Positions 1 to 64,000 of a stretch of 64,000 nucleotides of DNA are shown here, one piece after another; within the stretch, counting starts at the first letter, position 1, and every line of letters begins with the position of its first letter. The DNA is from Plumapathes pennacea (taxonomy: Eukaryota; Cnidaria; Anthozoa; Antipatharia; Myriopathidae), in the NCBI GenBank assembly GCA_964036295.1, contig OZ038470.1, positions 12,281,578 through 12,345,577 on the forward strand, written 5' to 3'. Position numbers and translations under genes: made by a program. Below the pieces are notes generated by a model. That model was not told the DNA's origin, made no database searches, and saw nothing but the letters and a program-made list of their open reading frames with translations.

Positions 1-599
1 ATGAAAAGCACATTTACGGTGCCCACGTTCATCCAAACAGAACACGCTATAGGAGTGGAAATGTTTGAAAAATACGGTTTCATACACTCGCGTGGACATT
101 TGGCCTCCCTCGCAGCTGTTATTTACAGTCACCATATCCTCTACTCTAAAACTTCGTCGACGAGACACCGCCGAACGATTGATAAAATTTAAAGTTCTTT
201 CTTCAGTCTCTCACCAGAATTCTACCAAACAATCAACTCTCATTACGCAGTGTGAGTTAGGAGAATATGTATTATGGTAACAGGAGTCATGTGCTGCTTT
301 TAAAGCTCACGTCCAGCTCCGTTTTAATGGACCGGGGAAACTTGAGGCTTTTTGGGGATTTACTGTATTGTGAATTTTTAAAATTTCTCCGCCATCTTTG
401 AGTTGTGTCACTTTAGAAATGCATTCTAAGCGCGTGGTACTTTCGACAGCTGGTTATTAGGTACTCATAGACGTGGGGAAGTGCTTTATTTAGGCACAAA
501 AACAAAGCGACAGTGTAACAAAACGAACACGTACCAAAAATACGATTAGACAGGTAAAAACCGAAAGACAAATTTTCGCGGGAAATTTTTGTACTGCCA
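1..599. other. Upstream intergenic sequence, nothing recognised
   Basis: The short open frames here show no domain, no convincing splice sites and no start context. I see no gene or repeat in this stretch; it is the 5' flank of the eIF4G gene. Confidence 0.4.
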
Positions 600-896
600 T
601 GTGCGGATCACGTGCTACTCATTCGGAGAAGTATGACGTCACTCATTTACCCTCCTCTGCGGCTTCCGCCGAAGAGTCAGCCATGTTGAATTGAAGAAAT
701 ATTTCATCCTTTGAAATCTTCTTCTCCGAGACACCATCAAACCACGGGAATTTCGGAGAAGAATAACAGATATTCATATTTTAGTCACCGTGCTTTAGTT
801 TTGGTCTGACTTTAAAGGCAAAGATACAGCGATAGGAAACTGAAGACCTTCGTGGGAAGCTTCTTCATCTCTGCGTTTTACAACGCTTGATCCACC
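600..896 (+). promoter_or_regulatory. Probable promoter and 5' UTR of eIF4G
   Basis: A CACGTG E-box lies near 609-614 and a perfect palindromic CRE (TGACGTCA) at 634-641. A GC-richer, CTTCCGCC-containing stretch follows and then the candidate start codon at 897 in a strong context (CCACCATGC). No TATA box is evident, as expected for a housekeeping gene. The transcription start cannot be fixed from sequence; the 5' UTR probably covers about 700-896. The assignment is inference from motif content and position. Confidence 0.45.
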
Positions 897-935
897 ATGC
901 AGAAGGGGAAAGGTCCTAGCGCCTCCCCGGGTTTA
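897..935 (+). CDS. EIF4G: eIF4G exon 1 (candidate start exon)
   Basis: The ATG at 897 has a strong context and begins [13 protein letters not shown], resembling the Pro/Ser/Gly-rich eIF4G N-terminus. The frame stops at 969, so an intron must follow. The only phase-0 donor is the weak AG|GTAGAC at 936, which would fit exon 2. Further small exons in the following 3.6 kb intron cannot be excluded. Confidence 0.45.
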
Positions 936-3900
936 GGTAGACCCCAACAATCGTATCCTTGTCCAGTTTGATCTTTTTCATTAAGTATTGTACGGAAATC
1001 ATTGACACAACTGTGGCAGTCGGAGTGAGTTCGTTCTTTGTGTTACTTCATTCGAGACTCAGTTGCCGGTATTTTGTTGTGTTCCTTGATCGCTTATTCC
1101 TAGAGTGCCGCGTGGACACACTCCACCTCAAACAGGTACGTTATGATCAATTTCTGATTCTTTAATCGACCGGTTTGGCTCTACAATCATGTTTTCGTTT
1201 GTTAAAAGTGCTGACGTACGACATGGAAATTATTTCTTGCCATGGTAAAAGATTATGCATTTCTGATCGCTCTCATTCCAATACTCTCCAGGCGATTTTC
1301 CCCCAAGACCTGGCCAAGGTTTCCCACATCAGGTACACCTTTATTTCTTTCATAATTGGTAGATTTTGTTTTTTCGGCTTCTACAGTGTGAAAGCAGTGT
1401 TCGTTGTACGGGATGTTGCATAATCTGAGACGGGAGCGAATGCTTCTCACTTCTTCTATTTACCCGGGTTTGTATCGTTTCTATGGGACGAAATATTTCT
1501 GGATAACAGTGGAAAAAAAAAATACACCGGTTTTAGAACTGAGAGAAAGAATTATATAAGACGAAGGGTGAAAATTATTCAACACAATTGTCTACTTCCG
1601 TCGAAGTTGGTTGATCTAGTGAACAATGAATGTAAATTTTTTGTGATATGAAAAGTGCGCGTGTCATCACGCACAATATCGCTCAAGGTCGCTGGCGATT
1701 ATTGAGTTAAAATTAAACATTGTTCATCTTTTCCCGTGATCGAAGCAAAACCGGCGGCGATGGTGGCAAGAGAACTTTATTTTCGACATCTTTCGTTTGC
1801 GTTCTGCTTCGTTTGGTCGAGGGGTCGTGTCAATTGTTTGTATGGCGAAGTTAACCACAATTTTGTCGCGATTTTTCTCACAATGCGCTTAACTGTTATT
1901 GTATGTCAATAAATGTTGATATTTTATCGTCCAAATTTTCACGTGGCTCTTCGAAGTGTAAAGTTTATTTCTTGGGTTTCATTACAATGGGGGGTGTGGC
2001 ATGGTAAATTTTCGTGGACCTTCGTCCTTTTTCGTGTGTGTACGCTATAATAATGATCGTCTCGTGGGCAGCTATTCCATTCCTGCTTCCTTTACTGAAG
2101 TTAAATTTCCCTCTTTGACAAACAAAGGTGTTGCTCGGCTGTACAAATAGTGTACAGATGCTCTGGTGCTATTTACTTTCCAACTTTTTGCTCGTGGCCG
2201 ACGAGCTTAGGATTGCACCGTGTGTCTTAATCGTCATGTTAGTTTTCTGGGTTACGAATCAGCACACGCTGATTGGTTCACATTGTCACGTGATATGCGA
2301 TGACGTAAGGTGATCGCGAACAGCTTGAGATGCGGGCAATTGAATTGTATTTTCCCGTACGAAAATTGCTAGCCCGACTGAGCGAGAAACGGGCCCGACT
2401 CTGGCCATAATCGGTGAAATTTCAGCAAAACAAAGTGAGACAGAGTTTTTGTCTCGCCACAATGTGCCAGCGTGACATTTATCTCGCTGCGTTATTGGCG
2501 AAAACACGGCCAGGCTGAACGAGACACACAGAGACATTTTTTTCTGCTTGAGCGTGTTATTTGTCAGGCTCGGTTATCGGCGAGAATGAACGAGACATAG
2601 CGAGATAAATTTTGCTTTTGGGGTGGATCAAATTTAATCGGTTGAAGGCTGAACGAGACGGCAGCGAGACAAATCGGTCAATCCTAAACGCTGGTTTGGA
2701 CTAACACTAAGCGTGTTTGAGATTAAGCATGACTTATCTGATGTCACTAGCACAGCAATATTCTTGTGCTGTAATCTTCCTTTTCATTTAAAGTACTGAG
2801 TTGTGCAATGTACACAACCGCTTCTGCTTCTGAGACAAACTTGTAACATGAGTACGCATCTTCCGGTGCGGTAAGGTTTGCACGCAATGTCTGTTCACGT
2901 AAATTAACCCAATCAGTCCACACGTAAACGCAGCATATTGTTTTAGAACAGTTTTACAATTATTACGAAACGTTTAGAGGAACCATAGCGTGAGGAAACG
3001 AAGATTCGTGTTCTCTTGGATGACACTTTTCGTCGTGTGCACCCTGAGTGAGCTTCCTGATTGGCTACATCTGGGCTGTAAAAACATCATATCACTGGCA
3101 CTAAGTAGTGGTTTTATCAACGACTTCAACGGGACATCAGTTACTTTAGCTTCGATTGAGTGAAAACGTTTGTTACAACTACGACGGCAACGTTCATTTT
3201 GTTTGCGTTTTCAAGCGAAAGCGAATTCGTGTGAAGTTGCTATTTTGAGTAACACGCACAGGCGTGTGGCAAGATGTTCGGTACGGCTGTGGGACTGTTG
3301 AAAAGATTGAAACCGTTCGCCATCAACACTGCCCAAGACCTGAGCAAGTGAATAGGAGCCCCAACCTTCTGTATGTACTGACCAGGATTCTTGTAAAAAC
3401 CCAATGAAAAGCGATTGATCGAAAGACGTATTGCTGTCAAGACTTCTGATCGAATGGCGAGTAGCCAAAAGTGAGGGAATTGAGCGAGAATTCTATCATC
3501 GATGATGCTCCAAAGAATGGCTAATGATCAAAGGGTCAGCTTTACAGTACTTCCTTACAGCGTTTAGCTTTTCCACATCAAAATTATAGATTTAATTATG
3601 TTTGAAATAATAGGTTGGTTGTGATCGTCCAGGTTAGAGTAGTTCTAAAGGTTCTAAAGGTTTTTATTTCCACTTATTTTTAGGGTTTCCTTTTTACAGA
3701 AACGATAATTCTAAGTCGATGATAAGTGGAGGAAGCATGCTACAACCCATTATGGGTTTTTGGGCGCATGCTCCCTCGTACAAATTTTAATTACTAATGG
3801 CGTAGGTTACAAAATGAAATAAATAGGGTAATAAAGGTCTATACAATGAAGTAACACGTATTAAGTAGGTAATAGGATCTGTAAGTTAACAGGACTGAAT

Positions 3901-6900
3901 ATGTAGCTTTATAGGTATCGAAGAAAGTGTATACATAGGCTATGGATATAGCTCTAGCTCTGCGTTGTCTGAGAAATAATGTGCTTCTTATAAAGACGTT
4001 TAAAAACTTTTAGCGAAATACAGTTCTTTAAACCTATTGGAACAGAATTCCATATATTTGCAGACGCGTATTTAATGCCAAATTTTCCATAGTTCAAATT
4101 TTGAAACGATAAGTAAAAATTCTTGTTTGTAATTCTTGTTTGTAATTTTAAAAATTCTTTTGAGTAGTCTCCAGAAAGACTGTTGTTGACTCCAACAGTC
4201 ACCAACAACAGTCTTTCTGGAGACTACTCTAACCCGGACGATCACAACCAACCTACTGTTCACACTCCTGGGTTCAAACCATTTGCTATGTTTGAAATAG
4301 TTGACTATGTACTGAAAGGGAAGCTTTCTATTTTTGGCACCCTAAAATATATTATAGGGAGTGCCTCTCTGTTCATGACAAATTAGTATTTTTCTTACTG
4401 GATATATTCAGTGTGAAAGTCACACTAAGTTTCATCCTGATTCTCGATTATCTTAATCATACTTTGAACAGCTGGGTCCAGAGTATGTCATACATTATGG
4501 CAACTTTAACCTTGCTCAGCTAAAAGCTGATTGAACTAATGATTCTCACTACATCACTCATACCCTTTGTTTCTAGATGGTTGGGAGAATTTACATTATG
4601 TGTTGTAATCAAACATTTTTGTTCCATCGGGGTATTAACCAACAGCAGATGCAAGTCACACCGATGGGCAATGTAGGACCACATGGCCAGTCTCGAATGA
4701 CCCATCACCAGTTTTATCAAGGTCCCACACAGAGCCGTCCTATACGTATGCCTCGGCACACACAGCCAAATGCCATGTACGCTTCGCCACCTGGTGGCAG
4801 CCCCCAAATGATTCAGATGATGCACCCACAGGGTCCTCGATTTATACAGCAGCCATTTATACCCCAGGTGTGATTTTTATGATCAACCATAAATTTATAC
4901 AGATAAGCACTGACTTTTTCTTGGGCTTTGTTATAACATGCTAGACCTGATGTCTAAATTGCTGAATGATTCAGTTGCACAGAAGCTTATGGTAAGATGA
5001 CCACTCATTCCGAGTACTGCATTTCTTTACAGGTTGACCAGTTCCCTCACATGCAGCTGGCAGGTACCCAGATGCAGTTTGGGCCACCACAGCAGTACCC
5101 TCCATTCACACAGCAGCAGCAACAACCATACCACATGCAGCCACGTTATCAGATGCCTGCACAGCAACCATACCTCCTTGTGCACGCTCCAGGTCCAGTA
5201 CCTGGTCAGCAGCCATTTCAACAGCCAGCAAGACCAGTAGAGCCAAGCAAACCACCGCCACGCAAGAGAAATATAATTCAGATCAAAGATCCTTCAAACA
5301 ACAGGGATGTTACTGATGAGATCTTGTCATCTTCCAATAAGCAATCATCAGGCAGTTTTTCTGGAAGCACCGGAACTACTCCTAATACGACACCAGAGAT
5401 GTCTGCACAATCTAGTAATGCTAACACACCTCCTATCGTTCAACAACAGAGCTCAGAAGATCTCAGGGCTACGTTTGCTGCGCAGGTCGCTGCAACTCTA
5501 GAAGGTCCTAGTAATCCCCAAGAGGCACTAACTGTGCAACAGGCAGAGATTCCGGCAAAGATAGAGGAGTCACCAGCTATTAAAAAGGAGATCTCAAAGA
5601 ATCCAGAAAAAGTCGAGAGTGCATTGGAAAATGCACCAAAATTGCCTGAATCGGTTCAGCAGGTGTTGGAGCCTCCACAAGTTGCAGCTGACAACGCTAA
5701 GGAAATTGAACCGGAGCAAGATATTTGTACCCCTACGGTGCACACAGATGCAAAGCAAGAGTGTGAAGCTGAACCAACACCTGCAGAAAAAACTGTTGAC
5801 CCAGTGAGCATTGTGAGTGAGAAAGATCTTCAAACTGAAGAAAACCAGGCAAAACCTGCCAAAGTTGTTGATGCTGCTACTGCTGAAGCTCCTGTGAAAC
5901 AGAAAGCTCTGCCAGAAGAAGTTGTGCCTACATCTACTGACACACAGGCAGTGATTGTCAATGGATCTGCTGAGCACCATAAAACAGAGGAGAATGACCT
6001 TGAAGCCAAAGTTGACAAAGAGGAAATAAGTGAACTAGCGACAGTTCCTAGTCAGGTGCCCACAGCAGCTGAGAACTCTGGTGAATCATCATCTGAGGCT
6101 CAGCAAATAGAAGACAAGGCTGAAGTTGTGAATGTTTCACAAGACAGTTCAGATTCTAACAAAGATGCTTTGAAACCTGAAGTTGGGAAGGTGAATGGAA
6201 TTGATGCAGAGCCAGTTACGATGAAGGATGCGCCAACAGCGCTGTCTAAAAGTGCCTCGGATGCAACAGGTAAGACCCGGAGTCCTTTCAATACACAGCT
6301 ATATTCAGTATGGAGAACTTCTAGTCATGTCTTGCCTAGGTTCATGCCAATCAGATTATCAATTCTCCCAACAATACCCCTGCAGTTTGTTCAGGGTAAG
6401 TTGGGAGAATTTAGGCCCAGCTACAAGAGGTATGATGATTAATATGAGATGTGTAAAAACCCTTTCAGATCATAATTCAGACTCTCTCAACCATTTGAAA
6501 AGAAAAGGTAGAAGGGACATATAGTGAGTATGAATAAAAGGGTTTCAATCATTCCCTAGAGATTTAAGATTCTCCCAACCATTTAACAACAAAATGAATT
6601 AGTGAGAATTGATAGGTCCACCAGTTTTGCCTGAGCAAGCTTTCGAAAACAAAGTTCTCCATTATCTGTGATGAGAGACTGTTTGAGAGAGACTTTCACT
6701 ATGAAGATTGCTCAACTTCAATTTCTTCTTTCAATCACTGAATATGCAAAATGCATATTCCACTTTTGCAATCATTACAAGCACTTTTGCTACTGTTACA
6801 GTACTACAGTTACATTAAAATTCAAGTTCCAATATTCATGTTTTATCTAAATACTGTACTGTATATGCATCTATAAGGCACAGTGACTGGTATTGCTCAG

Positions 6901-9900
6901 ACTACAGTACATGTACACTTGTCTCTTTCATTTACTAGCCTTCATTGGAAAATTTCACAGGATGTAAATTTCTGCAACACAGATTTTTTTTTGAAAACCA
7001 CATTTGTGAATGAATGTCGTTTGACACTTATTTCATCCTGGTTTCCTACCCCCCCTGCTGTTAATCATTGCTCAATATTGTCTGTTTAATAAAATAATTA
7101 CCCTGTTTGGCTTCTCTGAACAAACTATAAGACAATATTCAATGTTTCTTTATTGAAGTACAATCTGATGTCTGTCCTGCTTTCGCAATTTTTTTTAAGA
7201 TTTCATTTTTCTGTCATTTTGTGGGATTAGTTGTGGATTTAGTTGACATGACCTATTGACCCTGTCGAAATGTATCCAGCCATGTGAATCATGTCTAATT
7301 ATAGTAAGATCAAATGACTCATACTTGAACTGGCATTTTCATCTTGTGAGATGTTGCACAGTGTGTATGCCAATAGAAAACCTGGCAAGAACCAGCAATT
7401 GAAGAGTGCTAACAGCAAAAGTAAGCCCCCTGTCTTTAGCTAGTACTACAATATTGTTTCTGTGACTGACTGTATGATAATATTCACAGTGATTTTGGTG
7501 TAAAGAATTTGCATTCCTCCAGGTCATACATGTGGTGTATGACTGTGCAGATTTCCCATTCGTGAGCTGGGTTGGAGTTGTTCTAAAGTTTAGAAAGAAG
7601 GTTTATGTCCTTGTTGAGTCATGTTCTGTGAGAGATTAAACTCAAAATCATGGGAAAAACATGCCAGTAATTAATACTTGGAATGGTAGACATGCTTGTA
7701 GTTTCTGAGAAATGGCTTGACAATTTCCGGGCATAAATGACTTCTTTTTGTTCTCAAGTTGTCTTAGGACTCCTCCTTTCCAATGTTGGTAGCTACGAAT
7801 GATAAAAAACAGCAGTGCTGCTTTAGTCAGAGATGGCATGCACACAGTACATGACTTATAATGATACTGTTGGATCCTTTCAAACTCCAAGTGTTAATAT
7901 TCTGTGTGAGTCTGGGACACAAATGAGGAGATGTGTTATGCCAGTAATTAGTGTAGTACAATTTCCTGTAGTCTACTTCTAACCAAGTTGTAAAGACAAA
8001 CGTAAGATAGTTAAAAATGATCATTTCATAAGCTTCGAGACGCAAGCCAATTCCTTAAAGTTGTACAAGTGAAATATAAAGTTGAAAGTTAATTATAATA
8101 TACAATTTTGCCAAAGTTCATTGACATTAATTTGTCACAACAACATGTAGAACGTATTAAAGTCCGAGTGTATTCTTCATAAGTCACATCGATTGAAGAA
8201 GAGATACGTAGCTGATCAGATGGTTATAGTGTTTGCACATTTTGCAGTGCCTTTTCTTTTTTTCACTTCCCTTTCCAATCTGGGGATTACCAAAATATCT
8301 GAAAATTTCTTCTATTCCATTTGAAGGGTTCACCCAAAAAACATTTGAGATGTATTTTCCTCTGTTCATGTACATTTAGTATGCAACAACAGTTAGATTT
8401 TCCAACTGTTGCTTTGTGAGGCTGAAAATTACTGTCTGTGAAAACGACTTCCGTGACATCGCAGGCTCAACAGTGACCAATCAGGAACCACAAAATAATT
8501 GTCTTAATCATGTCTAATACTTGTTGGTTTTTGAAAGTTATATCCAGTTGGACAAAGCCTGTGGTGTCACTGAAGCCATTTGTCAGCTTGGTCTGGCAGA
8601 CTGTATTTTTCGACCTCGGAAAGCAAGAGACAAAAAGTTTGCATGTTAATGTATATTCAGCTCAGAAAGAAAAAATAAGCCCAATATCCACTTCAAGTAC
8701 TGTTCCGTAGACCACTAAAATAGCCTTGTTCGCTTCTTATACTGTACGAAGATATGCACACTTCTACACACCACAAATATTATTTTACAACAGCCCTTAC
8801 ATTATTCACACTATTTGAATACATGAAACTGTTTATCATCTCTTCATCTCTTAGTGTATGCGCAACCTTGAGAAACTGACTGTCTATTGCCAAAGATTGG
8901 AAGATGTTCCTGTTTACTGAGTGGCTAATTTATGTATTGGCTAATTTGATATTGAATCAATGTAAAGTGGTTCATTGTGTCTTTAAGAAGGGTTGCAGAT
9001 TTCTGTCTATGGACCTTAAATGTACATATATCCCTGATCCATAACAAATATTAATGAGAATAGAAGTAGGCAATATAGCTGTCGTTTGTATGGTCAAGAG
9101 ATAATGATAGTTGAAACCACATGACATAAATATTTACAATAGCAGGAACAATATCAAAAGGGACTGATTGTTAACTTAACAATGCGTGACTGTACTTGGA
9201 TTAGCAAAGATAGAAGAACTGTACAAGGTTAAGTCCATAAGGTTGTTGTCAACAATTATTTAAGTTAATAGAGGGATTCATATAGTTTGTCTAACATCCA
9301 GGTTGAGAAGTAAAGAGTTTATTCTTGAACCCTTTCACTTCAAGGAGTGATTGGCTTCAGTTTTCTCTTTCAGTTTCTGAAATATCACTGTGTTGCCTTT
9401 TCTTGAATGGTTGATATTCTTTGGGAGTGAAGGGTTAGTGAAACTCCCATGCACAGATTTGTGATGCACTCAGAAGAAAACCAGTGGACCCTTTCACTCC
9501 CAAGCTTAGTGTTGAATTTCTCCCATCTAATCAAGAAGAATATATGTGAGTGATGTAAAGAGAATTGATTATTCAATCCGCTCTCATTTGAGCAAGCTTT
9601 CAAATGGGAAGTTCTCCATACTGTATAAACACCTCTGTGAGAATGGAAATAGAAAATTGCTGTTGATCACTCGTGCTAGCGAAAGGGGTGAGCTTTCAAT
9701 GATTGCACTTTTCACATTTTCCTATCCAGTGAAAGACATGCCAAAGAAGAAAATAAAGCAGAAACACAGACTGAAGGAGCTTGATAAGCGGTCTTCTGAA
9801 AAAGAAGCAGGCATGATGGATGCTTACACAGAAAAGCCACAGAAGGAGGAGGTACGGTATTGTAGTTTTGAAGGAAGGAAGGAAAAGGGGTGGAAGAGTT

Positions 9901-12900
9901 TGTTGACTGTTTACACCCATCTTCCCCCCACTCTCCTTACTTGCAAGGCTGTTAATTTTGAGTTGAAAAGTCTGCGAGAACCCTGAGACAATAGAGATCT
10001 CCCGTGGGAGAAATACTTTCACAGGCCTGTATTGTTCGATGAACTCCACAAGCTTCTCATTTGCCACTCAGGTGACAAATTCAGTGGAAGATGAAACTGC
10101 TGAAGAGCCAGAAAACATGAAAGAAGATACAGAGGATCAGGTGGCCTCAGAAGAAGAAACATGGGAAGAGAAAGAAGGTGACTACAACTTCAGTGTTAGT
10201 TTTTGTCATGTGAATTCACTTAGCTGACAAAGGTGATGTGTGAGGGTTGTGGGGTGAGTGTGATCAGGGTGCAATGAAAACAAATAGCTAGTCCAGAGAC
10301 AACGTGTAACCATGACTCACTAGTCCAGAAGTTGTCGGGTAATTGTGGCCTGATAGGAGAGTCTGATGGCCCAGGGCTAGTGCACATGGCTTTTATTAGG
10401 AGTTTAAGGATTTTTTGTAGTCTTTCAAATAAAGGGATTATTGTTGTACACCATACCAGGCAGAGAACAAGGTTTATGGAATCTGGCCAGATTTTGAAAA
10501 TTTAAAGCTGGTTCACACAGTAAAGCAAGTGCAAGAGAATGAAAACTTTTCCATTCTCTTGCGCTTGCATTTGCGCTTGGTTTGCTCGAGTGAACCAGCC
10601 TTTAGTCTTTATGCTCAGGAAATGGCCAAATGTCAATTTTATCCCCCCTCACCCCTTTGGGCATTTGGAATTATATAGAGAATATTACACAACAGCGCGA
10701 AGATATGAAATTTATTTTCAAGTGGTAAAAACAATATTTTACGAACAAGTGCTTCGCAAGTGAGTAAAATACTGATTTATTCACGAGAAAAATGTCATAT
10801 CTTCAAGCCGCCATGTAGTTTTCTTTTTATTATATTAGACATGAGTGTTTTACGAGAAATTGCACAAACAACCGTGCAAAAACGGGAAATGATGCCAATG
10901 ATATCCTCACTAGTGAGGATATGGAAAATACGCCACTCGGGTCCCGGATGTAGTTTCGTATGGATTTTATGCACGGTATATTTTCCAGTAAAACACTCGT
11001 GTTTATATAATAAGCCCAATTATCTCCCAGATCCACCCTTGCATGCTTAGAACTAAGTTTGTAGAACATCTATAACTTTCTGACACATCCTAGAGGCCCA
11101 TAACAATTATTGCTGTGCTCAAGTAACAAACACTCTTTGATGCAGACTTTTTGATTGCAGAGGCTGGCAAACTGATCTATGACAGGGACTTCCTGCTGAA
11201 GTTTCAGTTCAAGCCTGTGTGTACGGAGAAACCTCAGGGTCTTCCTGACATTGAAGTGGTGATGAGCCAGCCCCGGGCTCCGCCCAAACAAGGTGCCGCA
11301 CCTCAAGGTGGCAGGTAAGAAGGTTTCTGGATGCACTGGACTCCTGAAAAATCCAGGGAAAGTAGATTTGTGTTAGTGGAACAGTCTAAAGGTACTCAGT
11401 AACATTGCACTAGTGGTATCCTCATAAAATATGGGTGAAATTGGATCTTTTTCCTTTTTTTTTTTCCTTTCTTTCCTTTTTGAAGTCCGTTTCAAGCATC
11501 TCGATGCAGTTTACAGTGTCAAAGTACAAACTTCTCTGTAGTGCGTGTACCACTTGGCCATATCACTCGGTGGTTGAAAGACGTCAAAACTTCCTGACAG
11601 CTTAAATTTCCTTCCTAAACGTCCAACTTCAAAAAGAACAGTGTTGGGCATACGAGGCCAATATTTGTACTCTCTTTCACTTCAAGTGGCTGCCATGTTG
11701 GTTTGTTTTGATGAGGAGGCCTGGGAAAGAGCGTTACAGAGGCAGACAGACTTAGTGTGTTATTATATTGATAGATGTTTGAAAGCAAGAAAAATATAGA
11801 CAACTTTAAACATGGCAAAAATTATCAACTCCCAGATTCATTGCTGATAGATCAGTCTTAAACATGACCTTGACAATGTTTGTGCAACACTTTAACTACT
11901 GAGGTGGGAGTTGGCTAAACCATATATACTCAAGTTATTTTGTTGTATTACAAAAATGTGATTATTAACATTTAAGGATGAGCTCTGGAGTGGATTTCAT
12001 GTTACCAAGTTACTTGCAATCAGGAGGAAAAGGCGGTCAAAGGGTAGGGGTAGACTGATATAATGCAGATTCTCTCAACCTTGTAAGAAGAAAATGTGTG
12101 AGTGATGCAATGAGAATTGATATATTAATCGGTTTTCATCTGAGCAAGTTATCAAATGGCAAATTCTCTATACTGTGTGAAAGAAGTAAACACTCTTTGA
12201 AGTTGATCATTTAATTGTGTGGATCCCAAGTTTGTAGCATTTTTTAGAGTTTTGAATTTGAGATAAAAATGTTTATGGTAACAAAACAATGCCACATGCA
12301 TGCATGGACAGCTGTATAACTGCTATTGTTCAAAATCAGACTTTGTTTTTGTTTGTTTTTGTTGTTTTTGTTGATCTCTGTTTCTTTTTCTTTCAGCCCA
12401 ACCAACCGAACATGAGCAGGAGAGATCGTGGCAGACCACCGCCAAAGAAAGTGATCACCTTGGGAGCCAAGCGTGCACCCGAGGAAGAGGTCAGTAAAGC
12501 ACATATTGTTACTAAGCAGCTGTCCAAACACAACCAAATAAAACAAAAACATGCAATTACCCGAGACAGTGCCAATATCAAGACAATGCTAAGTAAAAAA
12601 AATCCCCACATGAAGCATATTATTTCAATTTACCAGGAAAATAAACCTACAGTTTGATAGTGTGTTTATTCACCATTTGTCATAACAAATTACATTACTT
12701 GAATATTCAATAAATACAATACAGCATAATAAACATTGATTGAATTCACTGTATTAGGGTGAGAGGATTATTTGCAAATATTGCATTTCTAGTATGTGTT
12801 ACTGTTATTGATATTTAGTTGTTTCCAGAGCTACTGTGGTTATAACTGGTATTCATTCTTGAACAAACGTGGATGTTGCATTAATTTCAGCTCAAGAGAG

Positions 12901-15424
12901 GTCCAAATGCTTGGGTGCGTCCCAGTGAAAAACCCAGCCAGGATGCAGATGCAAAGACTGAGGTGTGTTTTGAGAGGTGGTAGAAAACATTTCTGGACAC
13001 AATCTGTTGAGAACATACATTGTACTTAAAACCAAGGCATCCTTATCTTTTTGGGATGAGAAGAACAGTTCACAGGAAGTGATGTTGCTGTGTTCCTTAT
13101 GTTCCTTGTTTGTCTTTTTCTTTGCTTCCATTCTCCTCCCTCTGCACTCTAGTCCTCCTTGCTCTAGTTTCTAATCTTCTCCTTTTTCTGTTCTTCTTTT
13201 CTTCTCATTGTCCTTGTTGTTGTCTTCATAATATTATTGTTACAATCACCATCTTATTCATGTCCTGCAGGATTTATACAGGAGAGTTCGAGGAATCCTC
13301 AACAAGTTGACTCCCCAGAAGTTTCAAACTCTTACACAGCAAATCCTGGAGCTTGAGATTGAAACTCCAGAAAGACTGGAAGGAGTTATTGACCTGATAT
13401 TTGAAAAGGTTGGGCTCTTAATTTGGATTTATCTCCCAGCATAGTAACATCACAATAATTTTTGATGCACTAAAGCAAATAGAAATACATGTACAATTCT
13501 GTGAACTTTAACTTTCCATTTTCACTTATGAGCCACCTGTTTATAATCAAAAGCTTAACTTTAAACTTGGGTTGCAGCTTATGCACGATGCCATTTAGAA
13601 CTGAAATAACTTGTCAAGTTGTTCAGCATTCTCAACTAAAATATCTTGCATACTTTATGTAAAGCTTTTAAAACACATTGTGGTGTTGCATACAGTATTT
13701 CATTTTGTATACAGAGGTACACAAAAGTTCACGCAACATGACCATGGGCTATTTTATAAGATGAACATACATGCAGTGCTTGATTCTTACTGATACTGTA
13801 CCAGATTTTTGTATAACCTTGTGTTTCTTCTCATAGGCCATCAGTGAACCAGGATTTAGTGTTGCTTATGCAAATATGTGCCGGTGTCTGATTTCTGTGA
13901 GTATAACAAAATTATTAAACTTCTTAACCTTGTATATACATTACATTGGTTTAAGAGGCTTTGTTTTGTATATGTTACAGTATTTGGAGCAAAATAAAAA
14001 GTAGCTCAGAATTAAATGGTGTCTGTCAGTATTTGGGGGCATTTGGATTATTTGAACCCAAGGATTTCTACTAATTTTGACACAATCTGTGGTGTGGGGT
14101 GGAACCCTTGGGGCTGTATAGTTACTGTACTTGTGTGGTACTGTACAGTTACTAGATAGTCACTTTTATTATATAGACACAAGTGTTTTACTGGAAAATA
14201 TACTGTGCGTAAAATCCATACGAAACTACATCCGGGACCCGAGTGGCGTATTTTCTAGTGAGGATATCGTTGGCATCATTTCCCGCTTTTGCACAGTTGT
14301 TTGTGCAATTTCTCGTAAAACACTTGAGTCTGATATAATAAAAAGAGAAATACACAGCAGCTTGAAGATATGGATTTTATTTCTCGTGGTAAAAACAATA
14401 TTTTACTCACTCGCGAAGCGCTTGTTTGTAAAATATTGTTATTACCACTTGAAAATAAAATTCATATCTTTGCGCCGCCGTGTAATATCCTATATTTATT
14501 ATATAGACACGAGTGTTTTACTGGAAAATATACCGTGCGTAAAATCCATACGAAACTACATCCGGGACCTGAGTGGTGTATTTTCCATATCCTCACTAGT
14601 GAGGATATCGTTGGCATCATTTCCCGCTTTTGCACGGTTGTTTGTGCAATTTCTCATAAAACACTCGTGTCTAATATAATAAAAAGAAAATTACAGGGCG
14701 GCTTGAAGATATGGATTTTATTTTCTCGTGGTAAAAACAATATTTTACTCACTCGCGAAGTGCTCATTTGTAAAATATTGTTTTTACCACTCGAAAATTC
14801 ATATCTTCGGCCCACCATGTAATATCCTCTATGTATAATTCTCTTGAGGGTGGTTTACGCGATCTCTTACAATATTACTTTTTGTTTCCAATCAGAAAAA
14901 GGTTGTTGTTGATGGTAAAGATGGCACGGTGACTGTCACATTCCGCAAAATTCTTTTAAATAAATGTCAGAAGGAATTTGAAAAAGAGAAGAAGGATGAG
15001 GTGGCACTCCATGAGAAGATTGACAAACTCTCCAATCAGGGATTGTCGGTAAGTTGATCAAAATGCAGATTCTCAGAAAAGAAGAAATATAGAAGTAATG
15101 TAGTGAGAATTGATGGTTTAGCTGGCTTTCACCTGAGCAAGGTATCAAGAGCCAAATTCTCTTTACTGTATATGATGTTACTGGTGAGAAACTGAAGGAG
15201 AAACTTGGTGTTGATCACTCTTGGAAGTGAAAGGGTTAACGGTTTCCAGGATTCATATAATCTTGAAAAGCTCTCAAATATGACTGCTTGTCTTGTAAAA
15301 GTCCTTGAAACATTCTCAAATTTCTGATAATACATCATATGGAATATAGTACAAATCGACCCAGAAATAAAGTCACTTGCTCAGTCTTTAGTTTTGTGAC
15401 AATAATAATAATAATAATAATAAC

Positions 15425-15460
<36 letters not shown>

Positions 15461-17025
15461 CCCCGAACGAAGTGAGGGAAATACTCACGACACTAATGCA
15501 GTAATATTATACCGCCTACTTGGGGACTCCAAGCCTGTCGCCATCTCGAAATTTAACGTTGTCTGTCAGTCAGTCAGTTTGTCAGTCAGTCTGTCGTACG
15601 ACTTTAGGCGCGGTTACCCTGCTAACCAATAAGAAAGGCCGGATCGATCACGTGTGCCCTGGCCTGTAGTTTTACTCAGCAATGTTGTTTTACTCCGAAA
15701 TAAGAGAAATTAGATTTGAACGAAGCATTTAGATTTGAACGAAGCAACAATATATCGAAGCTGCGTTCACGAAAATGGAAAACTTAAAAACTGAAAAACT
15801 TGAAACACAACAGTCTCGCGAAGCTCGTCTTCAAATGAGAAGGGAACAGGCACGAGCAAGGCGAAATCGTGAAACGAGCGAACAACAACGCATGAATGCC
15901 GATCGAAAGCGACATGAACGGAAACAGGTAACGCAGACAACTCCGCAAAGAGAACAGCACTTGAACGCAAATCGGAAACTTCAGGAGAAAAAGCAGGCCG
16001 AAGAGAAGACTCCGCAAGTTAAGACAACAGCGCATGAATGCCGACCAAAAGCGACATGAACAGAAGCGGGTAACACAGACAACTCCGCAAAGGGAACAGC
16101 GCTTGAAAGCAAATCGGGAGCTTCAGACGCCGTTTTGTGTTAAACTCAGATACTTATTTAGAAAGGACAAGCAACAAAGGTTAGTCAGTGGAAATCGAAC
16201 AATCACCGTGACAAATATATATTTTGTAACTTGATCACTTCAAGAATGTATTAAAATCTGTATGCTGATCATTTTCCCTCGAAGTATTGTTTTACTATGC
16301 TTCTGTTGCCAGTTTCGGCTACCGTATTTGCTCAGAGCAATCGGAACTTGGAGTCTTGAATGATTTAGTCAGATGTCTTATTTTTCTGTAATCTGACACG
16401 CGGTGATTGCAGCGAGAATCGTTCACAAGCCCTTAGAAGTATTACTGGGTCTGAAGCCCGTGTATAATTTGAAGTAAACTGTTCAAGTTTTGCTTTGATT
16501 CTGGGAGAAATTTTGCTGTTTTGAGTGGGTTCACATACAAAACAATTCGAGCCTATTAAATATGCATGCCTGAGTCTGGTGCATGCGGTAGTAAAAACAA
16601 ATCGCACAGGAAGCCTATTTAATTGTACTGCCTATGAATTCAAAATTGGAAAATCAGTGTTCCTTTCAGTTCCCGTACTACGACGGCCGACCAACTTCAA
16701 ACTTTGAGTATTAAATTTCGAGAACGTGCTTGGCAGACTGTATGAATTAATTTGACGTGCCGACCGTGGGAAATACGTACTTCGTCACGCAATCGATTCT
16801 TTTTTCAACGCAAAAGTATAACACACACCATTCTTTTTCTCCTTCCTTTGCGTGTAGCACTTGAGTTCGAAAGAAAAGATTGAGTCAACATTTCGGTAAA
16901 ACAAAGGCTACTCTTATTGGGAGTTACCAAAGTAAAAGTCCCATCAATGGCAGAGTGAGGGGGTATATGCGATTATCGTATTTCTAGTAATAATAATGAT
17001 AATAATAATAATAATAATAATAATA

Positions 17026-17090
<65 letters not shown>

Positions 17091-20000
17091 TTATTTGCCC
17101 TATTGAAGATATTTTTACAATAGTGTTTCTATTATACAGTTGATAAATAGGAGCAGGTTGGAGCTCTCAGGAAGCCCTGTTGGGCTTTTCGAGGAGAGCC
17201 CCTGTTTACAGTTGTGATAACATACACCTATTGATTATATATTGTTAATGTACTGGATTTCTAGATGCAATCAATCTATTGTATAAATTAACTACTGATT
17301 GACAAGAAGAAGTAAGAAGTGTTCTTCAGAGAATATAGACCACAGCACAGGAGCAGATGCAGAAATAATTATATTTTATGTGAAATGATCTGGAAGTGGT
17401 GTTTTGGAGAGCCATATCTTAAAAGACTGTTGTGGTGAAACCCCCAACCCCACCCCCCTCAACTGCTCATGCTTTTAGTTTTCAAAATATTTAAAAATAT
17501 AGTCAGTTTTTCTCCTGAACTCTCCCTTCAGAAGTATTGTGGATCATCAGCTGTTTGTTTCTCTTTAGCCTGAGGATCTGGCAATCAAGAAAGCAGAACT
17601 CCAGTTGGAAGAATTGAAAACGAGACGAAGAACCCTTGGAAACATCAGGTTCATTGGCGAACTCTTCAAATTAAAGGTACAAATTCTCCAAACCATTCAA
17701 AAAGAAAGTTTGTGAGTGATGTAGTGAGAATTGATAGTTCCATCAGGTCTCATCTGGGCAAGCTATCAAAGTTCTCCTTAAATGTATGATAATATATTCT
17801 CTGGCAAGAGACTGAAAAGAGAATATTGATTTTGATCACCCCTGAGAATGCACAAGTTTCATGTACATGCATCCAAAATGCACATTTGAGTTGTAAATAC
17901 AAGTTTTATAGTTTTACTAAGCTATTTTTTCTTTGAATGTTTGTTTATCTTTGTCCCATTTTCTGTTTTTCATTGACTAGATGCTCACTGAAAACATCAT
18001 GCATGAATGTGTGGTGAAGCTATTACGGAGTAATGATGAGGAGTCTTTTGAATGTTTGTGCAAACTCTTGTTTACCATTGGGAAAGATATGGACCACGAG
18101 AAGGCAAAGGTGAGTGTAGCAAGTGAAAACAGTTAAAGTTAGATGGTACATTGGAAATGTTCTTTGACAATCATCACTCCTGTACAGGTCGTAGAGAACT
18201 TCACTTTTTTTGCCATTTTGTAAAACTACACATACTATAGCTAGATGAAGGGCACCACAATGGGGAAACTGTTTTGTGTTCCAAAATTGTTTGTGATTTA
18301 TGTGGTAAATTTCTGACAACAACAACAACAACAGTTGTATTTGTTTTTACACTGACAGTGTATTGATTTTTTCACAGCCTCGAGTGGATCAATATTTCCA
18401 CCAGATCGACAAAATCATTACCCTCAAGAAGACATCATCTAGAGTTAGATTCATGCTTCAAGATGTACAGGACTTAAGAAAAATGAACTGGGTACCGCGC
18501 CGAGAAGACAACAATCCCAAAACCATTGATCAGATCCACAAAGAAGCTGCTGACGAGGAGAAGAAGACACAAATGTTAATACAGCAATCCAAGCAAATGC
18601 AGAAGAGGGATAGAGGTTAGTGATCAGACACAAACTTCTCCCTTGAATAGTGGTTCTTTTCAGGTGTCAAATGCTGCCAATATATTGATGTATTTAGCTT
18701 CGGTGTTTGTTGATCAGAGACAAACTTCACAGTCAGCTATAATAATGTTATTCAATGTGGAGAGAATGGCAGATGATCAGGTTATCAATTCTCCTAACAT
18801 ACTAATATAATATTATTATGGGGTGAGTTCTCCAAACTCAGTCTTGCATCTGGAGGCTAAAGTGTTTTTTTATAACACTGTTTTCTTTTTTTTTCCAGGT
18901 ATGGGTGGTCGTGACAGCCCCCGTCTTATGGCACAGGCTGACGAGACTTGGACGACTGTGGGGCGAGGACCAAGAAATGTCAGCGTAGACCCCAAGAAAT
19001 TCCAGAACATTAAGGTAAGTTTTTTGTTCAACTGCAGCAAAACCTCAATGTTTTAGTACATTGTGAGAAGTTTTGTTAGAGAGAGACAGAGCAGAAACTG
19101 AAATAAAGCAGAGAGAGAAAAAGAGGAGTGACAAAAGGAAGGGAAAAAAGAAAGAGTGAGGCGAAAAAAGGAAGGAAAAAAGAAAGAGTGAGGGGAAAAA
19201 AGAAAGGAAAAAAGGAAGGAAAAAGATTTTTGAGAGACAGACAGACAGGAATAAAGAGAGAGTCAGAAAAGAGAGAAAAAAAGATAAGGAGAGAGGAATG
19301 AAATAAAAGAAAGTACAAGAATGGACGTAAATGGAAAAAGTAAAAAAGAGTGACAAGACAAGACAAGAAAGGGTGAAAGAGCAGAGGAGAGAGAAAAAAT
19401 GTTGTGGAAAAAAATAGAAAAGATAAAGGAAAGGATAAATATGTGAATAGCGAATACTCTGAGCTGTGTTTATCCTTTATGGTCATGTATTTAAAATATG
19501 TTTTCCATTTTCTTTTCAGCGGCCAGCAGTGGATACAGAAAACATCTCCCTGGGACCAGGGGGCAGGGGAGGCTTTGGAGCTTGGGCACGAGGCAGCAGT
19601 GGTGGTTCTGGCCCTTCGAGTGCGGGTGCAGCTTCTGCTAATGCGGTTGTGGCTGCTCCACCCAGCGGAGAGCAAGAAGGAGCCAGGCCAAACAGGTGCA
19701 GATTGACTTATCAGTAGTTCAAGTTATCGGGAGTCTGGGTTATCGGGGAGTTTGGATTAGTAGGAGCCCAGGTTATCAGGAGTTTGAGTAATCGGGAGTT
19801 TGAGTCATCAAGAGTTTGAGTCATCAAGAGTTTGAATGATTGGGAGTTCGGGCTATCAGGAGTTTGTGTTATTAGGAGTTCAGATTATCAGGAGTTTGGT
19901 TTATTAAGCCTGAGTTGGGTGGGAAATTGTCCTGAAGGAAACCAGAAATTAGTTCATGTTAGTGAATTGAAAGGTTCAAGTTATTGCATGAGGGAACTCG

Positions 20001-23000
20001 AGCAAAAGATGCTGCCCTTGCCAACTGAAAGTCAAAGTTTACCTAAAGTTGCAAGTGAGCTTAAGGCACAGATGGAAAACTTTCCCCTTTTCACTTTTTT
20101 CCATCTTGATGTTTGAAGATTACTGTGATTTTTAACCATTTTAATCTTTTTCTCCAGATTTTCAGCTTTAGCTGGCGAAACAAGAAGACCCTCGGGTACC
20201 GCAAGGTACGTGTCCATTCTTCTCTCCTCACCCCTCCCTCCCCCCTCCCCCCCCTTTCTCTCCAAAAGAACCACAGCTACTTGTCATGAGGTTTTGAGCT
20301 TTGTCCCAAATACTGTTTCTGAGAGTTTTAATGATGTGAACATTCTACTAACTGAATAACACGTGGCTTCCTTTTTGTTAACTTTCCTCTTGTTACTATT
20401 CCTGTTTTTCTCTGTCTCTCTGTTCTGTCTTTCTGTTTGTTCGTCTGTTTGTCTTTTTTTTTTTTTTTGCTCAGCCCCTACCCACACTGATCCTGTTGTA
20501 TTTTCAGACAAAATTCCGGTGGCGCTGGTCGCCAGGACATGCGCAGTCCTGTCTCTGGAAGACGCGATTTTGGAAATGAGAGAGAAAGGGCCCTGGAAGC
20601 TGCCAGAGCTGTCAATCAACCCAACCAACAAAGGGTGAGATCTCCATACAAGTTCTCCTAACCTCTCGACTGAGTGTCTTGATGAAAGGCTTTCAAATTC
20701 TGTGTGACCTAAAATCAAACAAAGCATTTTATTATCAGAAGCAGGTTTTACATCCTTTAATAACTCTTGAGATTGTCTGATGCCACATTATCCTTATGCA
20801 TTCACGAAGCTGTGACTGGACTGCAAAGCTACCAAACTACAGACTACATATCTGCAGTAGACATGTCAAGGAGAAACCTTACTCTGGCCACATTGTTTGT
20901 CTGCCATCGAGTAAAGTATCAGTTGCCAAGTGCTCCTAAAGCCTGGTTTCCATATAATCGTCTCTGACGTAAGGATCGTCTCTGTCGCAGAATTTTTTGT
21001 CAAGCGATCGGGACGATTATATGGAAACACTCTTGCGATTGTTTCAAACAATCCTTTTGTCAGAAGCGACTCGATCGTCCCGATAGAACCATGTTCTATC
21101 CTTGCGTCGGAGACGACCGGAAAGGCAGAGACGATCCTTACGTCAGAGACGATTATATGGAAACCAGGCTTAACTGTACTACATAATTGTTATCTACAGT
21201 AGACACTGTTAGCAGAAACTTGAATATGATCACATCCGTTTGTCAGCCATTGAGTGAAGTATCAAATCATACAATTGTCAAGTTCTCCCTACTGTACTAC
21301 ATATCTACAGTGGACACTGTAAGGAGAAACTTTACTCTGATCACAAAATCTGTTCCTCCTCAGCGGCCTTCTCAAGAACAAGAGTCAAAGCGTGCGTCAC
21401 CAAATCCAGAGACACAGCCTTCTGCTCCGGAGCTGTCTGAGGAAGACATGAAAAGAAAGACCACTGCCATTATTGATGAATATCTCAACATCAGGGACGT
21501 TAAGGTAAGTTTCTGTTCGTATTGTCACTCCTGGGGTACTCTTGATAGTTTTGGGTGGGAGTGTGTCGCTTGGTTTTGAAACTCTTGCCCTATTTCATAC
21601 CAGAATATGCGTTTTTTGGGCGCTACTTCAGACCTGTATCCCCAAATCTCCCCGCCAAGTACAAAACAGTCCTTTCCACTCTCATCACTCTCATTTCCGT
21701 CGAGCATGAACCGTGAGAAATTTGAAGGATCTGGGTATGAGATTGTGTGGCAAGCAGGAGCCTAAAGAACGGGAATGTTGAATTGTTTGTTGTTTATTTG
21801 TGTCCAATAGGAAGCCACCCTTTGTGTGAAAGAGATGGAGTCCCCCAGTGTCCTCCACGTGTTTGTTACCACGACTTTTAACCACACCCTTGAGAAGCGT
21901 GACGTGCAGAGGCGGGACACAGGGAAGCTGCTTCACGCTCTGTTGAAAGACGGCGTACTCACTTTACCACAGTACTTGAAGGGGTATGTAGTGCTTGTCC
22001 CGGTTGTTCGAAGCTAGGCTAATCTTGGATTAAGCCCAAACGTTTCCGAGGTCTTTTAGCCTGAAAATGTGGTTATTCCGTCAAACCTCGGCTTCCTTGA
22101 TAGGTTTTGAGCTAACACAAGGTGTTTACTTGGTCTATGAACAAAACCTTGCAGTTGAAAGAATTTGGTTAACCTGGATTATCTTAATCGGGTTTTTGAA
22201 CAACGGGACTTTACTGCAAGTTTATGTATACTGTAGTCGGAAGATGAAGGCTCTGTTGAAGAGACGTATATTAGATAAGGAACTAACCTCGAGAATTTCC
22301 GTTTTCAGCTTAAAACAAGTTCTCGAGTTTGCCGATGACATGGCGATTGATATTCCTCTAATTTATCGCTATCTGGGTGAGCTTATTGGGCCCAGTCTCC
22401 TGGATGCGAAGCTTCCACTGAAACAGTTGAATGAGGCAATTTTGCAGTCATTCCCGTCCAAGAGGACTGGCGCCAAGTTGTTGTCCGAGGTGCTCTTCGC
22501 TGCCATCAAAGATACTGTAAGTGACATAACACGATGATCACTGTAGTTTCTAAATGATAAGCTATAGGCCACTTTCACATTTGTGTGCAGTAGCTAATGG
22601 TGCGTCTTTACACTTTCTGTATTTTTCCGTGGTTGTGCCCGTCATTGTTGATCGTCAAGTGGCCGCCGGAATATCTCGGCCCTCGTCAACTATGCAGTGG
22701 CTTAATACTGACGCAAGTGCAATCACAAAGATAGACAAATGTCCTTTTCCTTGTGCTTGCGTCGCTCGTTTCCAGTAGCGCATTTATCTCTTGTTGCTTG
22801 CGTCGCTCGTTTTTACTTGACTCCTATCTCTTGTGTTTACGCTCTTGGTTACATCGATGGTTTTCTGGCGCATGTTTCTTTTATTGAGCATGATAGATTG
22901 TAGTAAGAGTGGAATTACGAGTCTAACTTGTCTCGTTTCCTTTCAGAGCGAGCACGATGTTTCCGAGCTGTGGTCCAGGTCTGGGGTATCAGTTCAAGTT

Positions 23001-24674
23001 TATTTCTCCTCACCCGAGGAAGCCGAAGAGTTTTGCAAAGATAAGGTAAAGAAGTCGATGCTTGGGAGGCGTGGAGTGATATAATCGGATTGGTTGCTTG
23101 ACGTGACCGGAAAGAGTTGTGTGACGTGACATGCTGTTGGTTAGCGTGACTGGAAAGTGATACGAGGCGAGACAGGAAACGGAGGAGTTACCCTTTACAA
23201 TTAACCACCTGTTGTGTTTGTTTGTTGTTGTTATTGTTGTTGTTGTTGTTGTTGTTTTCAGAAATTAGAATTCCTACTCAAGACCGCTGGTCCGGGACGG
23301 GAAGGAGTTAGCAGGCAACACTCCTCACAGATCCAAGAAGAACTTAGAAATTTAATTCTGAAAAGGAAAGCCAGGAACGAGGAAGTCTGCACGTGGATTG
23401 ATGTAAGTGCCCAGTTTTTCAAAGCTCGATTAATCTAATCGGAGCTCGCACTTACACAGAAATCCTGCGTATAATACGCACAAGTACTTCCTTTCTAGAA
23501 GTATATCAGTATCAAGGCTTACGGATTAACCCTTTTATCCCAAGCTTAGGAAGCAGATTATCCCCTCGAGCTTTTTAAGAAGAAAATGTATTTGTGACGC
23601 AGTGAGAACTGATAGTTAAATAAGCGTACGTCTGAGCAAGCTATTGAATGCCAAGTTCTCTTGTGATATAAATCTGATCAGAAACTGAAGGAGAAAGTTG
23701 CATTTGATCATCACTGAGTTACACATTGACGCTTTGTCCGTTATTATTTGTTCCAATCAGGAATTTGTGGACAAAACGGCGAGAACGGAGCCGCCATTTG
23801 TTAGAGCTCTGGTAACATGTGTTTGTGAAGCGGCCATTAAACGAGGTAAGCAAGAACGCAGTATACAATAGCGACTTTAGAAATGAGTGAAGTCAACGTG
23901 CTATAGTGAGTTACGTGGTCACATATTTAACTTGCGGGTTTGGAACAATGGCGGAAGAAGACGAAATTTTGTTCGTTTTTCCACTGACTTCGGCTTACAG
24001 GACAAGACATTTGCTAAACGAACAAGGTTTGATTCAACAGCGAAGCATTTTGAAGTCTTTAAAGGAATTCGGTGTAAACAAAACCACAAACTGAAAATTT
24101 TTACGAACATTTTGTCGCAGAAGACAACGTGAAATGCAAGTGCGATGTAGAGCTGCTAAGAAGCAGGAAAAGCCTTCTACAAATTCACATTGACGGCAAA
24201 CTTCCACGGGAACTTCATGCGCTTTACGCCCTTCAAGCACTTGACGTACAGCTGGAACATCCACCGGGTAAGCCGTCGTGTAAGATGATATAGTGGCTGT
24301 TTTTTGCTAGTACAAAACGTCGGCGAGAAGTCTTTGGCACGTGTTGTACGCATGGCATTGCCGATATGTCAAGATTGTTACGTCATAACTGAGTGTTACG
24401 TCACGACGTTTAGGAGGAAATTGTACGTCTGTGATTGTGTTTATTACGTCATCGTGCTGATCGTGTTTCTTGTACTTTTTTTTCCGTAGAATTTTTGAGC
24501 TCGTTCTTTAATTGTTTGTATGACGAGGAGCTAATATCAGAAGACGGATTTTACCAGTGGGAATCGAGCGAAGATGCTGCTGAACAGAAAGGAAAAGGCC
24601 TTGCGAAAACGTGCACACAGGAGTTCTTCCGCTGGCTTCGGAGTGCTCAGGAAGAGAGTGGAGAGGACAGCTGA
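897..24674 (+). CDS. EIF4G: Eukaryotic translation initiation factor 4 gamma (eIF4G), 27 predicted exons
   Basis: Scaffold of the cytoplasmic cap-binding complex eIF4F; in the family it bridges cap-bound eIF4E, the helicase eIF4A, poly(A)-binding protein and eIF3. Exons were placed by GT/AG sites plus reading-frame continuity: from 5033 to the TGA at 24672 the 25 exons sum to 4,323 nt, exactly 1,441 codons with no internal stop. Order seen: Gln/Pro-rich N-terminus, basic [14 protein letters not shown] segment, acidic linker, PKKK-basic block, eIF4E-binding motif YDRDFLL (11178-11198), MIF4G (exons 10-15), Gly-rich linker, MA3 (exons 20-22), W2 with acidic C-terminus (exons 24-27). The total of about 1,530-1,550 residues is close to vertebrate eIF4G1/3. 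All three HEAT domains and the eIF4E site rule out the shorter DAP5. The first two exons are the uncertain part. Confidence 0.93.
936..3610 (+). other. First part of eIF4G intron 1
   Basis: No exon could be supported. A stretch around 2340-2700 repeats a 'gctgaacgagac'-like phrase several times, a degenerate tandem repeat. The remaining short frames have no recognisable protein features. Confidence 0.4.
3611..4254. mobile_element. Inverted-repeat-bounded element with a LINE tail fragment
   Basis: The left end (GGTTGGTTGTGATCGTCC, about 3613) is matched by the reverse complement at the right end (near 4236-4253); the match extends to about 32 bp with one mismatch. Inside, on the - strand (about 4160-3955), a translated segment contains [15 protein letters not shown] and FKRLYKKH, typical of the C-terminal tail of non-LTR reverse transcriptases. 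A second perfect 27-bp stem occupies 4162-4188 and 4203-4229. A possible TA flank is on each side. Either a composite MITE or a LINE 3' fragment caught between inverted repeats. Confidence 0.55.
3954..4160 (-). pseudogene. Fragment of a non-LTR retrotransposon reverse transcriptase C-terminus
   Basis: The - strand frame encodes a LINE-type tail: Tyr-Gly, then A-x-x-IWNSVP, then S-L-x-x-FKRLYKK before a stop. No catalytic RT motifs are present, so it is only the last about 65 residues. Past its stop is a hairpin-like GGAAGCATGC / GCATGCTCC pair (about 3733-3776), as expected of a LINE 3' UTR. Dead fragment. Confidence 0.55.
4577..4867 (+). CDS. EIF4G: eIF4G exon 2
   Basis: Acceptor TTTGTTTCTAG before 4577 and donor CAG|GTGTGA after 4867; phase 0 at both ends. 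It encodes a Gln/Met/Pro-rich low-complexity stretch (for example [15 protein letters not shown]). An alternative acceptor at 4645 (CAACAG|CAGATG), also phase 0, would drop the unusual [14 protein letters not shown] beginning and may be the true one. Confidence 0.7.
5033..6269 (+). CDS. EIF4G: eIF4G exon 3 (large N-terminal exon)
   Basis: Acceptor TTTCTTTACAG at 5032 and donor ACAG|GTAAG at 6269/6270; 1,237 nt, leaving phase 1. It starts Gln/Pro-rich, then has the basic block [19 protein letters not shown] followed by VTDEIL, matching the eIF4G segment KxxIRDPNQGGKDITEEI. The rest is an acidic, Glu/Ala/Val-rich disordered region. CAG repeats drive the Gln tracts near 5100-5170. Confidence 0.92.
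6562..6695 (+). repeat. Intronic MITE family, copy 1
   Basis: Carries the family signature: 'ttctcccaaccattt', 'agtgagaattgatag', 'gagcaagctttc', 'gttctcc', 'gagagactg'. The two inner blocks flanking it (6365-6420, 6465-6550) look like further decayed copies. Confidence 0.5.
9489..9690 (+). repeat. Intronic MITE family, copy 2 (best preserved ends)
   Basis: Starts 'accctttcactcccaag' at about 9489 and keeps 'gagtgatgtaaagagaattgat', 'gagcaagctttcaaatgggaagttctcc' and 'ttgatcactcgtgctagcgaaaggg', so both ends are short inverted repeats of the CCCTTTCACTCCCAAG type. About 200 bp. Confidence 0.55.
9730..9851 (+). CDS. EIF4G: eIF4G exon 4
   Basis: Acceptor TTTCCTATCCAG and donor GAG|GTACGG. The split Val codon (phase 1) from exon 3 joins cleanly. 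Encodes the basic [18 protein letters not shown] block followed by the DAYTE segment, equivalent to the PKRRRKIKELNKK...LLDAFKE segment of vertebrate eIF4G. Confidence 0.9.
10072..10177 (+). CDS. EIF4G: eIF4G exon 5
   Basis: Acceptor TTGCCACTCAG; donor AAG|GTGACT, phase 1. Acidic; ends in EEETWEEKE, matching the DETWDSKE segment just upstream of the eIF4E-binding site in animal eIF4G. Confidence 0.88.
10682..11020 (-). mobile_element. Foldback MITE, copy 1 (inverted orientation)
   Basis: Same element as the two copies near 14163-14824, in reverse. It has the central palindrome TATCCTCACTAGTGAGGATA, the segment 'acatccgggacccgagtgg' (as reverse complement) and GTAAAAACAATATTTTAC. About 340 bp and non-coding. 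Confidence 0.6.
11161..11314 (+). CDS. EIF4G: eIF4G exon 6, carries the eIF4E-binding motif
   Basis: Acceptor TTTTTGATTGCAG and donor GCAG|GTAAGA. The codons at 11178-11198 read YDRDFLL, the canonical YxxxxL-hydrophobic eIF4E-binding helix. It is followed by FQFKP and [11 protein letters not shown], closely parallel to the vertebrate FQF...KPEGLP(H)ISDVV stretch. This exon anchors the identification. Confidence 0.95.
11977..12043 (+). CDS. EIF4G: eIF4G exon 7
   Basis: Small 67-nt exon: acceptor CATTTAAG, donor AGG|GTAGGG. It encodes a [15 protein letters not shown]-type sequence, corresponding to the DFTPSF...GG segment downstream of the eIF4E site. Phase 2 in, phase 0 out; both neighbours agree. 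Confidence 0.78.
12050..12215 (+). repeat. Intronic MITE family, copy 3
   Basis: Contains 'gcagattctctcaacc', 'gtgagtgatgcaatgagaattgat', 'catctgagcaagttatcaaatggcaaattctc' and 'gttgatcat'. Lies directly after the exon 7 donor. Confidence 0.55.
12397..12489 (+). CDS. EIF4G: eIF4G exon 8
   Basis: Acceptor TTTCTTTTTCTTTCAG, donor GAG|GTCAGT; phase 0 both ends. Encodes an Arg/Pro-rich linker ([16 protein letters not shown]), parallel to the RKEPRKII region of vertebrate eIF4G. Confidence 0.9.
12891..12962 (+). CDS. EIF4G: eIF4G exon 9
   Basis: Acceptor TTAATTTCAG, donor GAG|GTGTGT; 72 nt, phase 0. Encodes [15 protein letters not shown], matching the LNKAEKAWKPSSKR block just before the MIF4G domain. 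Confidence 0.9.
13271..13408 (+). CDS. EIF4G: eIF4G exon 10, MIF4G start
   Basis: Acceptor CATGTCCTGCAG, donor AAAG|GTTGGG. Encodes the first MIF4G helices, including [23 protein letters not shown] and DLIFEK. MIF4G binds eIF4A and RNA in the family. Confidence 0.95.
13837..13896 (+). CDS. EIF4G: eIF4G exon 11, MIF4G
   Basis: 60-nt exon encoding [20 protein letters not shown], the most conserved MIF4G helix. Acceptor TTCTTCTCATAG, donor TCT|GTGAGT. Confidence 0.95.
14163..14491 (+). mobile_element. Foldback MITE, copy 2
   Basis: Begins 'tattatatagacacaagtgttttactgg' and ends near 'gccgccgtgtaatatcc'. Contains GTGAGGATAT and an inverted pair of KAAATATTGTT-type arms (AACAATATTTTAC ... GTAAAATATTGTT). 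It lies head to tail with copy 3. Its long open frame (14131-14679) is a by-product of repeat sequence, not a gene. Confidence 0.6.
14498..14824 (+). mobile_element. Foldback MITE, copy 3
   Basis: Tandem neighbour of copy 2, with the intact central palindrome TATCCTCACTAGTGAGGATA at about 14588-14607 and the same internal inverted arms. It ends near 'caccatgtaatatcc'. Confidence 0.6.
14896..15048 (+). CDS. EIF4G: eIF4G exon 12, MIF4G
   Basis: Acceptor TTTCCAATCAG, donor TCG|GTAAGT. Encodes [19 protein letters not shown], conserved in MIF4G, followed by a charged helix. Confidence 0.95.
15052..15240 (+). repeat. Intronic MITE family, copy 4
   Basis: Runs from 'gatcaaaatgcagattctcag' to 'gttgatcactcttggaagtgaaagggtt', the right end being the reverse complement of the family's left end. 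Confidence 0.55.
15391..15459. repeat. (TAA)n microsatellite, left part
   Basis: Run of AAT/TAA triplets ending exactly where the Helitron begins. The same tract resumes at 16988, so the Helitron sits inside one microsatellite. Confidence 0.85.
15460..16987 (+). mobile_element. Helitron, truncated or non-autonomous, about 1.5 kb
   Basis: Starts TCCCCGAACGAAGTGAGGGA right after an A of the TAA tract and ends TTTCTAG right before a T, which are the 5'-TC / CTAG-3' ends and A|T insertion site of Helitrons, without target duplication. A short stem (ATGCGA-TTA-TCGTAT) lies just before the CTAG end. Inside is the N-terminal coding remnant of a Helitron-type protein. No Rep (HUH) or helicase domain is present. 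Confidence 0.65.
15775..16234 (+). pseudogene. Helitron-encoded protein N-terminal remnant, frameshifted
   Basis: The first frame (15775-16059) is an Arg/Gln/Glu-rich repeat protein with units such as [18 protein letters not shown] and TTPQREQ. This matches the repetitive RExRLxRRRE...ETPEQR region found at the start of metazoan Helitron-like proteins. A frameshift near 16000-16034 moves the reading into a second frame (16034-16234) that continues the same repeat. No Rep or helicase follows, so it is dead. Confidence 0.5.
16988..17089. repeat. (TAA)n microsatellite, right part
   Basis: Almost pure TAA repeat continuing the tract before the Helitron. Confidence 0.85.
17090..17240 (-). mobile_element. 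Probable LINE 3' end with (TTA)n tail
   Basis: Read on the - strand, a GGGCTCTCCTCGAAAAGCCC-type hairpin sequence is followed by ATAGGGCAAATAAA and then the TTA repeat, the layout of a non-LTR retrotransposon 3' UTR with a microsatellite tail. No coding part is left. This would explain the TAA tract into which the Helitron later inserted. Confidence 0.35.
17569..17676 (+). CDS. EIF4G: eIF4G exon 13, MIF4G
   Basis: Acceptor TTTCTCTTTAG, donor AAAG|GTACAA. Encodes a charged helix and then [17 protein letters not shown], one of the best conserved eIF4G signatures. Confidence 0.95.
17677..17850 (+). repeat. Intronic MITE family, copy 5
   Basis: Contains 'gagtgatgtagtgagaattgatag', 'catctgggcaagctatcaaagttctcc' and 'gatcacccctgagaatg'. 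Directly follows the exon 13 donor. Confidence 0.5.
17981..18109 (+). CDS. EIF4G: eIF4G exon 14, MIF4G
   Basis: Acceptor CATTGACTAG, donor AAG|GTGAGT. Encodes [28 protein letters not shown] and [12 protein letters not shown]. Confidence 0.95.
18378..18615 (+). CDS. EIF4G: eIF4G exon 15, MIF4G end
   Basis: Acceptor TTTTTTCACAG, donor AGAG|GTTAGT, phase 1 out. Encodes [39 protein letters not shown] and [11 protein letters not shown], closing the MIF4G domain. Confidence 0.95.
18899..19014 (+). CDS. EIF4G: eIF4G exon 16, linker
   Basis: Acceptor TTTTTTTTCCAG, donor AAG|GTAAGT. Encodes [11 protein letters not shown] and KKFQNIK, parallel to the DDGGWNTVP...RLTKITK segment of vertebrate eIF4G. 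Confidence 0.92.
19075..19470. repeat. Purine-rich (GA) tract in intron 16
   Basis: Almost 400 nt of strand-asymmetric G/A sequence on the + strand, with repeated 'aaaaaagaaagagtgaggggaaaaaagaa' type phrases. It creates long spurious Leu/Phe/Ser frames on the - strand. Confidence 0.75.
19520..19695 (+). CDS. EIF4G: eIF4G exon 17, Gly/Ser-rich linker
   Basis: Acceptor TTTTCTTTTCAG, donor ACAG|GTGCAG; phase 2 out. Encodes [19 protein letters not shown] then an Ala/Ser/Pro-rich run, as in the linker of vertebrate eIF4G. Confidence 0.9.
20158..20205 (+). CDS. EIF4G: eIF4G exon 18
   Basis: 48-nt exon: acceptor TTTTTCTCCAG, donor AAG|GTACGT. Across the phase-2 junction it gives [12 protein letters not shown], matching the NRFSALQQ motif of the family. 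Confidence 0.88.
20508..20634 (+). CDS. EIF4G: eIF4G exon 19
   Basis: Acceptor TTGTATTTTCAG, donor AAGG|GTGAGA. In frame it encodes an Arg/Gly/Glu/Asn-rich linker ([19 protein letters not shown]). An earlier AG at about 20474 (TTGCTCAG) would shift the frame and was not used. Confidence 0.85.
20640..20936 (+). repeat. Decayed intronic MITE-like repeat, left of the Harbinger-like MITE
   Basis: The 'tacatatctgcagtagacatgtcaaggagaaaccttactctggcca' sequence recurs at 21195-21235 and 21297-21345 in the same intron. These are local, degenerate duplications of the short MITE right half. Confidence 0.4.
20940..21170. mobile_element. Harbinger-like MITE, 231 bp
   Basis: Perfect terminal inverted repeats of more than 40 bp: it begins AGCCTGGTTTCCATATAATC and ends with the exact reverse complement. 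TAA flanks both ends (20937-20939, 21171-21173), the 3-bp target duplication typical of PIF/Harbinger. Interior GATCGTC motifs occur in both orientations. No coding capacity. Confidence 0.8.
21364..21504 (+). CDS. EIF4G: eIF4G exon 20, MA3 start
   Basis: Acceptor TTCCTCCTCAG, donor AAG|GTAAGT. A Pro/Ser-rich stretch then [20 protein letters not shown], the first MA3 helix (second eIF4A-binding domain). Confidence 0.93.
21811..21983 (+). CDS. EIF4G: eIF4G exon 21, MA3
   Basis: Acceptor TTGTGTCCAATAG, donor AAGGG|GTATGT; phase 2 out. Encodes [17 protein letters not shown] and [15 protein letters not shown]. Confidence 0.94.
22309..22516 (+). CDS. EIF4G: eIF4G exon 22, MA3 end
   Basis: Acceptor TTCCGTTTTCAG, donor ACT|GTAAGT. 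Encodes [20 protein letters not shown], close to LAEDMEIDIPHVWLYLAEL, and [10 protein letters not shown]. Confidence 0.94.
22947..23045 (+). CDS. EIF4G: eIF4G exon 23
   Basis: Acceptor TTTCCTTTCAG, donor AAG|GTAAAG. Encodes [17 protein letters not shown], parallel to the VGTLWREAGLSWKEFLP segment between MA3 and W2. Confidence 0.9.
23262..23402 (+). CDS. EIF4G: eIF4G exon 24, W2 start
   Basis: Acceptor in a (TTG)n tract ending TTTTCAG, donor GAT|GTAAGT. Encodes [20 protein letters not shown], like LEKLLKEGSSNQRVFDWIE. Confidence 0.92.
23527..23725 (+). repeat. Intronic MITE family, copy 6
   Basis: Runs 'ttaacccttttatcccaagctt' to 'tttgatcatcactgagtt' with the internal 'gtgacgcagtgagaactgatag' and 'gagcaagctattgaatgccaagttctc' blocks. 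Confidence 0.55.
23761..23845 (+). CDS. EIF4G: eIF4G exon 25, W2
   Basis: Acceptor TTGTTCCAATCAG, donor CGAG|GTAAGC; phase 1 out. Encodes [18 protein letters not shown], equivalent to NTLVRALMTAVCYSAI. Confidence 0.92.
24121..24267 (+). CDS. EIF4G: eIF4G exon 26, W2
   Basis: Acceptor TTTTGTCGCAG, donor CCGG|GTAAGC. Encodes [20 protein letters not shown], nearly the family signature [20 protein letters not shown]. Confidence 0.95.
24490..24674 (+). CDS. EIF4G: eIF4G exon 27, W2 C-terminus and stop
   Basis: Acceptor TTTTTTTCCGTAG. Encodes [37 protein letters not shown] and the acidic end EESGEDS, followed by TGA at 24672-24674. In the family the acidic/aromatic W2 end binds Mnk kinase. Confidence 0.96.
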
Positions 24675-25260
24675 TGATCACCAGATTGAACATGGAATTA
24701 GTAGTCTCCCTCCATTCTGAGAAATTTCCACGAAAAATAAATTTTCCGGTATATTTCTGCGAACTGGCTCAAAGACATTTCTACGAGCGTAGAACATGAC
24801 CATAATATTGAACATATTGTTCGATAAATGTACTTTGGAGTTCCAAAGTTCCCACGCTACTGTTAGAGAAGCCCAGTACTGTCACAGTGGCTTTCGTGCT
24901 TGTGGTAGCTACCATAAAATAGGTTGACTTTCGTCTCGTGGTACGGTGTAAATGTAGTGTGGTTGGTGAGCCAGCAAGCCTTTAATCCATCAGATGATCC
25001 AAGTGCGATACGCACTCGACTGGCTGTGGTTGAGTGTTGAGAAAATGACAAGTGATCTCTCGGTCAAGTTCGGGATGATCAGACCATAAATTCTCCTTTC
25101 ACTATTCATTTTGTTTAGGGAAGGTTATGAGAGTCGGCTGTACATAGGATTTAAGGGTTGCAGCCTGTCCACACGAGCTGTAAAAAAGAGACGCAGAATC
25201 CCAGTCTAATATTGGAGAGAGTCGATATTTTCTGCTTCAAAGAGATATTAATAAATTAAT
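24675..25260 (+). terminator. eIF4G 3' UTR with candidate poly(A) signals
   Basis: AATAAA occurs at 24736-24741, 62 nt past the stop, and again at 25250-25255. Either could direct cleavage. The intervening sequence holds no recognised gene. Confidence 0.5.
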
Positions 25261-25299
25261 GTTTGAAGGAAGTTTGGTTTCAACTCTCTTTTCATGTTG

Positions 25300-25495
25300 T
25301 TAGGGACCTGGGGCCGGATTCACAAAACTTGGGTACGAACGAAAATGAGTCCTAAGTAAAACTTAGGACTTACGCATACTATTTTCGCAAGATAGTATGC
25401 GTATGTCATACTTGCGAACATTTTCGTTCGTACGATAAAGTAAATAAATAAAGACAAAACAAAGTAAAATAAATAAAGACAGGTCCCTGGGGAAA
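25300..25495. repeat. Foldback repeat
   Basis: GTACGAACGAAAATG (about 25332) is matched by CATTTTCGTTCGTAC (about 25420-25434). The inner part holds two more hairpins (GTCCTAAGT-AAAACTTAGGAC and GCATACTAT...ATAGTATGC). GGGACCTGGGG and GGTCCCTGGGG sit at the outer ends. Likely a MITE. Confidence 0.5.
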
Positions 25496-25648
25496 GCCAT
25501 TGCAATTGCCGTACATCTGTACTAGCGCCACTCCCGCTCGGGTCCAGTTGACGGGCGCAAATCTCTGTTCCTGTTCAATTGACGCGGTGTTCGGGAGTAA
25601 AGAGGTTGGGGCGAGCGCGGCCAAATTAACGCGGTGTTATTCGGTCAA

Positions 25649-25782
25649 GTGATCGTTTAACGACCAAATATGGGTATCTTTCATCGTTGTTACAACCACT
25701 AACACAACAATGGCTTTTCCCCATCGTTGTGTTGGTGGTTGTAACGATGAAAGATACCCATATTTGGTCGTTAAACGATCAC
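25649..25782. repeat. Long near-perfect hairpin, about 62-bp stem
   Basis: The left arm starts GTGATCGTTTAACGACC and the right arm ends with its reverse complement. The arms differ only by a 3-nt bulge and about two mismatches, with a short loop around 'cttttc'. It is non-coding, just before the satellite array: a foldback element or hairpin-RNA source. Confidence 0.75.
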
Positions 25783-25879
25783 GTCTCTTGGAGATTTGTC
25801 AGAGCTTTGGAGGAAATTAAACATATCAAAAAGAAGGACTGATTTATATTCAAGGTCCGTACAGCTTCCGAGAACGAGA

Positions 25880-26180
25880 ACCTCTGGCTGATCCCATAAT
25901 TACGCCAAACAGAATCACGATAGAATTACTACTAGATTTTCGCCTACGGCGGTTTTAAAAAAATCCATTGAAACGTTACACATGGAGGCCGCACTTCAAA
26001 AAATAAATGATAGAAACCACAGAATTCAGATGACTCTGAAAGGAAGGGTCACACTTGTTTTACTAAGACCAATTGAGGTACTTTAGACCTTGATTATTTT
26101 GTTACAAAGGATTCCCCAAGCCCACCTATAGAGAACGTACCTTCCCTCAGTTCCAATCCCGTTACAGCACATTTCTTGAC
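25880..26180 (+). repeat. Degenerate edge of the satellite array
   Basis: A right arm of the satellite's inverted pair (25885-25970, '...attactactagattttcgcctacggcgg') is followed by unrelated sequence, suggesting either an original single-copy element or a decayed monomer at the array boundary. Confidence 0.5.
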
Positions 26181-29100
26181 CTCAATAAAACAGTGATGCG
26201 TCTATGTGCTGTAAAATATATGTATATTTCTTAAATTGAGCGTTGGAATAGATGCATTGACAAGGTTATGTGTTCATCCGCAATGCTGATTCCATAATTG
26301 CGCCAAACAGAACCACGATACAATTACTACCAGATTTTCGCCTACGGCGGTTTTAAAAAATTGCATTAAAACGTTATGCATGCAGGTAGAATGATAACTT
26401 ACAATTAAAACAACAACAGCAACATCAAAAAATTAAATGTAAATACTACTGCTCGCAGGTATACAGCTTATCAAGCAGTTGAAAGTTTACTGAGGTGAAG
26501 AAATATGCTGCAATGGGATTCGAACTGAAGGTAGGTACGTTTCTATAGGTGGGATGGGTGATTTATTTGCATTAAAACATCAAGGTCTGTTAGTCCCTCA
26601 ATTGGTGTTAATAAAACAAGTGTGACCCTTCCTTTTTGAGTTATCTGAACACTGCTTCTTTTCTATCATAATATTTTTTAACTGCAGCCTCCATGTGCAA
26701 CGTTTTAAGTGATATTTTTAAAACCGCCGTAGGCGAAATTCTAGTAGTAATTGTATCGTGATTTTGTTTGGCGCAATTATGGTATCAGCATTGCTTACGT
26801 AAGTGCGCATGTTTACTGTATAACGTTCATTTTAGAAATTATTGGTGTTTTAAATAAGAGTGATGCGTCTATGTGCTGTAAAATATATGTATTTGTTAAA
26901 TTGAGGGTTGAAATAAATGCATTGACAAGGTTGTGTGTTCATCCGCAATACGGATCCCATAATTGCGCCAAATTGAATCACGATACAATTACTACTAGAT
27001 TTTCGCCTACGGCGGTTTTAAAAAATTGCATTAAATTGTTCTGCATGCAGATAGAATGAAAACTTAAAATTAAAACAACAACAGCAACATCAAAAATTAA
27101 ATGTAAATACTACTGCTCGCAGGTATACAGCTTATCAAGCAGTTGAAAGTTTACTGAGGTGAAGAAATATGCTGCAATGGGATTCGAACTGAAGGTAGGT
27201 ACGTTTCTATAGGTGGGGTGGGTGATTTATTTGCATTAAAATATCATGGTCTATTAGTCCCTGAATTGGTGTTAGTAAAACAAGTGTGACCCTTCCTTTT
27301 TGAGTTATCTGAACACTGCTTCTTTTCTATCATAATATTTTTTAACTGCAGCCTCCATGTGTAACGTTTTAAGTGATATTTTTAAAACCGCCGCAGGCGA
27401 AATTCTAGTAGTAATTGTATCGTGATTTTGTTTGGCGCAATTATGGGATTAGTATTGCTTGCGTAAGTGCGCATGTTTACTATATAACGTTCATTTTAGA
27501 AATTATTGGTGTTTTAAATAACAGTGATGCGTCTATGTGCTGTAAAATATATGTATTTGTTAAATTGAGGGTTGGAATAGATGCATTGACAAAGTTGTGT
27601 GTTCATCCGCAATGCGGATCCCATAATTGCGCCAAATAGAATCACGATACAATTACTACTAGATTTTCGCCTACGGCGGTTTTAAAAAATTGCATTAAAT
27701 CGTTATGCATGCAGGTAGAATGATAAGTTAAAATTAAAACAACAACAGCAACATGAAAAATTTAAATGTAAATACTACTGCTCGCAGGTATACAGCGCAT
27801 TAAGCAGTTAAAAGTTTACTGAGGTGAAGAAATATGCTTGAATGGGATTCGAACTGAAGGTAGGTACGTTTCTATAGGTGGGGTGGGTAATTTATTTGCA
27901 TTAAAACATCAAGGTCTATTAGTCCCTGAATTGGTGTTAGTAAAACAAGTGTGTCCCTTCTTTTTTGAGTTATCTGAACACTGCTTCTTTTCTATCATAA
28001 TATTTTTTAACTGCAGCCTCCATGTGCAACGTTTTAAGTGCTATTTTTAAAACCGCCGTAGGCGAAATTCTAGTAGTAATTGTATCGTGATTTTGTTTGG
28101 CGCAATTATGGGATTAGTATTGCTTACGTAAGTGCGCATGTTTACTGTATAACGTTCATTTTAGAAATTATTGGTGTTTTAAATAAGAGTGATGCGTCTA
28201 TGTGCTGTAAAATATATGTATTTGTTAAATTGAGGGTTGAAATAAATGCATTGACAAGGTTGTGTGTTCATCCGCAATGCGGATCCCATAATTGCGCCAA
28301 ATAGAATCACGATACAATTACTACTAGATTTTCGCCTACGGCGGTTTTAAAAAATTGCATTAAATTGTTCTGCATGCAGATAGAATGAAAACTTAAAATT
28401 AAAACAACAACAGCAACATCAAAAATTAAATGTAAATACTACTGCTCGCAGGTATACAGCTTATCAAGCAGTTGAAAGTTTACTGAGGTGAAGAAATATG
28501 CTGCAATGGGATTCGAACTGAAGGTAGGTACGTTTCTATAGGTGGGGTGGGTGATTTATTTGCATTAAAATATCATGGTCTATTAGTCCCTGAATTGGTG
28601 TTAGTAAAACAAGTGTGACCCTTCCTTTTTGAGTTATCTGAACACTGCTTCTTTTCTATAATGATATTTTTTAACTGCAGCCTCCATGTGCAACGTTTTA
28701 AGTGATATTTTTAAAACCGCCGCAGGCGAAATTCTAGTAGTAATTGTATCGTGATTTTGTTTGGCGCAATTATGGGATTAGCATTGCTTGCGTAAGTGCG
28801 CATGTTTACTGTATAACGTTCATTTTAGAAATTATTGGTGTTTTAAATAACAGTGTTGCGTCTATGTGCTGTAAAATATATGTATTTGTTAAATTGAGGG
28901 TTGGAATAGATGCATTGACAAAGTTGTGTGTTCATCCGCAATGCGGATCCCATAATTGCGCCAAATAGAATCACGATACAATTACTACTAGATTTTCGCC
29001 TACGGCGGTTTTAAAAAATTGCATTAAATCGTTATGCATGCAGGTAGAATGATAAGTTAAAATTAAAACAACAACAGCAACATGAAAAATTTAAATGTAA

Positions 29101-29813
29101 ATACTACTGCTCGCAGGTATACAGCGCATTAAGCAGTTAAAAGTTTACTGAGGTGAAGAAATATACTGCAATGGGATTCGAACTGAAGGTAGGTACGTTT
29201 CTATAGGTGGGGTGGGTAATTTATTTGCATTAAAACATCAAGGTCTATTAGTCCCTGAATTGGTGTTAGTAAAACAAGTGTGTCCCTTCTTTTTTGAGTT
29301 ATCTGAACACTGCTTCTTTTCTATCATAATATTTTTTAACTGCAGCCTCCATGTGCAACGTTTTAAGTGCTATTTTTAAAACCGCCGTAGGCGAAATTCT
29401 AGTAGTAATTGTATCGTGATTTTGTTTGGCGCAATTATGGGATTAGCATTGCTTGCGTAAGTGCGCATGTTTACTGTATAACGTTCATTTTAGAAATTAT
29501 TGGTGTTTTAAATAACAGTGTTGCGTCTATGTGCTGTAAAATATATGTATTTGTTAAATTGAGGGTTGGAATAGATGCATTGACAAAGTTGTGTGTTCAT
29601 CCGCAATGCGGATCCCATAATTGCGCCAAATAGAATCACGATACAATTACTACTAGATTTTCGCCTACGGCGGTTTTAAAAAATTGCATTAAATCGTTAT
29701 GCATGCAGGTAGAATGATAAGTTAAAATTAAAACAACAACAGCAACATGAAAAAATTAAATGTAAATACTACTGCTCGCAGGTATACAGCGCATCAAGCA
29801 GTTAAAAGTTTAC
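26180..29813 (+). repeat. Satellite array, about 664-bp monomers, left part
   Basis: Equivalent points recur at 26751, 27415, 28080, 28744 and 29409 (steps of 664-665). Each monomer holds an inverted pair: an arm containing AAACCGCCGTAGGCGAAATT ... GGCGCAATTATGGG and, about 165 bp on, its reverse complement (CCCATAATTGCGCC ... TTCGCCTACGGCGGTTTT). The other half contains 'aacaacaacagcaacat' and 'gtgacccttcctttttgagttatctg'. The repeated 74-codon frame is not a gene. The BEL element interrupts the array at 29813. Confidence 0.92.
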
Positions 29814-30249
29814 TGTCGCAGAAACTCTATTCGCGCTCAAAAGTTTTTACTCGCTGCTGGTCCGCACGACAAAGGACTGTATCTTTCACTTGCTTTATTA
29901 GTTCCCGACCCAGTTACACATTCTTCGCTACTGCACTCTTCACAACAATCATACTGGGCATCTGCCCTTGTCCTAAAACTGGCCTCTATTTATATGGTCT
30001 AAGCTTGCGTAGTTCTACAGTACAAATTCCGTAGCTTTAGTAATTCTACTGGCTAAAATCCTCGTGTAATTACTGACTAAAGTCCTCATGTAATTTTCCC
30101 TCGACTGTAGTTTTACTGTAGTGTGGAAGCATCTGAAATCTAATACTGGTGAACATAATCTTTTAATAACAACCGGAACTTTCGTGACTGAATCTATAAC
30201 TAAATCAATTAGCTAAATCAATAACATATATACGTGGGTTTTCCCGACA
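29814..30249 (-). repeat. BEL 3' LTR
   Basis: 436 bp, TGTCGCAGAAACTC...CCCGACA on the + strand. By eye it differs from the other LTR at four bases and one 2-bp indel over about 425 bp, plus the inner end of the other copy. Confidence 0.9.
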
Positions 30250-31755
30250 CTCTCCCCCCCTTGACTCGTCTTCGAGTCAAGCATGCTCTTAGTTTTCCAA
30301 CCCGAGTCTATGGCTGCAGCTCGCTTTGGAACTCTCCTTTCAGACGTTGAGGTTTTTGTTGGTTGAGGCTCCTGTACCGCTGCACTTCCGCACGCACTCT
30401 TGACCTCAAGAGGGTACAATAGCTGAACTGGTCTGCTGATGTGCGCGGGTTTTCCCTTTGAAAGGACTCTGACGTTTGCTCCTCTCACCACCTCGTCCTG
30501 GCCTTTCACCAGACTCTCTACTACAGCCAACTTCCAGCTTCCTCTCTTCCTCCCTTCCTCATACACTGTCACTACATCTCCCTCCTTCACTCCTCTTTCT
30601 GTACTCTTTGACTTCCCCTTATGGAACTCTCTCAAATCTGCCAAGTACTCCTTGTGCCATCTTTTCCAAAAGTGCGCTAACTTCTTTGACAAATAGACAA
30701 ACCTTTTGTCTATCCTTCCCTGATCTTCCTCATCTATGTACTCACCTGGATTGCATGACTTGATCCGCCTTCCATAGATAAGGTGTGAGGGAGTTAGTGC
30801 TTCCTCGTCTAACTCTTCATACTCGTACGTTAGTGGCCTAGAGTTTAAGGTGCCTTCTACCTCAACCAAGACTGTTAGTAGCTCATCAAAGGTTAGCCTG
30901 GCATTACCTAAAACCTTTTTAAGACACCTCTTAGCGCTACCTACCATTCTCTCAAAGAACCCACCCCACCAAGGTGCTCTCTCCAGATTAAATTTCCAAG
31001 TGATTCTATTCACTTCCAAAGCTGTTCTCACCTCCGGATGGTCGTACAGATCTTTCAAGGTCTTAGCTGTTGCCTTGAAAGTTTTGGCGTTGTCAGAGAT
31101 CATGAGGTTCGGCGTTCCTCTCCTTGCTGTGAACTTGCGTAAGCATCTTAAGAATGCTGGTGCCGACAAATCTACCACAAGATCTAAATGTACCGCTCGT
31201 GTCACGCAACATGAAAACAACGCTATGTAAACTTTGTTCATGCTGTCGTTCGTCCCTTTAGTAAAAAGGGGACCAGCGAAATCTACACCTACCTTTGAAA
31301 ACGGTGCTGCTTCTCTTACCCTGAAGTCCGGAAGCGCAGCTACGGGTGGACTTCTGTATGGTTTCCCTTCCAGTCGTTTGCATGTTACACAACTGCCGAG
31401 CACTCTCTTCACCATCTGTCTTCCCTTTGGTACCCAATACCTAGCTCGTAACTCTGCGAGCGTCGCTCTAACCCCGCAGTGGTGTACCTTCTCGTGGCAA
31501 TCCCTCACGATCATTTCTGTTAACTTGTGCTCTTTCGGCAATAGAATCGGATTTCTAGCGCTTACCTCTAAGTCCGAGTTTCCCATCCTTCCCCCACATC
31601 GAAAAATTCCGTCCTCCTCCACTATTCCCAGACTATTTCCCAGCTGACTGAAATTTGACTGCTGCTTCACGCCTAGCTGAGCTGACTTAATCCATACTCT
31701 TTCTGCCACTAACAATTCTTCGACCTCCAACCGTCCCGAGCGTCTCGCTCCCCCC
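30213..31755 (-). CDS. BEL/Pao pol, 3' part: integrase
   Basis: Shows the integrase zinc-binding module (HHCG then CVTCKR), then the catalytic core with D in VGVDFAGPLF, D in LMISDNAKTF and E in WWGGFFERMVG. A C-terminal region of the kind that follows BEL/Pao integrases (WKLAVVESL) comes next. Integrase inserts the cDNA into chromosomes. The frame runs about 37 bp into the LTR before stopping. This piece is cut off from the RT part by the Mutator-like element; the first Met is internal, so no true start exists here. Confidence 0.9.
30250..30263 (-). promoter_or_regulatory. BEL polypurine tract
   Basis: On the - strand AAGGGGGGGGAGAG abuts the TGTCGGG start of the 3' LTR, the expected place of the plus-strand primer. 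Confidence 0.8.
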
Positions 31756-31764
31756 TTACAACTC
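31756..31764. repeat. Left 9-bp target duplication of the Mutator-like element
   Basis: TTACAACTC, identical to 41656-41664. Nine bases is the usual MULE duplication length. Confidence 0.85.
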
Positions 31765-32664
31765 GGTTGTTACGAAAACTAAGACCCATGAAAACGAAGA
31801 CCTAAGACCTAAGACCTAAGACCCAAAAACGAAGACCCCCCTAAAACTCTCGTAAGACGGCTCATAGGAGCCCGCGCTGTGTTCTGTTACTTTGTGCGAG
31901 TGTCTGTTTGATTCCACGTGCGTTTTAACGGGGGGTCTTAGTTTTCGTAATAACCCCTTCGTTTTACGAAAACTAAGACCCTATCACAAATTAGCCGTAA
32001 CAAGCACATCTGCCTCCGTGTTGCGACCAGGGTGAACAGTGAAACGAATAAAGTCAAACGGAGGTGTCTGTTTGATTCTACGTGCGTTTTAAGAGGGGGT
32101 CTTAGTTTTCGTAATAACCCCTTCGTTTTACGAAAACTAAGACCCTATCACAAATTAGCCGTAACAAGCACATCTGCCTCCGTGTTGCGACCAGGGTGAA
32201 CAGTGAAACGAATAAAGTCAAACGGAGTTGTCTGTTTGATTCTACGTGCGTTTTAAGAGGGGGTCTTAGTTTTCGTAATAACCCCTTCGTTTTACGAAAA
32301 CTAAGACCCTATCACAAATTAGCCGTAACAAGCACATCTGCCTCCGCGTTGCGACCAGGGTGAACAGTGAAACGAATAAAGTCAAACGGAGGTGTCTGTT
32401 TGATTCCACGTGCGTTTTAACGGGGGGTCTTAGTTTTCGTAATAACCCCTTCGTTTTACGAAAACTAAGACCCTATCACAAATTAGTCGTAACAAGCATA
32501 TCTGCTTCTTTGCTGCGACCGAGGCGAACAGTGAAACGAATAAAGTCAAACGGAGGTGTCTGTTTGATTCTACGTGCGTTTTAAGAGGGGGTCTTAGTTT
32601 TCGTAATATCCCCTTCCTTTTACGAAAACTAAGACCCTACCACAATTTAGCCATAATAAACATA
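31765..32664 (+). repeat. Left terminal inverted repeat: array of 164-bp units
   Basis: After about 170 bp of terminal sequence (with four AAGACCT-type short repeats) come five units. The phrase GTCTTAGTTTTCGTAATA recurs at 31935, 32099, 32263, 32427 and 32591, exactly 164 bp apart. Each contains a palindrome: GGGTCTTAGTTTTCGTAA, an 11-13 nt loop, then TTACGAAAACTAAGACCC, the same sequence as the transposon tip. They probably act as multiple transposase-binding sites (inference). Confidence 0.9.
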
Positions 32665-33262
32665 TGTAATATTGATGGGAGGCTGTGCTGTATTTCTTCC
32701 TCCAAGTGCGTTTCAACAGAACAGTTTAGCGGATGTTTTAGTCTACCGTGACGTCCGAAGTACTGGGAGTTCGTAAATACGTAACCAGACAGGAAGCCTC
32801 ATTCATTGTAAAATCACGTATATTCATCAATAATAGCATAATTGGCATTGTTATGGAATGTGATACAATATTTTGATTTACGATTTATACATTATGGCGA
32901 AAAACAGGTTACAGGCACGAAAGAATCGAAAGAACATAACGGCTTTGTAGAAAGAACATAAATTGTGACATTGTAGAGAATACCTCAATCTTATAGCAAC
33001 TAACACTTGTCAATGGTGAATAAAAGCTTACAAAGTATTGTTTCCTTGAGGCACCGCTTCATAAGACAGCAATTTAAAAAGTTCTCTGCATAATGTTTAG
33101 AGTTCATATATTTCAAATTTGAAAACCAAAAAAAGAGAAACTTTTAAAAATCGCAAAACATGAACTGTAACAGGAAAAACAATTTTATGGTCCCATCTTA
33201 GAACACAAAATTTGGTAACTACATCTTACAATCCCTTTGATTTGTTAGATGTTCTTGAAGCA
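32665..33262. other. Non-coding interior, 3' of the transposase
   Basis: AT-rich, about 600 bp, with no frame or repeat recognised. Probably the transposase 3' UTR and spacer. Confidence 0.5.
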
Positions 33263-36233
33263 TTAGATTTCCATTGAAAAATGCCTTCTGAGGTACACTT
33301 TGTGGGATTCCTGTAGCTTCCCGCGAACTTCAGGCGGAATGACGACGTAGTCGTTGGAGAAGTATGGGAAACGTTCTTTCATGCAAGAGAGGTCCGCATG
33401 GTAGTACCTCGTGGCCTCTTTAGTCGATGCCTGCTTTCTACTCCAGTCGCCTTGTAAGGGAAAATAGAACCTCTCCTTGTGCTCGAATACCAAATCGTGT
33501 GGTATAACACGCACACGATGGCAGAAATCACGTCGACACTGCTTGCAGGTCTTAGCTTCCTTCAGTAAGATCTTTAAGACGAAGGGGTTGTCGTTGTGGT
33601 GGATTGCGGTGTACAACTGACCTGGTTGGCACTGCTGACTGCTCACAATTCGGCTTGGTTGATGTACCGAAGAAGGAGGGCGATACGGAAACCTGCAGGC
33701 TGAACCCTTCTTTCCAGCCACCGCCTTGTTTACATTCGCTTCAGCCAACGCAGATCGTCCGCCTGCCCTTCTCCCTCCCTTTGCAACAAAGTGAAGATGC
33801 TCCTCCAGGACTCCGACATTATCTGCTACGGCGATGGAATGCTTGCAGATCTTATCATATTTGAAGCAAGGGCACCGACATGCAACGTGGTTTTTGTTCA
33901 CCACGCATTCCACCTTTCCATGCTTCGCCTGCCTGGACGCCACTTCAAACTTGTTGGCATTTGCGACGTCGAAAGATGCCTTTTGCTGGATAGCAGCTGG
34001 CAAGTTTAAAAGGGATATTGCACCCTCGACAACGGCAGATGCGACATCTTCTTGGCAAATCCCCTTCTCCTTCAAGAAGGCGGCAGCGTCCGTTGAAAGT
34101 TCCCTGAACTCTCTGCTTTCCACTTCACAACCTTCGCTGATCTTGACTACCTTCCCCTGCAACGCGTCCCCTACCGACATGGCATTCACTTTCTTCATGT
34201 ACGCATCCCGTTTATCCTCTGACCAATCGAACCAAGTATCGACAGGCACGGCAATATGAGCGGCAACATCTGCCAGCTGATATTGCTCACTCAATCCACA
34301 TACAGCCATCTGGAACTCCTCCTGCTGCCTGGTGTGAATCTCCTCGAACACATGTCGAGTGAATTCAACCTTTGAAAGGTTATCGCTTTGCCCCCTGTTG
34401 CTGACACGCAGGTAGTCTAACTTCGCTTGCGACATTACGTGATTCATGGCTTCTGAAGGGTTGGTATAGGGGCGAACAGGTTTGCCGGTCACATGGTCAA
34501 CTGGCATGCCAGCCTCCTTTCGATACTTTAGCGTCATCTTCTTTCCAATCATGGATTGTCTCTCAATCAAGTATTTTGAGAACTGGGGCTCGTACGGACT
34601 CTCTTTCTTAAGAATATCCGTCTCTTCTTTGTCAAGATCATCTTTGCACGACTGTAGCTTTTCCTTCACGTCATGTTTGTCCGCGGCATCGACGATTCCT
34701 TCGCTTTTGTTTGGAACACCAAAGATCTTGTCCAAGAAGAACTTCTGTGATTTCTTTTCTCTGATTCCAATTCTTCTGAGCTCTTCTTTACAGTTCCCCT
34801 CAAAGTGCTTCACACATCGCAGGTGCTTTGCCTTTGGTAGGTCGGAGTTCCATGCCAAATCTAGGGCTTTCTCACCATCGGTGATGTACCCCTTACATTT
34901 GTCTAGGCCTTTGCAGGCAGCCACACAGGTAGACGACAACACTTTGTGTGTTTGAAAGTCTTTCCTATGATGTATCATAGTAGGACCAAGGAAGATAGGG
35001 CTCTTGCCAGTTCTCTTTGAAGTTAGGAACAAGTGTTTGTAGACCACTGGTGTAACCTCAAACTGGCCCATATTGAACGTTGGGTCAATAGACAATGGAT
35101 GGCTGAGTTCCTCATTTGTCGTAAACTTAGACAGGTCAGAGCACATCACATCTGTGCCGAGGATCCACAGGTCTGTAGGCATATCTTGGTGACGCAGGAC
35201 CAATTTTTCTTCTTTCGATCTGGCATAAACGAGAAGGTCATCGACCGGATCTACAGCTTTCTTGGCCCGTGCGTTTATGTCGTAAATTTGTTTACGAGAA
35301 CGGGGCAGAACTCCAGGAGTTCGCGCTCTGCTGGGCCCTCCACCCTGCTCTTTTACCTTTCTGTAAACATGCGACTGTGGCTTCTTGGTCACCTGCTGCT
35401 TGATCGCTTGTATCGTGGACTTTGATGTGGGATAGAATGGTAACTTCGATCCGCTTCGGCTGTTCCCATGTGACAGTACTTCAAACTGTACCTTATCCTC
35501 TCCGGAGTGGTACTGCAGCAAAGCTGTTTCATGGACAATCTTAGAATCTCCGTTCTTTAACAAGAATATAGATCGAACAAGTGCTGGACATGCCTTGTTG
35601 CCTTTTGAATTGATGTGTAGATGGTACTGGTTCTCGCCACTAAGATTCTCTGCCTTTTTTGATAACACTGTGAAGTTGAACTCGTCGTTGATGTTATCAC
35701 ACTCCACTGTCCAGATACAGCACCTCAATACCTTCGTGTATGCACCACTCATGTCGTCTTTGATGTCTTCCCAGTTCTCATATTGACTCGTGTTAACTAG
35801 AAACGCTGCATTCTCTCGGACTCGTACAGGATGACGATCGCAGCGCACATTCTTCATACTTCTACATAAGAGGATGTGTGATGCTTCTGCTGGAGTGTAA
35901 CGGGCTTTCTTTCTTGACTCAAACACAGGCGTTTCCAGGTTATTTTCCCAATACAGTGTTTCCTGGAGGAAAAAGCAAAATCGGAGAGCGAAAGTGTAAG
36001 AATAAAGTTTCTTCTCTTTTCCATTACTGCTCGTCATTTTTATCTCATTTCCTCTTTTTTTTTTCTCTCCTTTTTTTCTTTTTGTTGTTTCATTTTGCGA
36101 CTAGATCTTTTTTCCCTTTGAATGGATTATTTTTGCAGTCCTTAAAATTCTCTTCTGCTAACACGGGCTCTTATACCTGGTCTCCTGGTTCGTTTGATTT
36201 TTCTTTGGCCGCTGCACCAGAAGAGGTTTCCAT
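33263..36233 (-). CDS. Mutator-like transposase with SWIM zinc finger, two exons
   Basis: Cuts and inserts the element in the nucleus. Preferred model: exon 1 36233-36177 (start METSSGAAAK, donor CCAG|GTATAA) joined in phase 0 to exon 2 35962-33263 (acceptor CTTTTTCCTCCAG), about 918 residues. Residues of the spliced protein: catalytic Asp about 312 (LSIDPTFNMG), Asp about 381 (YITDGEKAL), a CVKH pair about 402-405, Glu about 523 (NPSEAMNHV), SWIM finger about 714-727 (CRCPCFKYDKICKH), and a second Cys pair (CKQCRRDFCH) near 825-834. This fits the MULE DDE fold plus SWIM. The alternative unspliced start at 36037 would translate the polypyrimidine tract (RFCFFLQ), so it is less likely. No disabling mutation seen. 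Confidence 0.85.
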
Positions 36234-36824
36234 GATGATCGAGTCACCCTACAAAATGTAAATACATAAGCATTCTGAACTACAGCTAAAAATAAAAGAA
36301 GATCCGAAGCAGTACAGTAGCCATTTCCAAAAGGTAGGCCTTTCGATACTTTCATCAGTTGAATGAATATACTAATTTTTCATATTTTAATAATAAATAT
36401 CATAATATTCCAAAATTCCAATTTTTCATAATTTAGTTTTAATATTTTTATAATGTTTTTTCAAGTATATATGCTGTAAACCCTACCGTTTTATGCAAAG
36501 TAATGATTACGGCCTAGTGGGGTTGATAACAATGTTAAGGCTAGCCCCTCTAACTTTCAGTCTGCAACACGATTCACATTCTAAATCAGCTAACTAGGCC
36601 GTATTTAAAAATGCACGCACCTGATAATCGTTATTGCTGTCACCCGAAGGAACTTCTTGCTCAGTATGTTCCCCTGACCTGGCACATAGAGCATAAGGAG
36701 AAATCAGTTTGTGATATGATTATGTGTACGGAAGCATCTGTTTACGAACTGCGAACAGGGGAGTACAGCGAAAGCTATATTTCATTTCTTGTATATTTCA
36801 AGGAGTTAAGTACAATTTTGACTT
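36234..36824. other. Spacer between the cargo gene and the transposase gene
   Basis: About 590 bp, AT-rich, containing the end of the cargo transcript and the presumed transposase promoter (both genes on the - strand). No further frame recognised. Confidence 0.45.
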
Positions 36825-37631
36825 TTAGCATTGTTGTATTATTATTCTAATTCCAATTGTGAGGCAATTGAAGCAATTTATATACCTTTCAACCTTTGAC
36901 ATCATGGCAAATGACTGGTGTACATTATTCACAACCCCGCTGCATCGTAGTCGCTTGATCATCCATTCGGTCATCGACTGAAGTTGGCAGCGGTGACTTG
37001 GAAAAACCACTAGAGCACCTCCACCGGTTCCTCCCAGATTTTCCGCAAGTGTGTGAGTGTCGACCAGGAAGAGCGCCCCAGAGATGTTTCCAGCGAGGAA
37101 GACGTATCCACCACAAGTGTAGATGCCTGCAGCGGGAGATGTAGATGTCTGCAAGGTGCTTAAAGCTCTCTCCAAATCTCCCGAGGGGTCATCTGGATGC
37201 ATACATTCCTCAGTTAATTCGTAGTCACTGGGAACAATTCCTGAATCGCGGAGTATCATATATGCCTCTGAAGCATCGTAGAAGCGCTCCACGTCCCTTA
37301 AGGGATTAAATTTCCGAGGGTAAGCTCTGATGACGGATTCAGCAAGCGTTACGAGGTCTTGCCAGTTGCTTGATAGTGCGATAGAAAACGCCGCCGATCT
37401 CAGAATGCAGTGGGCCAGACTGACGCAGAGGAAAGCGCAGCTGTTGGTGGCATCATTCTCAGGATAAGGAGGGCATCTTCCAGCACATACAGCTGCATCA
37501 TATGTTTCCAATGCACTACTTTGGCTAATGGAGAGCGGGTACACCTTGAACACGAAATCAACGGTCGACCTGGATAGGTGACCCAGTGGATGTTCCTCGT
37601 CATCGGGTTCTCTTGTCAGATCAATGACCGT
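36825..37631 (-). CDS. Last exon of the cargo gene: papain-like cysteine protease domain
   Basis: Acceptor ATTTCATTTTAAAG just before 37631. Encodes TVIDLTREPDDEEHPLGHLS, then NDATNSCAFLCVSLAH with the candidate nucleophile, then GALFLVDTHTLAENLGGTGG with the Asp-His pair, then GALVVFPS. The family's Gly-rich loop after the His is present. The last about 35 residues look less conserved in character. Confidence 0.7.
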   Translation of the reverse strand, partial: TVIDLTREPDDEEHPLGHLSRSTVDFVFKVYPLSISQSSALETYDAAVCAGRCPPYPENDATNSCAFLCVSLAHCILRSAAFSIALSSNWQDLVTLAESVIRAYPRKFNPLRDVERFYDASEAYMILRDSGIVPSDYELTEECMHPDDPSGDLERALSTLQTSTSPAAGIYTCGGYVFLAGNISGALFLVDTHTLAENLGGTGGGALVVFPSHRCQLQSMTEWMIKRLRCSGVVNNVHQSFAMMSKVERYINCFNCLTIGIRIIIQQC

Positions 37632-39984
37632 CTTTAAAATGAAATAAAATATTTGTCGAATCAAATTACCAGTTTGCACTGACTAGCTTAACCAGTGATC
37701 TTTTTATCACCCTTTGTAGCGTGCATGGTTTATTCTTGTATTAAAAATCGGTCTGTCTCAGTGTTCATTTCTAAATTTTTGTACACCAATTAATGTACCA
37801 CCACAGTGAGTGTCACATTAGCAACAGTGTCTATCTCCTTACCTTGACATGGATTGGTACATTTGAAGTGTTATTCCCTGCATCGCATCGACGCCGCTTG
37901 GTGCTTGGTTTTTGTAAAGAAGAGAAAATCATATAAACACATAGGACGAAAAATAAAAGGATGAATGGCGTGTTGTATACAAGTAGCAGCAGCAAGATTG
38001 CCTGGTTTGTAAAAATATAAAATTATACATTTCGTTTTGTACATTTCTTGTAGGGCAGGTTCGAATGTTAACGCAATGTTTATAAGAAGAAGTGTTCACT
38101 GTCTCTGCAAGGAATTACTACAAAATGGATGAAACAAGCGTCACTACCTTGGGCTTGCTGTCCTTCTCTTCGGAGATGTGTCATGCAAATGGGAACGAGT
38201 TCGAAGGTATCGTTTCTATGAAACGAGAAAAGACAGTGGTAAATATTTTTAAAGTTTAGCCTCAATCCTAAAATCGCAAAAGACAAGTTGTTCACCTGAT
38301 GATCATTCAGCTGCAAAGGTGTACTGGCGGGGATGTCTTCGTTTATCGGGGCATTTCCTGCTATAAACGTAAGTACAAGGTGTGATGAACGGCAAATTGG
38401 GGCGGTATTGTACTGATTTCTGTGTATGTTTTTAAACTGCTTCGAGTTAAATAGAAAAAAGACGTTGCGCGTCTTGAGAAATGCTCTTTACCCAAAAGGG
38501 TGCGGACAGATCCGTTTGGACCTGATTTTCGCGAATATCTTTCATTGATCTGATCTGAATTGCACTCTACCTTTAACGAGTATGAAAAATATAATACTAG
38601 ATCTGCATTCTTCAGTCCCAGACCTTTAAAACGATATATTGTAATAGAATTTATCATAAATAGCAACGCTACAATAATTTTTTTTCCTAAAATATTTTTG
38701 CACAACGCGGTAACTTTTATCGGAACCTTAACAGGTTATTAGCTGCATTACCCGCAACACACGAATATTACGCGCCACTCGCAATATTGTTATCTGCGAC
38801 TTGAGAATAAAACGAATCACACGTTTCTTACCCGGATCACCGTCATCATTTGCATCCATTTTGTGTAGAACAACTGTATTTCTCATTGCACTGTTCTGGC
38901 TCACTTGAAGAGGAACGTCAGGGCAGTTCGGGGCACTTGCATTGCGCATGGTTATGTTGCGGACAATGTCCTTTGTATCGGGCCTGTCCTCTGGTTGGAA
39001 ACTGGTACACTTATCGAAGATCTTAACTAATCTGTACCAGTCGGTTTCTTGATACACCTTGTATTTTGGTGAATGGCGCGGCTTCTTCCTACTCAAGATC
39101 ATTCTTTCCAGCTCACTTAGACACTTGCCCTGACTTATGTGACGCAGTTCAATTTGGTAGGGATATCGCGTGTCAGGATTAACAATGACATAGAAAACCA
39201 TGCCCAGAGCCCAGACATCCACTGCTTTTAAGTCTTTAATCGAAAGACTTGAGCCCGGAGCATTTACGAACAACTCTGGCGCTCTATAGGCCGGCGTACC
39301 ACGTGCGTTGTTGGTTGTGGCTAGTCGACAGAGCTGGGCAGTCTGATTTGCCACTGAACGACTCTCTCCGAAGTCGGCCAATTTGCAAATGATTGGTTTG
39401 GTCTCGAAAATTTCCCGGATAAGATTCACAGACAAATCTCGGTAATGTTTATTCGAGACGAGAATGTTAGCTGTTTTGATATCCCGATGAACAATTTCAC
39501 GCTGGTGCAGGTAGGCAAGTCCCCGGGAAATATCCTCAGCAATTTTCGGTTGGAAGGGAAACTGCTCCAAATTTCCTGAAGTCTCAACGTATCGGAGAAA
39601 GTCCTCGAGGTTGCTAACCTTCTCTGATCCGCCAAATGGGGTGAAATCAAAGTATACATATTCGAGCATTATAGCGCACGGGTTAACACACGCCGCTACC
39701 ATGCGCACAACGTGCTCATCATCTATCTCCATTAGGATCTTTGCTTCCTTGAGAAAAAGGCATTGCTCGTACGTCTCCTTGCTCAAAATTTTCTTAATGA
39801 CAACCTTCTCTCCCTCACAGCTTCCTCTTTTCGCAACAAACACAGAGCCGAACGTGCCTTGACCAATGGGATCTTCTTTTTCGAACAGCTCCGTCCAGTT
39901 GAATAAGGGAACATTTGCGCCCAACAGGGATCCTAGCGCGTCTGGTGCCGTAGATGGCTTCAAAGTTGGAAACTTGGAAGACAT
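36825..39984 (-). CDS. Protein kinase - cysteine protease (deubiquitinase-like) fusion, five exons
   Basis: Exons on the - strand: 39984-38832, 38360-38296, 38215-38148, 37903-37843, 37631-36825. All junctions agree in phase; total 2,154 nt = 717 residues plus stop. Kinase: Gly loop GQGTFGSV 41-48, Lys64 (VVIK), Glu80, catalytic HRDIKTAN 166-173, DFG 204-206, GTPAYRAPE 229-237, DVWALG 256-261, so active by sequence and Ser/Thr or tyrosine-kinase-like. A basic linker follows (KRRTASPR, STKRRR, possible nuclear signal). The second domain has NSC with Cys514 and VDTH with Asp640/His642, the Cys...Asp-x-His pattern of papain-fold deubiquitinases (OTU/UL36-type); substrate unknown. Exon 3's donor (AAG|GTAGTG) is the weakest site. 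If not spliced so, these are two adjacent genes. Likely host-derived cargo. Confidence 0.72.
38832..39984 (-). CDS. Exon 1 of the cargo gene: complete kinase domain
   Basis: Start ATG at 39984 (MSSKFPTLKPSTAPD), donor CCGG|GTAAGA at 38832/38831. It holds the entire kinase fold in one exon, 384 residues plus one base. All invariant residues are present, including the Arg of the PEDRPDT helix. Reading on through the donor gives an implausible basic tail, which supports splicing. Confidence 0.85.
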
Positions 39985-39999
39985 ATTTGCTCTATCAGG

Positions 40000-40429
40000 T
40001 CACATTGCGAAGAGTATAGTGTGGAACTAAACATGCAAATTTTGTATGTGCGACGCGAACCCCAGGAGCGCGAGATTTTCTTTTTGTCCCATTGATGATG
40101 TCAACTTCCGGTTTAAAAGGCTTCTCGATTTGGACAACTGACAGTTATCGAAATACCTTTACTGTTTTTATTTATTTTTTATCATTAAACAAATGAAATA
40201 GTAAGCTAAAATATCAAAAGTCATTTACGAAATCAGAATGACCACACGCTAATTTTTATTACTCCTGACTTCTTTACTCTTTTGCATCTGTCAAAGGTGC
40301 GAATGTTGCAAGAATGTGCGACATTTCTTCGTTTAATTAAATTGATAATGCATGCAATTATACTTCCTCGCACTTCTGACCGCAAATATGCTTGTTATTC
40401 GTGCCAACCTATTGGGGTCTTGTCTAGAT
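40000..40429 (-). promoter_or_regulatory. Presumed promoter of the kinase-protease gene
   Basis: Non-coding stretch between the cargo start and the right terminal array. About 120 bp upstream of the ATG, the - strand reads ACCGGAAGT (40104-40112), an ETS-type site, next to a TGACATCA half-CRE-like sequence. No TATA box. Inference only. Confidence 0.4.
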
Positions 40430-41655
40430 GTGCTTGTTATGGCAAAGTTGTGATAGGGTCTTAGTTTTCGTAAAACGAAGGGGCTATTACGAAAACTAAG
40501 ACCCCCTCTTAAAACGCACGTAGAATCAAACAGACACCTCCGTTTGACTTTATTCGTTTCACTGTTCGCCTTGGTCGCAGCAAAGAAGCAGATATGCTTG
40601 TTACGACTAATTTGTGATAGGGTCTTAGTTTTCGTAAAACGAAGGGGTTATTACGAAAACTAAGACCCCCTCTTAAAACGCACGTAGAACCAAACAGACA
40701 CCTCCGTTTGACTTTATTCGTTTCACTGTTCGCCTCGGTCGCAGCAAAGAAGCAGATATGCTTGTTACGACTAATTTGTGATAGGGTCTTAGTTTTCGTA
40801 AAACGAAGGGGCTATTACGAAAACTAAGACCCCCTCTTAAAACGCACGTGGAATCAAACAGACACCTCCGTTTGACTTTATTCGTTTCACTGTTCACCCT
40901 GGTCGCAACACGGAGGCAGATGTGCTTGTTACGGTTAATTTGTGATAGGGTCTTAGTTTTCGTAAAACGAAGGGGTTATTACGAAAACTAAGACCCCCTC
41001 TTAAAACGCACGTAGAATCAAACAGACACCTCCGTTTGACTTTATTCGTTTCACTGTTCACCCTGGTCGCAACACGGAGGCAGATGTGCTTGTTACGGCT
41101 AATTTGTGATAGGGTCTTAGTTTTCGTAAAACGAAGGGGTTATTACGAAAACTAAGACCCCCTCTTAAAACGCACGTAGAATCAAACAGACAACTCCGCT
41201 TGACTTTATTCGTTTCACTGTTCGCTCTGGTCGCAGCACGGAAGCAGTTATGCTTGTTACGGCTAATTTGTGATAGGGTCTTAGTTTTCGTAAAAGGAAG
41301 GGGTTATTACGAAAACTAAGACCCCCTCTTAAAACGCACGTAGAATCAAACAGACAACTCCGCTTGACTTTATTCGTTTCACTGTTCGCTCTGGTCGCAG
41401 CACGGAAGCAGTTATGCTTGTTACGGCTAATTTGTGATAGGGTCTTAGTTTTCGTAAAACGAAGGGGTTATTACGAAAACTAAGACCCCCCGTTAAAACG
41501 CACGTGGAATCAAACAGACACTCGCACAAAGTAACAGAACACAGCGCGGGCTCCTATGAGCCGTCTTACGAGAGTTTTAGGGGGGTCTTCGTTTTTGGGT
41601 CTTAGGTCTTAGGTCTTAGGTCTTCGTTTTCATGGGTCTTAGTTTTCGTAACTGT
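40430..41655 (-). repeat. Right terminal inverted repeat: array of 164-bp units
   Basis: Seven units; the phrase GGGTCTTAGTTTTCGTAAAA recurs at 40456, 40620, 40784, 40948, 41112, 41276 and 41440, each 164 bp apart. Same palindrome as the left array, in opposite orientation overall. Two sequence subtypes are mixed ('gtcgcagcaaagaagcag' and 'gtcgcaacacggaggcag'). Ends with the tip GGGTCTTAGTTTTCGTAACTGT. Confidence 0.9.
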
Positions 41656-41664
41656 TTACAACTC
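41656..41664. repeat. Right 9-bp target duplication of the Mutator-like element
   Basis: TTACAACTC, identical to 31756-31764. Confidence 0.85.
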
Positions 41665-43885
41665 ACCTTGGAGTTGTAAACAAACCGCATGACCCATGCC
41701 GTCGCTCTGAACAGCCGCTCAGACTTGTTGTGCCGTTCCAAGTCGATTGCTGCGCTAACGTCTGGTGGTCTGTTTACGCTGGTCATCAACACCGTGGACT
41801 TCTTTTCCTCCTCTGCTGCTTCAGGAAGTTTTGTGATCTCGCCAAGGACTGGCCATCCCGATCGGGGCCCAGAAAGCCACTTGGGCCCTTCCCACCAAAT
41901 CTGACTATCCCTGAGTTTAGTTGCCAGTACCCCCCTAGATCCTAAATCCGCAGGGTTCTCCTCACCCGGGCAGTGTCCCCACTCTTCCTTTTCAGTTAGA
42001 GTTAGGATTTCGTTTACCCTGTGTTTTACAAATTGCTTCCATTCACCCCTGTTCTGAATCCAACAGATAGCCGTCTTACTATCTAACCAGTATCTGGTTT
42101 CACTCACCTTTACCTGGGATTTCAACGCCTTCTTGATTGTGTCCATCAGTTGTGCTAGTATTCTCGCGGACATCAGCTCTAACCGTGGAATTGTCAGAGC
42201 TTTCAGCGGCGCTACACGAGTCTTGGCTGCCAACAGTTTTGCGCGCACTCCGACCCTGGTTCTGTAAACCATGTAGATCGCAGCGCAATAGGCTTTGGTG
42301 CTTGCATCACCAAATCCGTGTAACTGATACTCAAGCACTTCCTCGCATGGATTCTCGTAGATGCATCTATCTACCACGATCTCTTTAGCTCTAGCCAAAC
42401 TCGCGATCCAGTCGTCCCATTCCCGTTTTAACTCGCCCTGGATTTCCTCGTCCCAGTCTAATTTAATACCGCATAACTTCTGAAAGAGCATCTTCATACT
42501 CACGGATACGGGGCAAATTATACCGAGGGGATCGAATAGCCCAGCTACCAAACTCAACACATTTCGCTTAGTGGGTTGCATGCTTCCCGCTCTGTCGACC
42601 ATCTTCTCGAAACTAATCTGGATTGAATCCCTTTGTGGGTTCCATGGTACCCCTAAGACCCCTTGACAACCTGGACTCACCTCTGTCTTTAATGTTGACT
42701 TAGCAAAGGTTTCTTCACTGTCTGTGATGCGTTTGTGACCATCGACGTTGGCCTCTTCTCTCGCGATGAGTGTTCTCAGTGTTTCGTCGTTGGTTTTCCA
42801 TTTCCGTAGCCTGAACCCGCCACTAGCCATTCTCTGCTTGGTCTTCTGGTACAGTTCGTGACATTCGCTTGTGTTACTTCCGCCCGACACAAGGTCGTCT
42901 ACGTAGAAGCTCTCTAACATCTTCTTCACAAACTCCGGGCCCATCCCTTTGTACTTCGAGATGTGATGCCTCAGCGTGGCATTCAACAGGAACGGAGATG
43001 CATTCAGCCCAAACACGACTCGACTGAAGCGGTACACAGCTATCTGTGAATCAGGTTTGTGTACATCTTCCAACCACAAAAATCTGAGACAATCTCTGTC
43101 GGCTTTGTCTACCTCCACATTCAAGAACGCCTTCTCTATGTCGCCTATTAACACTACTCGCTTTTCCCTGAACCTTACCAAGATGTCAAACAACAGGGGA
43201 TTTAGAGACGGTCCAACATGCAGACAATCGTTTAGCGACGTACCCTTCTTACCTTCACTGGACGATGCGTCGTAAACAATTCTAAGTTTTGTCGTACTTG
43301 CCTCTCTGCGGATAACAGCTAGATGCGGGATGTAGTGTGCTTTCTCTTCCTTCTCTAATTCTGCAACCCTTTCTATAATTCCTGAGGCTAGCTGTTCCTT
43401 AATCACGGCATCGTACTCATCTAAAACTCCCGGTTCTTTCTTGAGTTTTCTTACCTGACTCCTCATGCGTGACAGGCTGTTGTCATAGTTGCTTGGCAGG
43501 CGGTCGTGACCTGCTTTCCAGGGCAGCTTGACTGAGTATCTCTGGCCGTTAAACCTGGTGTTGTCTACGAACTCTTCGTGTACCTCGTTACTCTCTCGTA
43601 TCCCTAAAGTTTCTAAGTCCCACAATCTCCCGACAGCACTCTCTAAACTTTGCCTATCTGAGGTTACGCTGTCCTGCGCTACAAAATTGACTGACACTCG
43701 ACGTTCTTCGCACTCCGTCTCACGTCCCTTCAAAGGTACCGACAACACCCAACCGAGCTCAGTTTCGACCGCCACAGGTTCCTCGACCTCCCCCCGTATT
43801 GTCCTCCCCTTCTGAAAGTTCCACAAATAGTCCGCTCCGATAAGCAGATCTACCTCTAACTCTTCTTTAGACTGGCAACGTCAGA
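41665..43885 (-). CDS. BEL/Pao pol, 5' part: reverse transcriptase and RNase H
   Basis: The pol frame is open from about 43885. RT copies the RNA genome into cDNA: the fingers/palm Asp is in IGDIEKAFLNVEV and the catalytic YVDD box in SFYVDDLVSGG, preceded by FGLNASPFLL. RNase H follows (HGFGDASTKAYCAAIY, then LELMSARILAQL, then YWLDSKTAICWI). The frame is cut by the Mutator-like element after the RNase H region; beyond 41656 it reads into the transposon. It lies in a different frame from gag, through an apparent one-base shift near 43860-43880. Confidence 0.9.
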
Positions 43886-45499
43886 GAACCAAAGATCCCG
43901 CAAGTGCGAGAAGTCGCGTTTGACTACCTCTATGTGCTCGTTACTTATGCGTGATATTTCCGGCACGACATAAGCCTCGACCTTAAGCACATTGCCGCCT
44001 TGTAGAGGTTTTACGTCAAACTGCACGACATCCCGCAACCCGGATTGTTTGGCCCTCTGACCGAAGGTACTTAGACTTAGCCACTCCCTTCTTACAACCT
44101 CTATACCACATTCACTAACGGCTCTGTTGGTAATGAACGACCGGTGACTTCCCGAATCAAACAATCCTCTTACCCTCCCTCGTCCCTTCCCCTCTACTAG
44201 GGCTTGGGCGGTTTGAAGGGCTATTCTACTTCCCGTCCCAACGAGCAAGCTACTTGGGGCTGTAGACACATTGGCATTTGGTGGAGCTTCACCTTCGCCC
44301 ACAGAAGACTGAGACCCTCCGCCACACAACGCTGTGTGATGACTGCCCTGACAAATCTTACATGTAACGCTAACCTTACAATCTCGTGCACAATGGCCCT
44401 TCTTAAGACACTTAAAACATCTCCCATATTTACGTATTAAGTTCTTACGTTCACTGAAGTCCTTGAATCTCTTGCAGTCTTCGTGGCGGTGGTTTCCTCT
44501 GCAGAAGGCGCAACTATCCGGGCCAGAGTGCTTCGTGAACAGCGCACTTGCTGTCCTGGGCGTTGTCTGCTTCCGGTTTTCGTGTCTCGGTTCACTGGTT
44601 GTGTTCCGCACTTGTGGGATCAAGCGGTACTCTTCCCTCAGTTCGACTTCTTTCAGCAGTGCTTCTAGCATCTGGCCGAGAGTCCACTCCAAGTGGCTTT
44701 GTCCCCTTGTGATCGTCAGCCTCAGGGACCCTGGCAGCTTCTCTAGTATTGGCGGAACCACGATGCTGGAATAGGTTGACTCGTCCACTCCAAGGGCGAC
44801 CAGTCCACGGAAGTGCGTCTCTACTGTGTCGTACAGGGCTCGTAGTCTCGGAGTGTCTCTTTCTCCATACACCGGTGCCACCTTCCTGATCTCGCTGATG
44901 TGGGCTCTTTGTATTATTGTTGGCTTCCCGAAACGCGTCTTGAGGAGGGCGACCGCTGCTTTGTAATTGGCTACTGTCAGGGCAAACCCCGTGATGGACG
45001 ATTTCGCCGGGCCTTCTATCAGACCTCTCAGGTACGAGAACTTGTCCACCTCTGAGAGGTTCTCGTTGCCGTGGATAGCGCTCTCAAAGCAGTCCCAAAA
45101 CTCCTGCCACTCGTGGATTTCCCCGGTGAATTTTCGCACCTCCAGCTTTGGTAACTTGGCTCGGACATTTCTTGTCGCCGCCGTTCCTACTTGCTGTTGC
45201 GGGGCGGGACTCGCGACTGGCACTGATGCTGTCGGTGGTGCGGGCGTCAACAGTTTATCCATCATCTCGATGCTCTCTTTCAACTCCGCTCGCTGCCTAC
45301 AGCTCTCCTCGATCTCCTTCATCAAACTTTCTTCTGTAACTTCCTCCTCCTCTTCCAAGAGGGCCAAAATGTCTTTATCTAGCTCGGTGAGCGCGGCCAG
45401 CTGCTCCTCCAGGGATGCCTTAAGGATCCTAGCTCGCGGTCTCACCTCTTCGTTAAATTCTTCGATGCAGGTACGCACTTCTGGTTGCATCTTGGTCAC
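43856..45499 (-). CDS. BEL/Pao gag with aspartic protease
   Basis: Structural protein of the particle. The N-terminal half is helical and Glu-rich. The centre has the WQEFWDCFESAIHGN-type segment shared by BEL/Pao gags. Cys/His knuckles follow (CAFCRGNHRHEDC, CFKCLKKGHCARDC, CKICQGSHHTALC), then a retropepsin-like LFDSGSHRSFI motif with the catalytic Asp. It ends at a stop near 43856 where the pol frame begins one base out of register, unlike the usual single BEL frame, so probably a mutation. Confidence 0.88.
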   Translation of the reverse strand: MTKMQPEVRTCIEEFNEEVRPRARILKASLEEQLAALTELDKDILALLEEEEEVTEESLMKEIEESCRQRAELKESIEMMDKLLTPAPPTASVPVASPAPQQQVGTAATRNVRAKLPKLEVRKFTGEIHEWQEFWDCFESAIHGNENLSEVDKFSYLRGLIEGPAKSSITGFALTVANYKAAVALLKTRFGKPTIIQRAHISEIRKVAPVYGERDTPRLRALYDTVETHFRGLVALGVDESTYSSIVVPPILEKLPGSLRLTITRGQSHLEWTLGQMLEALLKEVELREEYRLIPQVRNTTSEPRHENRKQTTPRTASALFTKHSGPDSCAFCRGNHRHEDCKRFKDFSERKNLIRKYGRCFKCLKKGHCARDCKVSVTCKICQGSHHTALCGGGSQSSVGEGEAPPNANVSTAPSSLLVGTGSRIALQTAQALVEGKGRGRVRGLFDSGSHRSFITNRAVSECGIEVVRREWLSLSTFGQRAKQSGLRDVVQFDVKPLQGGNVLKVEAYVVPEISRISNEHIEVVKRDFSHLRDLWFSDVASLKKS

Positions 45500-45539
45500 A
45501 TAAGATCGGCGTCCAGCGCGCGTCTTCTTCTTCTTCTTT

Positions 45540-45964
45540 AACTCTATTCGCGCTCAAAAGTTTTTACTCGCTGCTGGTCCGCACGACAAAGGACTGTATC
45601 TTTCACTTGCTTTATTAGTTCCCGACCCAGTTACACATTCTTCGCTACTGCACTCTTCACAACAATCATACTGGGCATCTGCCCTTGTCCTAAAACGGGC
45701 CTCTATTTATAGTCTAAGCCTGCGTAGTTCTACAGTACAAATTCCGTAGCTTTAGTAATTCTACTGGCTAAAATTCTCGTGTAATTACTGACTAAAGTCC
45801 TCATGTAATTTTCCCTCGACTGTAGTTTTACTGTAGTGTGGAAGCATCTGAAATCTAATACTGGTGAACATAATCTTTTAATAACAACCGGAAATTTCGT
45901 GACTGAATCTATAACTAAATCAATTAGCTAAATCAATAACATATATACGTGGGTTTTCCCGACA
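45540..45964 (-). repeat. BEL 5' LTR (inner end damaged)
   Basis: 425 bp, matching 29823-30249 of the other LTR. The last about 9-12 bp of U5 (TTCTGCGACA in the other copy) are missing here and replaced by an AAAGAAGAAGAAG run directly before gag, so no clear primer-binding site remains. Confidence 0.85.
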
Positions 45965-48900
45965 TTTACTGAGGTGAAGAAATATGCTGCAATGGGATTC
46001 GAACTGAAGGTAGGTACGTTTCTGTAGGTGGGGTGGGTGATTTATTTGCATTAAAACATCAAGGTCTATTAGTCCCTTAATTGGTGTTAGTAAAACAAGT
46101 GTGACCCTTCCTTTTTGAGTTATCTGAACACTGTTTCTTTTCTATCATAATATTTTTTAACTGCAGCCTCCATGTGCAACGTTTTAAGTGATATTTTTAA
46201 AACCGCCGGAGGCGAAATTCTAGTAGTAATTGTATCGTGATTTGGTTTGGCGCAATTATGGGATTAGCATTGCTTGCGTAAGTGCGCATGTTTACTGTAT
46301 AACGTTCATTTTAGAAATTATTGGTGTTCTAAATAACAGTGATGCGTCTATATGCTGTAAAATATATGTATTTGTTAAATTGAGGGTTGGAATAGATGCA
46401 TGACAAAGTTGTGTGTTCATCCGCAATGCGGATCCCATAATTGCGCCAAATAGAATCACGATACAATTACTACTAGATTTTCGCCTACGGCGGTTTTAAA
46501 AAATTGCATTAAATCGTTATGCATGCAGGTAGAATGATAAGTTAAAATTAAAACAACAACAGCAACATGAAAAAATTAAATGTAAATACTACTGCTCGCA
46601 GGTATACAGCGCATCAAGCAGTTAAAAGTTTACTGAGGTGAAGAAATATGCTGCAATGGGATTCGAACTGAAGGTAGGTACGTTTCTATAGGTGGGGTGG
46701 GTAATTTATTTGCATTAAAACATCAAGGTCTATTAGTCCCTCAATTGGTGTTAGTAAAACAAGTGTGACCCTTCCTTTTTGAGTTATCTGAACACTGGTT
46801 CTTTTCTATCATAATATTTTTTAACTGCAGCCTCCATGTGCAACGTTTTAAGTGATATTTTTAAAACCGCCGTAGGCGAAATTCTAGTAGTAATTGTATC
46901 GTGATTTTGTTTGGCGCAATTATGGGATTAGCATTGCTTGCGTAAGTGCGCATGTTTACTGTATAACGTTCATTTTAGAAATTATTGGTGTTTTAAATAA
47001 CATTGATGCGTCTATGTGCTGTAAAATATATGTATTTGTTAAATTGAGGGTTGGAATAGATGCATTGACAAGGTTGTGTGTTCATCCGCAATGCGGATCC
47101 CATAATTGCGCCAAATAGAATCACGATACAATTACTACTTGATTTTCGCCTACGGCGGTTTTAAAAAATTGCATTAAATCGTTATGCATGCAGGTAGAAT
47201 GATAAGTTAAAATTAAAACAACAACAGCAACATGAAAAAATTAAATGTAAATACTACTGCTCGCAGGTATACAGCGCATCAAGCAGTTAAAAGTTTACTG
47301 AGGTGAAGAAATATGCTGCAATGGGATTCGAACTGAAGGTAGGTACGTTTCTATAGGTGGGGTGGGTAATTTATTTGCATTAAAACATCAAGGTCTATTA
47401 GTCCCTCAATTGGTGTTAGTAAAACAAGTGTGACCCTTCCTTTTTGAGTTATCTGAACACTGGTTCTTTTCTATCATAATATTTTTTAACTGCAGCCTCC
47501 ATGTGCAACGTTTTAAGTGATATTTTTAAAACCGCCGTAGGCGAAATTCTAGTAGTAATTGTATCGTGATTTTGTTTGGCGCAATTATGGGATTAGCATT
47601 GCTTGCGTAAGTGCGCATGTTTACTGTATAACGTTCATTTTAGAAATTATTGGTGTTTTAAATAACAGTGTTGCGTCTATGTGCTGTAAAATATATGTAT
47701 TTGTTAAATTGAGGGTTGGAATAGATGCATTGAGAAGGTTGTGTGTTCATCCGCAATACGGATCCCATAATTGCGCCAAATAGAATCACGATACAATTAC
47801 TACTAGATTTTCGCCTACGGCGGTTTTAAAAAATTGCATTAAATCGTTATGCATGCAGGTAGAATGATAACTTAAAATTAAAACAACAACAGCAACATGA
47901 AAAAATTAAATGTAAATACTACTGCTCGCAGGTATACAGCGCATCAAGCAGTTTTAAAGTTTACTGAGGTGAAGAAATATGCTGCAATGGGATTCGAACT
48001 GAAGGTAGGTACGTTCCTATAGGTGGGGTGGGTGATTTATTTGCATTAAAACATCAAGGTCTATTAGTCCCTCAATTGGTGTTAGTAAAACAAGTGTGAC
48101 CCTTCCTTTTTGAGTTATCTGAACACTGGTTCTTTTCTATCATAATATTTTTTAACTGGAGCCTTCATGTGTAACGTTTTAAGTGATATTTTTAAAACCG
48201 CCGTACGCGAAATTCTAGTAGTAATTGTATCGTGATTTTGTTTGGCGCAATTATGGGATTAGCATTGCTTGCGTAAGTGCGCATGTTTACTGTATAACGT
48301 TCATTTTAGAAATTATTGGTGTTTTAAATAACAGTGATGCGTCTATTTGCTGTAAAATATATGTATTTGTTAAATTGAGCGTTGGAATAGATGCATTGAC
48401 AAAGTTGTGTGTTTATCCGCAATGCGGATCCCATAATTGCGCCAAATAGAATCACGATACAATTACTACTAGATTTTCGCCTACGGCGGTTTTAAAAAAG
48501 TGCATTAAATCGTTATGCATGTAAGTAGAATGATAACTTAAAATTAAAGAACAACAGCAACATGAAAAAATTAAATGTAAATACTACTGCTCGCAGGTAT
48601 ACAGCGCATCGAGCAGTTGAAAGTTTACTGAGGTGAAGAAATATGCTTGAATGGGATTTGAACTGAAGTTAGGTACGTTTTTATAGGTGGGGTGGGTGAT
48701 TTATTTGCATTAAAACATCAAGGTCTGTTAGTCCCTCAATTGGTGTTAGTAAAACAAGTGTGACCCTTCCTTTTTGAGTTATCTGAGCACTGCTTCTTTT
48801 CTATCATAATATTTTTTAACTGGAGCCTCCATGTGTATCGTTTTAAGTGATATTTTTAAAACCGCCGTAGGCGAAATTCTAGTAGTAATTGTATCGTGAT

Positions 48901-51900
48901 TTTGTTTGGCGCAATTATGGGATTAGCATTGCTTGCGTAAGTGCGCATGTTTACTGTATAACGTTCATTTTAGAAATTATTGGTGTTTTAAATAACAGTG
49001 ATGCGTCTATGTGCTGTAAAATATAGGTATTTGTTAAATTGAGCATTGGAATAGATGCATTGACAAGGTTCTGTGTTCATCCGCAATGCGGATCCCATAA
49101 TTGCGCCAAATAGAATCACGATACAATTACTACTAGATTTTCGCCTACGGCGGTTTTAAAAAATTGCATTAAATCGTTATGCATACAAGTAGAATGATAA
49201 CTTAAAATTAAAGAACAACAGCAACATGAAAAAATTAAATGTAAATACTACTGCTCGCAGGTATACAGCGCATCGAGCAGTTGAAAGTTTACTGAGATGA
49301 AGAAATATGCTTGAATGGGATTCGAACTGAAGGTAGGTACGTTTCTATAGGTGGGGTGGGTGATTTATTTGCATTAAAACATCAAGGTCTGTTAGTCCCT
49401 CAAGTGGTGTTAGTAAAACAAGTGTGACCCTTCCTTTTTGAGTTATCTGAGCACTGCTTTTTTTTTATCATAATATTTTTTAACTGCAGCCTCCATGTGT
49501 AACGTTTTAAGTGATATTTTTAAAACCGCCGTAGGCGAAATTCTAGTAGTAATTGTATCGTGATTTTGTTTGGCGCAATTATGGGATTAGCATTGCTTGC
49601 GTAAGTGCGCATGTTTACTGTATAACGTTCATTTTAGAAATTATTGGTGTTTTAAATAACAGTGATGCGTCTATGTGCTGTAAAATATAGGTATTTGTTA
49701 AATTGAGCATTGGAATAGATGCATTGACAAGGTTCTGTGTTCATCCGCAATGCGGATCCCATAATTGCGCCAAATAGAATCACGATACAATTACTACTAG
49801 ATTTTCGCCTACGGCGGTTTTAAAAAATTGCATTAAATCGTTATGCATACAAGTAGAATGATAACTTAAAATTAAAGAACAACAGCAACATGAAAAAATT
49901 AAATGTAAATACTACTGCTCGCAGGTATACAGCGCATCGAGCAGTTGAAAGTTTACTGAGATGAAGAAATATGCTTGAATGGGATTCGAACTGAAGGTAG
50001 GTACGTTTCTATAGGTGGGGTGGGTGATTTATTTGCATTAAAACATCAAGGTCTGTTAGTCCCTCAAGTGGTGTTAGTAAAACAAGTGTGACCCTTCCTT
50101 TTTGAGTTATCTGAGCACTGCTTTTTTTTTATCATAATATTTTTTAACTGCAGCCTCCATGTGTAACGTTTTAAGTGATATTTTTAAAACCGCCGTAGGC
50201 GAAATTCTAGTAGTAATTGTATCGTGATTTTGTTTGGCGCAATTATGGGATTAGCATTGCTTGCGTAAGTGCGCATGTTTACTGTATAACGTTCATTTTA
50301 GAAATTATTGGTGTTTTAAATAACAGTGATGCGTCTATGTGCTGTAAAATATATGTATTTGTTAAATTGAGCATTGGAATAGATGCATTGACAAGGTTGT
50401 GTGTTCATCCGCAATGCGGATCCCATAATTGCGCCAAATAGAATCACGATACAATTACTACTAGATTTTCGCCTACGGCGGTTTTAAAAAATTGCATTAA
50501 ATCGTTATGCATGCAAGTAGAATGATAACTTAAAATTAAAGAACAACAGCAACATGAAAAAATTAAATGTAAATACTACTGCTCGCAGGTATACAGCGTA
50601 TCGAGCAGTTGAAAGTTTACTGAGGTGAAGAAATATGCTTGAATGGGATTCGAACTGAAGGTAGGTACGTTTCTATAGGTGGGGTGGGTGATTTATTTGC
50701 ATTAAAACATCAAGGTCTATTAGTCCCTCAATTGGTGTTAGTAAAACAAGTGTGACCCTTCCTTTTTCAGTTATCTGAACACTGGTTCTTTTCTATCATA
50801 ATATTTTTTAACTGCAGCCTCCATGTGTAACGTTTTAAGTGATATTTTTAAAACCGCCGTAGGCGAAATTCTAGTAGTAATTGTATCGTGATTTTGTTTG
50901 GCGCAATTATGGGATTAGCATTGCTTGCGTAAGTGCGCATGTTTACTGTATAACGTTCATTTTAGAAATTATTAGTGTTTTAAATAACAGTGATGCGTCT
51001 ATGTGGTGTAAAATATAGGTATTTGTTAAATTGAGAGTTGGAATAGATGCATTGACAAGGTTGTGTGTTCATCCGCAATGCGGATCCCATAATTGCGCCA
51101 AATAGAATCACGATACAATTACTACTAGATTTTCGCCTACGGCGGTTTTAAAAAAATGCATTAAATCGTTATGCATGCAGGTAGAATGATAACTTAAAAT
51201 TAAAACAACAACAGGAACATGAAAAAATTAAATGTAAATACTACTGCTCGCAGGTATACAGCGCATCGAGCAGTTGAAAGTTTACTGAGGTGAAGAAATA
51301 TGCTTGAATGGGATTCGAACTGAAGGTAGGTACGTTTCTATAGGTGGGGTGGGTGATTTATTTGCATTAAAACATCAAGGTCTATTAGTCCCTCAATTGG
51401 TGTTAGTAAAACAAGTGTGACCTTTCCTTTTAGAGTTATCTGAACACTGCTTCTTTACTATGATAATATTTTTTAACTGGAGCCTCCATGTGTAACGTTT
51501 TAAGTGATATTTTTAAAACCGCCGTAGGCGAAATTCTAGTAGTAATTGTATCGTGATTTTGTTTGGCGCAATTATGGGATTAGCATTGCTCTCGTAAGTG
51601 CGCATGTTTACTGTATAACGTTCATTTTAGAAATTATTGGTGTTTTAATTAACAGTGATGCATCTATGTGCTGTAAATATATGTATTTGTTAAATTGAGG
51701 GTTGGAATAGATGCATTGACGAGGTTGTGTGTTCATCCGCAATACGGATCCCATAATTGCGCCAAATAGAATCACGATACAATTACTACTAGATTTTCGC
51801 CTACGGCGGTTTTAAAAAAGTGCATTAAATCGTTATGCATGCAAGTAGAATGATAACTTAAAATTAAAGAACAACAGCAACATGAAAAAATTAAATGTAA

Positions 51901-53165
51901 ATACTACTGCTCGCAGGTATACAGCGTATCGAGCAGTTGAAAGTTTACTGAGGTGAAGAAATATGCTTGAATGGGATTCGAACTGAAGGTAGGTACGTTT
52001 TTATAGGTGGGGTGGGTGATTTATTTGCATTAAAACATCAAGGTCTATTAGTCCTTCAATTGGTGTTAGTAAAACAAGTGTGACCCTTCCTTTTTGAGTT
52101 ATCTGAACACTGCTTCTTTTCTATCATAATATTTTTTAACTGGAGCCTCCATGTGTAACGTTTTAAGTGATATTTTTAAAACCGCCGTAGGCGAAATTCT
52201 AGTAGTAATTGTATCGTGATTTTGTTTGGCGCAATTATGGGATTAGCATTGCTTGCGTAAGTGCGCATGTTTACTGTATAACGTTCATTTTAGAAATTAT
52301 TAGTGTTTTAAATAACAGGGATGCATCTATGTGCTGTAAAATATAGGTATTTGTTAAATTGAGAGTTGGAATAGATGCATTGACAAGGTTGTGTGTTCAT
52401 CCGCAATGCGGATCCCATAATTGCGCCAAATAGAATCACGATACAATTACTACTAGATTTTCGCCTACGGCGGTTTTAAAAAAATGCATTAAATCGTTAT
52501 GCATGCAGGTAGAATGATAAGTTAAAATTAAAACAACAACAGCAACATGAAAAAATTAAATGTAAATACTACTGCTCGCAGGTATACAGCGCATCGAGCA
52601 GTTGAAAGTTTACTGAGGTGAAGAAATATGCTTGAATGGGATTCGAACTGAAGGTAGGTACGTTTCTATAGGTGGGATGGGTGATTTATTTGCATTAAAA
52701 CTTCAAGGTCTATTAGTCCCTGTTAGTAAAACAAGTGTGACCCTTCCTTTTTGAGTTATCTGAACACTGCTGCTTTTCTATCATAATGTTTTTTAACTGC
52801 AGCCTCCATGTGTATCGTTTTAAGTGATATTTTTAAAACCGCCGTAGGCGAAATTCTAGTAGTAATTGTATCGTGATTTTGTTTGGCGCAATTATGGGAT
52901 TAGCATTGCTTGCGTAAGTGCGCATGTTTACTGTATAATGTTCATTTCAGAAATGATTTGTGTTTTAAATAACAGTAATGCGTCTATGTGCTGTAAAATA
53001 TCTGTAACTTTGTTCAACTGAGCTTTGGAATAGATGCACTGGCAATGTTGTATGTTCATCCGCAATACGGATCCCATAATTGCTCCAAACAGAATCACGA
53101 TACAATTACTACTAGATTTTCGCCTACGGCGTTTTTAAAATTTTGCACTGCAACGCTATGCATGC
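45965..53165 (+). repeat. Satellite array, about 664-bp monomers, right part
   Basis: About eleven monomers in the same orientation as the left part, with equivalent points at 46894, 47559, 48225 and 50217 (the last three steps further). Copies around 48900-50200 are almost identical to each other. The final copies (52700-53165) are more diverged and carry small deletions, as expected at an array edge. Confidence 0.92.
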
Positions 53166-53850
53166 AGGCAAAATGATAGTTTAATAAGTACCATCTGCGA
53201 ATATTTTGTTTGCAAGTATACAGCATCTTAAGCAGTTGAAAAGTTTATTGAATTGAAAAGATATCGTGCTTTAAGATCGGAACCTATGACCTCTGACTGG
53301 AGATCGAGTGCGCAACTAATTTAAATTGAGCGCTAGAATAAATGCAGTGGCAAAGCTGTTTGTTTGTCCGCAATACGGTTACCATACTTACACAAAACTT
53401 ATCAAAAAGGATTACGGACAATTTTGCGATTAGAACTCACTGTGCTTGTGATGATCGTGAGTTCCTGGGAACGAGGGTTACCGCTGACGTATTTGACCGC
53501 TGCATCGTAAATATTCGTAAACATCCGGCCATGTTTTGAGCTGGTTTTGAGGATTTTTACTTCACAGAGTCGATAAGCCTTTGATTCAGCTAGATTTCTG
53601 AAGCATGAAGGATGAGAGATGCAGGTATGAAGCCTTTTTGTGCTGTATTACACATTACTTCCTTACGTGTGCCCAAATTCACGCACAGAAATGATTAGAT
53701 CGAGTCGAGATTGTGCGAAAGCTCTAACCAGTGAAGCGTTTTGAATATCAGGATAATAAGAATAATGCCACAGTCTATTAATGTGATTGGTGAAATTAAG
53801 CTCACTTTAAATATTGGTTTATCCAGGCCCAAATCTGTAATTTCTTTCTA
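53166..53850. other. Diverged satellite-like and unassigned sequence
   Basis: 53170-53400 still shows decayed satellite phrases ('aaattgagcgctagaataaatgcagtggcaaagctg', 'ccgcaatacgg'). The rest has no recognised content. The short frame at 53342 starts within the decayed repeat and is not credible. Confidence 0.5.
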
Positions 53851-54165
53851 ATTCCATCTACTTCACTATAAAATATGAAATGATATGTATTTAATATGTA
53901 GTTTACAATATGCTTAGTTCAACCTACTCTTTATAGGAATGTTAGTTCTGTTGTTGTTGCTGTTAGGTTTATATTTAATTTAATTTAATTTAATTTGCTA
54001 TTTGTTATTGTAACATTGTATTTGCTGAGTGCGTCACCTCTGCGATGAAACACTTAATTCATCTGTTGACCCCAAGCCATTTAAGCCACTGGCTTTGGCC
54101 TTACTTCTTTATGTAAATCTTTGTGTGTCATCTAATGAATAAAATGTAAAATGTAAAATGTCAAG
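53851..54165 (+). mobile_element. Probable LINE 3' end with (ATGTAAA)n tail
   Basis: Contains a (TTTAA)n run at 53973-53996 and ends 'gaataaaatgtaaaatgtaaaatgt' (54136-54161), a short direct-repeat tail typical of CR1/L2-type LINE ends. No coding part. Confidence 0.35.
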
Positions 54166-54890
54166 GGTAAATATGTAGAGTCAGAGGGGTAAACAGAATG
54201 TACAAAACTAAAGAAAATAAATACCGAGATAATTAAAGATCAAAAAGAAGTAAATGAAGATAAATCAGAAGATGTCAATCTAGTGGTTTGTATTTTTAAG
54301 ATAATACTAGTTAAAAATATTTTCACAGTTGGGGAATATTGCTTGATCAAGAATCACAATTTCAATAATTTGAATCTGAGTAATACTTCATTACAGTGAT
54401 CTTTTTACGTATGTGTGTAATATTTCTTGCTTCCTGTGGTGTTATAGGGTAAGTACTTGAGGAAATATTGCTGGCAGAATGCACTGAAATTGCGTGTTGC
54501 AGTTGTCCTTGTTTTTTCTTTGTTGTTGTTGTTGTTAGCAAGCAAGGTTGAAATTATAAAGGTATAAAGTTTGAAGATGGGTTTGTGGGTTACAGCTTCA
54601 TTACACTATACTAAATTGGAGATTGTTGTTTTGATAGCCATAGTGAGTAGATGAGCATTGCACCTAAAAATACCACATATCCAAATAAAAATAATGTTGA
54701 TAATATATAAAAATCAAGGAAACAGGAAGAGTTAAATGTAAATGGAGCATTCAAAAGTAGCATAGCCTGTTACAAAAACAGGACTGTTCTTTGTCCTGTC
54801 AGTGACATATTCAGTAACATATCAATAATTATTCTTACTTATTTTTAAATGAATGAATAATGAGTTAATTGACAAATTTATCCTTGTTGA
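54166..54890. other. AT-rich sequence, nothing recognised
   Basis: Only a (TTG)n run near 54520-54536 stands out; no gene, no repeat family assigned. Confidence 0.4.
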
Positions 54891-54954
54891 CTATCAACCC
54901 TTTGCTAGACCAGGACTTCGTTCATTTTGTTCCTTGCCTACTACCCCTTATGGA

Positions 54955-55300
54955 AATATGCAGTCCTTTCAAAACATCATTCTGGGAAACACCTTGTCCT
55001 TTCAAACCATAAATCTGGACAAAATCATACCCAAGTTTCAAACTGTCCCTTTCCGAAACACCCTGATCTTTCAAACCACAATACATGAAATACCACTCCT
55101 TTCAGACCATCCCTCCAAGAAAACACTCTATACTAACCTTTCAAATAATTTGTTTGGGAAACACCTTTTTTTTAAACCATCCCTCTGGGAAAACAACGTG
55201 TCCTAAACCCTAGCATTTCAAATCATTCCTTTGGACCATCACTCTCTCTTCAAACCATCCCCATGGGGAAACACCAATGTTCTAACAAATCATTGGTTTG
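54955..55300 (+). repeat. Degenerate minisatellite, about 35-bp unit
   Basis: Variants of 'cctttcaaaccatccctctgggaaacacc' follow each other about nine times. The same phrase occurs in reverse complement near 62640-62830 and 63200. The open frame across it (54853-55206) is a by-product. Confidence 0.65.
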
Positions 55301-55679
55301 TGGAACATTCACATTTTCTACTGTTGATTTGACACTTTTAGAAGTCACTAAACGGTACTTTGTACTCCGTTCTATTTATTTGTAGGCCTACAAGAAGATA
55401 GAAGTCAGTGTGATTTAGGGCAGCGGGTGCAAGCCTCTTTCACTCCATAGATCCACATGTAACGGTTCTGGTTACTTTTGGGTTGGACATCCTGATACCT
55501 TCTGAAGAATCTTGTTCTGTTCATGTGGTGGCAAGGTGAGGGCTGCTATTTGGTTACTATTTAAAAATATATTTTATATCTGAGTGTAATTTAAATTGTA
55601 GTTTTTATTCAGATCTTGATCTTGTGTTAAACATTGGTTTGTGATACACCTGTACTGATACACCAGATAGAGACACGCA

Positions 55680-55720
55680 GAAAGAAAGAAAGAAGAAAGA
55701 AAGAAAGAAAGAAAGAAACA
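55680..55720. repeat. (GAAA)n microsatellite
   Basis: About 40 bp of AAAG repeats on the + strand. Confidence 0.85.
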
Positions 55721-55874
55721 ATTGATTTGATCTTGCGACCGTTGCGATTACAGTCGAAGCTCTCTGGGTGAACACTCTCGTAAGCAGACAGCTCTTCTTA
55801 CGGACGCCATAACAGCCGGTCAACACTTTAAAGACCTGTATGAACACTTTAGAAGCGGTTTGTAAATTTGAGTT

Positions 55875-56128
55875 AGACCACCCCTCCCCTAAATTGTTGA
55901 AGTATATGTGGAAGTGGATACGCGGATACGCAGTGGAATTAGACCACCCCTCCCCTTAAGTTTTTGAAGTATATGTGAAAGTGGATACGCGGAAACGCGG
56001 ATACGCAGTGGGGTTAGACCACCCTTCCCCCTAAGTTATTGACTTTATATAATACTTCAAAAAGTTAGGGGAGGGGTGGTCTGACTTAACCGCGTATCCG
56101 CCTATCCGGATACGCAGACAGCCCTTCT
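55875..56128. repeat. Tandem plus inverted repeat ('gaccacccctcccc' family)
   Basis: Two to three direct copies of 'ttagaccacccctcccc..aagttnttgaagtatatgtg.aagtggatacgcgg' are followed at about 56044-56125 by the reverse complement ('acttcaaaaagttaggggaggggtggtctg ... cgcgtatccgc'). Can fold into a long hairpin. Non-coding. Confidence 0.6.
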
Positions 56129-57040
56129 GGAAGTGCGGGGTATTTCGTAGTTTAGCCAGTCGTTCTTTATCGCAAGAGGGCCATCTTCAATACTTTTGCA
56201 AGACTAGAAATATCCTGAACATGCGTACATTGCGTAAATATTGTCCCACATGAATCCATCTGGTTTTATTAATCAACAAAAAGTACATGAACTTGTTTCG
56301 TGCGCGAGTTTCCCAAATCGTACATTCCATTTTCGAGCGGTTTTCGATCAGAGTGGCTCTTTATAAGACGAGAAATATCCTTAAGGTGCTCATTTTGCAT
56401 TTATTTAGTTTATGATCAACATATAATCTACATTTTTGGTTCATTTGGGTGATTTTCCCTACCAGATTTCACGAGATTGAGAGATAATTACGATTCGTAT
56501 TTGAATAAGTCTTTTTGCGAGAGTTCAAGGGCGCCGCGTGACGCGGGTTCGGAAGGTTGTAGCCACGTTAAGGATCGGTTTTAATGGCCCAGACACTCTG
56601 TTCTTCCTTATAAACTCTGAGCAGATTTGATGGAGAGGTAAAATATTGGCTTGATTGAGACGTGCGTCGTAAGACAGATCATGCCCGTCGCTGCACGGCT
56701 TCGATGCTATCGCTTAGATATTGAGGTATCGCGGCACAGACAGGAGCAGCGCACTCTAGATACAAGCTCTTTAGGACAGTAGCCAGCTCTACGCAATTGC
56801 CTAAAAATATGGAGGAGTTTAAATGCTTTCATATTAAGGTACTCACAATGTGTTTTCACAGAGTATGTACTTACATCAAAATTCGACTTCAATTTAAAAT
56901 ATTAGGGTAAAAAATTTGCTTATATCTTTGGAACCGATGAAATTAAAGAGCCACGACTAAATTATTTGGCGAGCGCGTACGTTTTTAGTTTGTTTACTAC
57001 GACGTACGGCTTGCTGTTCTTTTATCAGTTCCCAGCATAT
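56129..57040. other. Unassigned sequence
   Basis: No coding signal or repeat recognised in about 900 bp. Confidence 0.35.
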
Positions 57041-57044
57041 CAAG

Positions 57045-57540
57045 TGTACACTTCTTTTGTTTCGAACAATAGAAAATTTTGCTTCGAACAAAAGAAATTT
57101 CTATTTTAAACAAAAGAAAAACCAAACTCGCACGCCGAAACCTATTATTATTAGACGTTTTGCTGATGCAGTCCCCGCTGGAGTTTATTGTCTCGTAGCA
57201 TTTGGTTCTTTTGTATCAAGCATACAGTTCTTTTGTTTCGAGCAATAGAAAATTTTGCTTCGAACAAAAGAAACTTCTATTTTGAACAAAAGAAATACCA
57301 AACTCGCACGCCGAAACCTATTATTATTAGACGTTTTGCTGCTGCAGTCCCCGCTGTAGTTTATTGTCTCCTAGCATTTGGTTCTTTTGTATCAAGCATA
57401 CAGTTCTTTTGTTTCGAACAATAGAAAATTTTGCTTCGAACAAAAGAAACTTCTTTTTCGAACAAAAGAAATACCAAACTCGCATGCCGAAACCTATTAT
57501 TATTAGACGTTTTGCTGATGCGGTCCTTTTGTCTTTTTAA
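57045..57540 (+). repeat. Tandem repeat, 177-bp unit, three copies
   Basis: 'tttgtttcga(a/g)caatagaaaatttt' starts at about 57056, 57233 and 57410. Each unit is rich in TTCGAACAAAAGAAA and its complement TTCTTTTGTTTCGAA, so it forms many small hairpins. The similar short frames in the three copies are repeat-derived. Confidence 0.8.
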
Positions 57541-57805
57541 GTTGTGTTGTGGGATTTGCATACGGGCCAGCTCGATATTGGCTTTCCATGTGGCTGTCGT
57601 TTACGACCTGAGAGTGATATTCCTGCAATTGTGGACCTCTACGAGCGATTTCTATCGTTCCATACTCCTCTAAACTAGTGTATCGTGCAGTACGGATCTC
57701 TGGCCAGGATGAGTGAGCAGGAAAACGACGTAGAATCGTATCATTAGCAAGAAAGGGATCTCTCTCCAACGGCATGTTTGGTACGGGACGAGTTTCCCTG
57801 TGAAG
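57503..57805 (-). CDS. Candidate terminal exon of an unknown gene
   Basis: On the - strand an acceptor-like TTCCTTCACAG (about 57795) opens a frame of about 95 codons with balanced composition (PLERDPFLANDTILRRFP, YTSLEEYGTIEIARRGP), ending KGPHQQNV and a stop at 57503. It looks more protein-like than neighbouring frames but matches no family I know, and no upstream exon was found. The last codons overlap the 177-bp repeat. Confidence 0.3.
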   Translation of the reverse strand, partial: LHRETRPVPNMPLERDPFLANDTILRRFPAHSSWPEIRTARYTSLEEYGTIEIARRGPQLQEYHSQVVNDSHMESQYRAGPYANPTTQLKKTKGPHQQNV

Positions 57806-58610
57806 GAATCATTTCTCTCTGCTCTCTACTGAACGCCCTCTTTCATAACTCCGTCGAACCAGCTCATTGGAGCCCGGAGGCAGTTTACTGATGACATATT
57901 GTACCCGCTACTGACAACATGTCGCGGAACAGTATTTTATGTTCAAACAACGCCAAGAGGCTGTAGGAATTGATGGAAGTGTTCATGGCAGCAGTATGAA
58001 GTTATGAGATGGGCTGCGTTGATTTTTCACTACAAGAGGGACAATTGGGCAGCGTTTGGTGCTGATTAAAGGAGATATTTGATTGCGAGCGAACACTCGG
58101 ACACTTGGATAAATGTGTTTTGTAGGACGAAGCGGCCGTGTTGCGTGAATATCTCGCTACTTAAAATTAGAGCAGGTTGGTAAACTTGTGCTGATTGTTA
58201 TACTGGTCACTTTTGCTGTTAAATGTTTATTTTGAAGCGGGTAGCGCCGAATGCAATGTTATTTAAGGACTTGTACACTTGGAAGTTTTTCGAAGTGTGG
58301 CTTGTTGTCATTGCTGTAACTGGTCTGTAGCTAATAAATGATGTTACTTTATACATGCGTGTACCTCTTGTGTCGGATTTTGTAGTGGTGAGCCGATAAT
58401 TATTGTGAAAAGACTTGTATTTTTTTGAGCAGTTGTCGTAAATTTTGGAAGACATTTTCGTTGGTAAACAATAAGTTTTTTATGCTAATGTTATTCCAAA
58501 ATATTAATGAAGCTCTCAGCCAATCAGAAGGCCGGAAATTAATTGGTTGCCATGGCAACGGGGCATTTTAGCTGAAAATGGGCCAAAATTCGTTAATGAG
58601 ATGCTAATGA
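57806..58610. other. Unassigned sequence upstream of the candidate exon
   Basis: No supported exon on either strand; moderate GC, no repeat recognised. Confidence 0.35.
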
Positions 58611-58624
58611 GCTAGTTGGCACTA

Positions 58625-58665
58625 GTGCGCATGCGCGGTGTATATAATACGCATGCGCAGTGTAT
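58625..58665. promoter_or_regulatory. Pair of NRF-1-like sites with TATATAA between them
   Basis: GTGCGCATGCGCGG (about 58625) and ACGCATGCGCAGTG (about 58650) are close to the NRF-1 palindrome TGCGCATGCGCA and lie about 25 bp apart with TATATAATA between. They suggest a promoter, but no gene start was found on either side; they might also belong to a repeat. Confidence 0.45.
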
Positions 58666-58789
58666 ATATTATTTTGGTTTTTAATTTATTCATTTTTTTG
58701 ATTAATATTCATTTTGATTTAATAGTTTCTTTTGTTGCAGCTTTCCTTGTTGTCCAGGTTCCAGTGATCACTGGTACCCTTCCCTCTCA

Positions 58790-59000
58790 GGGAGGGTATC
58801 AGGACTCCCTTTGCCGTGAGTCCTGACCAGTACTCTCTCACAGGGCACTGACAGGTTCTTTCTAGGGTCCCCCTTCCGTAAGTCCTGTCTTGCAGAGCAA
58901 TGACAGGTCCCCTTCCAGGGTCCCCCTTCCAGAAGTCCTGAGCAGTACCTCCCCCTGAGAGTTATGACAGGCCCCAGGTAAGGGTGTCCCCCCAAGAGAA
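58790..59000 (+). repeat. Degenerate tandem repeat, 53-60-bp unit
   Basis: 'aagtcctg...agtac/caga..gcaatgacaggtcccc..tccagggtcccccttcc' recurs three to four times (AGTCCTG at 58819, 58881, 58934). Non-coding. Confidence 0.6.
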
Positions 59001-59261
59001 CTTCGACAAGAGTCCCCCACAGTGGAGTTCTTCCTATCGAGATGTCCTCGAGAGGCAAAACCCCGGCACTCCAGCATCAGGCTTTCAGTATTCATCACTA
59101 AGCCTTCAGCGTCGGTGAACCGGCGGTTTAAAGTTCGGCGAAAGAGCGAACAAATTCTGGCCTTATTGCTAGCGCTCGCCTTGCACATGTGGGACTATGG
59201 ATGACGTCAAAAGAAAGAGTAGTGCGCATGCGTATGAGTGGGAGAAAAAAGAAAAAGAAAG

Positions 59262-59336
59262 AGCCAAGATTCGAACCTCGAACCTTCGCCTTAGACGCTG
59301 GGCGTCCTACCGACTGTGCTATTGGATCACTTGATG
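59262..59336 (-). mobile_element. tRNA-derived SINE head or tRNA pseudogene
   Basis: On the - strand it contains TAGCACAGTCGGTAGGACG (A box-like) and AAGGTTCGAGGTTCGAATC (B box-like), with spacing similar to a tRNA. The anticodon stem does not fold well, so it is not called a functional tRNA. Confidence 0.5.
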
Positions 59337-59526
59337 TGTACCATGTTCAAATTTGTTGTTATATAGAATAGAAATCAAAGTTCTTTCTTGAAACGGCGTT
59401 TGAACCTGTGACCTCCACCTTAGAAACTGTGCGTTTTGCTCCTCCCTGTTCAGATTTGTAATTTAATGTACGCACTAACGCGGGAGCGGAGTGCGAGAGC
59501 TTTGATTGAATTAAAGGGAGTAAAAT

Positions 59527-59582
59527 TAAAAAAAAAAAAAAAAAAAAAAGAAAAGAAAAAAAAAAAAAAGAAAAAAGAAAAG

Positions 59583-59613
<31 letters not shown>

Positions 59614-59626
59614 AAAAAGAGGAAGA
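59527..59626. repeat. A-rich simple repeat (A)nG
   Basis: About 100 bp of A runs broken by single G. The frame encoding Lys/Glu tracts across it is spurious. Confidence 0.9.
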
Positions 59627-59634
59627 TTGAATCA

Positions 59635-59712
59635 GCGTTTGAACCAGTGACCTCCACCTTAGAACTGTGCGTTTAGCCGACTGTGCTATCGAACCATTCG
59701 ATATCCTCGATG
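59635..59712 (-). mobile_element. Second tRNA-like fragment
   Basis: On the - strand TAGCACAGTCGGCTAAACG (A box-like) is followed by GGTCACTGGTTCAAACGC (B box-like). A related partial copy is at 59390-59445. Together with the one at 59262 they look like members of one tRNA-derived family. Confidence 0.5.
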
Positions 59713-59714
59713 TT

Positions 59715-59865
59715 CAGATTTATAATTTAATGTACGCACTAACGCGGGAGCGGAAGCGGTAACCGCTACCGAACTAACGCGAGAGCAGGAGCGGTAACTA
59801 AGTCCTGTACTTACAGGGAGACTAGTGCGGGAGCAGGAGCGGTAACCGGTTAAAGGTTGCAGTTC
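59715..59865 (+). repeat. 'acgcgggagcgg' short repeats
   Basis: Phrases of the type 'taacgcgggagcgg(aa)gcggtaac' recur at about 59475, 59738, 59775 and 59825, ending in a B-box-like GGTTGCAGTTCGAATCC. Probably debris of the tRNA-like elements. Confidence 0.4.
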
Positions 59866-60744
59866 GAATCCTCATTCCTACTGTTTTGTTTTTTCTTTTT
59901 TTCTTTATTCATTTTTTGCGCTTTCACGAGGCCTTCCTCAATGAGCTAAATATTTTAATTATTATTGTTGCGGGAGTGCGAGCAGGGGATGGTCTGGATG
60001 AAGGTACGAGTGACGGTTATTCTATTTGAGTCAGTGAATCAGCAAATGTTTTCGTCACAAGATTTTATTGTATTTTCATACAGGAACGATACTACGAGAC
60101 ATGTTTGAAAGTAGCCACCATAAATTATCACAAAATATAAGTACTTTTTTACTGAAATATCTGTTTAAATACTGAAATAATTCAACAAGTACATGGGCAA
60201 ATTATATGCTGCAGTGGGATAAAGTGACAGAGAATAAAGGAGCAGTCCTAAAACAACATCACAACTGGGCGCTAGGTGGCTCCAAATAAACTTGTAACAG
60301 TTCAGTCCTACAAATAATAAACACAACAGCAATCAGTAAGAGCTTACAAACCTATTGAAAGTTCTCGGTAGTGAGTTTTTCTTCATAACAGGCTTACTTT
60401 GCCCTTCAAATGTACCATAAAGTACTTGACAGTGTTCCCTCGCTCGCAATACCTCCTTAATAATTAACATAGTTATATGTCACCATCACAGAGTTGTACA
60501 ATGGTCCTATCACAGTGAAAAACAATTAGATACTGTCTTTATCCCATACATTGTCAATCTGTCTTGAACAGATGCTGCTGTCTCATGGCTAGATGTCCGT
60601 TTTGACTTTGTTTCTTTCAGCAGTTATGTCCAGTAACTCTTGGTTTGGAGTGTTCTATATTTAACTTGAAACATGCTGTTGAGTTTCTAGTTAGCACTGG
60701 TTCAACTCTGCGACTGAAGAGGACCTGAAGAGAATCTGAAGAGA

Positions 60745-61240
60745 AGAAGATTTTTTTTTAGACATTGACAAGATAAGCGATTATCAGATTAGGTCAAAAT
60801 ATGGTAAGGCTATAGCCTAAGCTTTTTTACCAAAATTTAAATACTCTTGAAACTTTTAGGAAACCTTCCTGATACTATTAGAAGACTTCTTGCTTCCTTT
60901 TTTGTCTTATTTTTTTATCAGCCACTGACAAGATAAAGGGACTATAAGATTAGTTGAAAATCATGGTATTTTTTTAAGGCTATAGCCCATGCTTTTTTTA
61001 ACATCATTTAACTCTTGAAGCTTCCAGGAAAACTTCCTGGGACTATTACACAACTTTTTGCTATACATTTCTCTTTTTTTTTTCCAGCTGTGGATGAGAT
61101 ATAGCAATTATCAGATTAGGCCAAAAAATGGTAAGACAAAAAAAAAAAAAAAAAAAAAAAAAAAACTATTACAACAAGACTTTTTGGTATTTGTTTTATT
61201 TTTCTTCAGCTGTTGATGAGGACTAGTGTTTAAATGCATT
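60745..61240 (+). repeat. Tandem repeat, about 165-bp unit, three copies
   Basis: '(g)acaagataa.g.attatcagattaggtcaaaatatggtaaggctatagcc' recurs at about 60768, 60925 and 61090. The third unit is cut by a poly(A) run at 61138-61165. Confidence 0.65.
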
Positions 61241-62500
61241 TATCAGTCATCATCTTCTATTTCAGACTCTTATATGCACTATTGTATCTTTTTTAAACAA
61301 AGCCAAAGTGTGTTTTAAATTATTATTGGTGGCCACTTTATTAATAGGGGTAAATACAATAGGAGGAACCTTACTGGAACAGCCAGAAGGTGATTGTGGT
61401 CGCTCAACAGGGATTATACTTTTAGTGTTACACCCGGACAATAGATTCAGGCTGCTAAATAGGGGTTCAACTGTATTATACAGTAGACACAAAGCACTTT
61501 TGTTTGGGAGGCTCTGTGAAACTTCATCAGACAAAAAATGTCCATGAAGATATCAAAATTGAACTTGGTAACACATTTGAACAAACAACAAATTGATATT
61601 GGTTGTAAGAACAAGAAGTTCCACAGAGCCTTCCTGGGTATGAAGTACAATATATTGCAGTCTAACTTAATTTAACATTTTCCTGTATAAGTAGCTTGCG
61701 TGAGGTGCTCTGACCTGTATACATGTGCAGTAAATTTAATTAGCTTGTGTGAGCAAAAAGTGGCTAGATACAGTAGCTGCCAAGAATGGGCTAGAAAACA
61801 CATGCACTGCACTGTTTCAACTGGAATGATGAGATTTCCATCACAGACATGACAAAAGCAATTAAGGTACCACAAATAACCTTGAATATGTGGGATTGAC
61901 CAAATAATCAATCAACCTTGGGTATGACCAAATACTCTTGTTTGCTAGGAATGTGACTCATGATATACTTGTATTTTATGCAATTAAAAAAAAAAAACAA
62001 TTAATGCTCTTAAGAACTTATTCAACTAAGCACCATGATACACTGCAACTAAAATTTCACTTTTCCTGCAAAAATTGAAAGACATGTGTCTTATAATGAA
62101 TCGTCTAATTAATTATACATCAAATTCACAAACTGCAGAGATAGTGTATCGGATCATTAGTTACTTTGCAAATGTTTAAGCTACAACAATCTAATTTCTC
62201 AAGATTTCTAATTTTGGGATGGCTTCCAAATCACACAATACAACTTTCTTGTAAGTTGATACAGCTGGAACGCTTTAAAATAAAGGAAGGTATGCTATAT
62301 GAATACAGTCTATAGTAAAAGGCTCCTATGTGAAGTTAGGATAAAATGCTTTACTTGTGTTATGTACCAATAGGTGTTGATATGAGTTCTTAATTTCAGC
62401 CACAAACAAGTGATCAAATCTGGCAGATCTCACCTTGCCACACATGTTGACCACATGAACAAAATATAAATTCTTTTCAGCAGATTTGACAACTGTCCAA
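61241..62500. other. AT-rich sequence, nothing recognised
   Basis: No supported exon, RNA or repeat family; short frames on both strands look random. Confidence 0.35.
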
Positions 62501-62629
62501 CCCAACCATTATCAGGATCTTTGAGGGGACTGTGGAGTGAAAAAGGCTTACGCATGCCCATGGATATGGATGTCTATCCTGTTGAAGACAACAAAATGAA
62601 CAGATTACTCTTGTGTCACATCAACAGAG

Positions 62630-62845
62630 GAAAAATGGGTGTTTCACAAAGCAATGATTTGAAAGGACAGGGGATTGTTTCCAAAAATAAATAGATGGTT
62701 TGTATATAGGGGAAAGGGACAAGTTTAATAATTTAGAAGGACAGGGCGCTCCCAAAGGACTGAGTTAAAAAGAAATATTAGGACATTTTCTACCCAGAAA
62801 GATGCATGGTTTAAAAGAAGAGGGAGTTTTGCAAACAATGTATTG
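62630..62845 (-). repeat. Degenerate minisatellite, inverted relative to 54955-55300
   Basis: 'gtgtttcacaaagcaatgatttgaaaggacaggggattgtttcc' and later variants are the reverse complement of the 'cctttcaaaccatccctctgggaaacacc' unit. A further piece is near 63180-63245. Confidence 0.55.
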
Positions 62846-63064
62846 AAAGGGTATCGTGTTCCCTGACCAGCACAGCCAGCTGACTGCTGTAAAATATTAT
62901 TATTATTATTAATACCTGCAGGTTTAATCTCTCATCAGAGATCTTGTTTCCTTTCTCCAGTACGACAAATGTATCCTGAAATTGAACCAATTTGAAAACA
63001 AATTTTAAAAGCATAGAGAATTGATTTTAAATAAATACTGAAATTCAGGATTATTTTTTAAGAA

Positions 63065-63128
63065 ACATTTGTTCACTATTTATGTTGAAAATAATTATTA
63101 TTTTTAATATAAATAGTGAACAAATGTT
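63065..63128. repeat. Inverted repeat, about 21-bp perfect arms
   Basis: AACATTTGTTCACTATTTAT and, after a 24-nt AT-rich loop, ATAAATAGTGAACAAATGTT. Could be a small foldback element. Confidence 0.7.
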
Positions 63129-63556
63129 GTTTGTCACAGGGGCAAATATTGTTTCTCAGCAGAAGAGGTCGACAGGCATGCATCTGATTCCCAGAATAAT
63201 GAATAATGTGGGTTTGAAAGGACAAGATCATATTTCCCTGGCAGATAAATAATAATCTGCTGGAAAGAATACAGTACAGTATGCGCAGATGTCAAAATAT
63301 CATCAACATTTCGGGGACCTGTATAAACTGTTGCTTCAGTGCTAAGAAAATATCCAGCATTAGCAAGCAACTTTAAATCGAAACTTCAAACATCGAACCT
63401 TGAAATTCTGGTATGCTCTTATTGGTACCTTTTAGGATACTAAACCCATTGTTCGGAGTGATCAAGTCCCATTTTGTCGCTCAGGTTCTTACAGAAATAC
63501 CACACAGATGCAAAATATTTGCCGGGTAGATTTCTCAGATTGCTCATTAAACGATT

Positions 63557-63842
63557 GTCACAGGTAAAACGCCTATAGAATAATACATGAGATTCTTCGT
63601 ATAGTTCCGCCAGACCAGTAAATCAAATGTCTGATTCCTGTGTTGCTGTCTGATTCCTTGAGACCAGAAGAATCAAACACGTCTGAAAACGTGTTAATCC
63701 CCAAAAGGGCCTACTGCTACATTGTCTGATTCCTCTGCTATAGCGAGTAAAAGCTATTTCTTCAGGCGCAAGGAATCACACACAAACCTGTGAAATCACG
63801 TGAAGAATCTAATGTATTATTCTACAGGCGTTTTGCCTGTGT
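63557..63842. mobile_element. MITE with about 42-bp terminal inverted repeats
   Basis: The left end CACAGGTAAAACGCCTATAG... and right end ...CAGGCGTTTTGCCTGTG are imperfect reverse complements over about 42 bp, about 285 bp overall. Interior 'tgtctgattcct' is repeated. No coding capacity; the target duplication is unclear. Confidence 0.6.
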
Positions 63843-64000
63843 ATCAACGGCAAGAAAATGTGTACATGAACTTGGACACGCGTTCGGTAAAACAACTACA
63901 GCACAACGCCTTCATACCTACATTTCCCGTCCCTCAGTCTTGAGAAACTTGTCCAAAACAACGGCCGACCGACGGCGTGGACTGAAATACAGCTGGCTGA

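Follow-up and report, generated by a model that had tools for sequence, protein, structure and literature searches.

Accessory domains have been described in Mutator-like DNA transposons (MULEs), including an OTU domain in the Hydra element MuDR-6_HM, in the portion covered of the survey by Dupeyron et al. (2019, PMC6446971). The element described here was found to share with the surveyed MULEs the 9-10 bp duplications, the long inverted ends and the DDE and SWIM motifs, whereas it differs from them in the predicted fusion of a kinase and a VTD to the transposase; the word kinase is absent from the main text of that survey and no VTD was found in the portion of its Table 1 that was covered. 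The VTD deubiquitinases (Erven et al. 2022, PMC9741609) resemble the protease of this locus in the (here predicted) fold, in the D-x-H active site and in their residence in transposons, whereas their carriers, in the parts of that article covered, are Helitrons without a classical transposase, and the word kinase is absent. The same parts of the article mention, in one sentence, that VTD genes of cnidarians occur in fusion with domains associated with transposons, and suggest that the Helitron VTDs give protection from degradation (PMC9741609).

The Kaonashi/KIU VANDAL MULEs of plants likewise carry a long-conserved protease of a ubiquitin-like modifier, but in the portions covered the Ulp1 domain lies in a VANC-type gene apart from the transposase, the elements are non-TIR and no kinase is found (PMC13317346). 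The tandem-repeat noncoding regions of VANDALs are given as the targets of anti-silencing in the part covered of a further article (PMC10398659). The deubiquitinase of the herpesvirus large tegument protein (2j7q, M48) belongs to a viral tegument context, without a transposase. Among the open-access literature matches listed, as judged by title and opening of the abstract, no fusion of a kinase with a MULE, of a kinase with a transposase, or of a kinase, a VTD and a transposase was found. MULEs with accessory domains and VTDs in Helitrons were known already, and the fusion of a kinase and a VTD to a MULE transposase, as read from sequence, would on these matches be new.

Boundaries of the element and its insertion site

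The window (the whole stretch of 64,000 nucleotides of Plumapathes pennacea that was analysed) was found to contain a Mutator-like element, complete in its parts, at positions 31765-41655, with the fused gene on the minus strand. The element was flanked on both sides by the 9-bp duplication TTACAACTC (31756-31764 on the left, which is supported by the frame of the empty site, and 41656-41664 on the right). The left terminus was GGTTGTTACGAAAACTAAGACCC, and the right terminus was the complement of GGTTGTTACGAAAACTAAGACCC with the final bases changed. The terminal inverted repeats were long, about 0.9-1.2 kb including their arrays (left, 31765-32665, plus strand; right, 40425-41655, minus strand), and the inverted arrays of 164-bp units comprised 4.6 units at 31900-32656 and 6.7 units at 40426-41521, every unit containing the terminal motif as an inverted pair. 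The exact ends claimed by the original prediction were correct to within one base, and both the duplication and the inverted termini were seen.

Excision of 31765-41664, that is, of the element and one duplication, was found to yield an open frame of 1255 codons, 738 before and 517 after the junction, and the restoration of this frame places the insertion beyond chance. The interrupted frame is taken by us, from the look of its open reading frames, to be a BEL/Pao-type pol gene, the halves of which were found at 30213-31769 and 41616-43880 on the minus strand, split by the element. Tandem units of 24 bp at 30047-30095 and 45762-45810 matched each other and may sit in the BEL/Pao LTRs.

The target duplication was found to be 9 bp in the window and in the element L051, and 10 bp in L031-L034, L036 and L037, all within the 8-11 bp range of Mutator-like elements. 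The predicted duplication of 9 bp therefore stood as a match at the window, where 9 bp still match, and did not stand as the length in these six copies of the family. By its duplication, its long inverted ends and its DDE/SWIM transposase, the element is a Mutator-like DNA transposon, in agreement with the earlier assignment. A tandem array of 2.8 units of 176 bp with TTTTGTTTCGAACAAAAG-like palindromes was also found in the window at 57038-57526 and may end another element.

Exons and reading frame of the window gene

All exons lie on the minus strand. The protein kinase exon (38832-39984) begins with MSSKFPTL and was found to contain an intact G-loop, VVIKK, HRDIKTAN and DFGE, followed by a short exon in the kinase-protease interval (38296-38357) and, in model D, by two optional exons with a basic NLS-like stretch (37843-37903 and 38148-38215). 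At the start of the VTD protease exon (36886-37631), VIDLT resembles a SUMO-interaction motif and precedes acidic residues (37614-37628; 0.03 occurrences expected per shuffled protein). Its VTD deubiquitinase-like domain (36888-37559) contained Gln at 37521-37523, Cys at 37437-37439, Asp at 37059-37061 and His at 37053-37055. The donor of the protease exon, AAAG|GTATAT, is in phase 2 and homologous in position to the donor of L051. Two linker exons followed, one that is in frame and has the acceptor CTATGTGCCAG (36621-36678) and one in frame with the exons on both sides (36177-36248).

The last exon (33263-35962) contained the DDE/SWIM transposase and starts at a splice acceptor, without an ATG there. 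The SWIM-type motif CRCPCFKYDKICKH was found at 33839-33880 (residues 1392-1405 of model A). The candidate catalytic triad consists of D at 35084-35086 (SIDPTFN), D at 34877-34879 (TDGE) and E at 34451-34453 (YTNPSEAMN), which we take to be the DDE triad by comparison with MULE motifs.

The fused frame comprised 1596 aa in model A, or 1639 aa in model D with its two additional exons, and contained no internal stop. Introns were chosen by eye from the splice consensus in the window and in L051. The candidate donors considered earlier for the protease exon of the window broke the frame, and the donor given above, located by matching L051, led to an open one. The transposase was open and the kinase-protease frame was without an internal stop, as had been claimed for what were then read as two genes.

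Kinase, protease and transposase domains

The kinase of the window was matched by PF00069 (1.2e-35) and contained all of the G-loop, Lys, HRD and DFG. The Lys, HRD and DFG-Asp residues were kept in the window and in 36 of the 37 scorable kinase rows. Similarity to solved kinases was generic only. The element L051, otherwise intact, contained NFG in place of DFG, and its kinase may be inactive because Asn replaces the DFG Asp.

At the sequence level, the protease gave no Pfam match and, as a single sequence, no PDB match; its profile gave five PDB matches at chance level, none of them a VTD, and no Pfam family was common to the members of the protease set A2. The predicted fold was that of the VTD deubiquitinases (papain-like), which were its best fold matches, and the aligned proteases contained conserved Q (41 of 41), C (41 of 41), D (36, with E in 4) and H (40 of 40). 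The protease is VTD-type by this predicted fold and the Q/C/D-x-H set. The D-x-H motif is also shared by UFSP2 and ATG4 according to the part covered of PMC9741609, and identities of the UFSP2, ATG4 and ZUFSP type were rejected on lower fold scores (UfSP2 8.5, ATG4A 7.5, ZUFSP-type Mug105 7.2). The original prediction had compared the protease with the ULP1 type, a comparison that gives way to the VTD type of the predicted fold; Ulp1 (C48) was absent among the 50 matches listed in either fold search, an absence that excludes nothing. The description of the companion as a kinase joined to a protease agreed with the PF00069 match and the predicted VTD fold.

PF04843 (Herpes_teg_N) was found at 82 places in the same genome, 66 of them above the cut-off alone and another two in combination with neighbouring matches; the 14 control genomes gave none. 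These matches, six of which were read, are presumably Helitron-type VTDs. The protease compared with the PF04843 domains of the same genome gave E 0.02 at a probability of 2%, which is not significant, and an hhalign score of 21.2, the highest-scoring of 30 shuffles reaching 19.5.

The transposase of the window was found to contain the DDE-type motifs and a CxC..CxH motif, with Pfam matches to MULE (E 0.002) and SWIM (E 0.11) that both fall below the curated cut-off. The MULE-type DDE/SWIM transposase of the original prediction was thus upheld by its motifs, with weak Pfam matches. Seven of the nine relatives scanned were matched by MULE at 2.3e-5 to 0.065, all below the curated cut-off; the exceptions were P0125 (Transposase_mut, 0.11) and P0128 (SWIM only, 0.011). 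The SWIM match of P0118 was above its cut-off. The D, D and N..E..N motifs were conserved between the transposases of the window and L051. A transposase relative with 45% identity was found in the sea cucumber Apostichopus japonicus (P0123), in the model of which Pfam finds no kinase.

Copies of the window family

The genome search with the left end gave at least 138 matches (40 of the 247 candidates scored), which were grouped by hand into 30 loci. Seventeen array-bearing copies or fragments (L031-L047) were compared with the window proteins as queries. In the six copies with the 10-bp duplications, the ends matched and the duplications were exact, which speaks for mobility in the past. Kinase sequence was found in eight of the 17 (L031-L035, L040, L046 and L047) and transposase sequence in eight others (L037-L039 and L041-L045), and L036 contained neither. 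The two were never found together, no copy kept all parts, nine copies were without the kinase, and L047 contained pieces of the kinase and the protease. The window was the sole full-length member among itself and these 17 copies. By their sequence, most of the other copies look like internally deleted forms of one long element, because the regions near one or both ends were kept.

The DNA search with the kinase gave 14 other matches (all 15 candidates scored). Nine, of 88-99% identity, were located in the eight array-bearing loci with kinase sequence, three, of 69-72% identity, were L048-L050, and two were short (L022 and L023). No near-identical host kinase gene was found in this search or among the 74 of 221 candidates scored in the protein search with P0001.

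Distant families, selection and possible exchange of the module

The protein search of the genome with the protease gave 16 matches at 12 loci, and a kinase match was found within 9 kb at all 12, against a chance expectation of 0.05. A transposase match was found at six of them; the places of protease, kinase and transposase were collated by hand, the transposase place at C4 being added by hand. The kinase-VTD-transposase arrangement of the window was also found in L051, L052, L048 and L054. A second intact element, L051 with L053 supplying the rest, was flanked by the duplication ATAATATTG on both sides; it contained the kinase-VTD in a single exon and a transposase 47% identical to that of the window. 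L052 contained a transposase 46% identical to that of the window; its kinase was without the N-lobe, and its VTD region was interrupted by one stop. L048 and L054 were decayed elements with more distant transposases, and L049 contained a kinase-VTD frame, beside which neither a transposase nor the ends of an element were found. Beside the kinase fragment of L050, inverted repeats of another unit were found (8679-9556 of L050), possibly the ends of another family.

With the kinase-VTD of L051 as query, 111 proteins were recovered at E<=0.001. By score, the best of them, as far as P0085 (2e-35), were of the kinase-VTD type, and beyond a sharp drop generic-looking kinases followed. Kinase-VTD relatives were found in stony corals, in Actinostola and in an octocoral, the named hosts being Porites evermanni, Acropora millepora, Desmophyllum pertusum, Actinostola sp. 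and Dendronephthya gigantea. One Actinostola gene model (P0047) contained part of a kinase-VTD unit together with PF13843, presumably a piggyBac-type transposase domain, and is either a nested insertion or a misjoined model. P0124, a relative with all three parts, was not found in viral contigs.

Ratios of dN/dS were calculated against the window by the Nei-Gojobori method, with codons containing stops or gaps excluded; the close copies differ by few changes, and for part of their history the copies have been decaying. The kinase ratio was 0.19 in L034, 0.14 in L035, 0.23 in L040, 0.09 in L046 and 0.30 in L047, and, with dS near saturation, 0.10 in L048, 0.13 in L049 and 0.08 in L050; the near-identical copies L031-L033 gave no kinase ratio. 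The VTD ratio was 0.19 (L047 only, 87 codons). The transposase ratio was 0.14-0.38 in nine copies, and L052 gave none. The kinase, the protease and the transposase are under purifying selection. The companion is conserved across element families, which agrees with the suggestion in the original prediction that it is part of the life cycle of the element.

In the kinase tree, the window was grouped with L048-L050 (support 100/99). In the transposase tree, the window was grouped with P0113 and P0115, and the clade around them included L051 and L052 as well, whereas L048, L054, P0125 and L050 were outside it (98/99). This tree contained three rows that were less than half filled and three very long ones, with a long-branch warning; L048b, L054a and L054b were omitted from it, the rows of L048 and L050 were fragments, and the branch of L050 was very long. 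The window and L048 were 63% identical in the kinase and 28% in the transposase, whereas the window and L051 were 38% identical in the kinase and 47% in the transposase. As read from these sequences, the pattern suggests that the kinase-VTD module may have been exchanged between Mutator lineages.

A probable fused gene and the alternative explanations

A single gene of the element probably encodes a fusion that begins with a Ser/Thr-type kinase, continues with a VTD-type deubiquitinase and ends in a DDE/SWIM transposase. In L051 with L053, removal of six introns gave one open frame of 1731 aa comprising kinase, VTD, linker and transposase; the fused frame of L052 contained one stop. The junction after the VTD, counted from the conserved Gln, was at a homologous position and in phase 2 in the window and L051, and the donor of L052 was also in phase 2, two codons further on. 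Read in the phase that the protease donor dictates, the linker exons contained no stop. Among 20000 shuffles of the exons of each element, none was equally free of stops for L051, 149 were for L052 and 1764 were for the window, in which a second entry phase was open too; the test is therefore weak for the window alone and strong for L051. Two relatives were single predicted proteins with all three parts: P0128 (1484 aa), the kinase of which begins after the G-loop, followed by VTD motifs and a whole SWIM transposase, and P0124 (1200 aa), with a shorter transposase portion. Both are predicted gene models and a misjoined model is possible. P0125 (1416 aa) contained the kinase and the transposase with no VTD visible. 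The stretches between the domains contained SUMO-interaction-like and basic motifs, which precede the VTD in the window and follow it in L051, where LIDLT occurs twice (0.03-0.05 such motifs expected per shuffled protein). From the shared frame, the VTD fold, the conservation and the purifying selection, all computed, we infer that one protein is made.

The original prediction had placed the kinase and the protease in a second, separate gene carried as cargo. The frame continues through in-frame introns into the transposase, and P0128 and P0124 are single predicted proteins with all three parts, so the kinase-protease, lying in the same frame as the transposase, is probably neither cargo nor a second gene. 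Separate expression of a kinase-VTD gene and a transposase gene, the shared frame being a by-product or the result of rare read-through splicing, is a distinctly less probable reading, although it accords with several features: the unspliced kinase-VTD frame of L051 stops immediately in the intron, with an AATAAA downstream, several of the nine relatives inspected terminate where the intron lies, as is expected of a separate gene, and Met codons in the linker exons could start a transposase. The in-frame linker exons across three families, the homologous donor phase of the window and L051 and the two three-part proteins argue against it. Under the single fused gene, intron retention could possibly also yield a free kinase-VTD protein, because the unspliced frame of L051 stops in the intron and several database proteins end there.

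That one element captured a kinase-protease gene of the host by chance, in the manner of a Pack-MULE, is very improbable, even though MULEs do acquire host gene fragments (PMC6446971, portion covered) and the window alone was whole among the copies of its family. The same arrangement in L051, L052, L048 and L054, the occurrence of relatives in stony corals, in Actinostola and in an octocoral, and the purifying selection all speak against it, and for the family as a whole chance capture is refuted. The original prediction had tied such a capture to copies lacking the kinase and protease and to an identical host gene elsewhere; the former were seen, with nine of the 17 copies lacking the kinase and none keeping all parts, whereas the host gene was not found in the DNA and protein searches within the candidates scored above. 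Least probable of all is a remnant of another mobile element, such as a Helitron VTD, nested in the MULE: VTDs are published from Helitrons (PMC9741609, part covered) and the 66 PF04843 matches of this genome above the cut-off are presumably of the Helitron type, but none of the 82 PF04843 places coincided with the 12 kinase-VTD loci, and both in separate families and in P0128 the VTD is enclosed by kinase and transposase exons that share its frame.

Proposed role of the fused protein

In the single fused protein, the transposase would bind the terminal motif, which is multiplied in the arrays, so that many copies of the whole protein would gather at the ends. There the fused VTD and kinase would act in cis on the proteins present: the VTD may strip ubiquitin from the transposase or from nearby host proteins and block degradation, silencing or a repair signal, and the kinase may tune the complex or local host factors. 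SUMO-interaction motifs bind SUMO, and the similar motifs found here may help to recruit the protein to chromatin. A role in anti-silencing would parallel, by analogy, the VANC/KIU system of plants. It is about as likely as not that the transposon makes a three-enzyme protein with a deubiquitinase of the herpes tegument type, and that its kinase-deubiquitinase part is a module for host control which can be exchanged, has passed between Mutator lineages of deep divergence and acts in cis on the chromatin of the element, as tegument enzymes do for a virus.

The finding places a kinase and a deubiquitinase in the predicted chain of a transposase, under purifying selection here and with catalytic residues conserved in coral and anemone relatives, and it links MULEs to the VTD enzymes of Helitrons and herpesviruses. 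The material is testable, since there are intact copies and the domains lend themselves to separate assays. Cut-and-paste transposases are usually viewed as lone enzymes that borrow host repair; if the proposal is true, a DNA transposon would actively rewire the phosphorylation and ubiquitin signals at its cut site.
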